Shown: positions 1-64,000 of the stretch, piece after piece | Position numbering within the stretch: the stretch's first letter is position 1 | How the letters are laid out: each line of letters opens with the position of its first letter | Origin: Pseudomonas viridiflava | GTDB lineage: Bacteria > Pseudomonadota > Gammaproteobacteria > Pseudomonadales > Pseudomonadaceae | Length of the DNA: 64,000 nt | Assembly (NCBI RefSeq): GCF_900580865.1 | Contig: NZ_UTBZ01000099.1 | Coordinates: forward strand, 259,302-323,301 | Reading direction: 5' to 3' | Program-made: the position numbers and the translations under genes | The notes under the pieces: model-generated | The model's database searches: none | Told to the model about the DNA's origin: nothing | Seen by the model: only the letters and a program-made list of their open reading frames with translations

Positions 1-391
1 TGCCATCGGCCCAATTCTGCCAACGATATTCGGCCTGCTGGATGCCATTGCCTTCCGGCACTTTCAACGCGTCCTTGAAGGTTTTCTGCAAATCCGGGCC
101 GAGCACCTCACTGACGTCACGACCGATCAACGCTGATGAAGGCCCGCCGCTGGCGAGCATCACGCCTTTGGTGTCGAGCACGAACACGTAGCGATCCTTG
201 TCGACGAACTCGCCCTGGCGGCTGAACGCGGCGAACGCCTTGTCGCCGTTGTCGTGGTAGTAGGCCAGGGCTTTTTCCAGCAAGGCGATGGCGGCCTGAC
301 TGTCATCCTTGGCGGTAGTGGCAGCGCTGACCTGGCCGAAACCGGCCAGTAACATCACGCCGAGCCAGGCCACTTTATGCAAAAACCCCAT
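1..391 (-). CDS. Cache-domain periplasmic protein (C-terminus cut off by window edge)
   Basis: Reading leftward from an ATG at 391, preceded by a GAGGG ribosome site, an open frame of 130 codons runs off the window. It starts with a clear signal peptide (basic start, a WLGVMLLAGFG hydrophobic core, cleavage near VSA-A) and continues with a helix plus the pattern DRYVFVLDTKGVMLASGGPS, typical of single Cache (PAS-like) sensor domains. In Pseudomonas such stand-alone secreted Cache proteins are common and their ligands are mostly unknown. Whether it continues into a transmembrane signalling module cannot be seen. Partial gene; the family call is by domain pattern only. Confidence 0.75.
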   Translation of the reverse strand, partial: MGFLHKVAWLGVMLLAGFGQVSAATTAKDDSQAAIALLEKALAYYHDNGDKAFAAFSRQGEFVDKDRYVFVLDTKGVMLASGGPSSALIGRDVSEVLGPDLQKTFKDALKVPEGNGIQQAEYRWQNWADG

Positions 392-504
392 AGCGCATCC
401 CTCGTTCTTGTTGGTGTTTCAAGAGCGTAGACGGCTTGGGGTGATGTACGAGTATTCAGAATGATGCAGGGGATTACAGAATCCCCTGCACTGATCAACA
501 GAGC

Positions 505-1359
505 TTATGGGCGGGAATTGATCTGCTGCTGCAAATTCTGAATCTGCGCCTGAAGCGTATTGATGTTGCGGGTCATCTGCGCACGGAAGGCATCGAACTC
601 GGCGGTATTGCCGCCACCCTGCGGTGCCGCCGGGCGGTTGTCCTGTTCGCTTTTAAGCACGACGATTTCCTGCTCAAGACGATCAATCGCCGCGCTCGGG
701 TTGCCCTGTTTCTTCAACGCCGCGATATCGGCGCCAAGGCTTTTGAACTGCGCATCGAATGCTTTCAACTGGGCATCGACCTTGCTGGTGTCGGCCGGCG
801 TGCTTTTCACCGTCGCCAGTTCCGCAGTTAAGGCTTTGACCTGCGCCTGCAACTGGGTATTGGCGTTCTGCTGTTCAGTAGTCTGCGCAGTCATCTGTGC
901 CAGACGCTTGTCCAGATCACTGGCCTGCCCCGCTACGCCTTGCTGCTGTTTGCTCTGGTCGAGCAGCTTGCCTTCGAGCTGTTTGATCTGCAGCTTCAAG
1001 GCTTCGCTGTCGCTGGTGACATTGGACTGACTGGCCACGACCTTGCCGGAAATGTCCTGCAAGCGTCCGGCGGCTTCTTCGCTGATCCGCGCGAAGCTTT
1101 CCTGGGTCGCCACCAGTTGTTGTTCCATCAGCGAAATCTGCTGAAAGCTCCACCAGGCGAGGCCGATGAAGGCGAAAAACAATGCGCCGACCAAGGCCCA
1201 CAACGGGCCGGTGCTGGCCGTCTTGACCTTGACCACGGGCGGCGTGCGCGAGTGCACGGAGGTGCGGGCGGTGGTCGGAATGTCATCGTCGTCGAAGGTG
1301 TCGGCACGCAGGCTCGGGACATCGTCGAAATCGTCGTGGGCATCATTACGCATGGACAT
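505..1359 (-). CDS. Membrane-anchored coiled-coil protein, function unknown
   Basis: 284 residues. An acidic, disordered N-terminus (about 1-50, with a DDFDD and a DDDD run) precedes one transmembrane segment (about 52-72, LWALVGALFFAFIGLAWWSF). The rest is a long Gln/Ala/Lys-rich coiled coil (about 75-280) that should lie in the periplasm. No catalytic motif is visible. The topology resembles envelope scaffold or chaperone-like proteins, but I do not assign a function. The ATG at 1359 is followed by a second Met two codons later, which is also a possible start. It lies 3' of the SDR gene on the same strand with about 115 bases between them, so co-transcription is possible. Confidence 0.8.
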   Translation of the reverse strand: MSMRNDAHDDFDDVPSLRADTFDDDDIPTTARTSVHSRTPPVVKVKTASTGPLWALVGALFFAFIGLAWWSFQQISLMEQQLVATQESFARISEEAAGRLQDISGKVVASQSNVTSDSEALKLQIKQLEGKLLDQSKQQQGVAGQASDLDKRLAQMTAQTTEQQNANTQLQAQVKALTAELATVKSTPADTSKVDAQLKAFDAQFKSLGADIAALKKQGNPSAAIDRLEQEIVVLKSEQDNRPAAPQGGGNTAEFDAFRAQMTRNINTLQAQIQNLQQQINSRP

Positions 1360-1475
1360 TGAGGCAACCTTTGTGAAACGCGGTGATGGCTAAATGCTGC
1401 GAAGTATAACCGCCGCAGCCGCAGGGATTGACCCCCGAGCGGCTACACGGTTCATTGCCGCCCGGCCGAATCGTT

Positions 1476-2468
1476 TCAACGGATGTCCTGAGCTTTCCAC
1501 CACCCGCAGAACTCGTCGAGCGCCGACCACAGGCTGACTTTCGGATCGTAGTCCAGATAATGCCGGGCGCGGCTGATGTCGAGGGTGAAATTTTTGTTCA
1601 TGACCTGCATGCCCAGACGCGACAGGGTTGGCTCCGGACGCCCCGGCCAGAGCTTGCACGCACCTTCGTTGAGCGCCGCAACGCTGTAGGCCAGACCATA
1701 CGAACGGTACTTGATGACCTGCGGCACTTCCATCTTGCGCATCACGTAATTGACCACATCCCACAACGGCACCGGAGCGCCATTGCTGATGTTGTAGGCC
1801 TTGCCCAGTGCGGAACCGGCGGCCAGCAAACTGCTGAGCATCGCTTCGTTGAGATTCTGCACGCTGGTGAAATCGACTTTGTTCAGGCCATTGCCGATGA
1901 TCGCCAAGCGGCCCCTGCGCTGCATGTTGAGCAGTCGCGGGAAGATGCTCATGTCGCCGGCGCCAGTGACGAAACGCGGGCGCAGAGCAATGGTTTCGAG
2001 GCCGAATTCCTGCGCACCGAAGACCTTTTGCTCGGCCAGATATTTGGTTGCGGCGTAATGATGCTTGAAGCGCTTGGGCACTTGCTCTTCACTCAGATTG
2101 AAGTGATCGCGACCATCGAAATAGATCGACGGCGACGACAGATGCACCAAACGCCGGACGCGCTGCTTCAGACAGGCTTCGACGACGTTTTCGGTGACCT
2201 GAACATTGCCCTGGTGAAAGTCCTGATAGCGCCCCCACAGCCCGACGGCCCCCGCGCAATGCACCACCGCTTCGACGTCGCAGCATAGCTCGCGGACCAG
2301 ATCGGGATCGGTCAGATCGCCGGGGACAAACTCGGCACCCCGGCGCACCAGATGCTCGACGCTCTCGGCCCGGCGACCGTTGACCCGCACTTCCAGGCCC
2401 TGCTCCAGGGCGAAACGCGCAAAGCGTCCGCCAATGAAGCCGCTTGCGCCGGTGACCAAAATTTTCAT
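1476..2468 (-). CDS. NAD(P)-dependent epimerase/dehydratase (extended SDR)
   Basis: 330 residues from the ATG at 2468; the frame is open four codons further but MKILVTGASGFIGG is the natural start of this fold. The glycine-rich Rossmann motif GASGFIGG sits at residues 7-14. The catalytic pattern is present: a Ser in HLSSPS and YAATK (Tyr-x3-Lys). The overall look is that of the 3-beta-hydroxysteroid dehydrogenase/isomerase-like branch of extended SDRs that act on nucleotide sugars, sterols or similar alcohols. The substrate cannot be read from sequence. It is transcribed in the same direction as argP but about 95 bases apart, with no sign of functional coupling. Confidence 0.85.
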   Translation of the reverse strand: MKILVTGASGFIGGRFARFALEQGLEVRVNGRRAESVEHLVRRGAEFVPGDLTDPDLVRELCCDVEAVVHCAGAVGLWGRYQDFHQGNVQVTENVVEACLKQRVRRLVHLSSPSIYFDGRDHFNLSEEQVPKRFKHHYAATKYLAEQKVFGAQEFGLETIALRPRFVTGAGDMSIFPRLLNMQRRGRLAIIGNGLNKVDFTSVQNLNEAMLSSLLAAGSALGKAYNISNGAPVPLWDVVNYVMRKMEVPQVIKYRSYGLAYSVAALNEGACKLWPGRPEPTLSRLGMQVMNKNFTLDISRARHYLDYDPKVSLWSALDEFCGWWKAQDIR

Positions 2469-2563
2469 GCAAAACTCCAATGAAACCAGCTGCGAGCTTC
2501 AAGCTTCGAGCTGCAAGTTTAAAACGGTGTGCAGCGCTTGACTTGCCGCTTGCAGCTTGACGC

Positions 2564-3463
2564 TTACGGCTGTTTCCAAGGCACCAGCCATTGCGCCGAT
2601 GAACGCAGCAATTGCTCGGTCAGCAAGCCCAGCAACTGACCGCCATTGCGCCAATGATGCCAGTACAACGGCACGTCGATCGGTTTATCTGGCAACAGTT
2701 CGCGCAACAAACCGCGTTGCAGCTGATCGCGCACTTGCAGTTCCGGCACCAGCCCCCAGCCGAGTCCGGCTTCGGTCAGGCGGATAAAACCTTCCGAGGA
2801 CGGGCACAAATGGTGTTCGAATCCGCCATCGACGCCCAGCGAGGCGAGATAGCGGTGCTGGAGAAAGTCGTCTGGGCCGAACACCAGCGCCGGTGTACGC
2901 GGCAATTGTTCAGCGCGCACGCCGTCGGGGAAATGCCGCTCGATGAACGCCGGGCTGGCCAGCGCCCGATAACGCATTGCACCCAGCAACACGCTGCGCG
3001 CACCCGCCACCGGACGTTCGCTGGCGCAAAGGCACGCGGCCACTTCACCGGCGCGCATGCGTTTGAGGCCTACTGTCTGGTCTTCGACAATCAGATCGAG
3101 CAGCAAATGTTGTTCTGCACAGAAATCGCCAACCGCTTCGGCCCACCATGTGGCGAGGCTGTCAGCATTCAATGCAATGCGCAGACGTTCCGGCAGGCCC
3201 TCCTCGTCCAGCGCGGGCACCAGGGTTTGCAAGTCGCGCTCAAGCAGACGCACCTGTTGCACATGGTTGAGCAGGCGCCGGCCAATTTCGGTAGGCGATG
3301 GCGGCGTACCGCGAATCAACACCGGCTGGCCGACCCGCGCTTCCAGCAATTTGATCCGCTGCGAGATCGCCGATTGCGACAAGCCGAGCACCTGCGCAGC
3401 CCGTTCGAAACCGGCCTGCTCGACCACGGCGGCCAGAGCGGAAAGCAATTTGTAGTCGAACAT
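2564..3463 (-). CDS. argP: LysR-family regulator ArgP (IciA)
   Basis: 299 residues from the ATG at 3463 with AGGAAA upstream; a longer open frame to 3538 has no ribosome site. The N-terminal winged HTH (about 2-60) contains FERAAQVLGLSQSAISQRIK, the LysR recognition region, followed by a periplasmic-binding-like effector domain. ArgP in enterics responds to arginine and lysine and activates the exporter gene argO. Here it is divergent from an ACT-domain gene and argO, as in P. aeruginosa PA4363-PA4365, which supports the name. The 96-base gap to the ACT gene should hold the ArgP-controlled promoter. Confidence 0.9.
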   Translation of the reverse strand: MFDYKLLSALAAVVEQAGFERAAQVLGLSQSAISQRIKLLEARVGQPVLIRGTPPSPTEIGRRLLNHVQQVRLLERDLQTLVPALDEEGLPERLRIALNADSLATWWAEAVGDFCAEQHLLLDLIVEDQTVGLKRMRAGEVAACLCASERPVAGARSVLLGAMRYRALASPAFIERHFPDGVRAEQLPRTPALVFGPDDFLQHRYLASLGVDGGFEHHLCPSSEGFIRLTEAGLGWGLVPELQVRDQLQRGLLRELLPDKPIDVPLYWHHWRNGGQLLGLLTEQLLRSSAQWLVPWKQP

Positions 3464-3559
3464 CAGTTTTCCTAATGAGCGATCAGCACTATTGGTTTTT
3501 CTTATACAGGTTTCGCCCGGAGAATAGCCAGCAAGCACTCTTTCTCAAGGAACACTTCC

Positions 3560-3961
3560 ATGGCTGGCGAAACTTCACTCTCGACTTTATTGCGCAGCAT
3601 GAGCCCGCAACTCAACGCCGGCGAATACGTGTTCTGCACCCTGCGCGACGGTGAGTTGCCGAGCGGTCCGGAGATTGTCGGCAGCTTCCGTGAACAGGAA
3701 GGCCTGACGGTGATTGTCGAACGTTCCCACGCCGAACAGGCCGGTTTCAGCTTCGACTATGTCGCGGCGTGGATCACCTTGAATGTGCATTCGGCGCTGG
3801 AAGCCGTCGGCCTCACCGCCGCCTTCGCCACTGCACTGGGCAAGGCCGGGATCAGTTGCAACGTGATCGCCGGTTATTACCACGACCATTTGTTCGTCGC
3901 TCAGGCCGACGCAGAGCTCGCCATGCAAGTGCTGCGCGATCTCGCAGCCAACGCGGAGTAA
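3560..3961 (+). CDS. ACT-domain-containing protein
   Basis: 133 residues. The protein has the two-lobed layout of the stand-alone ACT family with an N-terminal half (about 1-60, including GEYVFCTLRDGELP) and a C-terminal ACT-like beta-alpha-beta fold (about 65-130, including WITLNVHSALEAVGLTAAF and AGISCNVIAGYYHDHLFV). ACT domains bind small ligands, often amino acids. It sits between divergent argP and argO with only 5 bases before the argO start, so it is almost certainly in one transcript with argO and may act as an arginine/lysine-responsive accessory. That role is inference. Confidence 0.85.
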   Translation: MAGETSLSTLLRSMSPQLNAGEYVFCTLRDGELPSGPEIVGSFREQEGLTVIVERSHAEQAGFSFDYVAAWITLNVHSALEAVGLTAAFATALGKAGISCNVIAGYYHDHLFVAQADAELAMQVLRDLAANAE

Positions 3962-3966
3962 ATCTT

Positions 3967-4569
3967 ATGTGGCAAAGTTATGTGAACGGCCTGCTGGTGG
4001 CGTTCGGACTGATCATGGCGATCGGCACGCAGAACGCTTTTGTATTGGCGCAGAGCTTGCGCCGTGAACACCACTTGCCCGTGGCGGCGTTGTGCGTGGT
4101 TTGCGATGCGCTGCTGGTGGCGGCGGGGGTATTCGGGCTGGCGACGATTCTGGCGCAGAACCCGACACTGCTGGCGATTGCCCGTTGGGGCGGCGCGACG
4201 TTCCTGATCTGGTACGGCAGTCAGGCGCTGCGTCGGGCCTGTTCGAAACAGAGCATGGGTCAAGGCGAGAATCAGACCGTGCGGTCGCTGCGTGCGGTGA
4301 TGCTCAGCGCGTTGGCGGTGACGCTGCTCAACCCGCATGTTTACCTGGATACGGTGTTGTTGATCGGCTCGCTCGGCGCGCAACAATCGGTGCCGGGTGC
4401 TTATGTGGTCGGGGCTGCGAGTGCTTCGCTGTTGTGGTTTTTCACCCTGGCATTGGGTGCAGCATGGTTGGCGCCATGGCTGGCACGTCCGAGCACTTGG
4501 CGGGTCCTTGATCTGGTGGTGGCGTTGATGATGTTCACGGTCGCGGGGCAGTTGATAATCGCGAGCTGA
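3967..4569 (+). CDS. argO: LysE/ArgO-family amino-acid exporter
   Basis: 200 residues from the ATG at 3967. Hydrophobic throughout, with about six predicted membrane segments. The N-terminal VAFGLIMAIGTQNAFVLAQS is the LysE/ArgO signature and LLNPHVYLDTVLLIGSL is the conserved loop between the two halves. The family exports arginine or lysine by proton antiport in the inner membrane. Position next to argP (its known activator in E. coli) and after the ACT gene supports ArgO. The open frame extends upstream to 3769 but overlaps the ACT gene and encodes nothing family-like. Confidence 0.88.
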   Translation: MWQSYVNGLLVAFGLIMAIGTQNAFVLAQSLRREHHLPVAALCVVCDALLVAAGVFGLATILAQNPTLLAIARWGGATFLIWYGSQALRRACSKQSMGQGENQTVRSLRAVMLSALAVTLLNPHVYLDTVLLIGSLGAQQSVPGAYVVGAASASLLWFFTLALGAAWLAPWLARPSTWRVLDLVVALMMFTVAGQLIIAS

Positions 4570-4745
4570 TTTATTCCAAACAGCTCTGGAACCTCTATCC
4601 CACACAGTTGTTGCGTGGTTATGCCGCAACCCCGGTGCTATGATCGAAACCCTGCGCCGCAAAGAGTAAAAACTCGCCGGTGCATTTCTGGCCGCCCGTG
4701 ATCGGCCTTGCGCTCACCGCAACAGACCTGATTAGGAGAATCATC

Positions 4746-5342
4746 ATGGCTTTCGAATTGCCGCCGCTGCCTTACGCACACGATGCCCTGCAGCCGCACA
4801 TTTCCAAGGAAACCCTGGAATACCACCACGACAAGCACCACAACACCTATGTCGTGAACCTGAACAACCTGGTGCCAGGCACCGAGTTCGAAGGCAAGAC
4901 CCTGGAAGAAATCGTCAAGACTTCCTCGGGCGGTATCTTCAACAACGCCGCTCAGGTCTGGAACCACACTTTCTACTGGAACTGCCTGGCGCCAAACGCC
5001 GGCGGTCAACCAACCGGCGCGCTGGCTGAAGCCATCAACGCAGCCTTCGGTTCGTTCGACAAGTTCAAGGAAGAGTTCAGCAAAACTTCGATCGGCACCT
5101 TCGGTTCCGGCTGGGGCTGGCTGGTGAAAAAGGCTGACGGTTCCCTGGCTCTGGCCAGCACCATCGGCGCCGGCAACCCGCTGACCAGCGGCGACACCCC
5201 GCTGCTGACCTGCGACGTCTGGGAACACGCTTACTACATCGACTACCGCAACGTTCGTCCGAAGTATGTCGAAGCGTTCTGGAACCTGGTCAACTGGAAG
5301 TTCGTTGCTGAGCAGTTCGAAGGCAAAACCTTCACCGCTTAA
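4746..5342 (+). CDS. sodB: Iron superoxide dismutase
   Basis: 198 residues, starting [20 protein letters not shown] after a TTAGGAGAA ribosome site. Metal ligands and active-site residues are visible: His in LEYHHDKHH, His in [13 protein letters not shown] (the Gln is the iron-type marker), and Asp/His in [13 protein letters not shown]. It dismutates superoxide in the cytoplasm. The length matches SodB of other pseudomonads, and the order argO-sodB-bifA matches PAO1 PA4365-PA4367. It is followed by a strong terminator at 5357, so probably monocistronic. Confidence 0.97.
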
Positions 5343-5356
5343 GCTGCGCGCCAGTC

Positions 5357-5385
5357 AAAAAACCCGGCTTCGGCCGGGTTTTTTT
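5357..5385 (+). terminator. Rho-independent terminator of sodB
   Basis: AAACCCGG, a TTCG-type loop, CCGGGTTT and a run of T, 15 bases after the sodB stop. Confidence 0.92.
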
Positions 5386-5808
5386 ATGCCTGTGATTTGT
5401 AGGCACTGCCGGAACCTGCGAGCAGTCAACGCTTTCGATTTCCTGTAGGAGCTGCCGAAGGCTGCGATCTTTTGGCGTATTCAAATACGCCGAAGATCAA
5501 AAGATCGCAGCCTTCGGCAGCTCCTACATAACAATGGCGTTTCTCTCACGATGAAAGCTGTCTGCCGCTGCTTGCCGCCATGCCACAGCGGGCTAACATC
5601 AAAAAGAGGAAAAAATGCTGCGAACCGCTCAAGTTGAGAGCCGAAACTACCGACACAGTACAAATAGGGCTAATACTCCAAAACGCAGCATTTCGGGCGA
5701 GACCACGGGCAAATCAACCCCGGTCTGATTGTCCCTTTGACTGCCAACACGGGATTGCCAATACTCATGGCAACTTGACGCTACCCGCACGGAACAAGGA
5801 ATAACCCT
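5386..5808. other. Intergenic stretch sodB-bifA
   Basis: No gene that I can support. It holds a family A REP inverted repeat (5444-5528) and, closer to bifA, about 280 bases of unassigned sequence that should contain the bifA promoter. Short open frames here have no recognisable content. Confidence 0.6.
5444..5528. repeat. REPIN, family A (long inverted repeat)
   Basis: Two 30-base arms starting TGTAGGAGCTGCCGAAGGCT in perfect inverted orientation, separated by a 25-base spacer. The same arm recurs at 7861, 13367, 17731 and, decayed, at 28473. This is the two-REP palindromic (REPIN) arrangement known in P. fluorescens; mobilisation by a RAYT transposase elsewhere is inferred. Confidence 0.92.
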
Positions 5809-7860
5809 TTGAAGCTGGAACTCAAGAACAGCTTGTCGGTGAAGTTGCTCCGGGTCGTGCTCCTGTCGGCATTGATCGTCGGCGTAGTCTTGAGCTGCGC
5901 GCAGATTGTTTTCGATGCTTACAAAACCCGTCAGGCGGTTGCTGGCGACGCCGAACGCATCCTCGACATGTTCCGCGACCCGTCGACCCAGGCCGTTTAC
6001 AGCCTGGACCGGGAGATGGGCATGCAGGTGATCGAAGGCCTGTTCCAGGACGATGCCGTGCGTCAGGCCTCCATCGGCCATCCCAACGAGGCCATGCTCG
6101 CGCAGAAATCCCGCGAGTTGCAGCAGTCCAACAGTCGCTGGCTGACCGACCTGATCCTCGGTCAGGAACGCACCTTCACCACACAGTTGGTGGGGCGTGG
6201 CCCGTACAGTGAGTATTACGGTGACCTGAGCATTACCCTCGACACCGCCACCTATGGCGAAGGGTTTATCGTCAGTTCGGTGATCATCTTCATTTCCGGC
6301 GTGTTGCGCGCACTGGCCATGGGTCTGGTGCTGTATCTGGTCTATCACTGGCTGCTGACCAAGCCGCTGTCGCGGATCATCGAGCACCTCACCGAGATCA
6401 ACCCGGATCGTCCCAGCGAGCACAAGATTCCGCAGCTCAAGGGCCACGAAAAAAACGAACTGGGCATCTGGATCAACACCGCCAATCAGTTGCTTGAGTC
6501 GATCGAGCGCAACACCCATCTGCGCCACGAAGCGGAAAACAGTCTGCTGCGCATGGCCCAATACGATTTCCTCACTGGCTTGCCGAACCGCCAGCAATTA
6601 CAGCAGCAACTGGACAAGATTCTGGTCGACGCCGGCAAACTGCAACGGCGGGTCGCGGTGTTGTGCGTGGGGCTGGACGATTTCAAAGGCATCAACGAGC
6701 AGTTCAGCTACCAGACCGGCGACCAATTGTTGCTGGCTCTGGCCGATCGCCTGCGTGCCCACAGTGGCCGCCTCGGCGCCCTCGCCCGTCTGGGCGGCGA
6801 TCAGTTCGCGCTGGTCCAGGCCGACATCGAACAGCCTTATGAAGCAGCGGAACTGGCGCAAAGCATCCTTGATGACCTGGAAGCGGCATTTGCCCTCGAC
6901 CATCAGGAAATCCGCCTGCGCGCGACCATCGGCATCACCCTGTTCCCGGAAGATGGCGACAGCACCGAGAAGCTGTTGCAGAAAGCCGAGCAGACCATGA
7001 CCCTGGCCAAGACCCGCTCACGCAACCGTTATCAGTTCTATATCGCCAGCGTCGACAGCGAGATGCGCCGCCGTCGCGAACTGGAAAAAGATCTGCGTGA
7101 TGCCTTGCTGCGCGATCAGTTCTACCTGGTTTATCAGCCGCAGATCAGCTATCGCGATCACCGCGTGGTCGGCGTCGAAGCGCTGATCCGCTGGCAGCAT
7201 CCGGAACACGGCCTGGTACCGCCGGACCTGTTCATTCCGCTGGCCGAGCAGAACGGCACAATCATCGCCATCGGCGAATGGGTGCTCGATCAGGCCTGCA
7301 AGCAATTGCGCGAATGGCACGATATGGGTTTCGCCGACCTGCGTATGGCGGTAAATCTGTCAACGGTGCAGTTGCATCACGCCGAGTTACCGCGCGTGGT
7401 CAACAACCTGTTGCAAATGTACCGCCTGCCACCGCGTAGCCTGGAACTGGAAGTCACCGAAACCGGCCTGATGGAAGACATCAGCACCGCCGCCCAGCAC
7501 TTGCTGAGTCTGCGTCGTTCCGGCGCACTGATCGCCATCGATGACTTCGGCACTGGCTATTCATCGCTGAGTTATCTGAAAAGTCTGCCGCTGGACAAGA
7601 TCAAGATCGACAAGAGCTTCGTTCAGGATCTGCTCGATGACGACGACGATGCAACCATCGTTCGCGCGATCATTCAACTGGGCAAGAGCCTCGGCATGCA
7701 AGTGATCGCCGAGGGCGTGGAAACCGCCGAGCAGGAAAGCTACATCATTTCCGAAGGCTGCCACGAAGGTCAGGGCTATCACTACAGCAAGCCGCTGCCG
7801 GCACGCGAGCTGGGCGCTTATCTCAAGCAGGCGCAACGCACTAATGCGGCCATTCTCTAG
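5809..7860 (+). CDS. bifA: c-di-GMP phosphodiesterase BifA (GGDEF-EAL)
   Basis: 683 residues from a TTG start with AAGGA eight bases upstream; no nearby ATG is in frame. Two membrane segments (about 12-33 and 150-178) enclose a periplasmic domain, followed by a short linker, a GGDEF domain (about 245-410) and an EAL domain (about 425-675). The cyclase signature is GGDQF, a degenerate form, while the EAL site is intact (VEALIRW, LELEVTET, IDDFGTGYSSL, IAEGVET). BifA degrades c-di-GMP and inversely controls biofilm and swarming; P. aeruginosa BifA has the same GGDQF and also follows sodB. Expected activity is phosphodiesterase only. Confidence 0.93.
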   Translation: MKLELKNSLSVKLLRVVLLSALIVGVVLSCAQIVFDAYKTRQAVAGDAERILDMFRDPSTQAVYSLDREMGMQVIEGLFQDDAVRQASIGHPNEAMLAQKSRELQQSNSRWLTDLILGQERTFTTQLVGRGPYSEYYGDLSITLDTATYGEGFIVSSVIIFISGVLRALAMGLVLYLVYHWLLTKPLSRIIEHLTEINPDRPSEHKIPQLKGHEKNELGIWINTANQLLESIERNTHLRHEAENSLLRMAQYDFLTGLPNRQQLQQQLDKILVDAGKLQRRVAVLCVGLDDFKGINEQFSYQTGDQLLLALADRLRAHSGRLGALARLGGDQFALVQADIEQPYEAAELAQSILDDLEAAFALDHQEIRLRATIGITLFPEDGDSTEKLLQKAEQTMTLAKTRSRNRYQFYIASVDSEMRRRRELEKDLRDALLRDQFYLVYQPQISYRDHRVVGVEALIRWQHPEHGLVPPDLFIPLAEQNGTIIAIGEWVLDQACKQLREWHDMGFADLRMAVNLSTVQLHHAELPRVVNNLLQMYRLPPRSLELEVTETGLMEDISTAAQHLLSLRRSGALIAIDDFGTGYSSLSYLKSLPLDKIKIDKSFVQDLLDDDDDATIVRAIIQLGKSLGMQVIAEGVETAEQESYIISEGCHEGQGYHYSKPLPARELGAYLKQAQRTNAAIL

Positions 7861-7954
7861 AAGATCAAAAGATCGCAGCCTTCGGCAGCTCCAACACGAA
7901 TCGCATTCCCCTGCAGGAGCTGTCGAGTGCAACGAGGCTGCGATCTTTTGATCT
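7861..7954. repeat. REPIN, family A, directly after the bifA stop
   Basis: The left arm AAGATCAAAAGATCGCAGCC begins at the base after the bifA TAG. The right arm has a mutated centre (GTCGAGTGCAACGAGG) but keeps both ends. Its position could form a stem-loop at the 3' end of bifA mRNA. Confidence 0.85.
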
Positions 7955-8005
7955 ATGCCATCACACCGCGTAAATAAGAAATATTTCCAGCCACAACCCT
8001 TTACA

Positions 8006-8030
8006 CATAATGCGAAAGATTTGCATTATG
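8006..8030 (+). promoter_or_regulatory. Candidate Fur box upstream of the imelysin gene
   Basis: CATAATGC, a 9-base spacer, GCATTATG: a perfect inverted repeat 60 bases before the imelysin start. Aligned by eye with the Fur consensus GATAATGATAATCATTATC, about 12 of 19 positions agree, the right half best. Imelysin-like genes are often iron-regulated, which fits, but the match is moderate. Confidence 0.5.
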
Positions 8031-8089
8031 TCGCAGTTTTGCGCACCCCCAGCGCGAGTCCACTCAACTATCGAAGCAGGATGTTCGCC

Positions 8090-9436
<1,347 letters not shown>

Positions 9437-9453
9437 TCACAGCGTCCGATTCA

Positions 9454-9481
9454 AAAAAGGCGACCTTCGGGTCGCCTTTTT
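9454..9481 (+). terminator. Terminator after the imelysin gene
   Basis: AAAAGGCGACC, TTCG loop, GGTCGCCTTTT, followed by a short T run; it separates this gene from the di-haem gene. Confidence 0.88.
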
Positions 9482-9504
9482 CATACCTGCCAAACACAAA
9501 ACCC

Positions 9505-9594
9505 TGTGGGAGCGAGCTTGCTCGCGAAGGCGGCATCTGGCGCAACACCTGCAGCGCGACGAACACCGCTTTCGCGAGCAAGCTCGCTCCCACA
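9505..9594. repeat. REPIN, family B
   Basis: Inverted arms TGTGGGAGCGAGCTTGCTCG and its complement around a 40-base spacer. The arm is itself partly palindromic (GCGAGC...GCTCGC). Other copies are at 22568, 27213, 43873, 49390, 54512 and 60172. Confidence 0.92.
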
Positions 9595-9722
9595 GGTTTA
9601 TGCATCGAACTTCAGACCTGTGGACCCTGCCACAAATCAAGCAAACGATAATTCCTCTTATTCAAACCCCCTCGCCCTGTTAGACTTTGCGCCTTTATTT
9701 TCGCCCGTCCGCAGGATGTCTG

Positions 9723-11150
9723 ATGCCCTCGCTGCCTCTTCGCTTGTCCGCACTGTTGCTGGCCCTGGGCCTGAGTGCCTGCGATGACGCCCCGCGTTTC
9801 ACCAAGGCCGAGCCGGGTGAAGCACGTTCGGGCGGTGCAGCGACCGTGCGCAAGACTGATCAGAATGCGTTCTCGCTGCCTTCGGCGAATCTGCCGCCTT
9901 CGCGTCGGGTTGATTTCAGTGTCGGCAACAGTTTCTTCCGCAGCCCATGGGTGATCGCGCCATCCACCACAACTGCGCGCGATGGTCTCGGCCCGCTGTT
10001 CAACACCAACGCCTGCCAGAACTGCCATATCAAGGACGGTCGCGGTCATCCGCCGACGCCGGATGCGGCCAACGCGGTGTCGATGCTGGTGCGCCTGTCG
10101 ATTCCTGATGCGCCGCAGTTCGCCAAGCTCATTGAGCAGGTCGGTGTGGTGCCGGAGCCGGTGTACGGCGGCCAGTTCCAGGACATGGCCGTGCCCGGCG
10201 TCGTCCCGGAAGGCAAGGTGCGCGTCGATTACACGCCGGTGCCTGTGCGGTTCAAGGACGGCACTGAAGTCGAACTGCGCAAACCGGTGTTGCAGATCAC
10301 TCAACTGGGCTACGGCCCGATGCACCCGGACACGCGTTTCTCGGCACGCGTCGCACCGCCGATGATCGGCCTCGGCCTGCTCGAAGCGATCCCAGAAGAA
10401 GCGATCCTCGCCAACGCCGCCGCGCAAGCCAAAGCGAACAACGGCATCAATGGCCGCCCCAATCAGGTCTGGGATGACGCGTTGCAAAAAACCGTCATGG
10501 GCCGATTCGGCTGGAAAGCCGGGCAACCGAACCTCAATCAACAGAATGTTCACGCGTTTTCTGGTGATATGGGCCTCACGACCAGTCTGCGACCCTTTGA
10601 TGACTGCAGCGATGCACAGACCGCCTGCAAACAGGCACCGAACGGCAACGGGCCGGATGGCGAACCGGAAGTCAGCGATAACATCCTGCGTCTGGTGTTG
10701 TTCTATAGCCGCAACCTCGCCGTGCCTGCACGGCGTGGCGTCAACGATGCAGAAGTGCTGGCCGGCAAGAACCTGTTTTTCCAGGCAGGCTGCGATTCCT
10801 GCCACACCCCGAAATACACTACCGCCGCCAACGCCGCCGAACCTGAACTGGCCAATCAGGTGATTCGCCCGTACAGCGATCTGCTGCTGCACGACATGGG
10901 CGACGGCCTGGCCGACAACCGCACGGAATTCCAGGCCTCCGGCCGCGACTGGCGCACGCCGCCGTTGTGGGGGATTGGTCTGACGCAAGCGGTCAGCGGA
11001 CACACCCAGTTTTTGCATGATGGCCGTGCGCGCAATCTGCTCGAGGCCGTGCTCTGGCATGGCGGCGAAGCGCAAGCCGCACAGCAACAGGTTTTGTCTT
11101 TCAATGCCGAGCAGCGCGCTGCGTTGCTGGCGTTTCTGAACTCACTTTAA
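9723..11150 (+). CDS. Di-haem oxidoreductase-family lipoprotein (DUF1111 / thiol oxidoreductase type)
   Basis: 475 residues from the ATG at 9723 with GCAGGA upstream. A lipobox (LSAC, about residue 20) predicts a lipoprotein. Two c-type haem motifs are visible: CQNCH (about residue 97) and CDSCH (about residue 356), the spacing seen in the DUF1111 di-haem family related to bacterial cytochrome c peroxidases. The likely site is the periplasm, with electron transfer to an unknown partner. It is followed after 27 bases by a second imelysin and then a DUF1513 gene, the order found at PA4371-PA4373 in P. aeruginosa; together they look like a periplasmic redox/iron-acquisition set. Confidence 0.85.
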   Translation: MPSLPLRLSALLLALGLSACDDAPRFTKAEPGEARSGGAATVRKTDQNAFSLPSANLPPSRRVDFSVGNSFFRSPWVIAPSTTTARDGLGPLFNTNACQNCHIKDGRGHPPTPDAANAVSMLVRLSIPDAPQFAKLIEQVGVVPEPVYGGQFQDMAVPGVVPEGKVRVDYTPVPVRFKDGTEVELRKPVLQITQLGYGPMHPDTRFSARVAPPMIGLGLLEAIPEEAILANAAAQAKANNGINGRPNQVWDDALQKTVMGRFGWKAGQPNLNQQNVHAFSGDMGLTTSLRPFDDCSDAQTACKQAPNGNGPDGEPEVSDNILRLVLFYSRNLAVPARRGVNDAEVLAGKNLFFQAGCDSCHTPKYTTAANAAEPELANQVIRPYSDLLLHDMGDGLADNRTEFQASGRDWRTPPLWGIGLTQAVSGHTQFLHDGRARNLLEAVLWHGGEAQAAQQQVLSFNAEQRAALLAFLNSL

Positions 11151-11177
11151 ACACTGATAAAGAATCGGGAGCCCGAC

Positions 11178-12242
11178 ATGTTCCGTCCCAAGCTACTGTT
11201 CACCAGCCTTGCCGCGCTCGCCCTTGGCGCCTGCTCACCACAGGATCCGCAAGCGGTCACCTCGGCAGCCATCGCCAAATCGGTGATCCTGCCGACCTAC
11301 ACCCGTTGGGTCGAGGCCGACAAGCAACTGGCAGTCAGCGCCCTCGCCTACTGCCAGGGCAAAGAAACCCTGGAGACCGCCCGCGCCGACTTCCTCCATG
11401 CACAGAAAGCCTGGGCCGAGCTGCAACCGCTGCTGATCGGCCCGTTGGCCGAGGGCAACCGTTCGTGGCAGGTGCAGTTCTGGCCGGACAAGAAGAACCT
11501 CGTTGGCCGTCAGGTCGAGCAACTGGTCGTCGCCCAGCCGCAGATCGATGCCGCCGCTTTGGCCAAATCCAGTGTGGTCGTGCAAGGCCTGTCGGCTTAC
11601 GAATACATCCTCTTCGACGCCAAGCCTGACGTGGCCAATGCCGAACAGAAAGCCAAGTATTGCCCACTGCTGATCGCCATTGGCGAGCGCCAGAAGCAAC
11701 TGGCTGAAGAGATTCTGCAAGGCTGGAACAACACCGACGGCATGCTCGCGCAGATGACCAAGTTCCCTAACCAGCGTTACGCCGACTCCCACGAAGCGAT
11801 CGCCGATCTGCTGCGTGTGCAGGTCACCGCGCTGGACACCCTGAAGAAAAAACTCGGCACGCCAATGGGCCGTCAGAGCAAGGGCGTGCCACAGCCGTTC
11901 CAGGCTGATGCATGGCGCAGCCAGTCTTCGCTGACCGCACTGGAAGCCAGCCTCGCAGCGGCGAAAACCGTGTGGGAAGGCGTCGACAACAAAGGCCTGC
12001 GCGGTCTGTTGCCGGCTGAGCAAAAGCCGTTGGCCGACAAGATCGACGCTGCCTACGCCGCTTCGCTGAAACTGTTCGACAGCACTCAGCGTTCGCTCGG
12101 CGAAATGCTCGAAGACGACGCCGGTCGTCAGCAACTGAACGACATCTACGACAGCCTCAACGTCGTCCATCGCCTGCACGAAGGCGAACTGGCCAAGGCG
12201 CTGGGCATTCAACTGGGCTTCAACGCCAACGACGGTGACTGA
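11178..12242 (+). CDS. Second imelysin-family lipoprotein
   Basis: 354 residues. The signal sequence ends in a lipobox (ALGACSPQD, Cys about residue 19). The body is helical and carries a weakened imelysin motif, GLSAYEYILFD, in which the His of GxHxxE is Tyr. That loss suggests a binding rather than catalytic role. GGGAGC precedes the start, and the stop overlaps or abuts the next gene, so it is in one operon with the di-haem protein and the DUF1513 protein. Confidence 0.85.
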   Translation: MFRPKLLFTSLAALALGACSPQDPQAVTSAAIAKSVILPTYTRWVEADKQLAVSALAYCQGKETLETARADFLHAQKAWAELQPLLIGPLAEGNRSWQVQFWPDKKNLVGRQVEQLVVAQPQIDAAALAKSSVVVQGLSAYEYILFDAKPDVANAEQKAKYCPLLIAIGERQKQLAEEILQGWNNTDGMLAQMTKFPNQRYADSHEAIADLLRVQVTALDTLKKKLGTPMGRQSKGVPQPFQADAWRSQSSLTALEASLAAAKTVWEGVDNKGLRGLLPAEQKPLADKIDAAYAASLKLFDSTQRSLGEMLEDDAGRQQLNDIYDSLNVVHRLHEGELAKALGIQLGFNANDGD

Positions 12243-12256
12243 TGAGGGCAAGTGCC

Positions 12257-13357
12257 ATGCTGCGACGTCAGGTTCTGACTTTAGCTAGTACGCTGCTGGG
12301 AGCAGTGACGCTGGGCGGCTGGACGCTGTTCAAACGCAAGGATCAGAGCCCGCTGCTGCTGTCGGCACGCGACGACACCGACGGCAAGCACTACGCCGTC
12401 GGCTATCGGCTCGATGGCACGCGGGTGTTCGCCACCGAAGTCGGCCAGCGTTGCCACGACATCATCAACCACCCGACGCAGCCGATCGCGCTGTTCGTCG
12501 CACGTCGTCCGGGCACCGAGAGTTACCTGATCGACCTGCGCGACGGCACGTTGCTGCAGACGGTGACGTCGCAGCCGAACCGGCACTTCTACGGCCACGC
12601 CGTGGTGCACAAGGACGGCGAGTACCTGTACGCCACCGAGAACGACACCACCGATCCCGGCCGTGGTTTGCTCGGCGTGTACAAGTTCGAAGGCGCGCGG
12701 CTGCTGCACACCGGCGAGATTTCTACCCACGGCCTCGGCCCGCATCAAGTGTCGTGGATGCCCGACGGCGAGACGCTGGTGGTGGCCAATGGCGGGATTC
12801 GCACCGAGGCGGAAAGCCGCGTCGACATGAACCTCAACGCCATGGAGCCAAGCCTGGTCTTGATGCAGCGCGACGGTACTTTGCTGAGCAAGGAAACCCT
12901 CGCCCAGCAGATGAACAGCGTGCGCCATCTGGGCATCGCCAGCGACGGCACCATCGTTGCCGGTCAGCAATTCATGGGCGCCTCGCATGAGCGTTCGGAG
13001 TTGCTGGCGATCAAGCGACCGGGGCAGCCGTTCGTGGCCTTCCCGGTGCCGGAGCATCAGTTGCAGTCGATGGGGCATTACACCGCCAGCGTTGCGGTGC
13101 ACAGTGATTTACGTCTGGTTGCGCTGACGGCGCCGCGTGGCAACCGCTTCTTTATCTGGGATCTGGACAGCGGCGAAGTGCGCCTCGATGCACCATTGCC
13201 TGATTGCGCTGGCGTCGGTGCGGTGAAGGACGGTTTTGTCGTGACCTCCGGGCAAGGCCGTTGCCGGTACTACGATTGCCGCCAGGATGAGTTGTTGGCC
13301 AAGCCGCTGGAATTGCCGGCGGGGCTCTGGGACAACCATCTGCATCTGATGGCCTGA
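12257..13357 (+). CDS. DUF1513 protein, beta-propeller-like
   Basis: 366 residues from the ATG at 12257, which has GAGGG eight bases upstream. An in-frame ATG at 12242, overlapping the previous stop, is the alternative (371 residues). The N-terminus MLRRQVLTLASTLLGAV has a paired arginine and a hydrophobic core, possibly a Tat signal but without the full SRRxFLK motif. The body shows repeated blade-like units (for example HYAVGYRLDG, HFYGHAVVHKDGEYLYATEN, GPHQVSWMPDGETLVVANGG) typical of DUF1513. The family co-occurs with imelysins and di-haem proteins; its role is unknown. Confidence 0.83.
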   Translation: MLRRQVLTLASTLLGAVTLGGWTLFKRKDQSPLLLSARDDTDGKHYAVGYRLDGTRVFATEVGQRCHDIINHPTQPIALFVARRPGTESYLIDLRDGTLLQTVTSQPNRHFYGHAVVHKDGEYLYATENDTTDPGRGLLGVYKFEGARLLHTGEISTHGLGPHQVSWMPDGETLVVANGGIRTEAESRVDMNLNAMEPSLVLMQRDGTLLSKETLAQQMNSVRHLGIASDGTIVAGQQFMGASHERSELLAIKRPGQPFVAFPVPEHQLQSMGHYTASVAVHSDLRLVALTAPRGNRFFIWDLDSGEVRLDAPLPDCAGVGAVKDGFVVTSGQGRCRYYDCRQDELLAKPLELPAGLWDNHLHLMA

Positions 13358-13366
13358 ACCCACCGC

Positions 13367-13442
13367 AAAAGATCGCAGCCTTCGGCAGCTCCTACCTTGG
13401 AATGCATTCCCCTGTAGGAGCTGCCGAAGGCTGCGATCTTTT
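13367..13442. repeat. REPIN, family A
   Basis: Inverted arms AAAAGATCGCAGCCTTCGGC and complement, 10 bases after the DUF1513 stop. A third partial arm (CCCTGTAAGAACTGCCAG) follows at about 13449. Confidence 0.9.
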
Positions 13443-13537
13443 TGCGCCCCCCTGTAAGAACTGCCAGTTGGAATCCCCCCTGTACTCGGAGTAATGTGCC
13501 CGCCTGTCTCACCTGATTTATCCAAGGAACTGGAAAT

Positions 13538-14686
13538 ATGCTGCGTCGCCGCATGCTGATCATGTTGGGTGTTGTTTTGCTGATCGTCCTGGTGCTGGGC
13601 GGGTACAAAGCCTTTTCGATCTACACCATGATCCAGGGCTTCTCCAAGCCGAAACCGCCGATCAGCGTGGCCGTGGCCAACGCCACCGAGCAGCCGTGGC
13701 AACTGCGCTTGCCGACCGTCGGCACGCTCAAGGCGTTGCAAGGTGTCGAGCTGAGCCTGGAAGTCGCCGGCACCGTCACCGAACTCAAGTTCGAATCCGG
13801 ACAGAAGGTCAAGGCCGGGCAGCCGTTGCTGCAACTCGACAGCGCCGTCGAAACTGCCCTGCTGGAAACCGCCAAGGCCGACCTCGGTCTGGCGCAACTG
13901 GACTTCGGCCGTGGCGCGCAACTGGTCGACAGCCGCGCCATCTCCAAAGGCGAGTACGACCGCCTCTCCGCTGTTCTGCAAAAGAACAAGGCCACGGTCA
14001 ATCAGCTCAACGCCTCGTTGGCAAAAAAACGCATCCTCGCGCCGTTCAGCGGCACCATCGGCATCCGTCAGGTCGACGTCGGTGACTACCTCGCCAGCGG
14101 CAGCAAAATCGCCACGCTGCAGGACTTGAGCAGCCTCTACGCCGACTTCTATTTGCCCGAACAATCGGTGCCGAAACTGGCCATCGGTCAGCCAGTGCAG
14201 ATTACGGTCGCCGCTTATCCCAAGCAGAACTTCGCTGGCAAGATCAGCGCGATCAACCCGATCGTCGAAAGCACTACGCGCAACATTCTGATCCGCGCCA
14301 CCCTGGCCAACCCCGACGGCAAACTGCTGCCGGGCATGTTCACCAGCCTTGAAGTGCTGCTGCCCGATCCGCAGAAACATATCGTGGTGCCGGAAAGCGC
14401 AATCACCTACACCCTCTACGGCAACTCGATCTACGTGGTCGGGCAGAAGAAAGCCGAGGACGGCAGCGTCGAAAAGGATGACAAGGGCCAACCGGTGCTG
14501 ATCGCCGAACGCCGCTTCATCGAAACCGGTGAACGCCGCGATGGCCTGGTGATGATCAACAAGGGCGTGCAGAGCGGCGAACAAGTGGTGACGGCTGGCC
14601 AGATCAAACTGGACAACGGCGCACACATCGCCATCAGCGACGACAAGACCCTCGGCGAGCAGAACAGTCCGCCTCGCGCCGACTGA
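13538..14686 (+). CDS. mexV: RND efflux periplasmic adaptor MexV
   Basis: 382 residues with AAGGAACTGGAAAT before the ATG. The N-terminus is a single membrane anchor (about 7-27, no lipobox Cys), followed by the lipoyl/beta-barrel halves: ELSLEVAGTVTELKFESGQK and RILAPFSGTIGIRQVDVGDY, with a helical hairpin between. It links the inner-membrane pump to an outer-membrane channel. The name is based on location after the PA4370-PA4373-like cluster and immediately before a mexW-like pump. No outer-membrane factor is encoded here; P. aeruginosa MexVW uses OprM. Induction signals are not evident. Confidence 0.85.
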   Translation: MLRRRMLIMLGVVLLIVLVLGGYKAFSIYTMIQGFSKPKPPISVAVANATEQPWQLRLPTVGTLKALQGVELSLEVAGTVTELKFESGQKVKAGQPLLQLDSAVETALLETAKADLGLAQLDFGRGAQLVDSRAISKGEYDRLSAVLQKNKATVNQLNASLAKKRILAPFSGTIGIRQVDVGDYLASGSKIATLQDLSSLYADFYLPEQSVPKLAIGQPVQITVAAYPKQNFAGKISAINPIVESTTRNILIRATLANPDGKLLPGMFTSLEVLLPDPQKHIVVPESAITYTLYGNSIYVVGQKKAEDGSVEKDDKGQPVLIAERRFIETGERRDGLVMINKGVQSGEQVVTAGQIKLDNGAHIAISDDKTLGEQNSPPRAD

Positions 14687-14699
14687 TCAAGGAATCCCC

Positions 14700-17600
14700 A
14701 TGGCTTTTACCGATCCGTTCATCCGCCGCCCGGTGCTCGCCACTGTGGTCAGCCTGTTGATTGTATTGCTCGGCTTTCAGGCCTGGAGCAAGTTGCCGCT
14801 GCGCCAATACCCGCAAATGGAAAACGCCCTGATCACGGTGACCACCGCGTACCCCGGGGCCAACGCCGAAACCATTCAGGGCTACATCACCCAGCCAATG
14901 CAGCAAAGTCTGGCCAGCGCCGAGGGCATCGACTACATGACCTCGGTCAGTCGGCAGAACTTCTCGGTAATTTCGATCTACGCGCGCATCGGCTCCAACA
15001 CCGACCGTTTGTTCACTGAGTTGCTGGCCAAGGCCAACGAGGTGAAAAACAAGTTGCCGCAGGACGCCGAAGACCCGGTGCTGAGCAAGGAATCAGCCGA
15101 CGCCTCGGCGCTGATGTACATAAGTTTCTTCAGCAAGGACTTGAGCAACCCGCAGATCACCGACTACCTGTCCCGGGTGATCCAGCCAAAGCTCGCGACC
15201 TTGCCGGGCATGGCCGAGGCGGAGATTCTCGGCAATCAGGTGTTCGCCATGCGCCTGTGGCTCGACCCGGTGAAACTCGCCGGTTTCGGCCTCAGCGCCA
15301 GCGATGTGACCAACGCCGTGCGCCAGTACAACTTCCTCTCCGCCGCCGGCGAAGTGAAAGGCGAGTACGTGGTCACCAGCATCAACGCCAACACTGAACT
15401 GAAATCCGCTGAGGCTTTCGCGGCGATTCCGCTCAAGGTCAGTGGCGACAGCCGCGTGCTGCTCAGCGACGTCGCGCGGGTGGAAATGGGCGCGGAAAAC
15501 TACGATTCGATCAGCTCGTTCGGCGGCACGCCTTCGGTGTACATCGGCATCAAAGCCACACCGGGCGCCAACCCGCTGGACGTGATCAAGGAAGTGCGCA
15601 AGCTGATGCCGGAGCTGGAAGCGCAGCTACCACCGAACCTGAAAAGCGAGATCGCCTACGACGCCACGCTGTTCATTCAGGCGTCCATCGACGAAGTGGT
15701 GAAAACCCTGTTCGAGGCGGTGCTGATCGTCATCGTCGTGGTGTTCCTGTTCCTCGGCGCCCTGCGTTCGGTGGTGATCCCGGTGGTGACCATCCCGCTG
15801 TCGATGATCGGCGTGATGTTCTTCATGCAGATGATGGGCTATTCGATGAACCTGCTGACGCTGCTGGCGATGGTGCTGGCCATCGGTCTGGTGGTGGACG
15901 ATGCGATTGTCGTGGTGGAAAACATCCACCGCCACATCGAGGAAGGCAAGACGCCGTTCGATGCGGCGCTGGAAGGCGCACGGGAAATCGCCATGCCGGT
16001 GGTGTCGATGACCATCACCCTGGCGGCGGTGTATGCGCCGATCGGTTTCCTCACCGGCCTCACCGGAGCACTGTTCAAGGAGTTTGCCCTGACCCTCGCC
16101 GGCGCTGTGGTGATCTCCGGAATCGTCGCCCTGACCCTGTCGCCGATGATGTGCGCGTTTTTGCTGCGTCACGAGGAAAACCCCAGTGGCCTCGCACATC
16201 GGCTCGATCGTATCTTCGAGGGCCTCAAGCGTCGCTATCAGAGCATGCTGCACGGCACACTGAACACGCGGCCGGTGGTGCTGGTATTTGCGGTGATCGT
16301 GTTGTGCCTGATTCCAGTGTTCCTCAAATTCACCAAATCGGAACTGGCCCCGGACGAAGATCAAGGCATCATTTTCATGATGGCCAACGCGCCGCAGCCA
16401 ACCAACCTTGATTACCTGAGCACCTACACCGACGAATTCATCAAGATCTTCAAGGAGTTCCCGGAGTACTACTCCTCGTTCCAGATCAACGGTTATAACG
16501 GCGTGCAGGCAGGCATCGGCGGTTTCCTGCTCAAGCCGTGGAACGAGCGCAGTCGCACGCAGATGCAGATTCTCCCCGAGGTGCAGGGAAAACTGGAGGG
16601 CATACCGGGCCTGCAGATTTTCGGCTTCAACCTGCCCTCCTTGCCCGGCACTGGTGAAGGCTTGCCGTTCGAATTCGTGGTCAACACCGCCAACGACTAT
16701 GAACTGCTGCTGCAAGTGGCTGACCGAATCAAGAAACGCGCGATGGAGTCGGGCAAGTTCGCTTTCGTCGACCTCGATCTGGCGTTCGACAAACCCGAGG
16801 TGGTGGTCGACATCGACCGCGGCAAAGCGGCGCAGATGGGCGTGTCGATGCAGGACCTCGGCGGCACGCTGGCAACGCTGCTGGGCGAGGCGGAAATCAA
16901 CCGTTTCACCATCGAAGGTCGCAGTTACAAGGTGATTGCTCAGGTTGAACGGCCGTATCGCGATAATCCGGACTGGCTGAACAACTATTACGTGAAAAAT
17001 ACCCAAGGCGAATTGCTGCCGCTGTCGACGTTGATAAAGGTCAGCGACCGCGCACGACCGCGCCAGCTCAACCAGTTCCAGCAGCTCAACGCCGCGAAGA
17101 TTTCCGGCTTCCCACTGGTGAGCATGGGCGAAGCCATCGACACGGTCTTGCAGATTGCCCGCGAAGAAGCACCGGCCGGTTTTGCCTTCGACTATGGCGG
17201 CGCTTCACGCCAGTTTGTGCAGGAAGGCAGCGCGTTGTGGGTGACGTTTGCCTTGGCGCTGGCGATTATCTTTCTGGTGCTGGCGGCGCAATTCGAAAGC
17301 TTCCGTGATCCGCTGGTGATTCTGGTGACGGTGCCGTTGTCGATCTGCGGGGCGCTGATTCCGCTGTTCCTTGGCTGGTCGAGCATGAACATCTATACCC
17401 AGGTCGGGCTGGTGACGCTGATCGGTCTGATCAGCAAGCACGGGATCCTGATCGTCGAGTTCGCCAACCAGTTGCGCAAGGACAAAGGCCTGACGGCGCG
17501 TGAAGCCGTTGAGGAAGCGGCGGCGATTCGTTTGCGGCCGGTGTTGATGACCACGGCGGCAATGGTGTTTGGCATGGTGCCGCTGATTCTGGCAACGGGT

Positions 17601-17726
17601 GCGGGGGCGGTGAGCCGCTTTGATATCGGCATGGTGATTGCCACGGGGATGTCGATCGGCACGTTGTTTACGCTGTTCGTCCTGCCGTGCGTTTACACCC
17701 TGCTGGCGAAATCTGATAAGCCTTGA
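14700..17726 (+). CDS. mexW: RND efflux inner-membrane transporter MexW
   Basis: 1008 residues, 12 membrane segments expected in the usual 1+5+1+5 layout with two large periplasmic loops. The proton-relay aspartates are present in LAIGLVVDDAIVVVENIHRH. The start MAFTDPFIRRPVLATVVSLL is the classic HAE1-family opening and the C-terminal half holds GLISKHGILIVEFANQ. It is a proton-driven multidrug exporter. The gene follows mexV by 13 bases with AAGGAA upstream, so the pair is co-transcribed. The substrate range cannot be read from sequence. Confidence 0.9.
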   Translation: MAFTDPFIRRPVLATVVSLLIVLLGFQAWSKLPLRQYPQMENALITVTTAYPGANAETIQGYITQPMQQSLASAEGIDYMTSVSRQNFSVISIYARIGSNTDRLFTELLAKANEVKNKLPQDAEDPVLSKESADASALMYISFFSKDLSNPQITDYLSRVIQPKLATLPGMAEAEILGNQVFAMRLWLDPVKLAGFGLSASDVTNAVRQYNFLSAAGEVKGEYVVTSINANTELKSAEAFAAIPLKVSGDSRVLLSDVARVEMGAENYDSISSFGGTPSVYIGIKATPGANPLDVIKEVRKLMPELEAQLPPNLKSEIAYDATLFIQASIDEVVKTLFEAVLIVIVVVFLFLGALRSVVIPVVTIPLSMIGVMFFMQMMGYSMNLLTLLAMVLAIGLVVDDAIVVVENIHRHIEEGKTPFDAALEGAREIAMPVVSMTITLAAVYAPIGFLTGLTGALFKEFALTLAGAVVISGIVALTLSPMMCAFLLRHEENPSGLAHRLDRIFEGLKRRYQSMLHGTLNTRPVVLVFAVIVLCLIPVFLKFTKSELAPDEDQGIIFMMANAPQPTNLDYLSTYTDEFIKIFKEFPEYYSSFQINGYNGVQAGIGGFLLKPWNERSRTQMQILPEVQGKLEGIPGLQIFGFNLPSLPGTGEGLPFEFVVNTANDYELLLQVADRIKKRAMESGKFAFVDLDLAFDKPEVVVDIDRGKAAQMGVSMQDLGGTLATLLGEAEINRFTIEGRSYKVIAQVERPYRDNPDWLNNYYVKNTQGELLPLSTLIKVSDRARPRQLNQFQQLNAAKISGFPLVSMGEAIDTVLQIAREEAPAGFAFDYGGASRQFVQEGSALWVTFALALAIIFLVLAAQFESFRDPLVILVTVPLSICGALIPLFLGWSSMNIYTQVGLVTLIGLISKHGILIVEFANQLRKDKGLTAREAVEEAAAIRLRPVLMTTAAMVFGMVPLILATGAGAVSRFDIGMVIATGMSIGTLFTLFVLPCVYTLLAKSDKP

Positions 17727-17730
17727 AAGC

Positions 17731-17798
17731 AAAAGATCGCAGCCTTCGGCAGCTCCTACACCGATCCATGTAGGAGCTGCCGAAGGCTGCGATCTTTT
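17731..17798. repeat. REPIN, family A
   Basis: Inverted arms AAAAGATCGCAGCCTTCGGC and complement around a short spacer, immediately 3' of mexW. Confidence 0.92.
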
Positions 17799-17816
17799 GA
17801 TCTTGCTGGCATAAAA

Positions 17817-17843
17817 AAAGGCCTCGCATCTGCGAGGCCTTTT
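17817..17843. terminator. Bidirectional terminator between mexW and the inaA operon
   Basis: AAAGGCCTCGCA-TC-TGCGAGGCCTTT with A/T runs on both sides; it can end mexW on the plus strand and the small gene on the minus strand. Confidence 0.88.
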
Positions 17844-17861
17844 ATGTGGGCTTCAATCGTT

Positions 17862-18089
17862 TCAACTCTGCGGCCTCATCCCTTGAGAAAGTCCGAACAT
17901 GAACAGCAATAAATCATGATCGGGTTGGGTCGCCACGGAGGCTTTCGCCACCCGTGGGACTGCGCAGTGGGCGTCGTCTACGGACGCGCCAACCACCTGC
18001 ATGCGGGGCTGCTCCCAGGCAGCCACCGCCAATGACGCAACTGCCAAGGCTCCAACCAAAAACAAACCTCGTGCAATTTCTAGTTTCAT
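17862..18089 (-). CDS. Small secreted protein, third gene of the ColR-controlled operon
   Basis: 75 residues. It begins with a signal peptide (MKLEIARGLFLVGALAVASLAVAA) and leaves a mature part of about 50 residues with one Cys and no motif I recognise. The ATG lies 2 bases after the inaA stop with AAAGG in the end of inaA, so translation is probably coupled. PAO1 has a small hypothetical gene (PA4377) in the same place as I recall. The context suggests an envelope role under ColRS; this is inference. Confidence 0.75.
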   Translation of the reverse strand: MKLEIARGLFLVGALAVASLAVAAWEQPRMQVVGASVDDAHCAVPRVAKASVATQPDHDLLLFMFGLSQGMRPQS

Positions 18090-18091
18090 CG

Positions 18092-18808
18092 CTATAAACC
18101 TTTGATAGCGCTGCCAAACGCCGTCTCATAAAAGTAGACGAGTTTCTTCCAGTCCGCGTCGCGGAACGACGAATGGCGGCGCAATTGCTTCATGTCATGG
18201 GAAGCAGCGCGATAGGCGGTCAGACGCTGGCGGCATTTCTCCAGATCGATCAAGGCAACCTCGACCTTGGCCGACTCGCCTTCACCGGTCACCCGCACAA
18301 ACACGTGCTTGATGTAGATGCAGCTGTGCTGCCAACGGCCCTTGTGCATGCGCGCCAGATTCTCGGCAAGATCCTTGAGCACCCGCTCATAAACCCCGTC
18401 GCCGCACTGGTCGCGACCGCCGGCAGCCGCCAGCCAATGCTCCAGCTCCTGGAAACCGTCCAGGGATTTGGTCACCAGCAATGCACGCCACTTGTGCTGC
18501 GGATCAGGCTGGGCACCACAGAAAACGATCTCTGGTACACGCACACCGAGCTTGCTCACGCCAGTCAGCGCGTCGAGTTCACGCAATACTGTCGGACGGC
18601 CGAAAGGATGCAACCAGCTGCGATAGATATGGCCAGTCTGACGCTTGGCGTACAGCAGTTGTCCGTCGCGCCCAACGATACGTTGCACACCGCTTTCGCC
18701 ACCCCGGCGCACGTTGGGTTCTTCTACCCATTCGCCGCGCTGATCCCAGTAGTAGTCGAAGCGGTCTTGCGGAGCGACTTCCGTTCCCGCTGCAAATTGC
18801 ACTGCCAT
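18092..18808 (-). CDS. inaA: Lipopolysaccharide-kinase-like protein InaA/WapQ
   Basis: 238 residues from the ATG at 18808 with AGAGGTAAC upstream; the open frame to 19024 overlaps the methyltransferase and is not used. Kinase-like signs include LLYAKRQTGHIYRSWLHPFG, a helix with LARMHKGRWQHSCIYIKHV (catalytic-loop-like) and ALIDLEKCRQ (DFG-like Asp). Proteins of this family phosphorylate heptose of the LPS core or are annotated InaA. In P. fluorescens WCS365 the homologous orf222-wapQ operon was reported to be controlled by ColRS. It follows the methyltransferase with 4 bases between stop and start. Confidence 0.87.
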   Translation of the reverse strand: MAVQFAAGTEVAPQDRFDYYWDQRGEWVEEPNVRRGGESGVQRIVGRDGQLLYAKRQTGHIYRSWLHPFGRPTVLRELDALTGVSKLGVRVPEIVFCGAQPDPQHKWRALLVTKSLDGFQELEHWLAAAGGRDQCGDGVYERVLKDLAENLARMHKGRWQHSCIYIKHVFVRVTGEGESAKVEVALIDLEKCRQRLTAYRAASHDMKQLRRHSSFRDADWKKLVYFYETAFGSAIKGL

Positions 18809-18812
18809 CCTG

Positions 18813-19481
18813 TTACCTCTTGCGTAATACGTAAACTCGCCACATGGCGTAGAGCGGAATAAAGTCCAGTTGTTCCTGAATTCGAAAACCTGCCTCCTCG
18901 AACTCCTTTTCCACCGTAGCGGCCGGTAACACAAAGCGATTCTGATACTCGCGTTTGTCACGGTTGCGCTCGGCACGCTGGCGTTTCCAGGCCTTGAAAT
19001 TGCCGTCAACCCACAGCGAAACAATCACACTGTCACGGGTGACACGCTCGAACTCGCGCAGAATCGCCCGGCGGTGCTCGGCTTCACCGATGTGATGAAG
19101 CAGACGCATGCAGAAGATGCTGTCGACGGCGTTATCCGGCAAGGCAATGTCGAACGCAGATGTGTGCAAGGGTTGTACCCGTTTCACCACATCGGCCGGT
19201 TGCGCTTGCATGGCCGTCTTGATCATCGACTCGGAATTGTCCGCGCCAATGATCACCCGGTTGGCTTTTTCGCCCAGCAATGGCCAGAAACGCCCTGCAC
19301 CGCAAGGCAGATCCAGCACCAGCCCCGGCTCGCCGACCAGCGCCAGCGCCTTGCGAGCCAGTTGTTCATCACGCCAGTGAGAGAGCCGACGTCCAAGGCT
19401 CTCCTTGTGCTTGCGCAGATATTTCTGCGCGTGCTGATCGTCGTACTTCTCGGAAAAATCGAGTTTGATCGGGCCGGTCAT
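18813..19481 (-). CDS. SAM-dependent methyltransferase (Orf222 of the ColRS locus)
   Basis: 222 residues from the second Met at 19481; a Met codon directly before it (19484) is the alternative. Motif I, LVLDLPCGAGRFWPLLG (about residues 56-72), and the post-I acidic position in VIIGADNSESM identify a class I methyltransferase. DAVDSIFCMRLLHHIGE-like sequence forms motif IV. The 222-residue length matches the orf222 named in WCS365. It heads the operon orf222-inaA-orf75 and has a ColR-type site 70 bases upstream. The likely substrate is an envelope component, LPS being the best guess. Confidence 0.87.
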   Translation of the reverse strand: MTGPIKLDFSEKYDDQHAQKYLRKHKESLGRRLSHWRDEQLARKALALVGEPGLVLDLPCGAGRFWPLLGEKANRVIIGADNSESMIKTAMQAQPADVVKRVQPLHTSAFDIALPDNAVDSIFCMRLLHHIGEAEHRRAILREFERVTRDSVIVSLWVDGNFKAWKRQRAERNRDKREYQNRFVLPAATVEKEFEEAGFRIQEQLDFIPLYAMWRVYVLRKR

Positions 19482-19550
19482 CACCAGGACTCCTGAATTG
19501 CTGATGGCACCACCTTAGGGAGCGGCGTGTCAGCGTCAGGTCATCCATTT

Positions 19551-19566
19551 GTGAAAAAAATGTCAG
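19551..19566 (-). promoter_or_regulatory. ColR-binding site upstream of the methyltransferase operon
   Basis: On the minus strand this reads CTGACATTTTTTTCAC. It fits every position of the ColR consensus as I recall it from P. putida work, (T/C)(T/C)NA(C/G)NN(T/C)TTTTT(C/G)AC. It lies 70 bases before the ATG at 19481. The consensus is from memory. Confidence 0.78.
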
Positions 19567-19642
19567 GTAAACAGACAAATTATTACAGCGTTATACAGGA
19601 TTCAGACAGGTTAGAGGGAGTAGCCTTGCGCCACCCCCTGCG

Positions 19643-20917
19643 TCAGATTTTGCCAAGATCCACTTCGAAGCGGCAGCCATTCGGTTCCATCGTGCTCAAA
19701 CTGACGGTCCAGCCCTGGTTCTCGCAGATCCGCTGCACCAGCGACAACCCCAGCCCCAGACCTTCGCCGCGCTTTTCGCTGCCACGCACGAAAGGCTCGA
19801 ACATGGCTTCGCGCTTTTCTTCCGGGATGCCGACGCCGGAGTCTTCGACCGCGAAGCCGTTGGCAGTGAGTGTCAGGCGAATGAAACCGCTTTCGGTGTA
19901 ATGCAGCGCGTTGCGCAACAGGTTGCCCATCACGGCATTCAACAGGGTCGCGTTGTAGCGAATGTCTGATGGACTGCCCGGTTCGAAGATCAGCTTCAGG
20001 CCCTTGCTCTCGATCGGCCCGCGCCACAGACACAGCAGGCTTTCGGCGACTTGCGAGAGGTTTTGCTGAAGTGCCATGCCGGCATCTTCATGCTGGGCGC
20101 GCGCCAGCATCAGGAAGGTTTGCACCAACTCGCGCATTTCCTCACTGGCGCGGGCAATACGCTCGACCTGTGAACGACCGCGCTGGTCGATCCCGGGGTT
20201 TTCCAACAGCAGTTCGCAGGAACTGGCCAGCACCATCAGCGGCGTGCGCAATTCGTGACTGACATCGCTGGTGAACAATCTTTCACGGGTCAGTGCCTGA
20301 CGCAGACGTCCGAGCGTGGCATCGAACGCCACCGCTAGCTCGCCGACTTCGTCAGCCGCATAATCCGGTGCCAGCGGCGGCGCCAAGCCGAGTAACTGAT
20401 CGCGATGGCGCACCTGCCGAGCCAGGCGCACCACCGGCGCCATCACCTTGCGCGCGAGCACCCAGCCGAGGAACACCGCCAGTGCCAGGCTAAGCACGAA
20501 CCCCACCAGCACCACGGCAAACAGCACGCGCTCGCGCTCTTCGAAATCGCTTTGATCCTGCAGCAATACGTAACGTCGACCGTCAACGATTTCGACCATC
20601 GCGTGATACGACAGCTGCTCGCGAAACACTTCATGGAAACCTGAATCGAGGTGGCGCAGATCCTTGGGCAACTCGAAATCGCCCGGCCCTCCGCTGAAAT
20701 AGAACAATTGATCCGGCTCCGGACGGTGGCTCCAGTCCGAAACGTTGTCCATCAGCAGCAAACGCTGCAAATCACCGCCCAGCCCTGCCGAAATCAGTTT
20801 TTCTTCGACCAGGTGCACGGTCGCGACGATGCCCATGGCAAAGGCACCGGCGACCAGGGCACTCATCAAGGCAAAGGCAATGATGATCCGCTGGGAAAGG
20901 CTTTGCTTAAACTCCAT
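19643..20917 (-). CDS. colS: Sensor histidine kinase ColS
   Basis: 424 residues from the ATG at 20917, which overlaps the colR stop by one base (TAATG). Two membrane segments (about 11-34 and 133-155) bound a periplasmic loop of about 100 residues, then a HAMP region, a HisKA box with DVSHELRTPLMVL, and an HATPase domain (N-box MGNLLRNAL, VEDSGVGIPEE, EGLGLGLSL). The loop contains Glu96, His105, Glu126 and Glu129, the positions I recall as the metal-sensing residues of P. putida ColS (E126xxE129 motif). Expected signal: excess Fe3+/Zn2+. Confidence 0.93.
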   Translation of the reverse strand: MEFKQSLSQRIIIAFALMSALVAGAFAMGIVATVHLVEEKLISAGLGGDLQRLLLMDNVSDWSHRPEPDQLFYFSGGPGDFELPKDLRHLDSGFHEVFREQLSYHAMVEIVDGRRYVLLQDQSDFEERERVLFAVVLVGFVLSLALAVFLGWVLARKVMAPVVRLARQVRHRDQLLGLAPPLAPDYAADEVGELAVAFDATLGRLRQALTRERLFTSDVSHELRTPLMVLASSCELLLENPGIDQRGRSQVERIARASEEMRELVQTFLMLARAQHEDAGMALQQNLSQVAESLLCLWRGPIESKGLKLIFEPGSPSDIRYNATLLNAVMGNLLRNALHYTESGFIRLTLTANGFAVEDSGVGIPEEKREAMFEPFVRGSEKRGEGLGLGLSLVQRICENQGWTVSLSTMEPNGCRFEVDLGKI

Positions 20918-21588
20918 TACACATCGGCCAGCCGGTAACCCACGCCGTGCACGGTGTGCAGCAATGGTTTGGTGAACGGTTTGTCGATCACCTGACGCAA
21001 TTGGTGAACGTGACTGCGCAGGCTGTCGCTGTCCGGGCAATCATCACCCCACAGCGCTTCTTCGAGAATTTCCCGACGCAACACGTGCGGGCTCTTCTGC
21101 ATCAACACCGCCAGCAATTTCAGGCCGACCGGATTGAGCTTGAGCAATTTGCCGTCGCGGGTCACTTCGAGGGTGTCGAGGTCGTAGCTCAGATCGGCGA
21201 CCTGCAGCGCCCGACGGCCACCACCCTGCGCACGGCGCATCACCGCTTCGACCCGCGCAGCCAGCTCGGACAAGGCAAATGGCTTGATCAGATAATCATC
21301 AGCCCCGGACTTGAAACCCTGCAGGCGATCATCGAGCTGATCACGAGCGGTGAGCATGATCACCGGCGTGTCGCGGCGAGCGTCTTCGCGCAGGCGTTTG
21401 CACAGGGTATAGCCGTCGATCCCGGGCAGCATGATGTCGAGCACGATCAGGTCGTAATGCTCGGTGGCGGCCAGATGCAGACCCGACAGACCGTCCTGGG
21501 CGCAATCGACGGTATAGCCTTTGAGGCCCAGATAATCGGCCAGATTGGCCAGGATGTCGCGGTTGTCTTCGACCAACAGAATTCGCAT
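20917..21588 (-). CDS. colR: Response regulator ColR (OmpR type)
   Basis: 223 residues from the ATG at 21588, which is placed five bases after GGAGGAGG; a GTG two codons earlier is unlikely. The receiver domain has Asp51 in DLIVLDIMLPG and the conserved Lys in YLIKPFALSEL. The C-terminal winged helix contains DSLRSHVHQLRQVIDKPF and ends in LHTVHGVGYRL. ColR controls genes for outer-membrane maintenance, root colonisation and metal/phenol tolerance in Pseudomonas. It is co-transcribed with colS. Confidence 0.94.
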   Translation of the reverse strand: MRILLVEDNRDILANLADYLGLKGYTVDCAQDGLSGLHLAATEHYDLIVLDIMLPGIDGYTLCKRLREDARRDTPVIMLTARDQLDDRLQGFKSGADDYLIKPFALSELAARVEAVMRRAQGGGRRALQVADLSYDLDTLEVTRDGKLLKLNPVGLKLLAVLMQKSPHVLRREILEEALWGDDCPDSDSLRSHVHQLRQVIDKPFTKPLLHTVHGVGYRLADV

Positions 21589-21705
21589 GGGCACCTCCTC
21601 CGTACGGGGTAACGGCCTACTTGGCCCGCGCAGCTTACGGCCAAGTGTGGCTCAGGGCTAGGCGTGTGTCGGGTTGTTTAGCGATAAAAATGCTCATTGC
21701 GCACG

Positions 21706-21721
21706 CCAACGTTTTTTTCAC
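21706..21721 (+). promoter_or_regulatory. ColR-binding site upstream of the PAP2 phosphatase gene
   Basis: CCAACGTTTTTTTCAC on the plus strand matches all fixed positions of the recalled ColR consensus and lies 89 bases before the phosphatase ATG, in the gap divergent from colR. It is the second perfect match within 2.2 kb. Confidence 0.75.
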
Positions 21722-21809
21722 TTTCGGTTAACAAATCGGCGACGCGCGCGCGCGCAGACTCCGCGCGGTTGCGCTCCTCAGAACATACTTACCGACCAAG
21801 GAATTGCCC

Positions 21810-22553
21810 ATGGTGTCGACTTCTGCCCGTCCCGTTTCCAGGCCACTGAATTTCTGGTTGTGTCTGGGAATACCCGCCGTCGCGGCGATCATTCTGGTAC
21901 TGCTCGAATTGACCGATCTGGACATGGATCTGGCCCGCCTGCTCTACGACCCGGTTGCCGGCGACTTTATCGGGCGGCACAGTTTTTTTCTTGAAGACAT
22001 CCTTCACGATCGCGCCAAGCAGGTAGTGATCGCGTTCTCGGTGTTTGCCATCCTGGGTTTCATCGGCTCGTTTGTCCTCGCCAGACTAAAACCATTCAAG
22101 CGTGAGCTGGGCTGTCTGGTGCTGTCGCTGGGCCTGGCGACCTCGTTTGTCACCCCGGTGAAAGCGGTGACTGCGGTGCAATGCCCGTGGAGCCTGGAGC
22201 AATTCGGTGGCCATGAAACCTACAGCAAGTTGATGGAGCATCGCCCGCAGACCGACAAGCCCGGGCGTTGCTGGCCGGGTGGTCATGCGGCGACCGGGTT
22301 TACTCTGTTCGCGCTGTTCTTTGTTCTGCGTGATCGGCGGCCGCGTCTGGCGCGTCAGGCGTTTATCTTTGCCTTTGCATTGGGATCAGTGTTCTCGATC
22401 AGCCGGATGATGCAGGGTGCACACTTCTTCTCGCACAACGTGTGGACGGCGATTTTCTGCTGGCTGATTTGTCTGGGGTCGTATTACTGGGTGCTTTATC
22501 GCCCGGCGGTGAAAACCGGGGCTGTGGTAAAAGCACAACCGGTCAGCGCCTGA
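21810..22553 (+). CDS. PAP2-superfamily membrane phosphatase
   Basis: 247 residues from the ATG at 21810 with CCAAGGAA upstream. Four to six membrane segments are expected. The phosphatase motifs are recognisable: KPGRCWPGGHAATGF (motifs 1-2 with the GGH in place of PSGH) and SRMMQGAHFFSHN (motif 3 with SR-x5-H; the usual Asp four residues later is His). This pattern resembles lipid A or undecaprenyl-pyrophosphate phosphatases and similar PAP2 enzymes next to phosphoethanolamine transferases. A perfect ColR-type site upstream and the colRS neighbours point to lipid or LPS remodelling under envelope stress. Confidence 0.85.
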   Translation: MVSTSARPVSRPLNFWLCLGIPAVAAIILVLLELTDLDMDLARLLYDPVAGDFIGRHSFFLEDILHDRAKQVVIAFSVFAILGFIGSFVLARLKPFKRELGCLVLSLGLATSFVTPVKAVTAVQCPWSLEQFGGHETYSKLMEHRPQTDKPGRCWPGGHAATGFTLFALFFVLRDRRPRLARQAFIFAFALGSVFSISRMMQGAHFFSHNVWTAIFCWLICLGSYYWVLYRPAVKTGAVVKAQPVSA

Positions 22554-22567
22554 AATATAGATCCAAT

Positions 22568-22657
22568 TGTGGGAGCGAGCCTGCTCGCGAATGCGGTGTG
22601 TCATTCAACATTAATGTGGGCTGATCCGACGCCTTCGCGAGCAGGGTCGCTCCCACA
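22568..22657. repeat. REPIN, family B
   Basis: Arms TGTGGGAGCGAGCCTGCTCG and an imperfect complement (GAGCAGGGTCGCTCCCACA) 14 bases after the phosphatase stop. Confidence 0.9.
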
Positions 22658-22690
22658 GGGGATTGGTGTACCGCTGAAATACGGGCAATA

Positions 22691-22724
22691 AAAAACCCCG
22701 CTGACTTTCGCCAGCGGGGTTTTG
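22691..22724 (-). terminator. Terminator of groES-groEL
   Basis: AAAACCCCGCTG ... CAGCGGGGTTTT with A and T runs, 20 bases beyond the groEL stop; it can act in both directions. Confidence 0.9.
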
Positions 22725-22745
22725 CGTTACAGGGGTAAGGCTGGC

Positions 22746-24404
<1,659 letters not shown>

Positions 24405-24442
24405 TTAAATACTTTGTAGTAGCGGGAAAATGAACGGGGGTA

Positions 24443-24736
24443 TCAGCCTTCGATAACAGCGAGGATTTCGTTCTCGCTCATTACCAGCAGGTCTTCGCCG
24501 TCGACTTTCACAGTGTTGCTGCCGGAGTAAGGACCGAACACAACCTTGTCGCCTTCTTTAACGGACAGTGCGCGCACTTCGCCGTTTTCCAGAGCTTTGC
24601 CCGGGCCTACAGCGAGAATCACACCGTGGTTGGCTTTTTCAGCAGCCGAACCTGGCAGGACGATACCGCCAGCGGTTTTCTTTTCTTCTTCGCTGCGACG
24701 GATTACGACGCGGTCATGCAGAGGACGAAGCTTCAT
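24443..24736 (-). CDS. groES: Co-chaperonin GroES (Hsp10)
   Basis: 97 residues, [20 protein letters not shown] at the start with AGGAGAG upstream. The mobile loop is visible in [15 protein letters not shown]. It caps the GroEL ring. First gene of the groES-groEL operon. Confidence 0.99.
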
Positions 24737-24880
24737 TGTCGATCTCTCCTAATTGTGGTTTTCATCGGCCGGTGTAGTCCCGGCGGGTTTAACAAATCCG
24801 GCCTGCGCCGGTTGCGGTTCGTCAAGCGAGCCGCGGAAGTCTGACTGGCTCAAATGCCAGAAACCTTTCGGTGACCGATA

Positions 24881-24907
24881 CATAAGGGCGCATAAGCTTA
24901 TTACAAG
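24881..24907 (-). promoter_or_regulatory. Candidate heat-shock (sigma-32) promoter of groES-groEL
   Basis: On the minus strand: CTTGTA, 13 bases, CCCTTATG. This resembles the RpoH pattern CTTGAA-N13-CCCCAT. It would give a leader of about 135 bases before groES. The -10 match is imperfect. Confidence 0.55.
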
Positions 24908-24996
24908 GGCGAGGCGAAAAATTTTTCACCGATGTTCTGCATAAATGCGGCCCATAAACGAGCACGGCACCCGAAGGTGCCGTGCAGCGAGCGCAG

Positions 24997-25473
24997 TTAC
25001 TTGGTGTCGCGGTGTTCGAATTCGCCTTCGATCACATCACCTTCACGGCCCAGCGGCTGACGCGGTGCAGGACCGCCGCGGGGTTGCAGGTCATCGGCGA
25101 ACGCACGCTGGCGCATGGCCTGTTCTTCGGCGCGCTGACGCATTTTGTTGGCCAGCAGACGACGGGAGATCGGCAGCAACATCACCAGACCGACCACGTC
25201 GCTGATAAAGCCTGGGATGATCAACAGACCACCGGCCAGGGCCAGCATCAAACCTTCCAGCATGGTTTGCGCGGGCAGTTCGCCGCGGTTCAGGCTTTCA
25301 CGGGCACGCAATGCAGTGGCCAAACCGGCGATGCGCAGCACAAACACACCGAACATCGAGCCGAGAATGATCAGCAGCAAGGCCGGGAAGAACCCGATAG
25401 ACCCTGCCACTTTGACGAATACGAACAGCTCCAGCACTGGAAACAGCAGAAAGAGCAACAGAAAAGGGCGCAT
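24997..25473 (-). CDS. fxsA: FxsA-family inner-membrane protein
   Basis: 158 residues from the ATG at 25473 (TTGATG; AGGAAA upstream). Four hydrophobic segments: MRPFLLLFLLFPVLELFVFVKVAG at the start, then IGFFPALLLIILGSMFGVFVLRIAG, and a hairpin in LALAGGLLIIPGFISDVVGLVMLLP. The C-terminus is polar and charged. E. coli FxsA (SuppF) relieves phage T7 exclusion by F when overproduced; its normal role is unknown. Position next to groES matches PA4387. Confidence 0.9.
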   Translation of the reverse strand: MRPFLLLFLLFPVLELFVFVKVAGSIGFFPALLLIILGSMFGVFVLRIAGLATALRARESLNRGELPAQTMLEGLMLALAGGLLIIPGFISDVVGLVMLLPISRRLLANKMRQRAEEQAMRQRAFADDLQPRGGPAPRQPLGREGDVIEGEFEHRDTK

Positions 25474-25538
25474 CAAAGTTTCCTCAACGCAAGAAATGCC
25501 TTGCAGTAAGCCTTAGATGACGTCGCCCTTTCGTGAAT

Positions 25539-26270
25539 TCAAGCGTCGGCCACTGCATTTTTTGGCCAGACCTCGGCGTGAGCCAATGAAACCAAGGCTT
25601 CGCGCACTTGTGTCGGCGTATGACAAGGGGCTTGAAATGGCAACCAGTACAGCGCCTGACCGATGCGCAGGTGCATGCCTTCGGTGTCGATGCCGGCCAG
25701 TTGCGCCGGCACGCTGTTCGGCAGACCGGCAAGATCAACGTAATGCGCGATGGCTTTGGCGTGGTCGCTGTTCATGTGCTCGACCATGCTGATCTCGGCC
25801 TTGCCGGCGAACGGGTTGGCCAAGGTCAGTTGATCGACCCAGTGAATCGCTCCGAAACCGCCGATGTAGCGGTGACGCACCGGCGTCAGCACCCAGAAAT
25901 CGAAATCGTGGGCCTTGTGGTAGTTCTGCGAATCGGGGAAATAGCGGTAGTAACGCTCGGCGGCGGCTTCGATCGCAGCAGCGTCTTCGAGCTTTTGCGC
26001 CTCGGCCAGATAGGTCAGGCGACCAACGGCTTGCACATCATCGGCCTCGCGCTCGCCTACAAGCAGCGAGCATTTCGGGTCTTTCTGCAGGTTGTGGGTG
26101 TGCTGGGCGATGCGGCTGATCAGGATCAGCGGGCGGCCCTGCTCGTCGAGGCAGTAAGGCACCACGGAGCCAAAGGGAAAACCGGGCATCGATTTGGAGT
26201 GGGTCGACAGCACTCCACGGTATTCCTTGAGAAGCAATTCTCGGGCATTCTTCGCCACTTCAACGCTCAA
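25539..26270 (-). CDS. HugZ-like haem/FMN-binding split-barrel protein
   Basis: 243 residues from a TTG start preceded by GGAGTCATAAA; no ATG exists until residue 28. The N-terminal split barrel (about 1-150; [45 protein letters not shown]) is the pyridoxamine-phosphate-oxidase-like fold. The C-terminal DUF2470 domain contains [13 protein letters not shown]. This two-domain layout is that of the HugZ/HutZ haem-degrading group. Whether this protein degrades haem, and whether it binds flavin, is not shown by sequence. Confidence 0.82.
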
Positions 26271-26434
26271 TTTATGACTCCTTAAATAGTATCCGTCGAA
26301 AAAACGGACGGGCGCCCGGGATCAAGTCCCAGTCACGCCAGCGGGCAATTCTCATGTGCAACCCAGCCACGGCCGGTGCAGATCGGGAGTCGCTGAAAAC
26401 AAAAACTACTCAGACCTGCTATCGGGGCATGCGA

Positions 26435-27193
26435 ATGCAACTCAACGACAAAGTAATCATTATCACCGGCGGTTGCCAGGGTTTGGGCCGCTCGATGGCC
26501 GAGTATTTCGCCGGCAAAGGCGCGAAGCTTGCCCTGGTCGATCTCAATCAGGAAAAACTCGACGACGCGGTCGCGGCTTGCAAAGCCAAAGGTGTCGAGG
26601 CGCGCAGCTATCTGTGCAACGTGGCCAATGAAGAGCAGGTCGAGCACATGGTCGCTCAGGTCGCCGCCGATTTTGGCGCGATCCACGGTCTGATCAACAA
26701 CGCCGGTATCCTGCGCGATGGCCTGCTGTTGAAGGTCAAGGACGGGGAAATGACCAAGATGAGCCTGGCCCAGTGGCAGGCGGTGATCGACGTCAACCTG
26801 ACCGGCGTGTTCCTCTGCACCCGTGAAGTGGCGGCGAAAATGGTCGAGCTGAAGAACAGCGGCGCGATCATCAACATCTCGTCGATCTCGCGTGCCGGTA
26901 ACGTTGGCCAGACCAACTATTCCGCGGCCAAGGCCGGTGTAGCGGCGGCGACGGTGACTTGGGCGAAAGAACTGGCGCGATATGGCATTCGCGTGGCGGG
27001 GATTGCGCCAGGCTTCATCGAAACCGAGATGACCCTGGGCATGAAACCGGAAGCGCTGGAGAAGATGACCTCGGGGATTCCGCTCAAGCGCATGGGCAAG
27101 CCGGAAGAGATTGCGCATTCGGCGGCGTATATCTTCGAAAACGACTACTACACCGGGCGTATTCTGGAGATGGATGGCGGGTTGCGCATCTAA
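26435..27193 (+). CDS. Short-chain dehydrogenase/reductase (FabG-like)
   Basis: 252 residues from the ATG at 26435; an in-frame ATG six bases earlier is an alternative. Classical SDR features: GGCQGLGR cofactor loop (about 12-19), INNAG, ISSIS (catalytic Ser), NYSAAKAGV (Tyr-x3-Lys) and a C-terminal MDGGLRI. The nearest look is 3-oxoacyl-ACP reductase/FabG-type, but the true substrate is unknown. It corresponds in position to PA4389. Probably monocistronic. Confidence 0.87.
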
Positions 27194-27212
27194 GCCACAC
27201 CGCAAAACCAAA

Positions 27213-27302
27213 TGTGGGAGCGAGCCTGCTCGCGAATGCGGTGGATCAGCCAACTAATGAGTTGAATGACACTCCGCTTTCGCGAGCAGGCTCGCTCCCA
27301 CA
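27213..27302. repeat. REPIN, family B
   Basis: Inverted arms TGTGGGAGCGAGCCTGCTCG and complement, lying between the convergent SDR and apbC genes. Confidence 0.93.
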
Positions 27303-27328
27303 GTTTTGCCCGGCGTTTACAGATAGAT

Positions 27329-28423
27329 TTAATCGTCGCTGATGGTGATATTCGGCATCGCCGGCGTCGCCGCTTCCTGCAATACAATCCGCGCGCCGAC
27401 GTGGCGGGCCAGTTCCTGATAGACCATGGCAATCTGGCTGTCCGGCTCGGCGATCACCGTTGGCTTGCCGCCATCGGCCTGCTCGCGGATCAGCATTGAC
27501 AGGGGCAGCGACGCCAGCAGCTCTACGCCGTATTGGGTCGCGAGTTTCTCACCACCGCCCTCACCGAACAGATGCTCGGCATGCCCGCAGTTCGAGCAGA
27601 TGTGCACGGCCATGTTTTCCACCACGCCCAACACCGGAATGTTGACCTTGCGGAACATTTCCACGCCTTTGCGCGCATCCAGCAACGCCAGATCCTGCGG
27701 AGTGGTGACAATCACCGCGCCGGCCACCGGGACTTTTTGCGCCAACGTCAGTTGAATGTCGCCGGTGCCTGGCGGCATGTCGATGACCAGATAATCGAGG
27801 TCGCCCCACGCGGTTTGCGTGACCAGTTGCAGCAGTGCGCCGGAGACCATCGGCCCGCGCCAGACCATCGGCGTGTTGTCGTCGGTCAGGAACGCCATCG
27901 ACATGACTTCAACGCCATGGGCTTTGAGCGGCACGAACCACTTCTGATCCTTGACCTCGGGGCGAGTACGCTCGGGAATGCCGAACATGATGCCTTGGCT
28001 CGGGCCATAGATATCGGCGTCGAGAATCCCGACCTTGGCGCCTTCACGGGCCAGCGCCAGCGCGAGGTTGGCGGCGGTGGTCGATTTACCCACACCGCCC
28101 TTGCCCGAAGCCACGGCAACGACATTCTTGACGTTGGCCAGCCCCGGAATCTGCGCCTGCGCCTTGTGCGCTGCGATCACGCTGGTCACTTCAACCTTGG
28201 CGATCACCACGCCATCGAGGTTTTCGATGGCCAGTTGCAGCAGTTGCGCCCAGCCGCTCTTGAACAGACCGGCGGCGTAACCGATTTCCAGCTGCACGTT
28301 GACGCGGTCACCGACGATCTCGATGTTCTTCACGCATCCGGCGCTGACCGGGTCCTGGTTCAGGTAGGGGTCGGTGTATTGGCTGAGGACGGCTTCCACC
28401 GCTGCGCGAGTGACGGCGCTCAT
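27329..28423 (-). CDS. apbC: Iron-sulfur carrier ATPase ApbC/Mrp
   Basis: 364 residues from the ATG at 28423; the longer open frame to 28660 overlaps metG and a REP remnant. An N-terminal DUF59-like domain (about 1-85) is followed by the P-loop GKGGVGKST (about residues 108-116) and the Mrp pattern. CSNCGH supplies the CxxC that holds a bridging [4Fe-4S] cluster in the dimer. It delivers Fe-S clusters to apoproteins in the cytoplasm. Divergent from metG, an arrangement common in gamma-proteobacteria. Confidence 0.93.
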   Translation of the reverse strand: MSAVTRAAVEAVLSQYTDPYLNQDPVSAGCVKNIEIVGDRVNVQLEIGYAAGLFKSGWAQLLQLAIENLDGVVIAKVEVTSVIAAHKAQAQIPGLANVKNVVAVASGKGGVGKSTTAANLALALAREGAKVGILDADIYGPSQGIMFGIPERTRPEVKDQKWFVPLKAHGVEVMSMAFLTDDNTPMVWRGPMVSGALLQLVTQTAWGDLDYLVIDMPPGTGDIQLTLAQKVPVAGAVIVTTPQDLALLDARKGVEMFRKVNIPVLGVVENMAVHICSNCGHAEHLFGEGGGEKLATQYGVELLASLPLSMLIREQADGGKPTVIAEPDSQIAMVYQELARHVGARIVLQEAATPAMPNITISDD

Positions 28424-28472
28424 GGGCAACTCCGATAACAAGACTGGGAAAAGATGGCGGGTATCGTACCTG

Positions 28473-28550
28473 AAAAAGATCGCCGCCTTCGGCAGCTCCT
28501 GCAGATGTCTACCGATTCCTGCAGGGGGTGTTGAAGGCAGCGATCCTTTC
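28473..28550. repeat. Decayed family A REPIN in the apbC-metG gap
   Basis: Left arm AAAAGATCGCCGCCTTCGGC with substitutions; right arm heavily diverged (GCAGGGGGTGTTGAAGGCAG). Confidence 0.65.
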
Positions 28551-28647
28551 TGTCTGTTCATCCAATGAAACAGGTGCACAGGGTGAAAAATATGCGCCAG
28601 CGCTTTATAGTGGCCGACCTCCGTTTCATCAAGTAGCGAAGCCCCAC

Positions 28648-30699
28648 ATGTCCGAACCACGCAAGATCCTCGTCACCAGCGCCCTGCCCTACGCCAACGG
28701 TTCGATTCACCTTGGCCATATGCTGGAATATATCCAGACCGATATGTGGGTGCGCTTCCAGAAGCATCGCGGCAATCAATGCATTTATGTCTGCGCCGAC
28801 GACGCCCACGGTTCGGCGATCATGCTGCGCGCGGAAAAGGAAGGCATCACCCCGGAACAACTGATCGCCAACGTGCAGGCTGAACACAGCGCCGACTTTG
28901 CCGAGTTCCTGGTTGATTTCGACAATTTCCACTCCACTCACGCCGAAGAAAACCGTGAGCTGTCGAGCCAGATCTACATCAAGCTGCGTGACGCCGGGCA
29001 CATCGCCCAGCGCTCGATCACCCAGTATTTCGACCCGGAAAAGAAAATGTTCCTGGCCGACCGCTTCATCAAGGGCACCTGCCCGAAATGCGGCACCGAA
29101 GACCAGTACGGCGACAATTGCGAAAAGTGCGGTGCAACCTACGCACCGACCGACCTGAAGGATCCGAAGTCGGCCATCTCTGGCGCCACCCCGGTGCTCA
29201 AGGATTCCCAGCACTTCTTCTTCAAGCTGCCAGACTTCCAGCAGATGCTGCAGACCTGGACCCGCAGCGGCACCCTGCAAGACGCCGTCGCCAACAAGAT
29301 CGCCGAATGGCTCGATGCCGGCCTGCAGCAGTGGGACATCTCCCGCGATGCGCCGTACTTCGGTTTCGAGATTCCGGGCGAGCCGGGCAAGTACTTTTAC
29401 GTTTGGCTGGACGCGCCGATCGGCTACATGGCCAGCTTCAAGAACCTTTGCGACCGCACGCCGGAACTGGATTTCGACGCGTTCTGGGCCAAGGATTCCA
29501 CCGCCGAGCTGTACCACTTCATCGGCAAGGACATCGTCAATTTCCACGCGCTGTTCTGGCCAGCGATGCTCGAAGGCGCGGGCTACCGCAAGCCGACCGG
29601 CATCAATGTGCACGGCTACCTGACCGTCAACGGCCAGAAGATGTCCAAGTCGCGCGGCACCTTCATCAAGGCGCGCACCTATCTGGATCACCTGTCGCCG
29701 GAATACCTGCGCTACTACTACGCAGCCAAACTGGGCCGTGGCGTCGATGACCTCGACCTGAACCTCGAAGACTTCGTGCAGAAGGTCAACTCCGACCTGG
29801 TCGGCAAAGTGGTCAACATCGCCAGCCGTTGCGCCGGTTTCATCCAGAAAGGTAACGGCGGCCTGCTGGTCGATACCAATGCTGCGCCGGAGCTGACCGA
29901 GGCTTTCCTCGCCGCAGCGCCAAGCATTGCCGATGCCTATGAAGCTCGCGACTTCGCCCGCGCCATGCGTGAAACCATGGCCCTGGCCGACCGCGCCAAC
30001 GCGTGGATCGCCGACAAGGCGCCGTGGTCGTTGAACAAGCAGGAAGGCAAGCAGGACGAAGTCCAGGCAATCTGCGCCACCGCCATCAACCTGTTCCGCC
30101 AACTGGTGATCTTCCTCAAGCCGGTGCTGCCGTTGCTGGCCGCCGATGCCGAAGCGTTCCTCAACGTCGCCCCGCTGACCTGGAACGACCACACCACCCT
30201 GCTGGCCAACCACCAGTTGAACGAATTCAAGCCGTTGATGACCCGCATCGACCCGGTGAAAGTACAAGCCATGTCCGACGCCTCGAAAGAAGACCTGACC
30301 GCCAGCCAGACCGACACCGGTGCAACCGCCCCTGCGGGCAATGGCGAACTGGCCAAGGATCCGCTGTCGCCGGAAATCGACTTCGATGCATTCGCCGCGA
30401 TCGACCTGCGCGTCGCGCTGATCGTCAAAGCCGAACACGTGGAGGGTGCCGACAAACTGCTGCGCCTGACACTGGATATCGGTGACGAGCAGCGCAACGT
30501 GTTCTCCGGGATCAAGAGCGCTTATCCGGATCCGTCCAAACTCGACGGTCGCCTGACGATGATGATCGCCAACCTCAAGCCACGGAAAATGAAGTTCGGT
30601 ATCTCCGAAGGCATGGTGATGGCAGCGGGCCCTGGCGGTGAAGAAATCTACCTGCTGAGCCCGGACAGCGGCGCCAAGCCTGGTCAGCGTATCAAGTAA
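28648..30699 (+). CDS. metG: Methionyl-tRNA synthetase
   Basis: 683 residues from the ATG at 28648. HLGH (class I HIGH motif) is near residue 24, a zinc finger CPKCG...CEKCG lies near 145-165, KMSKS precedes SRGTF (about 332), and a C-terminal EMAP/tRNA-binding domain starts about residue 580 after a polar linker. It charges tRNA-Met in the cytoplasm. Longer open frame upstream has no ribosome site. Confidence 0.98.
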
Positions 30700-30716
30700 G
30701 CGACTGCAACAAATCG

Positions 30717-30754
30717 ATCCCACCGGCGTGCCCTGCATACCGGTGGGATTTTTC
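30717..30754 (+). terminator. Terminator of metG
   Basis: ATCCCACCGG ... CCGGTGGGAT followed by TTTTTC, 18 bases after the stop. Confidence 0.88.
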
Positions 30755-30831
30755 ATATCTGGCCCACCCCACGTGACTGCCGGATAATGCCTAACCTTAA
30801 AGAGATACCCGCCCGTTTCGCTGGCAGAACC

Positions 30832-31401
30832 ATGACCGAACTCGTGCTTACGCTTATCAGTGCTGCGCTGCTCAACAACTTCGTGTTGCACTGGCCGCTG
30901 GGCGTCGATCCGCTGTTGGCGGGCAGTCGTCGTCAGGTACATGCGTTGGGGCTGGCGACGTTGTGCCTGATGTTGCTCGTCGGTGTCGTCGGTTACGTGA
31001 TCTGGCACTGGTTGCTGATGCCGCTTCACCTTGAAGCCCTGCGCCTGTTCGTGTTTCTGCCATTGAGTGTGTTGCTGATCGCGCCGCTGCTGAAACTGCT
31101 GACGCGCTGGCTGCCTGATCTGCCCTTCGCCGGTCTATGGCCATTGTTGCTGGGCAATGCCGGTGTGCTCGGGCTGACGCTTATCAACGCGCAAAACGAT
31201 CAAGGTCTGCTGCAGGCGACAGCGCTGAGTCTCGGTGCCGGGCTGGGTTTCTGGTTAGTACTGAGCCTGTTCCAGGATTTGCGTGAACGTACGGCCGACA
31301 ACGATATTCCCCTGCCCTTTCGCGGCTTGCCGATCGATCTGATCAGCGCCGGATTGATCGCAGTGATTTTTCTCGGATTCAGTGGACTGATCAAAACATG
31401 A
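30832..31401 (+). CDS. rnfA: Rnf/Rsx complex membrane subunit A
   Basis: 189 residues from the ATG at 30832 (an earlier in-frame Met at 30787 is less likely). Six membrane segments; starts [23 protein letters not shown], with the family's LxNNFVL pattern. RnfA is one of the paired integral subunits of the Rnf (Rsx) electron-transport complex, which moves electrons between NADH and ferredoxin or, as Rsx, keeps SoxR reduced. It overlaps rnfB by 4 bases. Compared with typical RnfA the sequence is clearly diverged (for example W instead of the usual C/Q in HWPLG), so essential residues should be checked by alignment. Confidence 0.82.
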
Positions 31402-32606
31402 GTCTGATTCAACGCATCGATGCCCTTCTGCCGCAGACCCAATGCGGCAAGTGCGGCCATCCCGGATGCAAGCCATATGCACAAGGCATCGCCGAGGGCG
31501 AGCCGATCAACAAGTGCCCGCCGGGCGGTGCCGAAACCATTGCCGCGCTGGCTGAACTATTGAAAGTGCCGGTGCTGGAACTGGACATCAGTCGCGGTTC
31601 GGCGCCGCCGCAAGTGGCGTTCATCCGTGAGGCCGAATGCATTGGTTGCACCAAGTGCATCCAGGCGTGCCCGATCGACGCGATTGTCGGCGCGGCGAAA
31701 CTGATGCACACAGTGATCATTGACGAGTGCACCGGTTGCGACCTGTGTGTTGCGCCATGCCCGGTCGATTGCATCGAAATGCATCCATTGCCCCCGAGCA
31801 CGTTGCCGGTGGTGGGCGGTCTGGCCTTCAATCTTGAAGAACAGCGCGCACGCGCGGCCAAACGCGATCACGCGCGTGAACGTTTCGAGCGCCGAAACGA
31901 GCGCTTGCAACGCGAAGAGCAACAGAAGCAGGCGGAGCGTGAAGCGCGGGCGAAACGGGCGGCGCAACCTGAAGTGAGCGCCACCGATCCGGTGCAGGCA
32001 GCGCTGGAGCGGGTGCGCGCACAGAAAGCGGCGACCGCGGATGCGGCGCTGAAGAAAGCCAAGATCGATGTGGCCATGAGCCGTGCACAATTGCACAAAT
32101 CGCTGAAGGCTTTCGGCCATCCGCCGACGTTCGAGCAGCAGGCACAATTGATCGTGTTGCAGCAGCAATTCGAAGCAGCCGAACAGGCTCTGGCAGCCGT
32201 TGAAAGCAGCGCTGTGTCATCGCCCACAGTGCCTGCCCCAGCCAAAGACGCCGATCTGAAACGGGCGAAGATCCAGCTGGCCATGCGCCGCGCCGAATTG
32301 AAAAAAGCACAAACTGCCGAAGCGGCGCCCGAGCAGATCGCCGCGCTGAAGCAAGCACTAAGCGATGCCGAGCAAGCCCTGCACACCGCCGAAGCCACCA
32401 GCGAGAAGCCGTTGCCTGAGCTGGTGCGCGTCGAAAAGCGCCCGATCGACAGCCAGCTTCGCCAGTTGAAAACCGAACTGGCCTACGCCCGCGCCGACTT
32501 CAACAAACTCGAACGTCGCGCCGACACGCCCAGTGAAACCCTCGACAAGGCCCGCGCCCGCCTGCAAGACGCCGAGCGCCAGGTGCAAGATCATGTCGCC
32601 CCTTGA
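31398..32606 (+). CDS. rnfB: Rnf/Rsx subunit B, enlarged, without the N-terminal membrane anchor
   Basis: 402 residues; typical RnfB is about 180-200. The usual N-terminal transmembrane helix is missing: the protein opens directly with the [4Fe-4S] domain (CGKCGHPGC...CPPGG). Two ferredoxin clusters follow ([12 protein letters not shown] and [12 protein letters not shown]). From about residue 150 the rest is a charged Ala/Lys/Glu-rich helix with three imperfect repeats (for example [45 protein letters not shown]), very like the C-terminal tail of RnfC ([10 protein letters not shown]...). No rnfC gene follows. Likely a fusion or a relic. Confidence 0.8.
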
Positions 32607-33576
32607 GGCACCGGACGATCGCCTGCCACAGGCGATGAAACTGGTGCTGCTGGCCACGTTGCCGGGGCTGCTGGCGCTGTTCTGGTTTTACGGTTGGGGC
32701 GTGCTGATCAATCTGCTGTCGGCTATCGTCACCGCGCTAATGGTCGAGGCAGCTGTCCTCCGACTGCGTCGACAGCCATTGCAGCCAACGTTGAGCGACG
32801 GCAGTGCCCTGGTCAGCGCGACATTGCTGGCCGCCGCTCTGCCACCTTATTGCCCGTGGTGGCTGACGGTAACGGCCATTGCTTCGGGTTTGTTGTTTGG
32901 CAAGCACGTGTACGGCGGCGTTGGTAGAAATCCGTTCAATCCGGCGATGCTCGGGTTTGCCTTGGTCGTGGTGATGTTCCCGCAACCGATGACCCATTGG
33001 CCGGCCCATGGCCTGGATCTGACGGCGAGCCTTCAACAGGTATTCGGCGTGGGTCAGACTGCGGATGCCTGGGCGCAGGCCACTGTGCTGGACAGTCTGC
33101 GCATCAACAGAAGTCTGACCATGGACGAGTTGTTCGCCAGCCATCCGGCCTTCGGTCGCTTTGGCGGGCACGGCGTCGAATGGGTGAATCTGGCGTTTCT
33201 CGCTGGCGGGCTGTTTTTGCTGCAACGCCGGGTCTTTGGCTGGCACGCACCGCTGGGCATGCTTGCCAGCCTGTTTGTCGTCAGTCTGCTGTGCTGGAAT
33301 GGCTCAGGCTCGGACTCGCAGGGTTCACCGCTGTTTCATCTGCTTAGCGGTGCGACCATGCTGGGCGCGTTTTTCATCATTACCGAACCGGTTTCCGGCG
33401 CTAAAAGCGCACTTGCCCGCCTGCTGTTCGGCGTAGGTGTCGGGCTGCTGACCTATTTGATTCGCACTTGGGGTGGATATCCGGATGGCGTGGCGTTTGC
33501 GGTGCTGCTGATGAATCTTTGTGTGCCGGCGCTGGAGCGATTTGCCGCCGGCCGTCAGGTTGAGGTGAGGCCATGA
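32593..33576 (+). CDS. rnfD: Rnf/Rsx membrane subunit D (covalent flavin)
   Basis: 327 residues from the ATG at 32593, overlapping the rnfB end by 14 bases. Up to ten membrane segments. Family landmarks: [19 protein letters not shown] and the SGAT site ([12 protein letters not shown]), where FMN is linked to the Thr. In normal operons rnfC sits between B and D, and it is absent here. Confidence 0.88.
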
Positions 33577-34178
33577 ATCGTACGGCCAGCGTGCTTGTTG
33601 TGCTGCTGTTGGCGGTCATCAGCATCGGCGTGACGTACTTCGTACAGCGTATTAACGCACCGCAAATTGTCGCGCAGCAGCGCTTGATCGAAAGCCGCAA
33701 ACTGCTTGATCTGCTGCCACTCGAAACCTACGACAACCAACCGCTGGAACAGCCTCTGGCTTTGCCAGACAGCACCTTGAGTCACAGCAACTTGTCGGGC
33801 GGCTATCGCGCGACCCGAGGCGGCCAGACCGTAGCGATATTGCTGCGCAGTCAGACCCAGGGTTATGCGGGGGCCATCGAACTGCTGATCGCCATCGATG
33901 CCACCGGCAAATTACTGGCTGTGAAAACCCTCAAACAGAGCGAAACCCCGGCCCTAGGCGGGCATCTGGGTGACTGGCCGAATGCCTGGCTGCAAACGTT
34001 TACCGGCAAATCGGCCAATGGGCCAACCGATGCAGGCTGGGCGCTGAAAAAGGATCAGGGACAATTTGATCAAATAGCCGGTGCAACCATCACCTCGCGC
34101 GCGGCGATCAGCGCGATTCATGATGCCTTGCGCTACTTCGATGAACATCGGGCGGCATTGCTGGGGAGCGGAACATGA
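33573..34178 (+). CDS. rnfG: Rnf/Rsx subunit G (flavoprotein)
   Basis: 201 residues, ATGA overlap with rnfD. A single N-terminal membrane segment (about 5-24) is followed by a periplasmic FMN-binding domain with IAGATITSRA, the S/A-GAT-x-T flavin attachment motif. It receives electrons inside the complex. Confidence 0.87.
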   Translation: MNRTASVLVVLLLAVISIGVTYFVQRINAPQIVAQQRLIESRKLLDLLPLETYDNQPLEQPLALPDSTLSHSNLSGGYRATRGGQTVAILLRSQTQGYAGAIELLIAIDATGKLLAVKTLKQSETPALGGHLGDWPNAWLQTFTGKSANGPTDAGWALKKDQGQFDQIAGATITSRAAISAIHDALRYFDEHRAALLGSGT

Positions 34179-34756
34179 ACCGGTCGGCAGCCCTCTCGAA
34201 CACTTTGATGCTGACATTGCTGCTTGGCACCAGTGACTCCTTGGCCGGGGCACTGGTGGCATTATTGATGTTCGCCAGTGTCGTGGGTCTGTATGGCCTG
34301 TGCATGCCGGTTTTACGGTCTCGCCTCACTGGCACCAGCGCATTGCTGGCCAGCCTGCTGCTCGCCGCGACCTTCAGCAGTTGTGCAAACCTGTTGGCGC
34401 AACGCTGGTTTCTGCCCTGGCAGCAAACATTCGGCCTCTATGTCGGCCTGATCGCCTTGCAATGCGTGGTACTGGAACACAATGGCTTCTGGCGCCAATC
34501 GCGGGTTGAGCACTTGAAACGCTGCAGCATGTTCGGCGGATTGATGTTGCTGCTCGCCGGTCTGCGTGAACTCAGTGGTTACGGCAGTCTCGGTCGGGGG
34601 CTGTCCGAATACTGGCCAGGTCTTGTTGTATTTAGCGAAGGGCTGCACCTGATCACCTTGATCCCCGGTGCTTTTATTTTGTTGGCGCTGCTGCTGGCGG
34701 CGCGTCGGGCGTTGACTCGCCCGCACTCGATATCCAAGGAAACGCATCGCCCATGA
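34175..34756 (+). CDS. rnfE: Rnf/Rsx membrane subunit E
   Basis: 193 residues with six predicted membrane segments, homologous partner of RnfA (antiparallel pair). The order D-G-E is the normal one. Compared with RnfE of other bacteria the sequence is diverged (SCANLLAQRWFLPW, GLIALQCVVLEH). ATGA overlap with rnfG; next gene nth overlaps by 4 bases. Confidence 0.82.
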   Translation: MNRSAALSNTLMLTLLLGTSDSLAGALVALLMFASVVGLYGLCMPVLRSRLTGTSALLASLLLAATFSSCANLLAQRWFLPWQQTFGLYVGLIALQCVVLEHNGFWRQSRVEHLKRCSMFGGLMLLLAGLRELSGYGSLGRGLSEYWPGLVVFSEGLHLITLIPGAFILLALLLAARRALTRPHSISKETHRP

Positions 34757-35391
34757 ATGCTGCAAAACGTCTGGAGATTTTCCGCCGCCTGCACGAAGAC
34801 AATCCGGAGCCGAAGACTGAACTGGCCTACTCCTCGCCTTTCGAACTGCTGATCGCCGTGATTCTGTCAGCACAGTCGACTGACGTCGGCGTCAACAAGG
34901 CCACGGCGAAGTTGTTTCCGGTCGCCAATACGCCGGCTGCCATCCACGCTTTGGGTGTCGAAGGTCTATCCGAATACATCAAGACAATCGGCCTCTACAA
35001 CAGCAAGGCCAAGAACGTCATTGAGACCTGCCGCCTGCTGGTCGAGCGCCATGGCAGCGATGTCCCGCAAACCCGTGAGGAACTCGAAGCCTTGCCGGGA
35101 GTGGGCCGCAAGACCGCCAACGTCGTACTCAACACGGCTTTCCGCCAACTGACCATGGCGGTCGACACTCATATCTTCCGGGTCAGCAATCGCACCGGCA
35201 TTGCACCGGGCAAAAATGTGGTTGAAGTGGAAAAGAAGCTGATGAAGTTCGTACCCAAAGATTTCCTGCTCGACTCCCACCACTGGCTGATTCTTCACGG
35301 CCGTTACGTGTGTCTGGCCCGCAAGCCACGCTGCGGCAGTTGCCGCATCGAGGATTTGTGCGAGTACAAGGACAAAACTTCTGACGATTGA
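34753..35391 (+). CDS. nth: Endonuclease III
   Basis: 212 residues. The helix-hairpin-helix LPGVGRKTANVVLNTAF holds the catalytic Lys (GRKTAN) and VDTHIFRVSNR the Asp. The [4Fe-4S] cluster motif CLARKPRCGSCRIEDLC closes the protein. It excises oxidised pyrimidines in base-excision repair. Last large gene of the rnf operon, as in most gamma-proteobacteria. Confidence 0.97.
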   Translation: MNAAKRLEIFRRLHEDNPEPKTELAYSSPFELLIAVILSAQSTDVGVNKATAKLFPVANTPAAIHALGVEGLSEYIKTIGLYNSKAKNVIETCRLLVERHGSDVPQTREELEALPGVGRKTANVVLNTAFRQLTMAVDTHIFRVSNRTGIAPGKNVVEVEKKLMKFVPKDFLLDSHHWLILHGRYVCLARKPRCGSCRIEDLCEYKDKTSDD

Positions 35392-35498
35392 CCGGCTATT
35401 GGAATAATTGATGAGTCGATTGAAAAAATCTTTTTTACCCGCCGCAGGAATATCGATATAAGGAGCGCCAAAGGCAGTCTTAGCCGGGAGTTCACCTT

Positions 35499-35678
35499 AT
35501 GAGTACCGATGAAAAGCAATTGGACGTAGAGGACGAGTTTACTGCCGCTGACCTCGATGATGCAGAACCAGTGGTCGAAGTCGCCAAGACCAATCTCAGC
35601 AAGCGCCGTACAATCGATAACCTGCTTGAGGAGCGCCGACTGCAGAAGCAATTGGCGGAATACGATTTTGATGACTGA
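35499..35678 (+). CDS. PA3496-family small acidic protein
   Basis: 59 residues: ATG at 35499, TGA at 35676-35678, with CGGGAG upstream. The N-terminal half is acidic (VEDEFTAADLDDAEP); the C-terminal half is basic to mixed and ends KRRTIDNLLEERRLQKQLAEYDFDD. That last part is the signature I remember for PA3496, which follows nth in P. aeruginosa and is listed as a putative envelope-integrity protein. No membrane segment. A terminator follows at once. Confidence 0.85.
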   Translation: MSTDEKQLDVEDEFTAADLDDAEPVVEVAKTNLSKRRTIDNLLEERRLQKQLAEYDFDD

Positions 35679-35684
35679 CATTTG

Positions 35685-35709
35685 AAAGCCTCCCGAACCG
35701 GAGGCTTTT
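35685..35709 (+). terminator. Terminator after the PA3496-like gene
   Basis: AAAGCCTCC-CGAACC-GGAGGCTTT followed by T/C, 6 bases after the stop. Confidence 0.85.
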
Positions 35710-35767
35710 CACTTTCTGCGGCTAACTGAGTTCGATCGGCCCATGACCCTGTCAGCTATCGATAGAT

Positions 35768-36394
35768 TCACACCAGACCATTGCGCTGCGCCAACTCGAT
35801 CAGATCAACCAGAGAACGCGCATTGAGCTTCAACAACAAACGCGTCTTGTAAGTACTTACGGTTTTGTTGCTCAGAAACATGCCATCGGCGATTTCCTTG
35901 TTGGTCTTCCCCCGCGCCAACTGCTGCAACACCATCATTTCCCGACCGGACAGACGATCGACCATATCGGCTTCACTGGCATTGCCCAGACTGGTACGCA
36001 CTGTATGCAAAGCCTGGTTGGGAAAATAACTGTAGCCAGACAAGACGGCCTTTATAGCACTCAGCAACTCAGTCAGATCCTGCTGTTTACAGACATAACC
36101 GGCCGCACCCGACTGCATGCAGCGCATTGAAAAATGCCCGGGAGCCTGGGAAGTCAATACCAGCACTTTAACAGGCATGGCCGTTGAGGTCAGGCGCGCA
36201 ATAACTTCCAGACCATCAAGTTTCGGTATGCCAATATCCAGAATGACAATATCCGGCATTTGTTCTCGCGCAAGTTGTAACGCATCTACACCATTATCAG
36301 TTTCTGCGATGACTTCGTAGCCATGACGTTCCATCAGCATACGTACCGCAAGACGAATGACAGGGTGATCATCCACGATCAGCACTTTATTCAT
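35768..36394 (-). CDS. LuxR/FixJ-type response regulator (orphan)
   Basis: 208 residues from the ATG at 36394; the longer frame to 36511 has no family-like content. A receiver domain (MNKVLIVDDHPVIRL, Asp53 in DIVILDIGIP, VLVLTSQ) is joined to a LuxR HTH (LSGREMMVLQQLARGKTNKEIA, VSTYKTRLLLKLN). The pattern is that of the EvgA/BvgA/RocA1-like regulators found in Pseudomonas. No kinase gene is adjacent, so the partner is elsewhere. It is divergent from an unknown two-TM gene across a 507-base AT-rich gap. Confidence 0.85.
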   Translation of the reverse strand: MNKVLIVDDHPVIRLAVRMLMERHGYEVIAETDNGVDALQLAREQMPDIVILDIGIPKLDGLEVIARLTSTAMPVKVLVLTSQAPGHFSMRCMQSGAAGYVCKQQDLTELLSAIKAVLSGYSYFPNQALHTVRTSLGNASEADMVDRLSGREMMVLQQLARGKTNKEIADGMFLSNKTVSTYKTRLLLKLNARSLVDLIELAQRNGLV

Positions 36395-36901
36395 GGGCAA
36401 GTCCAGTTTCGCTGTTCGAATTTTTAGAACACGCACAATAGCCCAGTCACTTGCTCTATGGCATGCCGGGGTTATCATGCACTTGCATCGAGAGACGTCC
36501 CCTACAGGCATTGCGGATTAATCCTACAAAAAACCGCTTCCGCCCTAAAAATCTGACGTTATTCCCTCCTCCATCCAAGGCAATAGTTCTCCTCCAACTT
36601 GTTACAGACTACGACTAACGACACCGAGCTTGTGACTCGCCGCTGACCTGCAACGGGTTAATCGGCCTTGACACTGTTGAGGCTGCGTGCGGCAGACGAT
36701 ATTTACTAAAAACTGGAAACATAACGCAATAGCAAACACACGTTCTCGACAACAGCGAGCAGAATATAAACACTTGAAACAAGATATTTATACCTGACGC
36801 AATGCTTTTGCTATAAATATAATACCTGAAACGCAACTACCAATACTTCACCCCACACAAACTTATCAACTATGAGAAAGACCAGACAAAAGAGGACAAA
36901 C
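36395..36901. other. AT-rich intergenic stretch
   Basis: 507 bases with visibly lower GC than the surroundings, especially 36520-36900. It should contain the divergent promoters of the regulator and the two-TM gene. I see no convincing gene or RNA. Confidence 0.5.
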
Positions 36902-37618
36902 ATGCTGAAAATAAAAAACAAGATCACTAACCCAATGACAGTAATTGCCATATTTGCAGCCATCTCGGAAACATCAGCCGCGATTTCCCTGCCATTTCTC
37001 GACAACAAGGACAGGGAGATTTACGTGTGGTTTCTGATCAGCTTTCCATTCTATTTGCTATTTCTGTTTTTTATTACTTTAAACTTTAACTATCGCTCCC
37101 TCTACTCGCCATCTGACTTCGGTAAAGACAAGAACTTTCTAAAAGTAATCGACAACAATGATCGCGAGAACAAACGAAATACTTCGACTCAGGAGTCATC
37201 CGCGCAAGGTACATTTGGACTATCAAGTTGTATCGTGCCCAACGAGTCAGCCACGGTGGAATGCAAAGACTCGTGCACAGTGCACACCGCGCCCGACCCA
37301 CCTGCGGGCACCAACACCAGGTCGAGCCTGATTGTTCAGCACAACATCCAGTTGCCGGCGTGGATCAACAACCTGCACCTCATTGATGCGCGAGATGTCG
37401 ACGCGTCGAAAGAATTAGCCACGATTCTGGAAAACATCCGAAACCTCGACAGGAAAACTGTTCGTGTGGTGGTGTTTCTTTCCAATCACGTCTCGGACGT
37501 TTTGCTGACGAAAAATGCGCTGCAGCACATCAAGCAGGTTAAAAAAGGCTCAGGCAGAACGCTTTGTATTGTTTACAACCTGTGCTCACAAGCGGTGACT
37601 CTGCTGGGACGGGCATGA
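36902..37618 (+). CDS. Two-TM membrane protein with C-terminal alpha/beta domain, unknown
   Basis: 238 residues from the ATG at 36902 with AGAGGA upstream. Two membrane segments (about 13-35 MTVIAIFAAISETSAAIS and 43-65 YVWFLISFPFYLLFLFFITL) and the conserved-looking NFNYRSLYSPSDF after them. I recall similar 2TM-LYxPSDF modules in many uncharacterised bacterial proteins. A low-complexity linker (70-145, with Cys residues) leads to a C-terminal domain (about 150-238; LHLIDARDVDASKELATIL, VRVVVFLSNHVSDVLL) of mixed alpha/beta character, loosely STAS-like. Lower GC than neighbours in its first half suggests acquisition. Function unknown. Confidence 0.65.
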   Translation: MLKIKNKITNPMTVIAIFAAISETSAAISLPFLDNKDREIYVWFLISFPFYLLFLFFITLNFNYRSLYSPSDFGKDKNFLKVIDNNDRENKRNTSTQESSAQGTFGLSSCIVPNESATVECKDSCTVHTAPDPPAGTNTRSSLIVQHNIQLPAWINNLHLIDARDVDASKELATILENIRNLDRKTVRVVVFLSNHVSDVLLTKNALQHIKQVKKGSGRTLCIVYNLCSQAVTLLGRA

Positions 37619-37688
37619 AAGATGAGTCGTAGCCACGAGCGCGAAGACCAGGAACACGGCTCGATCAGAGATAGACAAAGAATTATGC

Positions 37689-37728
37689 AAAAAGGGCGAC
37701 CTTGTCTCGATGACAAGGCCGCCCTTTT
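37689..37728. terminator. Bidirectional terminator between the two-TM gene and argG
   Basis: AAAAGGGCG-A-CCTTGTC, TCGAT loop, GACAAGG-C-CGCCCTTTT: a long hairpin with A and T runs. Confidence 0.88.
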
Positions 37729-37751
37729 CATTGCGCGTCAGTCTGCAACGC

Positions 37752-38969
<1,218 letters not shown>

Positions 38970-39098
38970 GCCATCACTCCACGGGGTTCTACGGAAAGCC
39001 GAGGAGTCTACCGCCCAAACGCGATAATTTACAGAGGCGCGACAGCTTAAGACGACAAAGCGACAGAATCTGTCGAGAGCGCGACGATGACCGGCGGG

Positions 39099-40019
39099 TC
39101 AGGAAGTCGCTGCGGTGCTGGCTGGTGTGCTCGCTTGCGGTGCTGGAGCCGTGGTCGGTGCCACACGTGCAAGCTTCACTGCAACCCGACGGTTCTTCGC
39201 CCGGTTGGCCGCATTGGTGTTCGGAACCAATGGGTATTGTTCACCGTGGAAACGTACTGTGATCTGCGATTCGGCGATGCCATTGGCCTTGAAGAAGTCG
39301 ACCACTGCCAGCGCTCGGCGGCGCGACAGTTCACGGTTGGTCAGACGATTACCGCTGTTGTCGGAATGGCCATCGAGTTCGATGTGATTGACCGTCGGAT
39401 CGGCCTTCATGAATTCGAGCATCACTTGCAGCTTGGCCTTGGCGGCAGCGTCCAGGTCAACGCCCTCGCCCGGGAAGCCGATCTGCGATTGCTTGATCTG
39501 GTCGAAATTCTGCGGCAGCAACTTCGCTACACAGGTCTGATAGTCGTTAAACGCCTTGCTGAATTTCACCGGCAATAAACGCACTTCCGAGACACGCCCA
39601 TCGCCAGACGCGCGACGTACAACCGGGCTGCGCCCGTCCAGCAGACCGCTGATCAGGCCACCGGCCTGGGATTGCGAACTGCTGAACAGCACGTTGCCAC
39701 TGCCGAGCCGGACGTTGCCCAGATTGATGTCACCACGACCCGGCTGCCACGGTGCCGCCGCCGCCAGCAACGTCGCCGAACCACCGCCAAGCATGGCGTT
39801 GTAGGCATTCAGACGGAAGATCGCCTGTTCGCCGGCCTTGCGCACGAACTCACCCGAGCCGAAATCGGTGATCGGTTGGGTCAGACGACATTCGAACTTG
39901 TCGCCGGCGACCGTCCACTCAATGTTCTCCAGACGGGTCTGGTACGTGAGCGCCATCGCCGGAAGGCTGGCAAACACACTGAGCAAGGCTAAATAACGCT
40001 GGCGCACGGGAGGCTCCAT
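39099..40019 (-). CDS. motY: Sodium/proton-motor accessory protein MotY (OmpA-like)
   Basis: 306 residues from the ATG at 40019; a GTG five codons upstream is unlikely. A signal peptide (RYLALLSVFASLPAMA) precedes an N-terminal MotY-type domain and a C-terminal peptidoglycan-binding OmpA domain (IELDGHSDNSGNRLTNRELSRRRA). MotY forms the periplasmic T-ring that stabilises the flagellar stator. The C-terminus is a Pro/Ala/Thr tail. Located between argG and pyrC as in P. aeruginosa. Confidence 0.92.
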   Translation of the reverse strand: MEPPVRQRYLALLSVFASLPAMALTYQTRLENIEWTVAGDKFECRLTQPITDFGSGEFVRKAGEQAIFRLNAYNAMLGGGSATLLAAAAPWQPGRGDINLGNVRLGSGNVLFSSSQSQAGGLISGLLDGRSPVVRRASGDGRVSEVRLLPVKFSKAFNDYQTCVAKLLPQNFDQIKQSQIGFPGEGVDLDAAAKAKLQVMLEFMKADPTVNHIELDGHSDNSGNRLTNRELSRRRALAVVDFFKANGIAESQITVRFHGEQYPLVPNTNAANRAKNRRVAVKLARVAPTTAPAPQASTPASTAATS

Positions 40020-40167
40020 TGGCTTCTGAAACACAAAGACCGATTCACACTATGTTTACGGCATACCTACGGGATATCGGAAGGTTCCCGCAAAACTTGA
40101 TAGCGAGTGCCTGCAAGAGTCTTTTCCGGTAGCATTCGCCTCAGTTTGACCCGCCTGGAATCCCCTC

Positions 40168-41214
40168 ATGTCCGACCGCCTGACCCTGCTGCGTCCCGAC
40201 GACTGGCACATTCATCTTCGCGATGGTGCCGTGTTGACCAATACCGTTGCCGATGTTGCGCGCACGTTTGGCCGCGCCATCATCATGCCCAACCTGGTAC
40301 CTCCGGTGCGCAACGCCGCTGAAGCCGACGGCTATCGCCAGCGGATTCTCGCTGCCCGCCCGGCCGGCAGTCGCTTCGAGCCGCTGATGGTGCTGTACCT
40401 CACCGACCGCACCCAGCCCGAAGAAATTCGCGAAGCCAAGGCCAGTGGTTTTGTGCACGCTGCCAAGCTGTACCCGGCCGGCGCCACGACCAACTCCGAT
40501 TCCGGGGTGACCAGCATCGACAAGATCTTCCCGGCGCTGGAAGCCATGGCCGAAGTCGGCATGCCGCTGCTGATCCACGGTGAAGTAACCCGTGGCGACG
40601 TCGACGTGTTCGACCGCGAAAAGATTTTCATCGATGAGCACATGCGCCGCGTGGTCGAGCGCTTCCCGACGCTGAAAGTGGTGTTCGAACACATCACCAC
40701 CGGCGACGCCGTGCAGTTCGTAAACGAGGCCTCGGCCAACGTAGGCGCGACCATCACCGCGCATCACCTGCTGTACAACCGCAACCACATGCTGGTGGGC
40801 GGGATTCGGCCGCACTTCTATTGCCTGCCGATCCTCAAGCGCAATACGCACCAGGAAGCCCTGCTCGACGCCGCCACCAGCGGCAGCGCGAAGTTCTTCC
40901 TCGGCACCGACTCGGCGCCGCACGCCCAGCACGCCAAGGAAGCCGCTTGCGGCTGTGCCGGCTGCTACACCGCGTACGCCGCCATCGAGATGTACGCAGA
41001 AGCCTTCGAACAGCGTAACGCGCTGGACAAGCTCGAAGCCTTCGCCAGCCTCAACGGCCCGCGTTTCTACGGCCTGCCGGCGAACACCGATCGCATCACC
41101 CTGGTTCGTGAAGAATGGACTGCCCCGACCAGCCTGCCATTTGGCGAGCTGACCGTTATCCCGCTGCGCGCCGGTGAAAAACTGCGCTGGCGCCTGCTGG
41201 AGGAACACGCGTGA
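40168..41214 (+). CDS. pyrC: Dihydroorotase
   Basis: 348 residues, E. coli PyrC-type. Metal ligands are in [11 protein letters not shown], the carboxylated Lys in [16 protein letters not shown], and the Asp in LGTDSAPHA. It closes carbamoyl-aspartate to dihydroorotate in pyrimidine synthesis. rnt follows with a 4-base ATGA-type overlap. Confidence 0.97.
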
Positions 41215-41888
41215 GTGAAGACCATTTCGACGACGAACTGGACGGTCAAAGTGGTGGCGGCGGCTCCCGTCACCCGATGGCAGCACGCTTTCGCGGCTAC
41301 CTGCCGGTTGTCGTCGACGTAGAGACCGGCGGTTTCAACTCGGCCACCGATGCGTTGCTGGAGATTGCTGCGACCACCATCGCCATGGATGAAAAGGGTT
41401 TCGTTTACCCGGATCACACCTACTTCTTCCGCGTTGAGCCGTTTGAAGGCGCCAACATTGAAGCAGCGGCGCTGGAGTTCACCGGGATCAAACTGGATCA
41501 CCCGCTGCGCATGGCGGTCAGCGAAGAAACCGCGCTGACTGACATTTTCCGTGGCATCCGCAAGGCGCTGAAGGCCAATGGCTGCAAGCGCGCGATTCTG
41601 GTCGGCCACAACAGCAGCTTCGATCTTGGCTTCCTGAACGCTGCGGTCGCGCGGCTGGACATGAAGCGCAACCCGTTCCACCCGTTCTCCAGCTTCGACA
41701 CCGCGACGCTGGCCGGCCTCGCCTACGGTCAAACCGTACTGGCGAAAGCCTGCCAGGCCGCCGACATCGATTTCGACGGTCGTGAGGCGCACTCGGCGCG
41801 TTACGACACCGAGAAAACCGCTGAGCTGTTCTGCGGCATCGTCAATCGCTGGAAACAGATGGGCGGCTGGGAAGATTTCGACGATTGA
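41211..41888 (+). CDS. rnt: Ribonuclease T
   Basis: 225 residues. DEDD exonuclease motifs: [10 protein letters not shown] (motif I), [11 protein letters not shown] (motif II) and [14 protein letters not shown] (motif III). It trims 3' ends of tRNA and other stable RNA. Overlaps pyrC; a shared terminator follows. Confidence 0.97.
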
Positions 41889-41919
41889 TCGATGGTCGTC
41901 GGGTAAATCCCGCGCATAA

Positions 41920-41946
41920 AAAAACCGGCCACGTGGGCCGGTTTTT
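41920..41946. terminator. Bidirectional terminator between rnt and the peroxiredoxin
   Basis: AAAAACCGGCC, ACGTG loop, GGCCGGTTTTT, shared by the convergent genes. Confidence 0.92.
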
Positions 41947-41966
41947 TTGTACCTCGACGTTGCGCC

Positions 41967-42569
41967 TTACAGGGCAGCAGCGTTCTCGGTCAGGTATGCA
42001 GCAACGCCTTCTGGCGAAGCGTTCATGCCTTTGTCGCCTTTTTTCCAGTTGGCAGGGCAGACTTCGCCGTGCTCTTCGTGGAATTGCAGAGCGTCGACCA
42101 GACGGATCAGCTCTTCCATGTTACGGCCCAGTGGCAGGTCGTTGATGATCTGCGAGCGGACAACGCCTTTGTCGTCGATCAGGAACGCGCCACGGAAAGC
42201 CACGCCGCCTTCGGATTCAACGTCGTAAGCCTTGGCGATGTCGTGCTTCATGTCGGCAGCCATGGTGTATTTCACCTGACCGATGCCGCCATTGTTCACT
42301 GGAGTGTTGCGCCATGCGTTGTGAGTGAAGTGCGAATCGATCGACACAGCGATCACTTCAACGTTGCGTGCCTTGAAGTCAGCCATGCGGTTGTCCAGAG
42401 CGATCAGCTCGGACGGGCAGACGAAGGTGAAGTCCAGTGGGTAGAAGAACACCAGGCCGTATTTGCCTTTGATGGCCGAGGACAGGGTGAAGCTGTCAAC
42501 GATCTCGCCATTGCCGAGTACGGCCGGGACGGTGAAGTCAGGGGCTTGTTTGCCTACGAGTACGCTCAT
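41967..42569 (-). CDS. Typical 2-Cys peroxiredoxin
   Basis: 200 residues with CCAGGAGAT before the ATG. Peroxidatic Cys in FYPLDFTFVCPSELIAL (about residue 51) and resolving Cys in HGEVCPANW (about 171). AhpC/Prx1 family; it reduces hydrogen peroxide and alkyl hydroperoxides, regenerated by thioredoxin or AhpF. No ahpF or oxyR is beside it. It corresponds to PA3529. Confidence 0.94.
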   Translation of the reverse strand: MSVLVGKQAPDFTVPAVLGNGEIVDSFTLSSAIKGKYGLVFFYPLDFTFVCPSELIALDNRMADFKARNVEVIAVSIDSHFTHNAWRNTPVNNGGIGQVKYTMAADMKHDIAKAYDVESEGGVAFRGAFLIDDKGVVRSQIINDLPLGRNMEELIRLVDALQFHEEHGEVCPANWKKGDKGMNASPEGVAAYLTENAAAL

Positions 42570-42817
42570 TGATATCTCCTGGTGTAAAAACTTGAAGTTC
42601 AGGGTTCGCGCCAGCCTGCCACCCTCAGGCGACAGCCCTGTGACACGAACCCCCTTCGCAAGGGCCGACCATCATACACTGCGAATTTGGCCTGTCCTTA
42701 ACGGTTTTTCAAAGCAGGCGCAGAACAGCGCTGCATTTACGGGGCCAGGCAAATCGCCAGCAAATACCGTTCGTCAGTCATGGCTGTTAATCAGCTGAAG
42801 CGTTCCGAAAGCACTTT
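42570..42817. other. Intergenic stretch between the peroxiredoxin and bfd
   Basis: Divergent promoter region of about 310 bases in total including the Fur-like site below; no gene seen. Confidence 0.6.
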
Positions 42818-42836
42818 GACAATCATTCTCGTTAAC
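42818..42836 (+). promoter_or_regulatory. Candidate Fur box upstream of bfd
   Basis: GACAATCATTCTCGTTAAC agrees with the 19-base Fur consensus at about 13 positions by eye, 48 bases before the bfd ATG. Bfd is known to be induced under iron limitation in Pseudomonas. Confidence 0.7.
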
Positions 42837-42883
42837 ATTAAGATCCATCGCAATTGAGTCACAACCAGCGACGGTTCTCACTT

Positions 42884-43102
42884 ATGTATGTTTGTCTCTG
42901 CACTGGCGTCACCGACGGACAGATCCGCGAAGCGATCTATGAAGGTTGCTGCAGCTATAAAGAAGTCCGCCAGGCCACCGGCGTCGCCAGCCAATGCGGC
43001 AAATGTGCCTGCCTTGCCAAGGAAGTGGTCCGCGAAACCCTGACCAAGCTGCAAACCGCTCAGGCCGCGATCCCCTATCCAGTAGAATTTACTGCCGCGT
43101 AA
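42884..43102 (+). CDS. bfd: Bacterioferritin-associated ferredoxin
   Basis: 72 residues from the ATG at 42884. The four Cys of the [2Fe-2S] site are in MYVCLCTG and CGKCACL. Bfd reduces the haem of BfrB to release stored iron. Adjacent to bfrB, as in PA3530-PA3531; the Fur-like site upstream fits iron control. Confidence 0.95.
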   Translation: MYVCLCTGVTDGQIREAIYEGCCSYKEVRQATGVASQCGKCACLAKEVVRETLTKLQTAQAAIPYPVEFTAA

Positions 43103-43120
43103 TTACCCCCATTTCAAAGA

Positions 43121-43145
43121 ACCGGACTTATGTCCGGTTTTTTTA
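43121..43145 (+). terminator. Terminator of bfd
   Basis: AACCGGACTTATGTCCGGTTTTTT: a short hairpin plus T run. Confidence 0.85.
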
Positions 43146-43302
43146 TGCCTGAAAATCAATTGCTTAGCGTCTAGACGCGGAACACAAACATTCTTATTCC
43201 GATTAATTTTCATATATTATTCAATAACTTAGGTTTGACACTTATAAGTACGAAGCTCAAACTCTGCCGTATATACAGCGAATACAGGGCAGGACTCCGA
43301 TC

Positions 43303-43776
43303 ATGAAAGGCGACATTACAGTCATCCAGCATCTCAACAAGATCCTTGCCAATGAGCTGGTCGCGATCAATCAGTACTTCCTGCATGCGCGCATGTATGA
43401 AGATTGGGGTCTGAACAAGCTCGGCAAGCACGAATACAAAGAATCCATCGACGAGATGAAACACGCGGACAAGCTGATCAAGCGCATCCTGTTCCTCGAA
43501 GGCCTGCCAAACGTGCAGGACCTGGGCAAGCTGCACATCGGCGAGCACACCCAGGAAATGCTGGAGTGCGACCTGCGTATCGAGAAGACCGGCCACGCTG
43601 ACCTGAAGACCGCGATCGCGCATTGCGAAACTGTCGGCGACTTCGGCAGCCGTGAACTGCTCGAAGACATTCTCGAATCCGAAGAAGAACATATCGACTG
43701 GCTGGAAACCCAACTGGGCCTGATCGATAAAATCGGTCTTGAAAACTATCTGCAATCGCAGATGGGCGAAGAGTAA
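43303..43776 (+). CDS. bfrB: Bacterioferritin BfrB
   Basis: 157 residues. Ferroxidase ligands in [27 protein letters not shown] (Met52 is the haem ligand) and [11 protein letters not shown]. It stores iron as a mineral core in a haem-containing 24-mer. About 160 bases separate it from bfd, with a terminator between, so it has its own promoter. Confidence 0.96.
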
Positions 43777-43803
43777 GTTAGCGCCCGCTAAACTCGAGAC
43801 ACT

Positions 43804-43840
43804 AAAAAGCCCCGCCCTCTTTCGAGGCGCGGGGCTTTTT
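43804..43840 (+). terminator. Terminator of bfrB
   Basis: AAAAAGCCCCGC ... GCGGGGCTTTTT followed by AT. Confidence 0.9.
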
Positions 43841-43872
43841 ATTGCCCGGATTGCGGTCAATACCGTAATCCC

Positions 43873-43961
43873 TGTGGGAGCCAGCCTGCTGGCGATAGCG
43901 TCATGTCAGCCGACAACGTCGTCAGCGGCAGAAAGCATTCGCGAGCAGGCTCGCTCCCACA
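43873..43961. repeat. REPIN, family B, with altered left arm
   Basis: Left arm is GTGGGAGCCAGCCTGCTGGC instead of GCGAGC...GCTCGC; both halves of its internal palindrome changed together, so its base pairing is kept. Right arm normal. Confidence 0.85.
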
Positions 43962-43970
43962 AAAGCCGGA

Positions 43971-44312
43971 TCAGGCTTCGGACTTGTTCGCCGCTGCTGC
44001 TTCAACAGCCGACTTGATGGTGGTTTGCAGCGAACCGTCTGCAGCCATCTCGGTCATGATGTCGCTACCGCCGACCAGCTCACCGCCGACCCACAGTTGC
44101 GGGAAAGTCGGCCAGTTGGCGTACTTCGGCAGGTTGGCGCGGATTTCCGGGTTCTGCAGGATGTCCACGTACGCAAACTTTTCGCCACACGCCATTACAG
44201 CCTGCGCAGCTTTCGCGGAGAAGCCACACTGTGGGGCATTCGGCGAGCCTTTCATGTAAAGCAGAATGGTGTTGTTGGCAATCTGCTCTTTAATCGTTTC
44301 GATGATATCCAT
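43971..44312 (-). CDS. grxD: Monothiol glutaredoxin GrxD
   Basis: 113-codon frame (about 113 residues) from the ATG at 44312; an upstream extension has no ribosome site. The CGFS active site (SPNAPQCGFSAKAAQ) defines the monothiol family that carries [2Fe-2S] clusters with BolA partners. C-terminus is Ala/Lys-rich. Matches PA3533. Confidence 0.95.
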   Translation of the reverse strand: MDIIETIKEQIANNTILLYMKGSPNAPQCGFSAKAAQAVMACGEKFAYVDILQNPEIRANLPKYANWPTFPQLWVGGELVGGSDIMTEMAADGSLQTTIKSAVEAAAANKSEA

Positions 44313-44409
44313 GGAGCACCTCGGCTGAACTTTCCGACTCATGGGTCGGCACGGTGGCGCATTGTAACGGAATCCCGAGCGCCATGCTCGGTCTCCCCGA
44401 CAGACTAGA

Positions 44410-46515
44410 TCAAGCCGCCGCCACCGTCACTGGCACGCCATTCAACGCCGCGTTACCGGACAACTCGTCGAGCTGGCATTCATCAGTCAGATCGTTTGCG
44501 CTAGAACCCGGCTGGCCGCTGGCAATTGCCATTTGCACACCCGGCCGCGCATGGCCCCAACCGTGTGGCAGGCTGACCACGCCTTTCATCATGTCCAGAC
44601 TGCCGATCACCTCGACTTCAATCTGCCCGACCCGCGAACTGACGCGCACCAACTGACCGTCGTTGAGACCACGACTGGCGAGGTCGTCCGGGTGCATCAA
44701 CAACTGGTGACGTGGTTTACCCTTCACCAGACGGTGATAGTTGTGCATCCAGGAATTGTTGCTGCGCACATGGCGACGGCCAATCATCAACAATTGATCG
44801 GCGGCCGGTGCTTGCAAGGCGGCGAAACGTGCAAGGTCAGCGAGAATCTCCGGCGGAGCGGCCTGCACATGCTGATTTGGCGTTTTAAGGCGCGGCGCCA
44901 GATTGGCTTTCAACGCCCCCAGATCAATGCCGTGCGGATGATCAAACAGCGTCGCCAGTGACAGCTTTTGCTCAGACGCGTCGCCGTACATACCCATACG
45001 CAGGCCCATGTCGATCATCTTCGCCGGGGGCATGGTCGGCTTCAGCTCTTTACCGGTCTTCTCGGCGAAAGCCTTAGCCAGGCCCACGAAAATTTCCCAG
45101 TCATGCAGCGCGCCTTCAGGCTTGGCAAGGATCGCACGGTTGAAACGGGTGACATTACGCACCGCGAACAGGTTGAAGGTGGTGTCGTAGTGATCGTTCT
45201 CCAGTGCCGAAGTCGACGGCAGGATCAGGTCGGCATAGCGCGTGGTTTCGTTGATGTACAGGTCGACGCTGACCATGAATTCCAAACCGTCCAGCGCCTG
45301 CTCCAGTTGCCGCCCGTTCGGTGTCGACAACACCGGATTACCGGCGACGGTAATCAACGCGCGAATCTGCCCCTCGCCTTCGGTAAGCATCTCTTCAGCC
45401 AACGCCGAAACCGGCAACTCACCGCCGTACTCGGGACGCCCGGAAACACGGCTCTGCCATTTGTTGAAATGCCCGCCTGAGGTCGACGCCACCAGATCCA
45501 CAGCCGGTTCGGTGCACAACGCACCGCCAACCCGATCAAGGTTGCCGGTGACCAGATTGATCAACTGCACGACCCAATGGCACAGGGTACCGAACGCTTG
45601 CGTCGAAACACCCATGCGCCCATAGCACACCGCACTCGGCGCTGCGGCGAAGTCGCGCGCCAGTTGGCGGATCTGCTCGGCAGGTACGGCGCATAACGGA
45701 CTCATGCTTTCAGCAGTAAACGATGCAACTGCCGCGCGCACTTCATCCAGACCATCGACCGGCAAGTGACTGTCGCGAGTCAGGCCTTCGCGGAACAGCG
45801 TGTTGAGCATGCCAAACAACAGCGCCGCATCGCCACCGGGACGCACGAACAGGTGCTGGTCAGCCATGGCCGCCGTCTCGCTGCGCCGTGGATCGACCAC
45901 CACCACTTTGCCGCCCCGTGCCTGAATGGCTTTCAGACGCTTCTCGACATCCGGCACGGTCATGATGCTGCCGTTGGACGCCAGTGGGTTGCCGCCGAGG
46001 ATCAGCATGAAGTCGGTGTGATCGATGTCCGGAATCGGCAGCAGCAAACCATGGCCGTACATCAGATAACTGCTCAGGTGGTGCGGCAACTGATCGACCG
46101 AAGTCGCCGAGAAGCGATTACGCGTCTTCAGCAACCCAAGGAAATAGTTGCTGTGGGTCATCAACCCGTAATTGTGCACGCTCGGGTTGCCCTGATAGAC
46201 CGCCACGGCGTTCTGCCCATGACGCTCCTGAATCGCCGCCAGCTTCTCGGCAACCAGCGCAAAGGCCTCGTCCCACTCGATCGGCAACCACTCGCTGCCC
46301 ACACGGCGCATTGGCTGGCGCAGGCGATCCGGATCGTTCTGGATATCTTGCAGGGCCACGGCTTTGGGGCAAATGTGCCCACGGCTGAAGGTGTCGAGGG
46401 CATCGCCCTTGATCGAGGTGATCGCCACGTCGCCATCGGTTTCGGTGGTTTCGATGGTCAGGCCGCAAATGGCTTCACACAGGTGGCAGGCACGGTGGTG
46501 GAGAGTCTTGGTCAT
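44410..46515 (-). CDS. Molybdopterin (bis-MGD) oxidoreductase, stand-alone
   Basis: 701 residues. The N-terminal [4Fe-4S] motif CHLCEAICGLTIE...ICPK (about 10-55) is followed by the DMSO-reductase-family fold: AVYQGNPSVHNYG, LILGGNPLASNG, VVVDPRRSETA, and a C-terminal dinucleotide-binding barrel (about 590-701). No Tat signal, so it is cytoplasmic. Neighbouring genes encode no electron-transfer subunit or chaperone, so the reaction (formate, nitrate, S/N-oxide or other) cannot be deduced. Confidence 0.87.
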   Translation of the reverse strand: MTKTLHHRACHLCEAICGLTIETTETDGDVAITSIKGDALDTFSRGHICPKAVALQDIQNDPDRLRQPMRRVGSEWLPIEWDEAFALVAEKLAAIQERHGQNAVAVYQGNPSVHNYGLMTHSNYFLGLLKTRNRFSATSVDQLPHHLSSYLMYGHGLLLPIPDIDHTDFMLILGGNPLASNGSIMTVPDVEKRLKAIQARGGKVVVVDPRRSETAAMADQHLFVRPGGDAALLFGMLNTLFREGLTRDSHLPVDGLDEVRAAVASFTAESMSPLCAVPAEQIRQLARDFAAAPSAVCYGRMGVSTQAFGTLCHWVVQLINLVTGNLDRVGGALCTEPAVDLVASTSGGHFNKWQSRVSGRPEYGGELPVSALAEEMLTEGEGQIRALITVAGNPVLSTPNGRQLEQALDGLEFMVSVDLYINETTRYADLILPSTSALENDHYDTTFNLFAVRNVTRFNRAILAKPEGALHDWEIFVGLAKAFAEKTGKELKPTMPPAKMIDMGLRMGMYGDASEQKLSLATLFDHPHGIDLGALKANLAPRLKTPNQHVQAAPPEILADLARFAALQAPAADQLLMIGRRHVRSNNSWMHNYHRLVKGKPRHQLLMHPDDLASRGLNDGQLVRVSSRVGQIEVEVIGSLDMMKGVVSLPHGWGHARPGVQMAIASGQPGSSANDLTDECQLDELSGNAALNGVPVTVAAA

Positions 46516-46649
46516 GGCCAGTCTCTGTCTTGTTCTGGGCGGGCAATCACGCCCGCGGGATCAAAACTATGGCCCCGGCGCAGGTCAGGCGCCAGCGACG
46601 TTCGTCTTGTGAATCGACGCCTATCAGGTGCGCCGATAGACCAACGCGC

Positions 46650-46940
46650 TCAGTTGGACGGAAGCTGCGGCGGCGCGGCCAGCTGAATTTCCTGGATGGT
46701 TTCGATCTGCTCGTGGGCAACGTGCACGCCGGTGAGTTCGCCGATCAATCGCCAGTGTTCGTCGAGACCGGCGCTGATGGTCGCCATGCGGTCGATCATG
46801 TGGCGACCGGCGGTCTTCACCACCTCGTCTTCGCTGCGCAGCAGTTCGAAGGACATTGAGGTAACCGACGCGGTGAGATGGGTCAGAGAGCGAGCCGTGT
46901 GGCCCAGCAATTCCATTAACAGTTTTTCTTTCGATTCCAT
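46650..46940 (-). CDS. Small helical protein, unknown
   Basis: 96 residues from the ATG at 46940 with AGGAAG upstream. Predominantly helical (LLMELLGHTARSLTHLTASV, HMIDRMATISAGLDEHWRLI), with a Pro-rich tail. No signal peptide, membrane segment or motif I know. It stands alone between the oxidoreductase and argF; I support it by the ribosome site and codon use, not by family. Confidence 0.62.
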   Translation of the reverse strand: MESKEKLLMELLGHTARSLTHLTASVTSMSFELLRSEDEVVKTAGRHMIDRMATISAGLDEHWRLIGELTGVHVAHEQIETIQEIQLAAPPQLPSN

Positions 46941-47202
46941 GCGGAGGCTTCCTGCGTCGCTCGAAACTTATTTATAACCCAGCACTTTGCTTTAGCAAAT
47001 GTTTCAGCCTGATCATCCGACCAAGTGGTGGCATGGCGCCACGGTGGTAAACCGACCCAAGCGACACGATCCCCGCCACGCCGCATTGCCAAGCCCCGCG
47101 AGGCCAGTGTACAAAGGGACTCGCTGCTGTCCTGAACCCGGCTTCAAATGCGCGACTGCAATATCCAGTGTGCCCTTCGATTCCCGCAAAAACCGTAGCC
47201 TA
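46941..47202. other. Intergenic stretch before argF
   Basis: About 400 bases in all to argF. No gene; it includes the candidate ArgR half-site below and presumably the argF promoter. Confidence 0.55.
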
Positions 47203-47218
47203 TTGGAAAAACGCGACA
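47203..47218 (-). promoter_or_regulatory. Candidate ArgR half-site upstream of argF
   Basis: On the minus strand TGTCGC-N8-AA, the half-site form I recall for Pseudomonas ArgR operators. No second half-site is obvious, so support is limited. Confidence 0.4.
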
Positions 47219-47344
47219 TTTAGTGTCAATATCGCGCCTTCCCCTATTTCGTCGCCCCGTGCGGCTTACGCCGCAGGTCTCGCCCGTTGTTCCGTTAAAC
47301 AAGGCTTTGAGCATCTGCGGTTTGTAGCAAAAAGGTAGTCAATG

Positions 47345-48265
47345 ATGAGCGCAAGGCACTTTCTCTCCCTGATGGATTGCACGCCCGAAGAGCTGGTCAG
47401 CGTGATCCGTCGAGGCGTTGAGCTCAAGGACCTGCGTAACCGCGGCGTACTGTTCGAGCCTCTGAAAAACCGCGTGCTGGGCATGATCTTCGAGAAGTCC
47501 TCGACCCGTACCCGGATCTCCTTCGAGGCTGGCATGATCCAGCTCGGCGGCCAGGCGATCTTCCTCTCGCCGCGCGATACCCAACTGGGCCGTGGCGAGC
47601 CGATCGGCGACTGCGCCATCGTCATGTCGAGCATGCTCGATGCGGTGATGATCCGTACCTTTGCCCACAGCACCCTGACCGAATTCGCCGCCAACTCGCG
47701 CGTGCCAGTGATCAACGGCCTGTCCGATGACCTGCACCCTTGCCAGTTGCTGGCCGACATGCAGACATTCCTCGAGCACCGTGGCTCGATCCAGGGCAAA
47801 ACCGTGGCCTGGATCGGTGATGGCAACAACATGTGCAACAGCTATATAGAAGCGGCCATGCAGTTCGACTTCCAGTTGCGCATCGCCTGTCCGGCAGGCT
47901 ACGAGCCCAATCCTGAATTCGTGGCCAAGGCCGGCGATCGCGTGACCATCGTCCGCGATCCGGCCGACGCCGTGCGCGGCGCGCATCTGGTGAGCACCGA
48001 TGTCTGGACTTCGATGGGTCAGGAAGAGGAAACTGCCAAGCGCCTCAAACTGTTCGCGCCGTTCCAGGTCAACCGTGCCCTGCTCGACCTCGCTGCCGAG
48101 GACGTGCTGTTCATGCACTGCTTGCCTGCGCACCGTGGCGAAGAAATCAGCCTCGACCTGCTCGATGACCCGCGCTCCGTCGCCTGGGATCAGGCAGAAA
48201 ACCGTCTCCACGCACAGAAGGCCCTGCTCGAGTTCCTCGTCGAACCGGCATATCACCACGCATGA
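47345..48265 (+). CDS. argF: Anabolic ornithine carbamoyltransferase
   Basis: 306 residues from the second of two adjacent Met codons (47342 and 47345); the second gives [11 protein letters not shown], the length seen in P. aeruginosa ArgF, and better spacing to AAAGGT. Carbamoyl-phosphate motif [19 protein letters not shown] and the ornithine-loop Cys in [11 protein letters not shown] are present. It makes citrulline in arginine synthesis. Probably repressed by arginine/ArgR. Confidence 0.96.
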
Positions 48266-49371
48266 GCCATGAATTACTGCTGAACCTGCGCAACCTCGCT
48301 TGCGGCTATCAAGATCAACGTGTGGTGCAGAACCTCAATCTGCACCTCAACGCCGGTGACATCGGCTGCCTGCTTGGCTCGTCCGGCTGCGGCAAGACCA
48401 CCACCCTGCGCGCCATCGCCGGTTTCGAACCGGTGCACGAAGGTGAAATCACCCTCGGTGGCGAAACCATCTCCAGCGCCGGCTTCACCCTCGCCCCGGA
48501 AAAACGCCGGATCGGCATGGTGTTCCAGGACTACGCGCTGTTCCCGCACCTGAGCGTCGCCGACAACATCGCCTTCGGTATTCGCAAGCATCCAAACAAA
48601 GAGCGCGTCACCGAAGAGCTGCTCGAACTGGTCAACCTGAAGAATCTCGGCAAACGCTTCCCGCACGAGTTGTCCGGCGGCCAGCAGCAGCGCGTCGCCC
48701 TCGCCCGCGCCTTGGCACCGGAGCCGCAATTGCTGCTGCTCGACGAGCCGTTCTCCAACCTCGATGGCGAACTGCGCCGCAAGCTCAGCCACGAAGTGCG
48801 CGACATTCTCAAGGCGCGGGGCACCAGTGCGATTCTGGTAACCCACGATCAGGAAGAAGCCTTTGCCGTCAGCGATCACGTTGGCGTGTTCAAGGAAGGT
48901 CGACTGGAGCAGTGGGACACGCCGTACAACCTCTATCACGAACCGGCGACGCCGTACGTGGCCAGCTTCATCGGTCAGGGTTACTTCATTCGTGGCCAGC
49001 TCGGCAGCCCGGAATCGGTGCAGACCGAACTGGGTGAGTTGCGCGGAAATCGCGCTTATACCTGGCCGATTGGCGGTGCGGTGGATGTATTGCTGCGTCC
49101 GGATGACATTGTCTATGCGCCGGACAGCGCGTTGAAAGCGCAGATTGTCGGCAAGACATTCCTTGGCGCTTCGACGCTGTATCGCCTGCAATTGCCGACG
49201 GGGGCGCAGCTGGAATCGATTTTCCCAAGTCATGCTGATCATCAGGTGGGCGCGCAAGTGGGGATTCGTGTTGCCGCTGAGCATCTGGTGCTGTTCCAGG
49301 CATCGGGCAGCACCGCCGCACAAATCCCGGCAGTGGAAAACGGCGTGCGCCGCTACAGCGCCACCCTCTGA
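48262..49371 (+). CDS. ABC transporter ATP-binding protein (FbpC/PotA-like) without partners
   Basis: 369 residues. Walker [10 protein letters not shown], signature LSGGQQQR, Walker B LLLLDEPF and an H-loop VTHDQEEA are intact; the C-terminal third is a TOBE-like regulatory domain. The family imports Fe3+, polyamines or similar. Its start overlaps the argF stop by 4 bases, and no permease or binding-protein gene follows; REPIN B lies next. It corresponds to PA3538. It must either serve permeases encoded elsewhere or be a regulatory ATPase. Confidence 0.88.
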
Positions 49372-49389
49372 TCCGCTCCGGATCAAAAC

Positions 49390-49477
49390 TGTGGGAGCGA
49401 GCCTGCTCGCGAATGCAATGTATCAGTCACAGATGATTTGACTGACCTACCGTATTCGCGAGCAGGCTCGCTCCCAC
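49390..49477. repeat. REPIN, family B
   Basis: Inverted arms TGTGGGAGCGAGCCTGCTCG and complement, between the convergent ATPase and PhzF-like genes. Confidence 0.93.
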
Positions 49478-49490
49478 AGGTGTTTTTGGG

Positions 49491-50273
49491 CTAACCCAAC
49501 AACAATGTACCGCTGGCAACCAGCGTTGCATTGCCGCCGATTTTTACTCGCTCGCCCTCTAGCCGACAGAACAACTCCCCACCCCGCGCCGAACGCTGAT
49601 ACGCCGTCAGGCTCGATTTGCCCAGACGCTTGGACCAATACGGAATCAGGCTGCAATGCGTCGAGCCGGTCACCGGATCCTCATTGATGCCAATCGCCGG
49701 CGCGAAATAACGCGAGACGAAATCGTGTTGATTACCCCGTGCCGTGACGATAGCGCCGAGCCAAGGCAACTTGGCGAGTGCAACCATGTCCGGCTTGCAA
49801 TCAAGCACTGCCTGCTCTGACTCCAACACCACAAACAATTCGTTGGAGCCGAGCACATCAACGGCTTCAACGCCCAATGCTCGTTCGATATCCAGCGTCA
49901 CCCCAATCTCTGACGGCACAATCGACGGGAAATCCAGCCACAACCGATCTCCTTCCCGAGTGACACTCAGCGGGCCGGATTTAGAGGTGAAGTCGATACG
50001 CTCGGCGGCTTCCCGATAGATCTCGAACAACACATGTGCGCTGGCCAGCGTCGCGTGCCCGCACAACGGCACTTCAGTGGTCGGGGTAAACCAGCGGATA
50101 TGCCAGGCCTGCCCCTCGCGCACCAGAAAGGCAGTTTCCGCCAGATTGTGCTCGCCGGCGATCTTCTGCATGAGCTCGTCCGCGAGCCACGCATCCAGCC
50201 GATAAATCATCGCCGGGTTGCCACTGAACGGCCGATCACTGAACGCATCGACCTGATGAAACTCGAGCTGCAT
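49491..50273 (-). CDS. PhzF-family isomerase-like protein
   Basis: 260 residues. Family motifs: DAFSDRPFSGNPAMIYRLD (start), CGHATLASAHVLFE and GSTHCSLIPYW. PhzF proteins isomerise diaminopimelate-epimerase-like substrates; outside phenazine operons their substrate is unknown, and no phenazine gene is here. It pairs with ybaK in the same direction, as in PA3577-PA3578. Confidence 0.88.
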   Translation of the reverse strand: MQLEFHQVDAFSDRPFSGNPAMIYRLDAWLADELMQKIAGEHNLAETAFLVREGQAWHIRWFTPTTEVPLCGHATLASAHVLFEIYREAAERIDFTSKSGPLSVTREGDRLWLDFPSIVPSEIGVTLDIERALGVEAVDVLGSNELFVVLESEQAVLDCKPDMVALAKLPWLGAIVTARGNQHDFVSRYFAPAIGINEDPVTGSTHCSLIPYWSKRLGKSSLTAYQRSARGGELFCRLEGERVKIGGNATLVASGTLLLG

Positions 50274-50368
50274 AACCTTCTCCCTGAGTCAGTCGGCAGA
50301 GCATGCAGTGCACACCGGCTCAGCGCCAGTGACAGAACCGGGCAATTTTCTGCATACAGCGATAACGG

Positions 50369-50839
50369 TTATGCGCGGCCAATGTCGGCAAATTTGGCCT
50401 GGGTGTGCTCAGCGAGCACGGCAGGTGCCAATTCAACTTCCAGCCCGCGCCGACCGGCGCTGACATAAATAGTCGCAAAACCCTGAGCCGAGTTATCGAT
50501 GAAGGTACGCAGACGTTTCTTCTGCCCCAACGGGCTGATGCCACCCAACAGATAACCGGTGGAACGCTGCGCCGCTGCCGGGTCAGCCATCTCGACTTTT
50601 TTTACCCCTGCCGCATGCGCCAGACCTTTGAGGTCGAGGCTTCCGACGACCGGCACCACTGCCACCAGCAACTCGCCTTTTTCACTGACGACCAACAGCG
50701 TCTTGAACACCTGAGCCGGCTCGAGCGCGAGTTTTTCTGCGGCCTCCAGCCCGTAGGACGCGGCTTTGGGGTCATGTTCATAACTGTGCACGCGATGTTC
50801 GGCACGAACTTTTTTCAACAAGTCCAACGCGGGGGTCAT
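50369..50839 (-). CDS. ybaK: Cys-tRNA(Pro) deacylase YbaK
   Basis: 156 residues. YbaK/ProX signatures: [26 protein letters not shown] and [15 protein letters not shown]. It hydrolyses mischarged Cys-tRNA(Pro). About 95 bases separate it from the PhzF gene. Confidence 0.92.
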
Positions 50840-51201
50840 GGCAACTCCGGGCTCGGCAGTGACAGATAAATCCTGCGTCGGATTCTAGGCGATCACATCT
50901 CAAAAGGCTCTAGTGCAAGCCGCGATTGCCGTGGCTTACAGCCGATTCAAGCGATCCAGTCTGCGAGAACCACGAAGGATCATTCACACAGCGAATAGTT
51001 TTATTATGACCGACGGTTCACTTTCGACCTTTGACAGGTTTGTTTCTTGTCTATATTTTTTCGAATCTGAATAATGTAAGAATTATCGTCACCGCAGCAC
51101 CCAGCAGTAAACCGGGAACGGAATGGGGATTCCTGACCGGGGAAAATCGCGCCTTGCCCTGACGGCATCGCGCCAGACAACAACAAAAACCGAGGTTTTC
51201 A
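50840..51201. other. Intergenic stretch before glpF
   Basis: 362 bases with an AT-rich segment (51001-51080). It must hold the ybaK and glpF promoters. No operator matching the ATGTTCG half-site is apparent. Confidence 0.5.
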
Positions 51202-53633
<2,432 letters not shown>

Positions 53634-53728
53634 GCCAACCTTCAGATACTGATAGGTAACTAACTGGTCGGGAGGAGATTCCTGCGGCATCATGGGCAAA
53701 TTTTGCACGGCAGCCCAAAGGAAGCCCC

Positions 53729-54484
53729 ATGAATCTGCCTCCCCGTCAGCAGCAAATCCTCGAGCTGGTCCGCGAACGCGGCTATGTGAGCATCGAGGAA
53801 ATGGCCACGCTGTTCGTTGTAACCCCGCAAACCATCCGCCGCGACATCAATCAGCTCGCGGAAGCCAATCTGCTGCGTCGTTATCATGGCGGCGCGGCTT
53901 ATGATTCCAGCGTCGAAAACACTGCCTATGCGATGCGCGCCGACCAGATGCGCGATGAAAAACAACGCATCGGTGAAGCCATCGCCGCACAGATCCCCGA
54001 TCACGCCTCGCTGTTCATCAATATCGGCACCACCACCGAATCGATTGCCCGCGCCCTGCTCAATCACAATCACCTGAAGATCATCACCAACAACCTGCAC
54101 GTGGCGTCGATGCTCAGTGCCAAGGATGATTTCGATGTGCTGCTGACCGGTGGCAATGTCCGTCGTGACGGCGGTGTTGTCGGTCAGGCGAGTGTGGATT
54201 TCATCAATCAGTTCAAGGTTGATTTCGCGCTGGTCGGGATCAGCGGTATTGATGAAGACGGCAGTTTGCTGGACTTTGATTATCAGGAAGTGCGGGTTTC
54301 CCAGGCGATCATTGCCAATGCACGCCAGGTGATTCTGGCGGCGGACTCGAGCAAGTTCGGGCGCAACGCGATGATTCGGTTGGGGCCGATCAGTCTGATT
54401 GATTGCCTGGTGACCGATCAGCAGCCGGTACCGGCGTTGGCGCAGTTGTTGAGTCAGCACAAGATTCGCCTCGAAGTCGTTTAA
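53729..54484 (+). CDS. glpR: Glycerol-3-phosphate regulon repressor GlpR
   Basis: 251 residues, DeoR family. The N-terminal HTH reads [38 protein letters not shown]; the C-terminal sensor domain contains [12 protein letters not shown] and [11 protein letters not shown]. It represses the glp genes until glycerol-3-phosphate is present. 95 bases after glpK. Confidence 0.96.
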
Positions 54485-54511
54485 CCCTTCTTATCTTCAT
54501 TGGCTGTACCG

Positions 54512-54597
54512 ACGCCTTCGTCGGATCGCCGCCCGGAACCGGCTCGCTCCCACACTGGAATGCATTTCAAACTGTGGGAGCGAGCCTGCTCGCGAAA
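54512..54597. repeat. REPIN, family B, arms in reversed order and partly decayed
   Basis: The arm GGCTCGCTCCCACA comes first (54541-54554) and GTGGGAGCGAGCCTGCTCGC second (54574-54593), so the pair is outward-facing relative to other copies; the first arm lacks its distal half. Confidence 0.7.
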
Positions 54598-54642
54598 GCG
54601 ATCACTCAAACAACACACCTCTCGCGCCATTAAGCGCCTCTC

Positions 54643-54754
54643 ATGTTCGAAAATTTTCTTTTAACCGCCCTTCGATGAGTTTTTTCAATCGAACGCGACT
54701 GGCTGCGCGCGTGTTTATGGGCTACCATTTTCGCAAATGAACATTAATGTTCGA
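54643..54754 (+). promoter_or_regulatory. Candidate GlpR operators before glpD
   Basis: Half-sites of the type ATGTTCG (E. coli GlpR) occur at 54643-54649 and 54747-54753; the second is part of the palindrome GAACATTAATGTTC (54739-54752). The ATG of glpD is at 54794. Full operator geometry in Pseudomonas is not certain to me. Confidence 0.5.
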
Positions 54755-54793
54755 TTTCCAATATAGAAAATCAAAAAAACCCGAGGCCAGCCG

Positions 54794-56332
54794 ATGTCCA
54801 CCTCTACCTTGCGTACGCCCCCAATCTCCGAGATCTACGACATCGCCGTTATCGGCGGCGGGATCAATGGCGTGGGGATCGCAGCGGATGCCGCCGGTCG
54901 CGGGCTTTCGGTGTTCCTTTGCGAAAAGGACGATCTGGCCAGCCACACCTCGTCAGCCAGCAGCAAGCTGATCCACGGTGGCCTGCGCTACCTCGAACAT
55001 TACGAATTCCGCCTGGTGCGTGAAGCATTGGCCGAGCGCGAAGTGCTGCTGGCCAAGGCGCCGCACATCGTCAAACCGATGCGCTTCGTGCTGCCGCACC
55101 GTCCACACCTGCGCCCGGCGTGGATGATCCGTGCCGGCCTGTTCCTCTATGACAACCTCGGCAAGCGCGAAAAACTCCCGGGTTCGAAAAGCCTGAAGTT
55201 CGCCGCCGACAGCGCGCTGAAAAGCGAAATCAAGAAAGGCTTCGAATACTCCGACTGCTGGGTCGACGACGCCCGCCTCGTGGTTCTGAACGCCATGGCC
55301 GCCCGCGAAAAAGGTGCCCACGTGCACACCCAGACTCGCTGCGTCAGCGCCCGTCGTGCCAAGGGCTTGTGGCATCTGAACCTGGAACGTGCCGACGGCA
55401 GCCTGTTTTCGATCACCGCCAAAGCGCTGGTGAACGCCGCCGGCCCGTGGGTCGCCAAGTTCATTCGTGATGACCTGAAGATGGAATCGCCGTACGGCAT
55501 CCGTCTGATTCAGGGCAGCCACATCATCGTACCGAAGCTGTACGAAGGTGATCACGCGCACATTCTGCAAAACGAAGATCAGCGCATCGTTTTCACTATT
55601 CCTTACCTGAACCACTTCACCCTGATCGGCACCACCGACCGTGAATACACCGGCGACCCGGCGAAAGTGGCCATTACCGACGGCGAAACCGATTACCTGT
55701 TGAAAGTGGTCAACGCGCACTTCAAGAAGCAGATCAGCCGTGACGACATCCAGCACAGCTACTCGGGCGTACGTCCGTTGTGCAACGATGAATCCGACAA
55801 CCCGTCGGCGGTCACCCGCGATTACACCCTTGCCTTGTCCGGCAGCAACGAAGAAGCGCCACTGCTGTCGGTGTTCGGCGGCAAGCTGACCACCTACCGC
55901 AAACTCGCTGAATCGGCGATGGCGCAGTTGCTGCCATTCTTCACCCAGATGCGCCCGAGCTGGACGGCCACCGCTACCCTGCCCGGCGGCGAAGACATGA
56001 CCACCCCGCAGGCGTTGAGCGCGCTGATCCGCGACAAGTTCGACTTCGTCCCGACCGAGATTGCCCGGCGCTGGTCCACCACCTACGGCAGCCGTACCTG
56101 GCGCATGCTCGAAGGGGTGGAAACCCTCGCCGACATGGGCGAACACCTTGGCGGCGGGCTCTACACTCGCGAAGTGGATTACCTGTGCAGCGAAGAGTGG
56201 GCGACCACGGCCCACGACATTCTGTGGCGCCGTAGCAAGCTGGGGCTGTTCACCACCCCGGCAGAGCAGGAAAAGCTTGCGGCGTATCTGGGTAAGGTTG
56301 AGCAGAACCGTAGCAAGATTGAAGCGGCGTGA
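54794..56332 (+). CDS. glpD: Aerobic glycerol-3-phosphate dehydrogenase
   Basis: 512 residues. FAD-binding DIAVIGGGINGVGIAADA near the start and the family pattern SSKLIHGGLRYLEHYEF. It oxidises glycerol-3-phosphate to dihydroxyacetone phosphate at the inner membrane, passing electrons to ubiquinone. Own promoter after the glpR gap, likely GlpR-controlled. Followed by a strong terminator. Confidence 0.98.
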   Translation: MSTSTLRTPPISEIYDIAVIGGGINGVGIAADAAGRGLSVFLCEKDDLASHTSSASSKLIHGGLRYLEHYEFRLVREALAEREVLLAKAPHIVKPMRFVLPHRPHLRPAWMIRAGLFLYDNLGKREKLPGSKSLKFAADSALKSEIKKGFEYSDCWVDDARLVVLNAMAAREKGAHVHTQTRCVSARRAKGLWHLNLERADGSLFSITAKALVNAAGPWVAKFIRDDLKMESPYGIRLIQGSHIIVPKLYEGDHAHILQNEDQRIVFTIPYLNHFTLIGTTDREYTGDPAKVAITDGETDYLLKVVNAHFKKQISRDDIQHSYSGVRPLCNDESDNPSAVTRDYTLALSGSNEEAPLLSVFGGKLTTYRKLAESAMAQLLPFFTQMRPSWTATATLPGGEDMTTPQALSALIRDKFDFVPTEIARRWSTTYGSRTWRMLEGVETLADMGEHLGGGLYTREVDYLCSEEWATTAHDILWRRSKLGLFTTPAEQEKLAAYLGKVEQNRSKIEAA

Positions 56333-56351
56333 TTTGAACATTGCTTAAACG

Positions 56352-56383
56352 AAAGCCCCTGAATTGAGAGATTCAGGGGCTTT
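56352..56383 (+). terminator. Terminator of glpD
   Basis: AAAGCCCCTGAAT, short loop, ATTCAGGGGCTTT, T run. Confidence 0.92.
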
Positions 56384-56619
56384 TTGGTTTTGTGGGTTTT
56401 ATCGAATCTGATTGAGTCAGTTAGATCTTTTCACCCTCAACCCCAGCCCTCCCGAAACGTCGGACCGCCCCCAAGGGGGAGAGGGGGAAGGGAGCCGATC
56501 TTCATGGGCTTCAAAATCTAAGTTCGACTCGGTATCTCACGTCGGCGCAAATCGACCATCCACCACGGTCAGTCCCCCTCTCCCTCTGGGAGAGGGTTAG
56601 GGTGAGGGGCTTTTCGCCG
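56384..56619. other. First part of the intergenic stretch before aatJ
   Basis: Contains the C-type inverted repeat (56431-56610) and no gene; AauR-type sites and the sigma-54 promoter follow to the right. Confidence 0.6.
56431..56610. repeat. Long inverted repeat, type C (CCCTCTCCC-rich)
   Basis: Left end TCACCCTCAACCCCAGCCCT; right end CCCTCTGGGAGAGGGTTAGGGTGAGGGG, imperfectly complementary over about 25-30 bases around a 120-base spacer. A related left end appears at 63876. Confidence 0.75.
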
Positions 56620-56664
56620 TTCGGATTTCCGAACGCGACTTCCCGGTCGATTCGGTAAACCGGA
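56620..56664. promoter_or_regulatory. Two AauR-type inverted repeats
   Basis: TTCGGATTTCCGAA (56620-56633) is a perfect TTCGG-N4-CCGAA; TTCGGTAAACCGGA (56651-56664) differs at one base. Centres are 31 bases apart, about three helical turns. TTCGG-N4-CCGAA is the AauR site I recall from P. putida. Confidence 0.8.
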
Positions 56665-56740
56665 TCAGTTATGCACAAACAAACCATCACAAAACTTTAA
56701 TAACGTTATAAATCATCAACTTAACTACATCAGACTGGTC

Positions 56741-56756
56741 TGGCACGACTCATGCT
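56741..56756 (+). promoter_or_regulatory. Sigma-54 promoter of the aatJQMP operon
   Basis: TGGCACGACTCATGCT: -24 GG and -12 GC are separated by exactly 10 bases, as required for RpoN. Upstream lie two AauR-type sites; the start of transcription should be near 56768, 105 bases before aatJ. Confidence 0.85.
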
Positions 56757-56872
56757 CTACACTCTCTCGACGAATGCTTGTTGTGCCAACACTTCAGGAG
56801 CCGTCAGGCATTCGAAGCACAAAAGGGCCGACAAACTGGCTCCATAAAAAAAACAATGTCGAGGAAAATTTG

Positions 56873-57799
56873 ATGCGCATCGTTCCCCATATCCTGGGCG
56901 CAGCCATTGCTGCCGCTCTGATCAGCACGCCAGTTTTCGCCGCCGAACTCACCGGCACCCTGAAGAAAATCAACGATTCGGGCACCATCACGCTCGCTCA
57001 CCGTGACTCCTCCATTCCGTTTTCCTACATCGCCGATGCTTCCGGCAAGCCAGTGGGCTACTCCCACGACATTCAGGTGGCCATCGTTGAAGCCCTGAAA
57101 AAAGACCTGAACAAGCCCGATCTGCAGGTCAAGTACAACCTGGTGACCTCGCAAACCCGTATCCCGCTGATCCAGAACGGCACCGCGGATATCGAGTGCG
57201 GCTCCACCACCAACAACGCCGAACGCGCCCAGCAAGTCGACTTCACCGTCAACATCTTCGAAATCGGCACCCGTCTGCTGGTCAAGAAAGACAAGGATGG
57301 CAAGCCTTCCTACGCTGACTTTGCCGACCTGAAAGGCAAAAACGTCGTGACCACCGCCGGCACCACGTCCGAGCGCATCATCAAAGCGATGAACGCCGAC
57401 AAGCAGATGGGCATGAACATCATCTCCGCCAAGGACCACGGTGAATCCTTCAACATGCTGGAAAGCGGCCGCGCCGTTGCCTTCATGATGGACGACGCTC
57501 TGCTGGCCGGCGAAGAAGCCAAGGCCAAGAAACCGGCTGACTGGATCATCACCGGTACTGCGCAGTCCTTCGAAGCCTACGCGTGCATGGTTCGCAAAGA
57601 CGACCCGGCCTTCAAGAAGGCGGTCGATGCCGCCATCGTTGGCCTGTACAAGTCGGGCGAGATCAACAAGATCTACAGCAAGTGGTTCGAGAGCCCGATT
57701 CCTCCAAAAGGCCTGAACCTGAACTTCCCGATGAGCGACAAGGTAAAAGATCTGATCGCCAACCCGAGCGACAAGCCGGCGCCTGACGTAAAAATCTGA
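56873..57799 (+). CDS. aatJ: Glutamate/aspartate ABC substrate-binding protein AatJ
   Basis: 308 residues from the ATG at 56873. Signal peptide MRIVPHILGAAIAAALISTPVFA, then a type II periplasmic binding fold: SGTITLAHRDSSIPFSYI, NGTADIECGSTTNN (ligand-binding loop) and YACMVRKDDPAFKK. It captures acidic amino acids (and perhaps asparagine/glutamine). First gene of aatJQMP; the frame open to 56774 lacks support. Confidence 0.94.
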   Translation: MRIVPHILGAAIAAALISTPVFAAELTGTLKKINDSGTITLAHRDSSIPFSYIADASGKPVGYSHDIQVAIVEALKKDLNKPDLQVKYNLVTSQTRIPLIQNGTADIECGSTTNNAERAQQVDFTVNIFEIGTRLLVKKDKDGKPSYADFADLKGKNVVTTAGTTSERIIKAMNADKQMGMNIISAKDHGESFNMLESGRAVAFMMDDALLAGEEAKAKKPADWIITGTAQSFEAYACMVRKDDPAFKKAVDAAIVGLYKSGEINKIYSKWFESPIPPKGLNLNFPMSDKVKDLIANPSDKPAPDVKI

Positions 57800-57818
57800 T
57801 TACTGACTAACCTTATCT

Positions 57819-57843
57819 CCTGAGGGAGCCACCCTCCCTCAGG
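57819..57843 (+). promoter_or_regulatory. Intercistronic hairpin between aatJ and aatQ
   Basis: CCTGAGGGAG, CCACC loop, CTCCCTCAGG: a 10-base-pair perfect stem without T run, 20 bases after the aatJ stop. Likely an mRNA 3'-stabiliser or partial attenuator that raises the amount of the binding protein. Confidence 0.75.
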
Positions 57844-57992
57844 CGTCTGTTACTACCTGCTGGCTATACAGTGGAACACTCGACCTGGCGGTTTTCGAGC
57901 CGATCGCGTGTGCCTGACGTTCAACGTCAGGCGGGAAAGGATCTTCCCCAAGCGGGTGCTTGTACATCGATCGATCTCGAGGGGAGACCCTA

Positions 57993-58739
57993 ATGAATTA
58001 CAACTGGGACTGGGGCGTGTTCTTCAAGTCCACCGGCGTTGGCAGCGAGACTTATCTCGACTGGTACGTCACCGGTTTGGGCTGGACCATTGCCATCGCC
58101 ATCGTGGCGTGGATTATCGCCTTGCTGCTGGGCTCCATTCTGGGGGTCATGCGCACGGTGCCAAACCGCATCGTATCGGGCATCGCCACCTGCTACGTCG
58201 AGCTGTTCCGTAACGTGCCGCTGCTGGTTCAGCTGTTCATCTGGTACTTCCTGGTACCCGACCTGCTGCCGCAAAACCTGCAGGACTGGTACAAACAGGA
58301 CCTCAACCCGACCACCTCGGCTTACCTGAGCGTTGTCGTGTGCCTGGGTCTGTTCACCGCTGCCCGTGTCTGCGAACAAGTGCGTACCGGCATCCAGGCG
58401 CTGCCACGCGGCCAGGAATCCGCCGCCCGCGCCATGGGCTTCAAGTTGCCGCAGATCTACTGGAACGTGCTGCTGCCCCAGGCCTACCGGATCATCATTC
58501 CGCCGCTCACCTCGGAATTCCTCAACGTCTTCAAGAACTCCTCCGTGGCGTCCCTGATCGGCTTGATGGAACTGCTGGCGCAAACCAAACAGACCGCCGA
58601 ATTCTCGGCCAACCTGTTTGAAGCGTTCACCCTGGCCACGCTGATCTACTTCACCCTGAACATGAGCCTGATGTTGCTGATGCGCATGGTCGAGAAGAAA
58701 GTCGCGGTGCCCGGCCTGATCTCCGTGGGGGGTAAATAA
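57993..58739 (+). CDS. aatQ: Acidic amino-acid ABC permease AatQ
   Basis: 248 residues from the ATG at 57993 (AGGGGAGACC upstream). Five membrane segments and the EAA loop [20 protein letters not shown]. GltJ-type subunit. The stop overlaps the next ATG by one base. Confidence 0.92.
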
Positions 58740-59410
58740 TGGACTTCGATTTCAGCGGCATCATCCCCGCTATCCCGGGCCTGTGGAACGGCATGGTCAT
58801 GACCTTGCAGTTGATGGTCATGGGCGTGGTCGGCGGCATCGTGCTGGGGACGATCCTCGCGCTGATGCGCCTGTCGTCGAGCAAACTGCTGTCGCGGGTG
58901 GCCGGCGCTTATGTGAACTACTTCCGATCGATCCCGCTGCTGCTGGTGATCACCTGGTTCTACCTGGCGGTGCCGTTCGTGCTGCGCTGGATTACCGGCG
59001 AAGACACGCCGATCGGTGCGTTCACCTCCTGCGTCGTGGCGTTCATGATGTTCGAAGCCGCGTACTTCTGCGAAATCGTCCGGGCCGGCGTGCAGTCGAT
59101 CCCCAAAGGTCAGATGGCCGCCGCGCAGGCGATGGGCATGACCTATGGCCAGACCATGCGCCTGATCATCCTGCCCCAGGCGTTCCGCAAGATGACGCCG
59201 TTGCTGCTGCAACAGTCGATCATCCTGTTCCAGGACACTTCGCTGGTTTACACCGTGGGTCTGGTGGACTTCCTCAACTCCGCCCGCTCCAGCGGCGACA
59301 TCATCGGTCGTGCCAACGAGTTCCTGATCTTCGCCGGTGTCGTCTACTTCATCATCAGCTTTTCCGCCTCGCTGCTGGTCAAGCGTCTGCAAAAAAGGTT
59401 TGCCGTATGA
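58739..59410 (+). CDS. aatM: Acidic amino-acid ABC permease AatM
   Basis: 223 residues, five membrane segments, EAA loop [20 protein letters not shown]. GltK-type partner of AatQ. Overlaps aatP by 4 bases. Confidence 0.92.
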
Positions 59411-60141
59411 TCTCTATCAAGAACATCAACAAGTGGTATGGCGACTTCCAGGTGCTGACTGATTGCAGCACCGAGGTCAAAAAAGGCGAAGTGATCGTGG
59501 TCTGCGGCCCGTCGGGTTCCGGCAAATCGACCCTGATCAAATGCGTCAACGCGCTGGAGCCGTTCCAGAAAGGCGACATCGTCGTCGACGGCACCTCGAT
59601 TGCCGACTCGAAGACCAACCTGCCGAAACTGCGTTCGCGCGTCGGCATGGTGTTCCAGCATTTCGAACTGTTCCCGCACCTGACCATCACCGAAAACCTG
59701 ACCATCGCGCAGATCAAGGTGTTGGGCCGCAGCAAGGAAGAGGCGACCAAGAAAGGTCTGCAACTGCTCGAGCGCGTCGGTCTGTCGGCACATGCCCACA
59801 AGCATCCGGGGCAATTGTCCGGCGGTCAGCAACAGCGTGTGGCGATCGCCCGTGCGCTGGCGATGGACCCGATCGTCATGCTGTTCGACGAACCGACCTC
59901 GGCGCTCGACCCGGAGATGGTCAACGAAGTGCTCGACGTGATGGTGCAACTGGCCCACGAAGGCATGACCATGATGTGCGTGACCCACGAAATGGGCTTT
60001 GCGCGCAAAGTGGCTGACCGGGTGATTTTCATGGACGCCGGCAAGATCATCGAAGACTGCCCGAAAGAGGAATTCTTCGGCGACATCAGTGCTCGCTCGG
60101 AACGCGCGCAGCACTTCCTCGAGAAAATCCTGCAGCACTAA
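59407..60141 (+). CDS. aatP: Acidic amino-acid ABC ATPase AatP
   Basis: 244 residues. Walker [10 protein letters not shown], signature LSGGQQQR, Walker [14 protein letters not shown] and VTHEMGFA. It powers AatQM. Last gene of the operon; a REPIN follows. Confidence 0.95.
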
Positions 60142-60171
60142 AACCGAGTACTTGCGCCATCACACTGATCC

Positions 60172-60261
60172 TGTGGGAGCGAGCTTACTCGCGAAAGCGG
60201 ACTGACATTCAACATTGATGTTGACTGATCCGCCCCCTTCGCGAGCAAGCTCGCTCCCACA
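60172..60261. repeat. REPIN, family B
   Basis: Arms TGTGGGAGCGAGCTTACTCG and complement, one mismatch, between aatP and aauS. Confidence 0.92.
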
Positions 60262-60310
60262 GGGACAGCGGTGAGCCTGCAAGTGTGGTGGTTGACCCAA
60301 GGCAACTGTG

Positions 60311-62212
60311 ATGAAATGCGACCCCAATCTTTATCGCGCCGCGCCGCCATCACTTGCCGTGAAGCCTCGTCTGATTCGTCATTTGTTCCTGCCGCCGCTG
60401 GTCATCATCCTGATGATCGGATTGGGTTTTATCGGCTTCTGGACCAGTGAACATTTCGGCATTCGCAGCCTCGGCGAGAACGGCCAGCGTCAGCTGGAAC
60501 TGCACGCCCGCGCGGTCGAAAGCGAGATCAGCAAATACACCTACCTGCCCAGCCTGCTGGAGCTCGAAACGAGTGTGTCGCAGTTGCTGGCCGACCCGAC
60601 CCCGCAATACCGGGAAACGGTCAACGCTTACCTCGAAGGCCTGAACCGGCGCAGTCGCAGTCGGGCCATTTACGTCATGGACACCACCGGCCGGGTCATG
60701 GCCACCAGCAACTGGCGCGATGTCGACAGTTACCTCGGTGAAGACCTGTCCTTCCGTGCCTACTTCCAGAAAGCCGTACGCGGCGAACCCGGGCGTTTCT
60801 ACGGCATCGGCAGCACCAACGGTGAACCCGGTTACTACCTCGCTCATGGCCTCGAAGAGCACGGCAAGATTATCGGCGTCGCCGTGGTCAAAGTACGCCT
60901 GGAAGCCATGGAAGAACGCTGGCAACGGGCGCGTCTGGAAGCCTTCGTCAGCGATGAAAACGGCATCATCATTCTCTCCAGCGATCCGGCCAGACGCCTG
61001 AAAGCAGTGATTCCCTTGAGTGAAGCCACTAAGGAAAAACTCGCCCGCAGCCTGCAGTACTACTGGTTCCCGCTCAACGAACTGCAACCGTTGGCTCGCG
61101 AAACCTTGTCCGAAGGCGTGGAGAAACTCACCTTCCCGGCCAACAGCGAAGTGCCGTCCGGCGAGGATGACATCAGCTATCTGGCGCAGACCCGACCGCT
61201 GAGCGACACGCCGTGGAATTTCACCCTGCTCACGCCATTACAGGACTTGCGCCGCGAAGCGATCAACCAAGGCATTCTCGTTGCCGTCGCGTTCGCCCTG
61301 GTAGCCTTCCTGCTGATCGCCTGGAACGAGCGGCGCAAGGTCATCGCCACTCGGCTTGCCGCCCGCGAAGCCTTGCAGGAAGCCAACAATCAACTGGAGC
61401 GTCGGATTACCGAACGCACCACCGACCTGCGCGCCAGCAACGAGCGACTGAAAAGCCAGATCCGCGAACGCCGTCAGGCCGAAGAGACCTTGCGTCGTGC
61501 GCAGGATGAACTGGTCCAGGCCGGCAAACTCGCCGCCATCGGCCAGATGTCGACCAGCATTGCCCACGAACTGAACCAGCCGCTGGCGGCGATGCGCACG
61601 CTGTCGGGCAACACCGTGCGCTTTCTCGAACGCGGTCAGCTCGACGTCGCCAGCACCAACCTCAAGACCATTAACGATTTGATCGACCGCATGGGCCGGA
61701 TCACCGCCAGCCTGCGCTCGTTCGCCCGGCGCGGGGACAATCAGGGTCAGGCCAGCCTCGGCAAAGCCGTCGATGCCGCGTTGCAAGTGCTCGGTGCCCG
61801 CGTGGAAACCTCGGCGCTGGACGTGCATCGTCAGTTCATCGACGTACAAGTGCAGATCGACCAGACACGTCTCGAACAGATTCTGGTCAACCTGATCGGC
61901 AACGCCCTCGACGCCATGCAGGCGCAACCACGGCCCGAACTGTGGCTGGAGGGCGAAGAATTCAACGGCAAATATCGCCTGCGCGTACGCGACAACGGCC
62001 ACGGCATCGACGCCGAAGCGCGCAAGCATCTGTTCGAACCGTTCTTCACCACCAAACCCGGCGAACAAGGCCTGGGCCTTGGCTTGACGCTTTCCGCCAG
62101 CCTCGCGGCCGCCACCGGCGGGCATCTGGGTGTTGAACACCCGGCCAGCGGTGGCACCACCTTCGTCCTCAGTTTACCGTTGGTAAGCCCTACTCCTGCC
62201 GAGCCAATATGA
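60311..62212 (+). CDS. aauS: Sensor histidine kinase AauS (DctB-like)
   Basis: 633 residues from the ATG at 60311 (a GTG just before it is the alternative). Two membrane segments (about 22-44 and 318-336) enclose a large periplasmic double-Cache domain with the DctB look (RSRAIYVMDTTGRVMATSNW, DLSFRAYFQKAV). A coiled linker leads to the HisKA box (SIAHELNQPLAAMRTL) and HATPase (NLIGNALDAMQ, GLGLGLTLSASLA). In P. putida AauS senses acidic amino acids. Downstream of its target operon and overlapping aauR by 4 bases. Confidence 0.92.
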   Translation: MKCDPNLYRAAPPSLAVKPRLIRHLFLPPLVIILMIGLGFIGFWTSEHFGIRSLGENGQRQLELHARAVESEISKYTYLPSLLELETSVSQLLADPTPQYRETVNAYLEGLNRRSRSRAIYVMDTTGRVMATSNWRDVDSYLGEDLSFRAYFQKAVRGEPGRFYGIGSTNGEPGYYLAHGLEEHGKIIGVAVVKVRLEAMEERWQRARLEAFVSDENGIIILSSDPARRLKAVIPLSEATKEKLARSLQYYWFPLNELQPLARETLSEGVEKLTFPANSEVPSGEDDISYLAQTRPLSDTPWNFTLLTPLQDLRREAINQGILVAVAFALVAFLLIAWNERRKVIATRLAAREALQEANNQLERRITERTTDLRASNERLKSQIRERRQAEETLRRAQDELVQAGKLAAIGQMSTSIAHELNQPLAAMRTLSGNTVRFLERGQLDVASTNLKTINDLIDRMGRITASLRSFARRGDNQGQASLGKAVDAALQVLGARVETSALDVHRQFIDVQVQIDQTRLEQILVNLIGNALDAMQAQPRPELWLEGEEFNGKYRLRVRDNGHGIDAEARKHLFEPFFTTKPGEQGLGLGLTLSASLAAATGGHLGVEHPASGGTTFVLSLPLVSPTPAEPI

Positions 62213-63537
62213 ACCACGAACTCAGTGTGCTGATCGTCGAAGACGACCCCCATGTGCTGCTCGGCTGCCAACAGGCGCTGACCCTCGAAGACATTCCCTG
62301 CGTCGGCGTCGGCAGTGCCGAGGAGGCACTGGAGCGCGTCGGCGACAACTTTGCCGGCATCGTCATCAGCGACATTCGCTTGCCGGGCATCGATGGCCTG
62401 GAACTGCTGACCCGCCTCAAGCAACGTGATCGCAGCCTGCCGGTGGTGTTGATCACCGGCCACGGCGACATTTCCATGGCCGTTGGCGCGATGCAGAAAG
62501 GCGCTTACGACTTCATGGAGAAACCGTTCTCGCCGGAGCGTCTGGTCGACGTTGCACGGCGGGCGCTGGAGCAACGCAGCCTCGCCCGTGAAGTGTCGTC
62601 GCTGCGTCGGCAACTGGCCGAACGTGATTCGCTCGAAGGACGCATCATCGGTCGCTCGCCGGCGATGCAGAACCTGCGCGAACTGATCGCCAACGTCGCC
62701 GACACCTCGGCCAACGTGTTGATCGAGGGCGAGACCGGCACCGGCAAAGAACTGGTCGCGCGTTGCCTTCACGATTTCAGTCGCCGCCACAGCAAACAAT
62801 TCGTCGCGCTGAACTGCGGCGGTCTGCCGGAAAACCTGTTCGAAAGTGAAATCTTCGGCCACGAAGCCAATGCCTTTACCGGCGCGGGCAAACGCCGGAT
62901 CGGCAAGATCGAACACGCCGACGGCGGCACGCTGTTCCTCGACGAAGTGGAAAGCATGCCACTGCCGTTGCAGATCAAACTTCTGCGCGTGTTGCAGGAA
63001 CGCACCCTCGAACGCCTCGGCTCGAACCAGAGCGTGGCGGTGGATTGCCGAGTGATCGCGGCAACCAAATCCGACCTCGACGAATCGAGCAAGTCCGGCG
63101 AATTCCGCAGCGACTTGTACTACCGCCTCAACGTGGTGACGCTGGAATTGCCACCCTTGCGCGAGCGCCGCGAAGACATCCTGCAATTGTTCGAACACTT
63201 CACCCAACAGTCGGCCCTGCGCTTTGATCGCGCGTTGCCGGAGCTGGACAACCAGACCTTATCGAACCTGATGAGTCACGACTGGCCGGGCAACGTGCGT
63301 GAACTGCGCAACGTCGCCGAACGCTTCGCCCTCGGCTTGCCAGCGTTCAAAAAGACTGGTGCCAGCAGTGGCGGACAAGGCCTGGCGTTCGCCGAAGCGG
63401 TGGAAGCCTTTGAACGCAACCTGCTCAGCGATGCCCTGCAACGCAGTGGCGGCAACCTGACTCAGGCCAGCCTGGAATTGGGCATGGCCAAGACCACGCT
63501 GTTCGACAAAGTGAAAAAGTACGGGTTGAGCCACTGA
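62209..63537 (+). CDS. aauR: Sigma-54-dependent response regulator AauR
   Basis: 442 residues. Receiver domain with Asp in GIVISDIRLPGIDGLE; AAA+ domain with Walker A EGETGTGKE and the sigma-54 contact loop ESEIFGHEANAFTGA (GAFTGA form NAFTGA); C-terminal Fis-type HTH (LTQASLELGMAKTTLFDKVK). It activates aatJQMP from the inverted repeats and RpoN promoter upstream of aatJ. The first residue of GAFTGA being Asn is common in DctD-like regulators but worth noting. Confidence 0.94.
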   Translation: MNHELSVLIVEDDPHVLLGCQQALTLEDIPCVGVGSAEEALERVGDNFAGIVISDIRLPGIDGLELLTRLKQRDRSLPVVLITGHGDISMAVGAMQKGAYDFMEKPFSPERLVDVARRALEQRSLAREVSSLRRQLAERDSLEGRIIGRSPAMQNLRELIANVADTSANVLIEGETGTGKELVARCLHDFSRRHSKQFVALNCGGLPENLFESEIFGHEANAFTGAGKRRIGKIEHADGGTLFLDEVESMPLPLQIKLLRVLQERTLERLGSNQSVAVDCRVIAATKSDLDESSKSGEFRSDLYYRLNVVTLELPPLRERREDILQLFEHFTQQSALRFDRALPELDNQTLSNLMSHDWPGNVRELRNVAERFALGLPAFKKTGASSGGQGLAFAEAVEAFERNLLSDALQRSGGNLTQASLELGMAKTTLFDKVKKYGLSH

Positions 63538-63875
63538 TGGATCTGTTTTTCAAAGCCCTGTTGGGCGCCGCGGTAGTACTGATCATCGCGGCGCTGTCGA
63601 AAACCAGAAACTACTACATCGCCGGATTGGTGCCACTGTTTCCGACGTTTGCGCTGATTGCGCATTACATCGTCGGCAAGGGGCGTTCGATTGATGATCT
63701 GAAGACCACGATCGTGTTCGGGATGTGGTCGATCATTCCGTACTTTGTGTATCTGGCGACGTTGTATGTGATGGTCGATCGGCTGCGGCTGGAGGCTTCG
63801 CTGGCGGTGGCGGCGGTGGCGTGGTTGATGGCTGCTACGGTGTTGGTGACGGTTTGGGTTCGGTTGCACAGCTGA
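63537..63875 (+). CDS. glpM: GlpM membrane protein
   Basis: 112 residues with three to four membrane segments (FFKALLGAAVVLIIAALS, NYYIAGLVPLFPTFALIAHY, and two at the C-terminus). Its start overlaps the aauR stop by one base. GlpM of P. aeruginosa affects alginate production. In PAO1 it follows glpD, whereas here it follows aauR and may be co-transcribed with it. Confidence 0.9.
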   Translation: MDLFFKALLGAAVVLIIAALSKTRNYYIAGLVPLFPTFALIAHYIVGKGRSIDDLKTTIVFGMWSIIPYFVYLATLYVMVDRLRLEASLAVAAVAWLMAATVLVTVWVRLHS

Positions 63876-63916
63876 CCCTCACCCCAGCCCTCTCCCAGAG
63901 GGAGAGGGGGCCGACC
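63876..63916. repeat. Type C repeat, left arm only in the window
   Basis: CCCTCACCCCAGCCCTCTCC with the mirror AGAGGGAGAGGGGG; related to the element at 56431. The rest may lie beyond the edge. The last 84 bases of the window hold nothing I can assign. Confidence 0.65.
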
Positions 63917-64000
63917 AAGGTGTCTTGCGTCTGACATTGACCTGAAAGATCCAGTTGATTATGGATTCAGCGAAGCACGTTCAGGTCGGAGCAGTAATCC

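Follow-up and report, generated by a model that had tools for sequence, protein, structure and literature searches.

A cut-down Rnf is present in over half of the sampled Pseudomonas species. Comparison of loci shows derivation from an ordinary metG-rnfABCDGE-nth locus by loss of rnfC; the RnfC tail is now found on RnfB, which has lost its membrane anchor. The flavin parts that were kept are under strong selection, which suggests conversion to a different electron device and not decay.

An rnf locus without rnfC

The window, i.e., the whole 64,000-nucleotide stretch of the Pseudomonas viridiflava genome analysed here, contains the genes metG-rnfA-rnfB-rnfD-rnfG-rnfE-nth in this order (Table 1). 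All five rnf genes were named by family models, with RnfA (128.7 bits, cut-off 240; by TIGR01943 117 bits, cut-off 229) and RnfE (39 bits, cut-off 213.4) scoring far below their cut-offs. The genes rnfB and rnfD overlap by 14 bases, and the remaining junctions from rnfA to nth are 4-base overlaps. Gene order, coordinates, the 14-base overlap and the missing rnfC reproduce what a preliminary description, made from the sequence alone, had reported. By synteny, the metG-nth site of the rnfC-lacking (C-less) locus is the one holding rnfABCDGE in other genomes. The nearest named RnfB to that of the window belongs to P. neuropathica.

Table 1. Genes and features of the rnf locus in the window (positions within the window)
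Feature	Position	Strand	Remarks
metG	28648..30699	+	constant upstream neighbour of the rnf locus (synteny)
rnfA, 189 aa	30832..31401	+	TIGR01943; both [2Fe-2S] Cys ligands replaced (Asp, Ala)
rnfB (tailed), 402 aa	31398..32606	+	TIGR01944, 215 bits, residues 2-132; anchorless core and RnfC-type helical tail
Tail of RnfB, RnfC-derived, residues 134-402	31797..32603	+	predicted long helix and three helical hairpins
rnfD, 327 aa	32593..33576	+	TIGR01946, 361 bits; predicted covalent-FMN motif SGAT kept
rnfG, 201 aa	33573..34178	+	TIGR01947, 144 bits; predicted covalent-FMN motif DxxxGAT kept
rnfE, 193 aa	34175..34756	+	TIGR01948; first Cys ligand lost, Cys97 kept
nth (endonuclease III)	34753..35391	+	TIGR01083, 283 bits; constant neighbour; overlaps rnfE by 4 bases

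Neither the locus nor the rest of the 6.77 Mb genome contains rnfC, and no model match exceeded the cut-off. The TIGR01945 matches (57 and 26 bits) correspond to the complex I subunits NuoF and NuoI, and an RnfC_N match is a biotin-dependent carboxylase subunit. Neither a full-length rnfC in this genome nor an RnfB tail unrelated to RnfC and equally present in species that keep rnfC was found, with the caveat that 5 of 70 C-less loci share their genome with a second, distinct rnfC.

RnfB carries an RnfC-type tail

Three samples of Pseudomonas loci were compared: 80 tailed loci for RnfB, 70 C-less loci for the ligand and flavin sites, and 24 canonical loci. The RnfB core has the cysteines for three [4Fe-4S] clusters, and in all 80 tailed loci the 13 core cysteines are conserved. 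The N-terminal membrane helix is missing by hydropathy (19-residue Kyte-Doolittle maximum 1.04 vs 3.12 in one canonical RnfB) and homology to canonical RnfB begins at residue 5, in line with the earlier statement that this protein of 402 residues starts at its Fe-S domain.

The tail matches all 23 Pseudomonas RnfC tail records (from 19 genomes, four of them represented twice), the best with 52% identity over 188 residues (152 bits), colinear to the C terminus. Reversed tails reached at most 18.9 bits and 460 shuffles at most 23.9 bits, which rules out a composition artefact. Moreover, residues 81-373 align in one stretch to the ferredoxin domain plus tail of RnfC (32%, E 1.8e-14). A tail motif, used here in a loosened form that matches 23 of 23 RnfC records (a stricter earlier form matched 0/23), occurs in 79 of the 80 tailed RnfB and in 0/45 canonical RnfB; it follows the cluster cysteines at a median distance of 41 residues in tailed RnfB (79/80) and 33 in RnfC (23/23 records, 19 genomes). 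Following the last core cysteine there are 135-283 residues in the 80 tailed proteins, compared with 30-38 in canonical RnfB from 24 Pseudomonas loci and 22-47 from 21 loci of other families. These comparisons bear out the previously proposed loss of rnfC with fusion of its tail to RnfB.

The AlphaFold model, used for the tail only as its core is poor (pLDDT <50 at 66-129), places helices at 146-188, 198-238/245-272, 282-306/311-334 and 352-373/379-400; the three hairpins predicted after the long helix agree with the three repeats recognised earlier. A search of PDB sequences with the tail gave no match. In A. vinelandii, the RnfC tail is reported to be the part of RnfC contacting RnfB, and the function of the long tail is described there as not yet understood (PMC12174285). 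By these features RnfB became a soluble [4Fe-4S] protein with an RnfC tail, and it can occur alone beside nth.

Tailed RnfB outside Pseudomonas

The best-scoring model for the window's RnfB was solo RsxB NF005415 (PRK06991, 284 aa; 250.5 bits, residues 2-262, reaching into the tail). The score lies below the curated cut-off of 281; the Pseudomonas tail differs by its longer RnfC-type repeats and the window by retaining rnfA/D/G/E, absence of adjoining rnfA/C/D/G/E being our working definition of solo RsxB and not that of NCBI. Resembling the Pseudomonas form, tailed solo RnfB was found in 12 other families, at 14 loci in all. In the 15 kb retrieved for each, 11 of the 14 had nth and none had rnfA/D/G/E. 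Compared with RnfC tails by blastp, 13 of the 14 solo tails gave E values of 2e-9 to 5e-3 (one over 16 residues) and one gave 0.22, the best reversed-tail control reaching 0.044; with a profile built from the first parts of RnfC tails, all but two of the 14 (L196 and L198) had E <=0.011. The tail is the sole part of RnfC kept on RnfB, and with a tail of some resemblance to it in 13 of the 14 solo loci it may matter to RnfB.

A tree of RnfB cores (69 rows, including 16 of the 57 loci with all of A-B-D-G-E and 10 of the 23 B-only Pseudomonas loci) groups tailed with canonical RnfB of Pseudomonas (94/92, not starred). Topology tests rejected neither a single clade of all tailed RnfB (p-AU 0.208) nor one of the other solo forms (0.315). 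The Pseudomonas-type repeats of the tail favour a separate fusion in this genus.

Ligands of the membrane cluster and RseC

All four cysteines of RnfA and RnfE that bind the membrane [2Fe-2S] cluster were present in 24 of 24 canonical loci. Among the 70 C-less loci, the window included, both RnfA cysteines and the first RnfE cysteine were retained in none, and the second RnfE cysteine (Cys97 in the window) in all. The alignment could be shifted by a few residues at the column of the first RnfE cysteine; 17 cysteines align with residues 7-10, 27, 30, 32 or 40 of the window's RnfE and none with 11-26, so that no row retains this ligand in either register. Top-ranked fold matches of the RnfE model were RnfE/NqrD chains (TM about 0.55, E >0.1), none with E <0.001.

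RseC showed a similar distribution. It was encoded in 30 of 30 canonical Pseudomonas genomes but in 1/219 of the others, and over all genomes in 49/49 with a canonical complex vs 1/234 without; the window's genome lacks it. One second-type Rnf cluster has all four ligands, yet its genome is without RseC. The preliminary description had missed both the loss of three of the four ligands (70/70) and that of RseC in nearly all C-less genomes. As a single event may separate canonical from C-less Pseudomonas, the losses of ligands and of RseC cannot be counted as independent inside the genus. RseC has been proposed as a regulator (PMC9124969), and for E. coli the reducer of SoxR is described as Rsx together with RseC and ApbE (PMC11729352); the pattern seen here suggests a testable role for RseC besides these.

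SoxR is also encoded in the window's genome, which together with the E. coli precedent (PMC11729352) would fit an ordinary Rsx function, with tailed RnfB as the reductase keeping SoxR reduced. We consider this highly improbable. RseC, which belongs to the reducer in E. coli, is missing, and SoxR does not track rnf: it occurs in 7/30 canonical, 4/6 other rnfC-bearing, 100/121 C-less genomes with rnfB and rnfD, 16/18 with rnfD only, 41/62 with rnfB only and 8/12 with neither. Given this lack of co-occurrence, we rejected SoxR reduction as the retained function.

Constraint on the flavin subunits

None of the 70 C-less loci has lost the flavin site of RnfD (Thr in 54, Ser in 16) or that of RnfG (Asp in 70, Thr in 68, Ser in 2), extending the earlier observation of intact motifs in both proteins, whose covalent modification is predicted; 121 RnfD columns are at least 97% identical among the 70 loci. 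Estimated by NG86 from 340 C-less pairs, with median dS up to 1.13, median dN/dS in C-less vs canonical loci was 0.143 vs 0.158 for RnfD and 0.167 vs 0.224 for RnfG, compared with 0.205 vs 0.046 for RnfA and 0.263 vs 0.145 for RnfE. The core of tailed RnfB had 0.048. RnfD and RnfG values were still low in the ADGE loci without rnfB. The flavin subunits are, by these estimates, constrained as before, while RnfA and RnfE are relaxed, with three of the four [2Fe-2S] ligands lost.

The flavin transferase ApbE, encoded in the window's genome, was found in every C-less genome whose rnfD passes the cut-off (139/139) vs 18/74 without rnfD, the latter including four with a sub-cut-off rnfD match (perhaps NqrB); counted otherwise, the numbers are 143/143 vs 14/70. 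On a tree this corresponds to 5 independent pairs, on average 4.7 in the same direction and none in the opposite, a number with which a sign test cannot reach 0.05.

These data also bear on the idea that the locus is a remnant, non-functional since the deletion of rnfC and lost piecemeal. The repeated loss of rnfA/D/G/E where rnfB stays, a locus of P. sivasensis reduced to rnfA-rnfB, the relaxed RnfA and RnfE and the low RnfE score would agree with decay, but the low dN/dS of RnfD, RnfG and the RnfB core, the invariant flavin sites and RnfB cysteines and the constant presence of ApbE with rnfD make it improbable. The degeneration considered in the preliminary description is thus unlikely for RnfD, RnfG and RnfB; RnfA and RnfE are relaxed.

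Distribution and coupling of the two parts

The C-less arrangement is genus-wide and not peculiar to one strain; the operon was also seen without rnfC in P. protegens and P. chlororaphis. Among 249 Pseudomonas genomes, 30 contained a high-scoring rnfC of a complete complex and 6 were otherwise rnfC-bearing; 121 had the C-less form with rnfB and rnfD, in 18 the C-less form lacked rnfB as well, 62 had rnfB without rnfD, and 12 had neither. Of 93 tailed or C-less loci examined, 23 consisted of rnfB only and 13 were ADGE loci without rnfB; rnfA/D/G/E were retained in 57 of the 80 tailed loci.

RnfB and the membrane part are each found alone; hence RnfB need not serve the complex. It is possible, if doubtful, that two uncoupled leftovers share nothing but the operon: an RnfA'DGE' flavin conduit with its own cytosolic partner, and tailed RnfB as a free Fe-S protein whose tail would be a docking or oligomerisation arm for a reductase or for a DNA-repair or Fe-S client, e.g., Nth. 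The 62 and 18 genomes with only one of the two parts fit this, as do the 6 changes of rnfD presence vs 2 of rnfB presence on a metG plus nth tree of 97 loci and the solo RnfB of other families, found with nth and without rnfA/D/G/E. However, rnfB accompanies rnfD in 121 of 139 C-less genomes, gene order is identical in the 57 examined loci with both, the retained tail corresponds to the RnfC segment that in A. vinelandii reportedly touches RnfB, and the link with nth may merely echo the ancestral metG-rnf-nth order.

A possible electron path

The explanation we put first, with somewhat less than even confidence, is a repurposed, short-circuited Rnf that lost the NADH module and ion coupling, kept the flavin wire and has tailed RnfB feeding RnfD. 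The losses, read against the electron path of ordinary Rnf as outlined in PMC11889175 and PMC12174285, imply that the complex can no longer use NAD(H) via RnfC and that electrons of RnfB have no way through the ion-coupling cluster of RnfA/E; an ion-transporting ferredoxin:NAD+ oxidoreductase activity is predicted to be absent. Tailed RnfB, a ferredoxin domain followed by the tail, is similar in layout to RnfC's C-terminal half, and the tail might guide it into the place of RnfC beneath RnfD. The donor to RnfB would be cytosolic: ferredoxin, flavodoxin or some other reductase. From RnfB, electrons would pass to the riboflavin/FMN of RnfD and on to the periplasmic FMN of RnfG, along a straight wire across the membrane that would pump no ions and in which RnfA and RnfE would remain as scaffold. 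On its own, tailed RnfB would serve as a soluble carrier with Fe-S clusters; in its absence another donor would serve RnfD. With regard to docking, the 18 genomes with rnfD but no rnfB mean that RnfD does not always depend on tailed RnfB; the 62/249 genomes with rnfB but no rnfD and the solo RnfB of other families point to an RnfD-independent use, and the tail need not dock on RnfD.

A more far-reaching conjecture, which we regard as unlikely, is that the fusion itself re-plugged RnfB from RnfA/E to RnfD. In one step RnfC, the ion-coupling [2Fe-2S] cluster and the maturation of this cluster would have become dispensable, and an ion pump of U-shaped path would have become a straight flavin wire to the periplasm; RseC would then be a [2Fe-2S] maturation factor, the counterpart of NqrM.

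Relation to known systems

Among the open-licence papers found by searching, no title or abstract beginning described an RnfC-less Pseudomonas Rnf or a fusion of RnfB with an RnfC tail. A C-less Rnf across much of Pseudomonas would separate the flavin-wire role from the pump role in genetically easy species, and annotations as "Rnf/Rsx complex" in many Pseudomonas should not be taken to denote an NADH:ferredoxin pump. With Rnf/Rsx (RnfABCDGE) the window shares five orthologous genes, the metG-nth locus, the flavin sites of RnfD and RnfG, and ApbE; it differs by lacking RnfC, an anchored RnfB, the four-Cys [2Fe-2S] site and RseC. NQR, whose NqrB/C are homologous to RnfD/G, has been proposed as a descendant of Rnf that lost the electron-input subunit RnfB and recruited another (PMC4014512). 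In contrast to the C-less Rnf with its three lost ligands, NQR is reported to keep the membrane [2Fe-2S] cluster (PMC12174285), and it has NqrF, which by models no gene of the window's operon is. NQR/RNF-like flavinylation clusters likewise combine a membrane NqrB/RnfD protein with one-way electron transfer to an extracytosolic FMN domain, but they are described with NqrB/RnfD fused to an NqrF-type NAD domain (PMC8238504), whereas RnfD of the window matches PF03116 only and has no C-terminal NAD domain PF00175.

Loss of rnfC and an RnfC-type tail on RnfB

Family models name RnfA, RnfB, RnfD, RnfG, RnfE and Nth in the window, and the gene coordinates bear out the gene positions and tight overlaps of the preliminary description. 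RnfD passes TIGR01946 and RnfG passes TIGR01947; RnfA and RnfE score far under the model cut-offs. The rnfC gene, noted as missing from the locus, is absent from the entire genome (6.77 Mb, 100% complete), whose weak rnfC matches were rejected as NuoF, NuoI and a biotin-dependent carboxylase subunit. An Rnf without RnfC (C-less), combined with a tailed RnfB, is real and conserved. It is a variant of the known Rnf and apparently undescribed, as we found no description of this state in the literature searched, judged from search listings.

The preliminary description had proposed that rnfC was deleted and its tail fused to RnfB, to be checked by aligning the two tails. The RnfB tail of the window was compared with 23 RnfC records, taken from 19 Pseudomonas genomes that have a complete complex. 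The best match scored 152 bits and showed 52% identity across 188 residues, extending to the C-terminus; reversed tails reached at most 18.9 bits and 460 shuffled tails 23.9 bits. A deletion with fusion of the tail is the most economical explanation. The RnfC ferredoxin domain and tail align in one stretch with residues 81-373 of the anchorless, tailed RnfB (RnfB*). In 24 loci of Pseudomonas and 21 of other families, canonical RnfB, from complete rnfABCDGE loci, ends 22-47 residues past the final core Cys, and none of the 45 has the tail motif; RnfB* tails measure 135-283 residues (80 loci). In the AlphaFold prediction, the tail folds as a single long helix with three helical hairpins.

Distribution in Pseudomonas and other families

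Among 249 Pseudomonas genomes drawn as a single sample, rnfC exceeded the cut-off in 36, the canonical ones among them scoring >600 bits; rnfD did so in 175, and 216 had an rnfB match with E no higher than 1e-40. All six genes were present in 24 of 24 canonical genomes fetched (out of 30).

Cross-tabulation of the 249 Pseudomonas genomes by rnf genes
Class	Genomes
Canonical	30
Other rnfC over cut-off	6
No rnfC, with rnfB and rnfD	121
rnfD only	18
rnfB without rnfD	62
None	12

We classified 97 syntenic metG-nth loci, a non-random choice from the listed matches with three second clusters set aside: 57 carry A-B*-D-G-E (including the window), 13 A-D-G-E without B, 23 B* only, and 4 are canonical. 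Another rnfC lies elsewhere in the genome for 5 of 70 C-less loci (L064, L065, L069, L070, L071). In some Pseudomonas genomes there is a second rnf-like cluster, distinct from the first and including an rnfC of its own (L072, L091, L092). The same arrangement was found in related species: the best 80 named relatives listed from GTDB are all Pseudomonas. Of these, 49 have A-B*-D-G-E, among them P. chlororaphis, P. protegens, P. fluorescens, P. cichorii and, nearest to the window within the list, P. neuropathica; 30 have B* only (e.g., P. antarctica, P. lundensis, P. congelans). The remaining one, P. sivasensis, has just metG-rnfA-rnfB-nth (L292), which resembles a half-way stage in losing the membrane part.

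Among the best-scoring solo-looking matches of 274 genomes (a non-random choice), 14 RnfB loci without rnfA/D/G/E in the fetched 15 kb, from 12 other gammaproteobacterial families, have tails 70-209 residues long. All but one of these tails resemble RnfC tails with E no higher than 5e-3, in some cases weakly. Within the same 15 kb, nth occurs at 11 and metG at 8 of the 14. One solo locus (L187) has an N-terminal hydrophobic stretch, judged by eye. An RnfB core with an RnfC-like tail near metG/nth thus seems to be an outcome that either recurred or is old. The RnfB-core tree groups tailed Pseudomonas RnfB with the Pseudomonas line (94/92, not starred), but one shared origin for all tailed RnfB would still be compatible with it.

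Cluster ligands, flavin sites and selection

All four Cys ligands of the membrane [2Fe-2S] cluster are present in 24 of 24 canonical loci, whereas both RnfA ligands and RnfE Cys1 are each missing in 70 of 70 C-less loci. RnfE Cys2 (Cys97) persists throughout; only G18, Cys97 and R131 are invariant in RnfE over these loci, which none of the proposed explanations accounts for.

The flavin motifs of RnfD and RnfG, described as intact in the window, are kept in all 70 C-less loci (RnfD: T in 54, S in 16; RnfG: D and T/S in 70 each), as are all 13 RnfB core Cys in 80 of 80 loci. By the dN/dS check suggested for rnfA-E, flavin subunits (D, G) are constrained as before and cluster subunits (A, E) relaxed.

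Median dN/dS (NG86); C-less pairs selected by RnfD dS 0.15-0.9, rnfB-only pairs by RnfB dS
Pairs	A	B	B core	B tail	D	G	E
C-less (340)	0.205	0.099	0.048	0.114	0.143	0.167	0.263
Without rnfB (49)	0.274				0.151	0.172	0.272
rnfB only (34)			0.057	0.174
Canonical (243; B, 242)	0.046	0.077			0.158	0.224	0.145

The flavin transferase ApbE occurs in 139 of 139 C-less genomes with rnfD over the cut-off vs 18 of 74 without (Fisher 6e-36, uncorrected for kinship). On a metG+nth tree of the 97 loci, the presence of rnfD differs within five independent pairs; ApbE differs in parallel in a mean of 4.7 of them and is opposite in none (median p 0.0625, the minimum possible with five pairs). In other families, ApbE accompanies 6 of 15 solo vs 19 of 19 canonical cases.

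Possible electron path and RseC

As outlined in PMC11889175 and PMC12174285, electrons ordinarily pass from RnfB via the [2Fe-2S] cluster of RnfA/E to the FMN of RnfG, then to FMN and riboflavin of RnfD, [4Fe-4S] and FMN of RnfC, and NAD+. With RnfC and the [2Fe-2S] cluster gone, the route from RnfB to RnfG is closed and RnfD lacks its NAD+ end. RnfB* shares with the C-terminal half of RnfC the order of ferredoxin domain, then tail. The tail may bring RnfB* to the RnfC site, where it would feed the riboflavin of RnfD directly; electrons would exit from RnfD to the FMN of RnfG, in a wire rather than a pump. Such a wire would explain the joint loss of RnfC, cluster and RseC while RnfD, RnfG and ApbE stay. 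It leaves loci with one half only unaccounted for, so that a close rival is that RnfB* and the membrane part are uncoupled and serve separate uses.

RseC/MucC occurs in all 30 canonical genomes of Pseudomonas vs 1 of 219 others, the exception (G123) holding C-less locus L068; the genome of the window lacks it. In other families, 19 of 19 canonical-rnf genomes (15 families) have RseC vs 0 of 15 with solo tailed RnfB (12 families); for rnfC the counts are 19 of 19 vs 1 of 15. By analogy with NqrM, the maturation protein of the equivalent NQR cluster (PMC12174285), RseC could be a candidate for maturing the [2Fe-2S] cluster of Rnf. Against this role, RseC loss also goes with RnfC loss, the two being inseparable, and RseC is absent from all six genomes with another rnfC type, one of which (G022, locus L072) has a second cluster with all four ligands. 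These points slightly lower the already low probability of a bolder reading, in which the tail re-plugs RnfB to RnfD and so would have made RnfC, the [2Fe-2S] cluster and its maturation, with RseC as the factor, dispensable together.

Single features in the window
Feature	Position	Strand	Observation
RnfE Cys97	34463-34465		Sole surviving [2Fe-2S] ligand (70/70) in an otherwise very variable RnfE
248-aa ORF	36872-37618	+	No NCBIfam match; lies in a GC-poor stretch (46% vs about 60%), with an EvgA-like response regulator on one side and argG on the other
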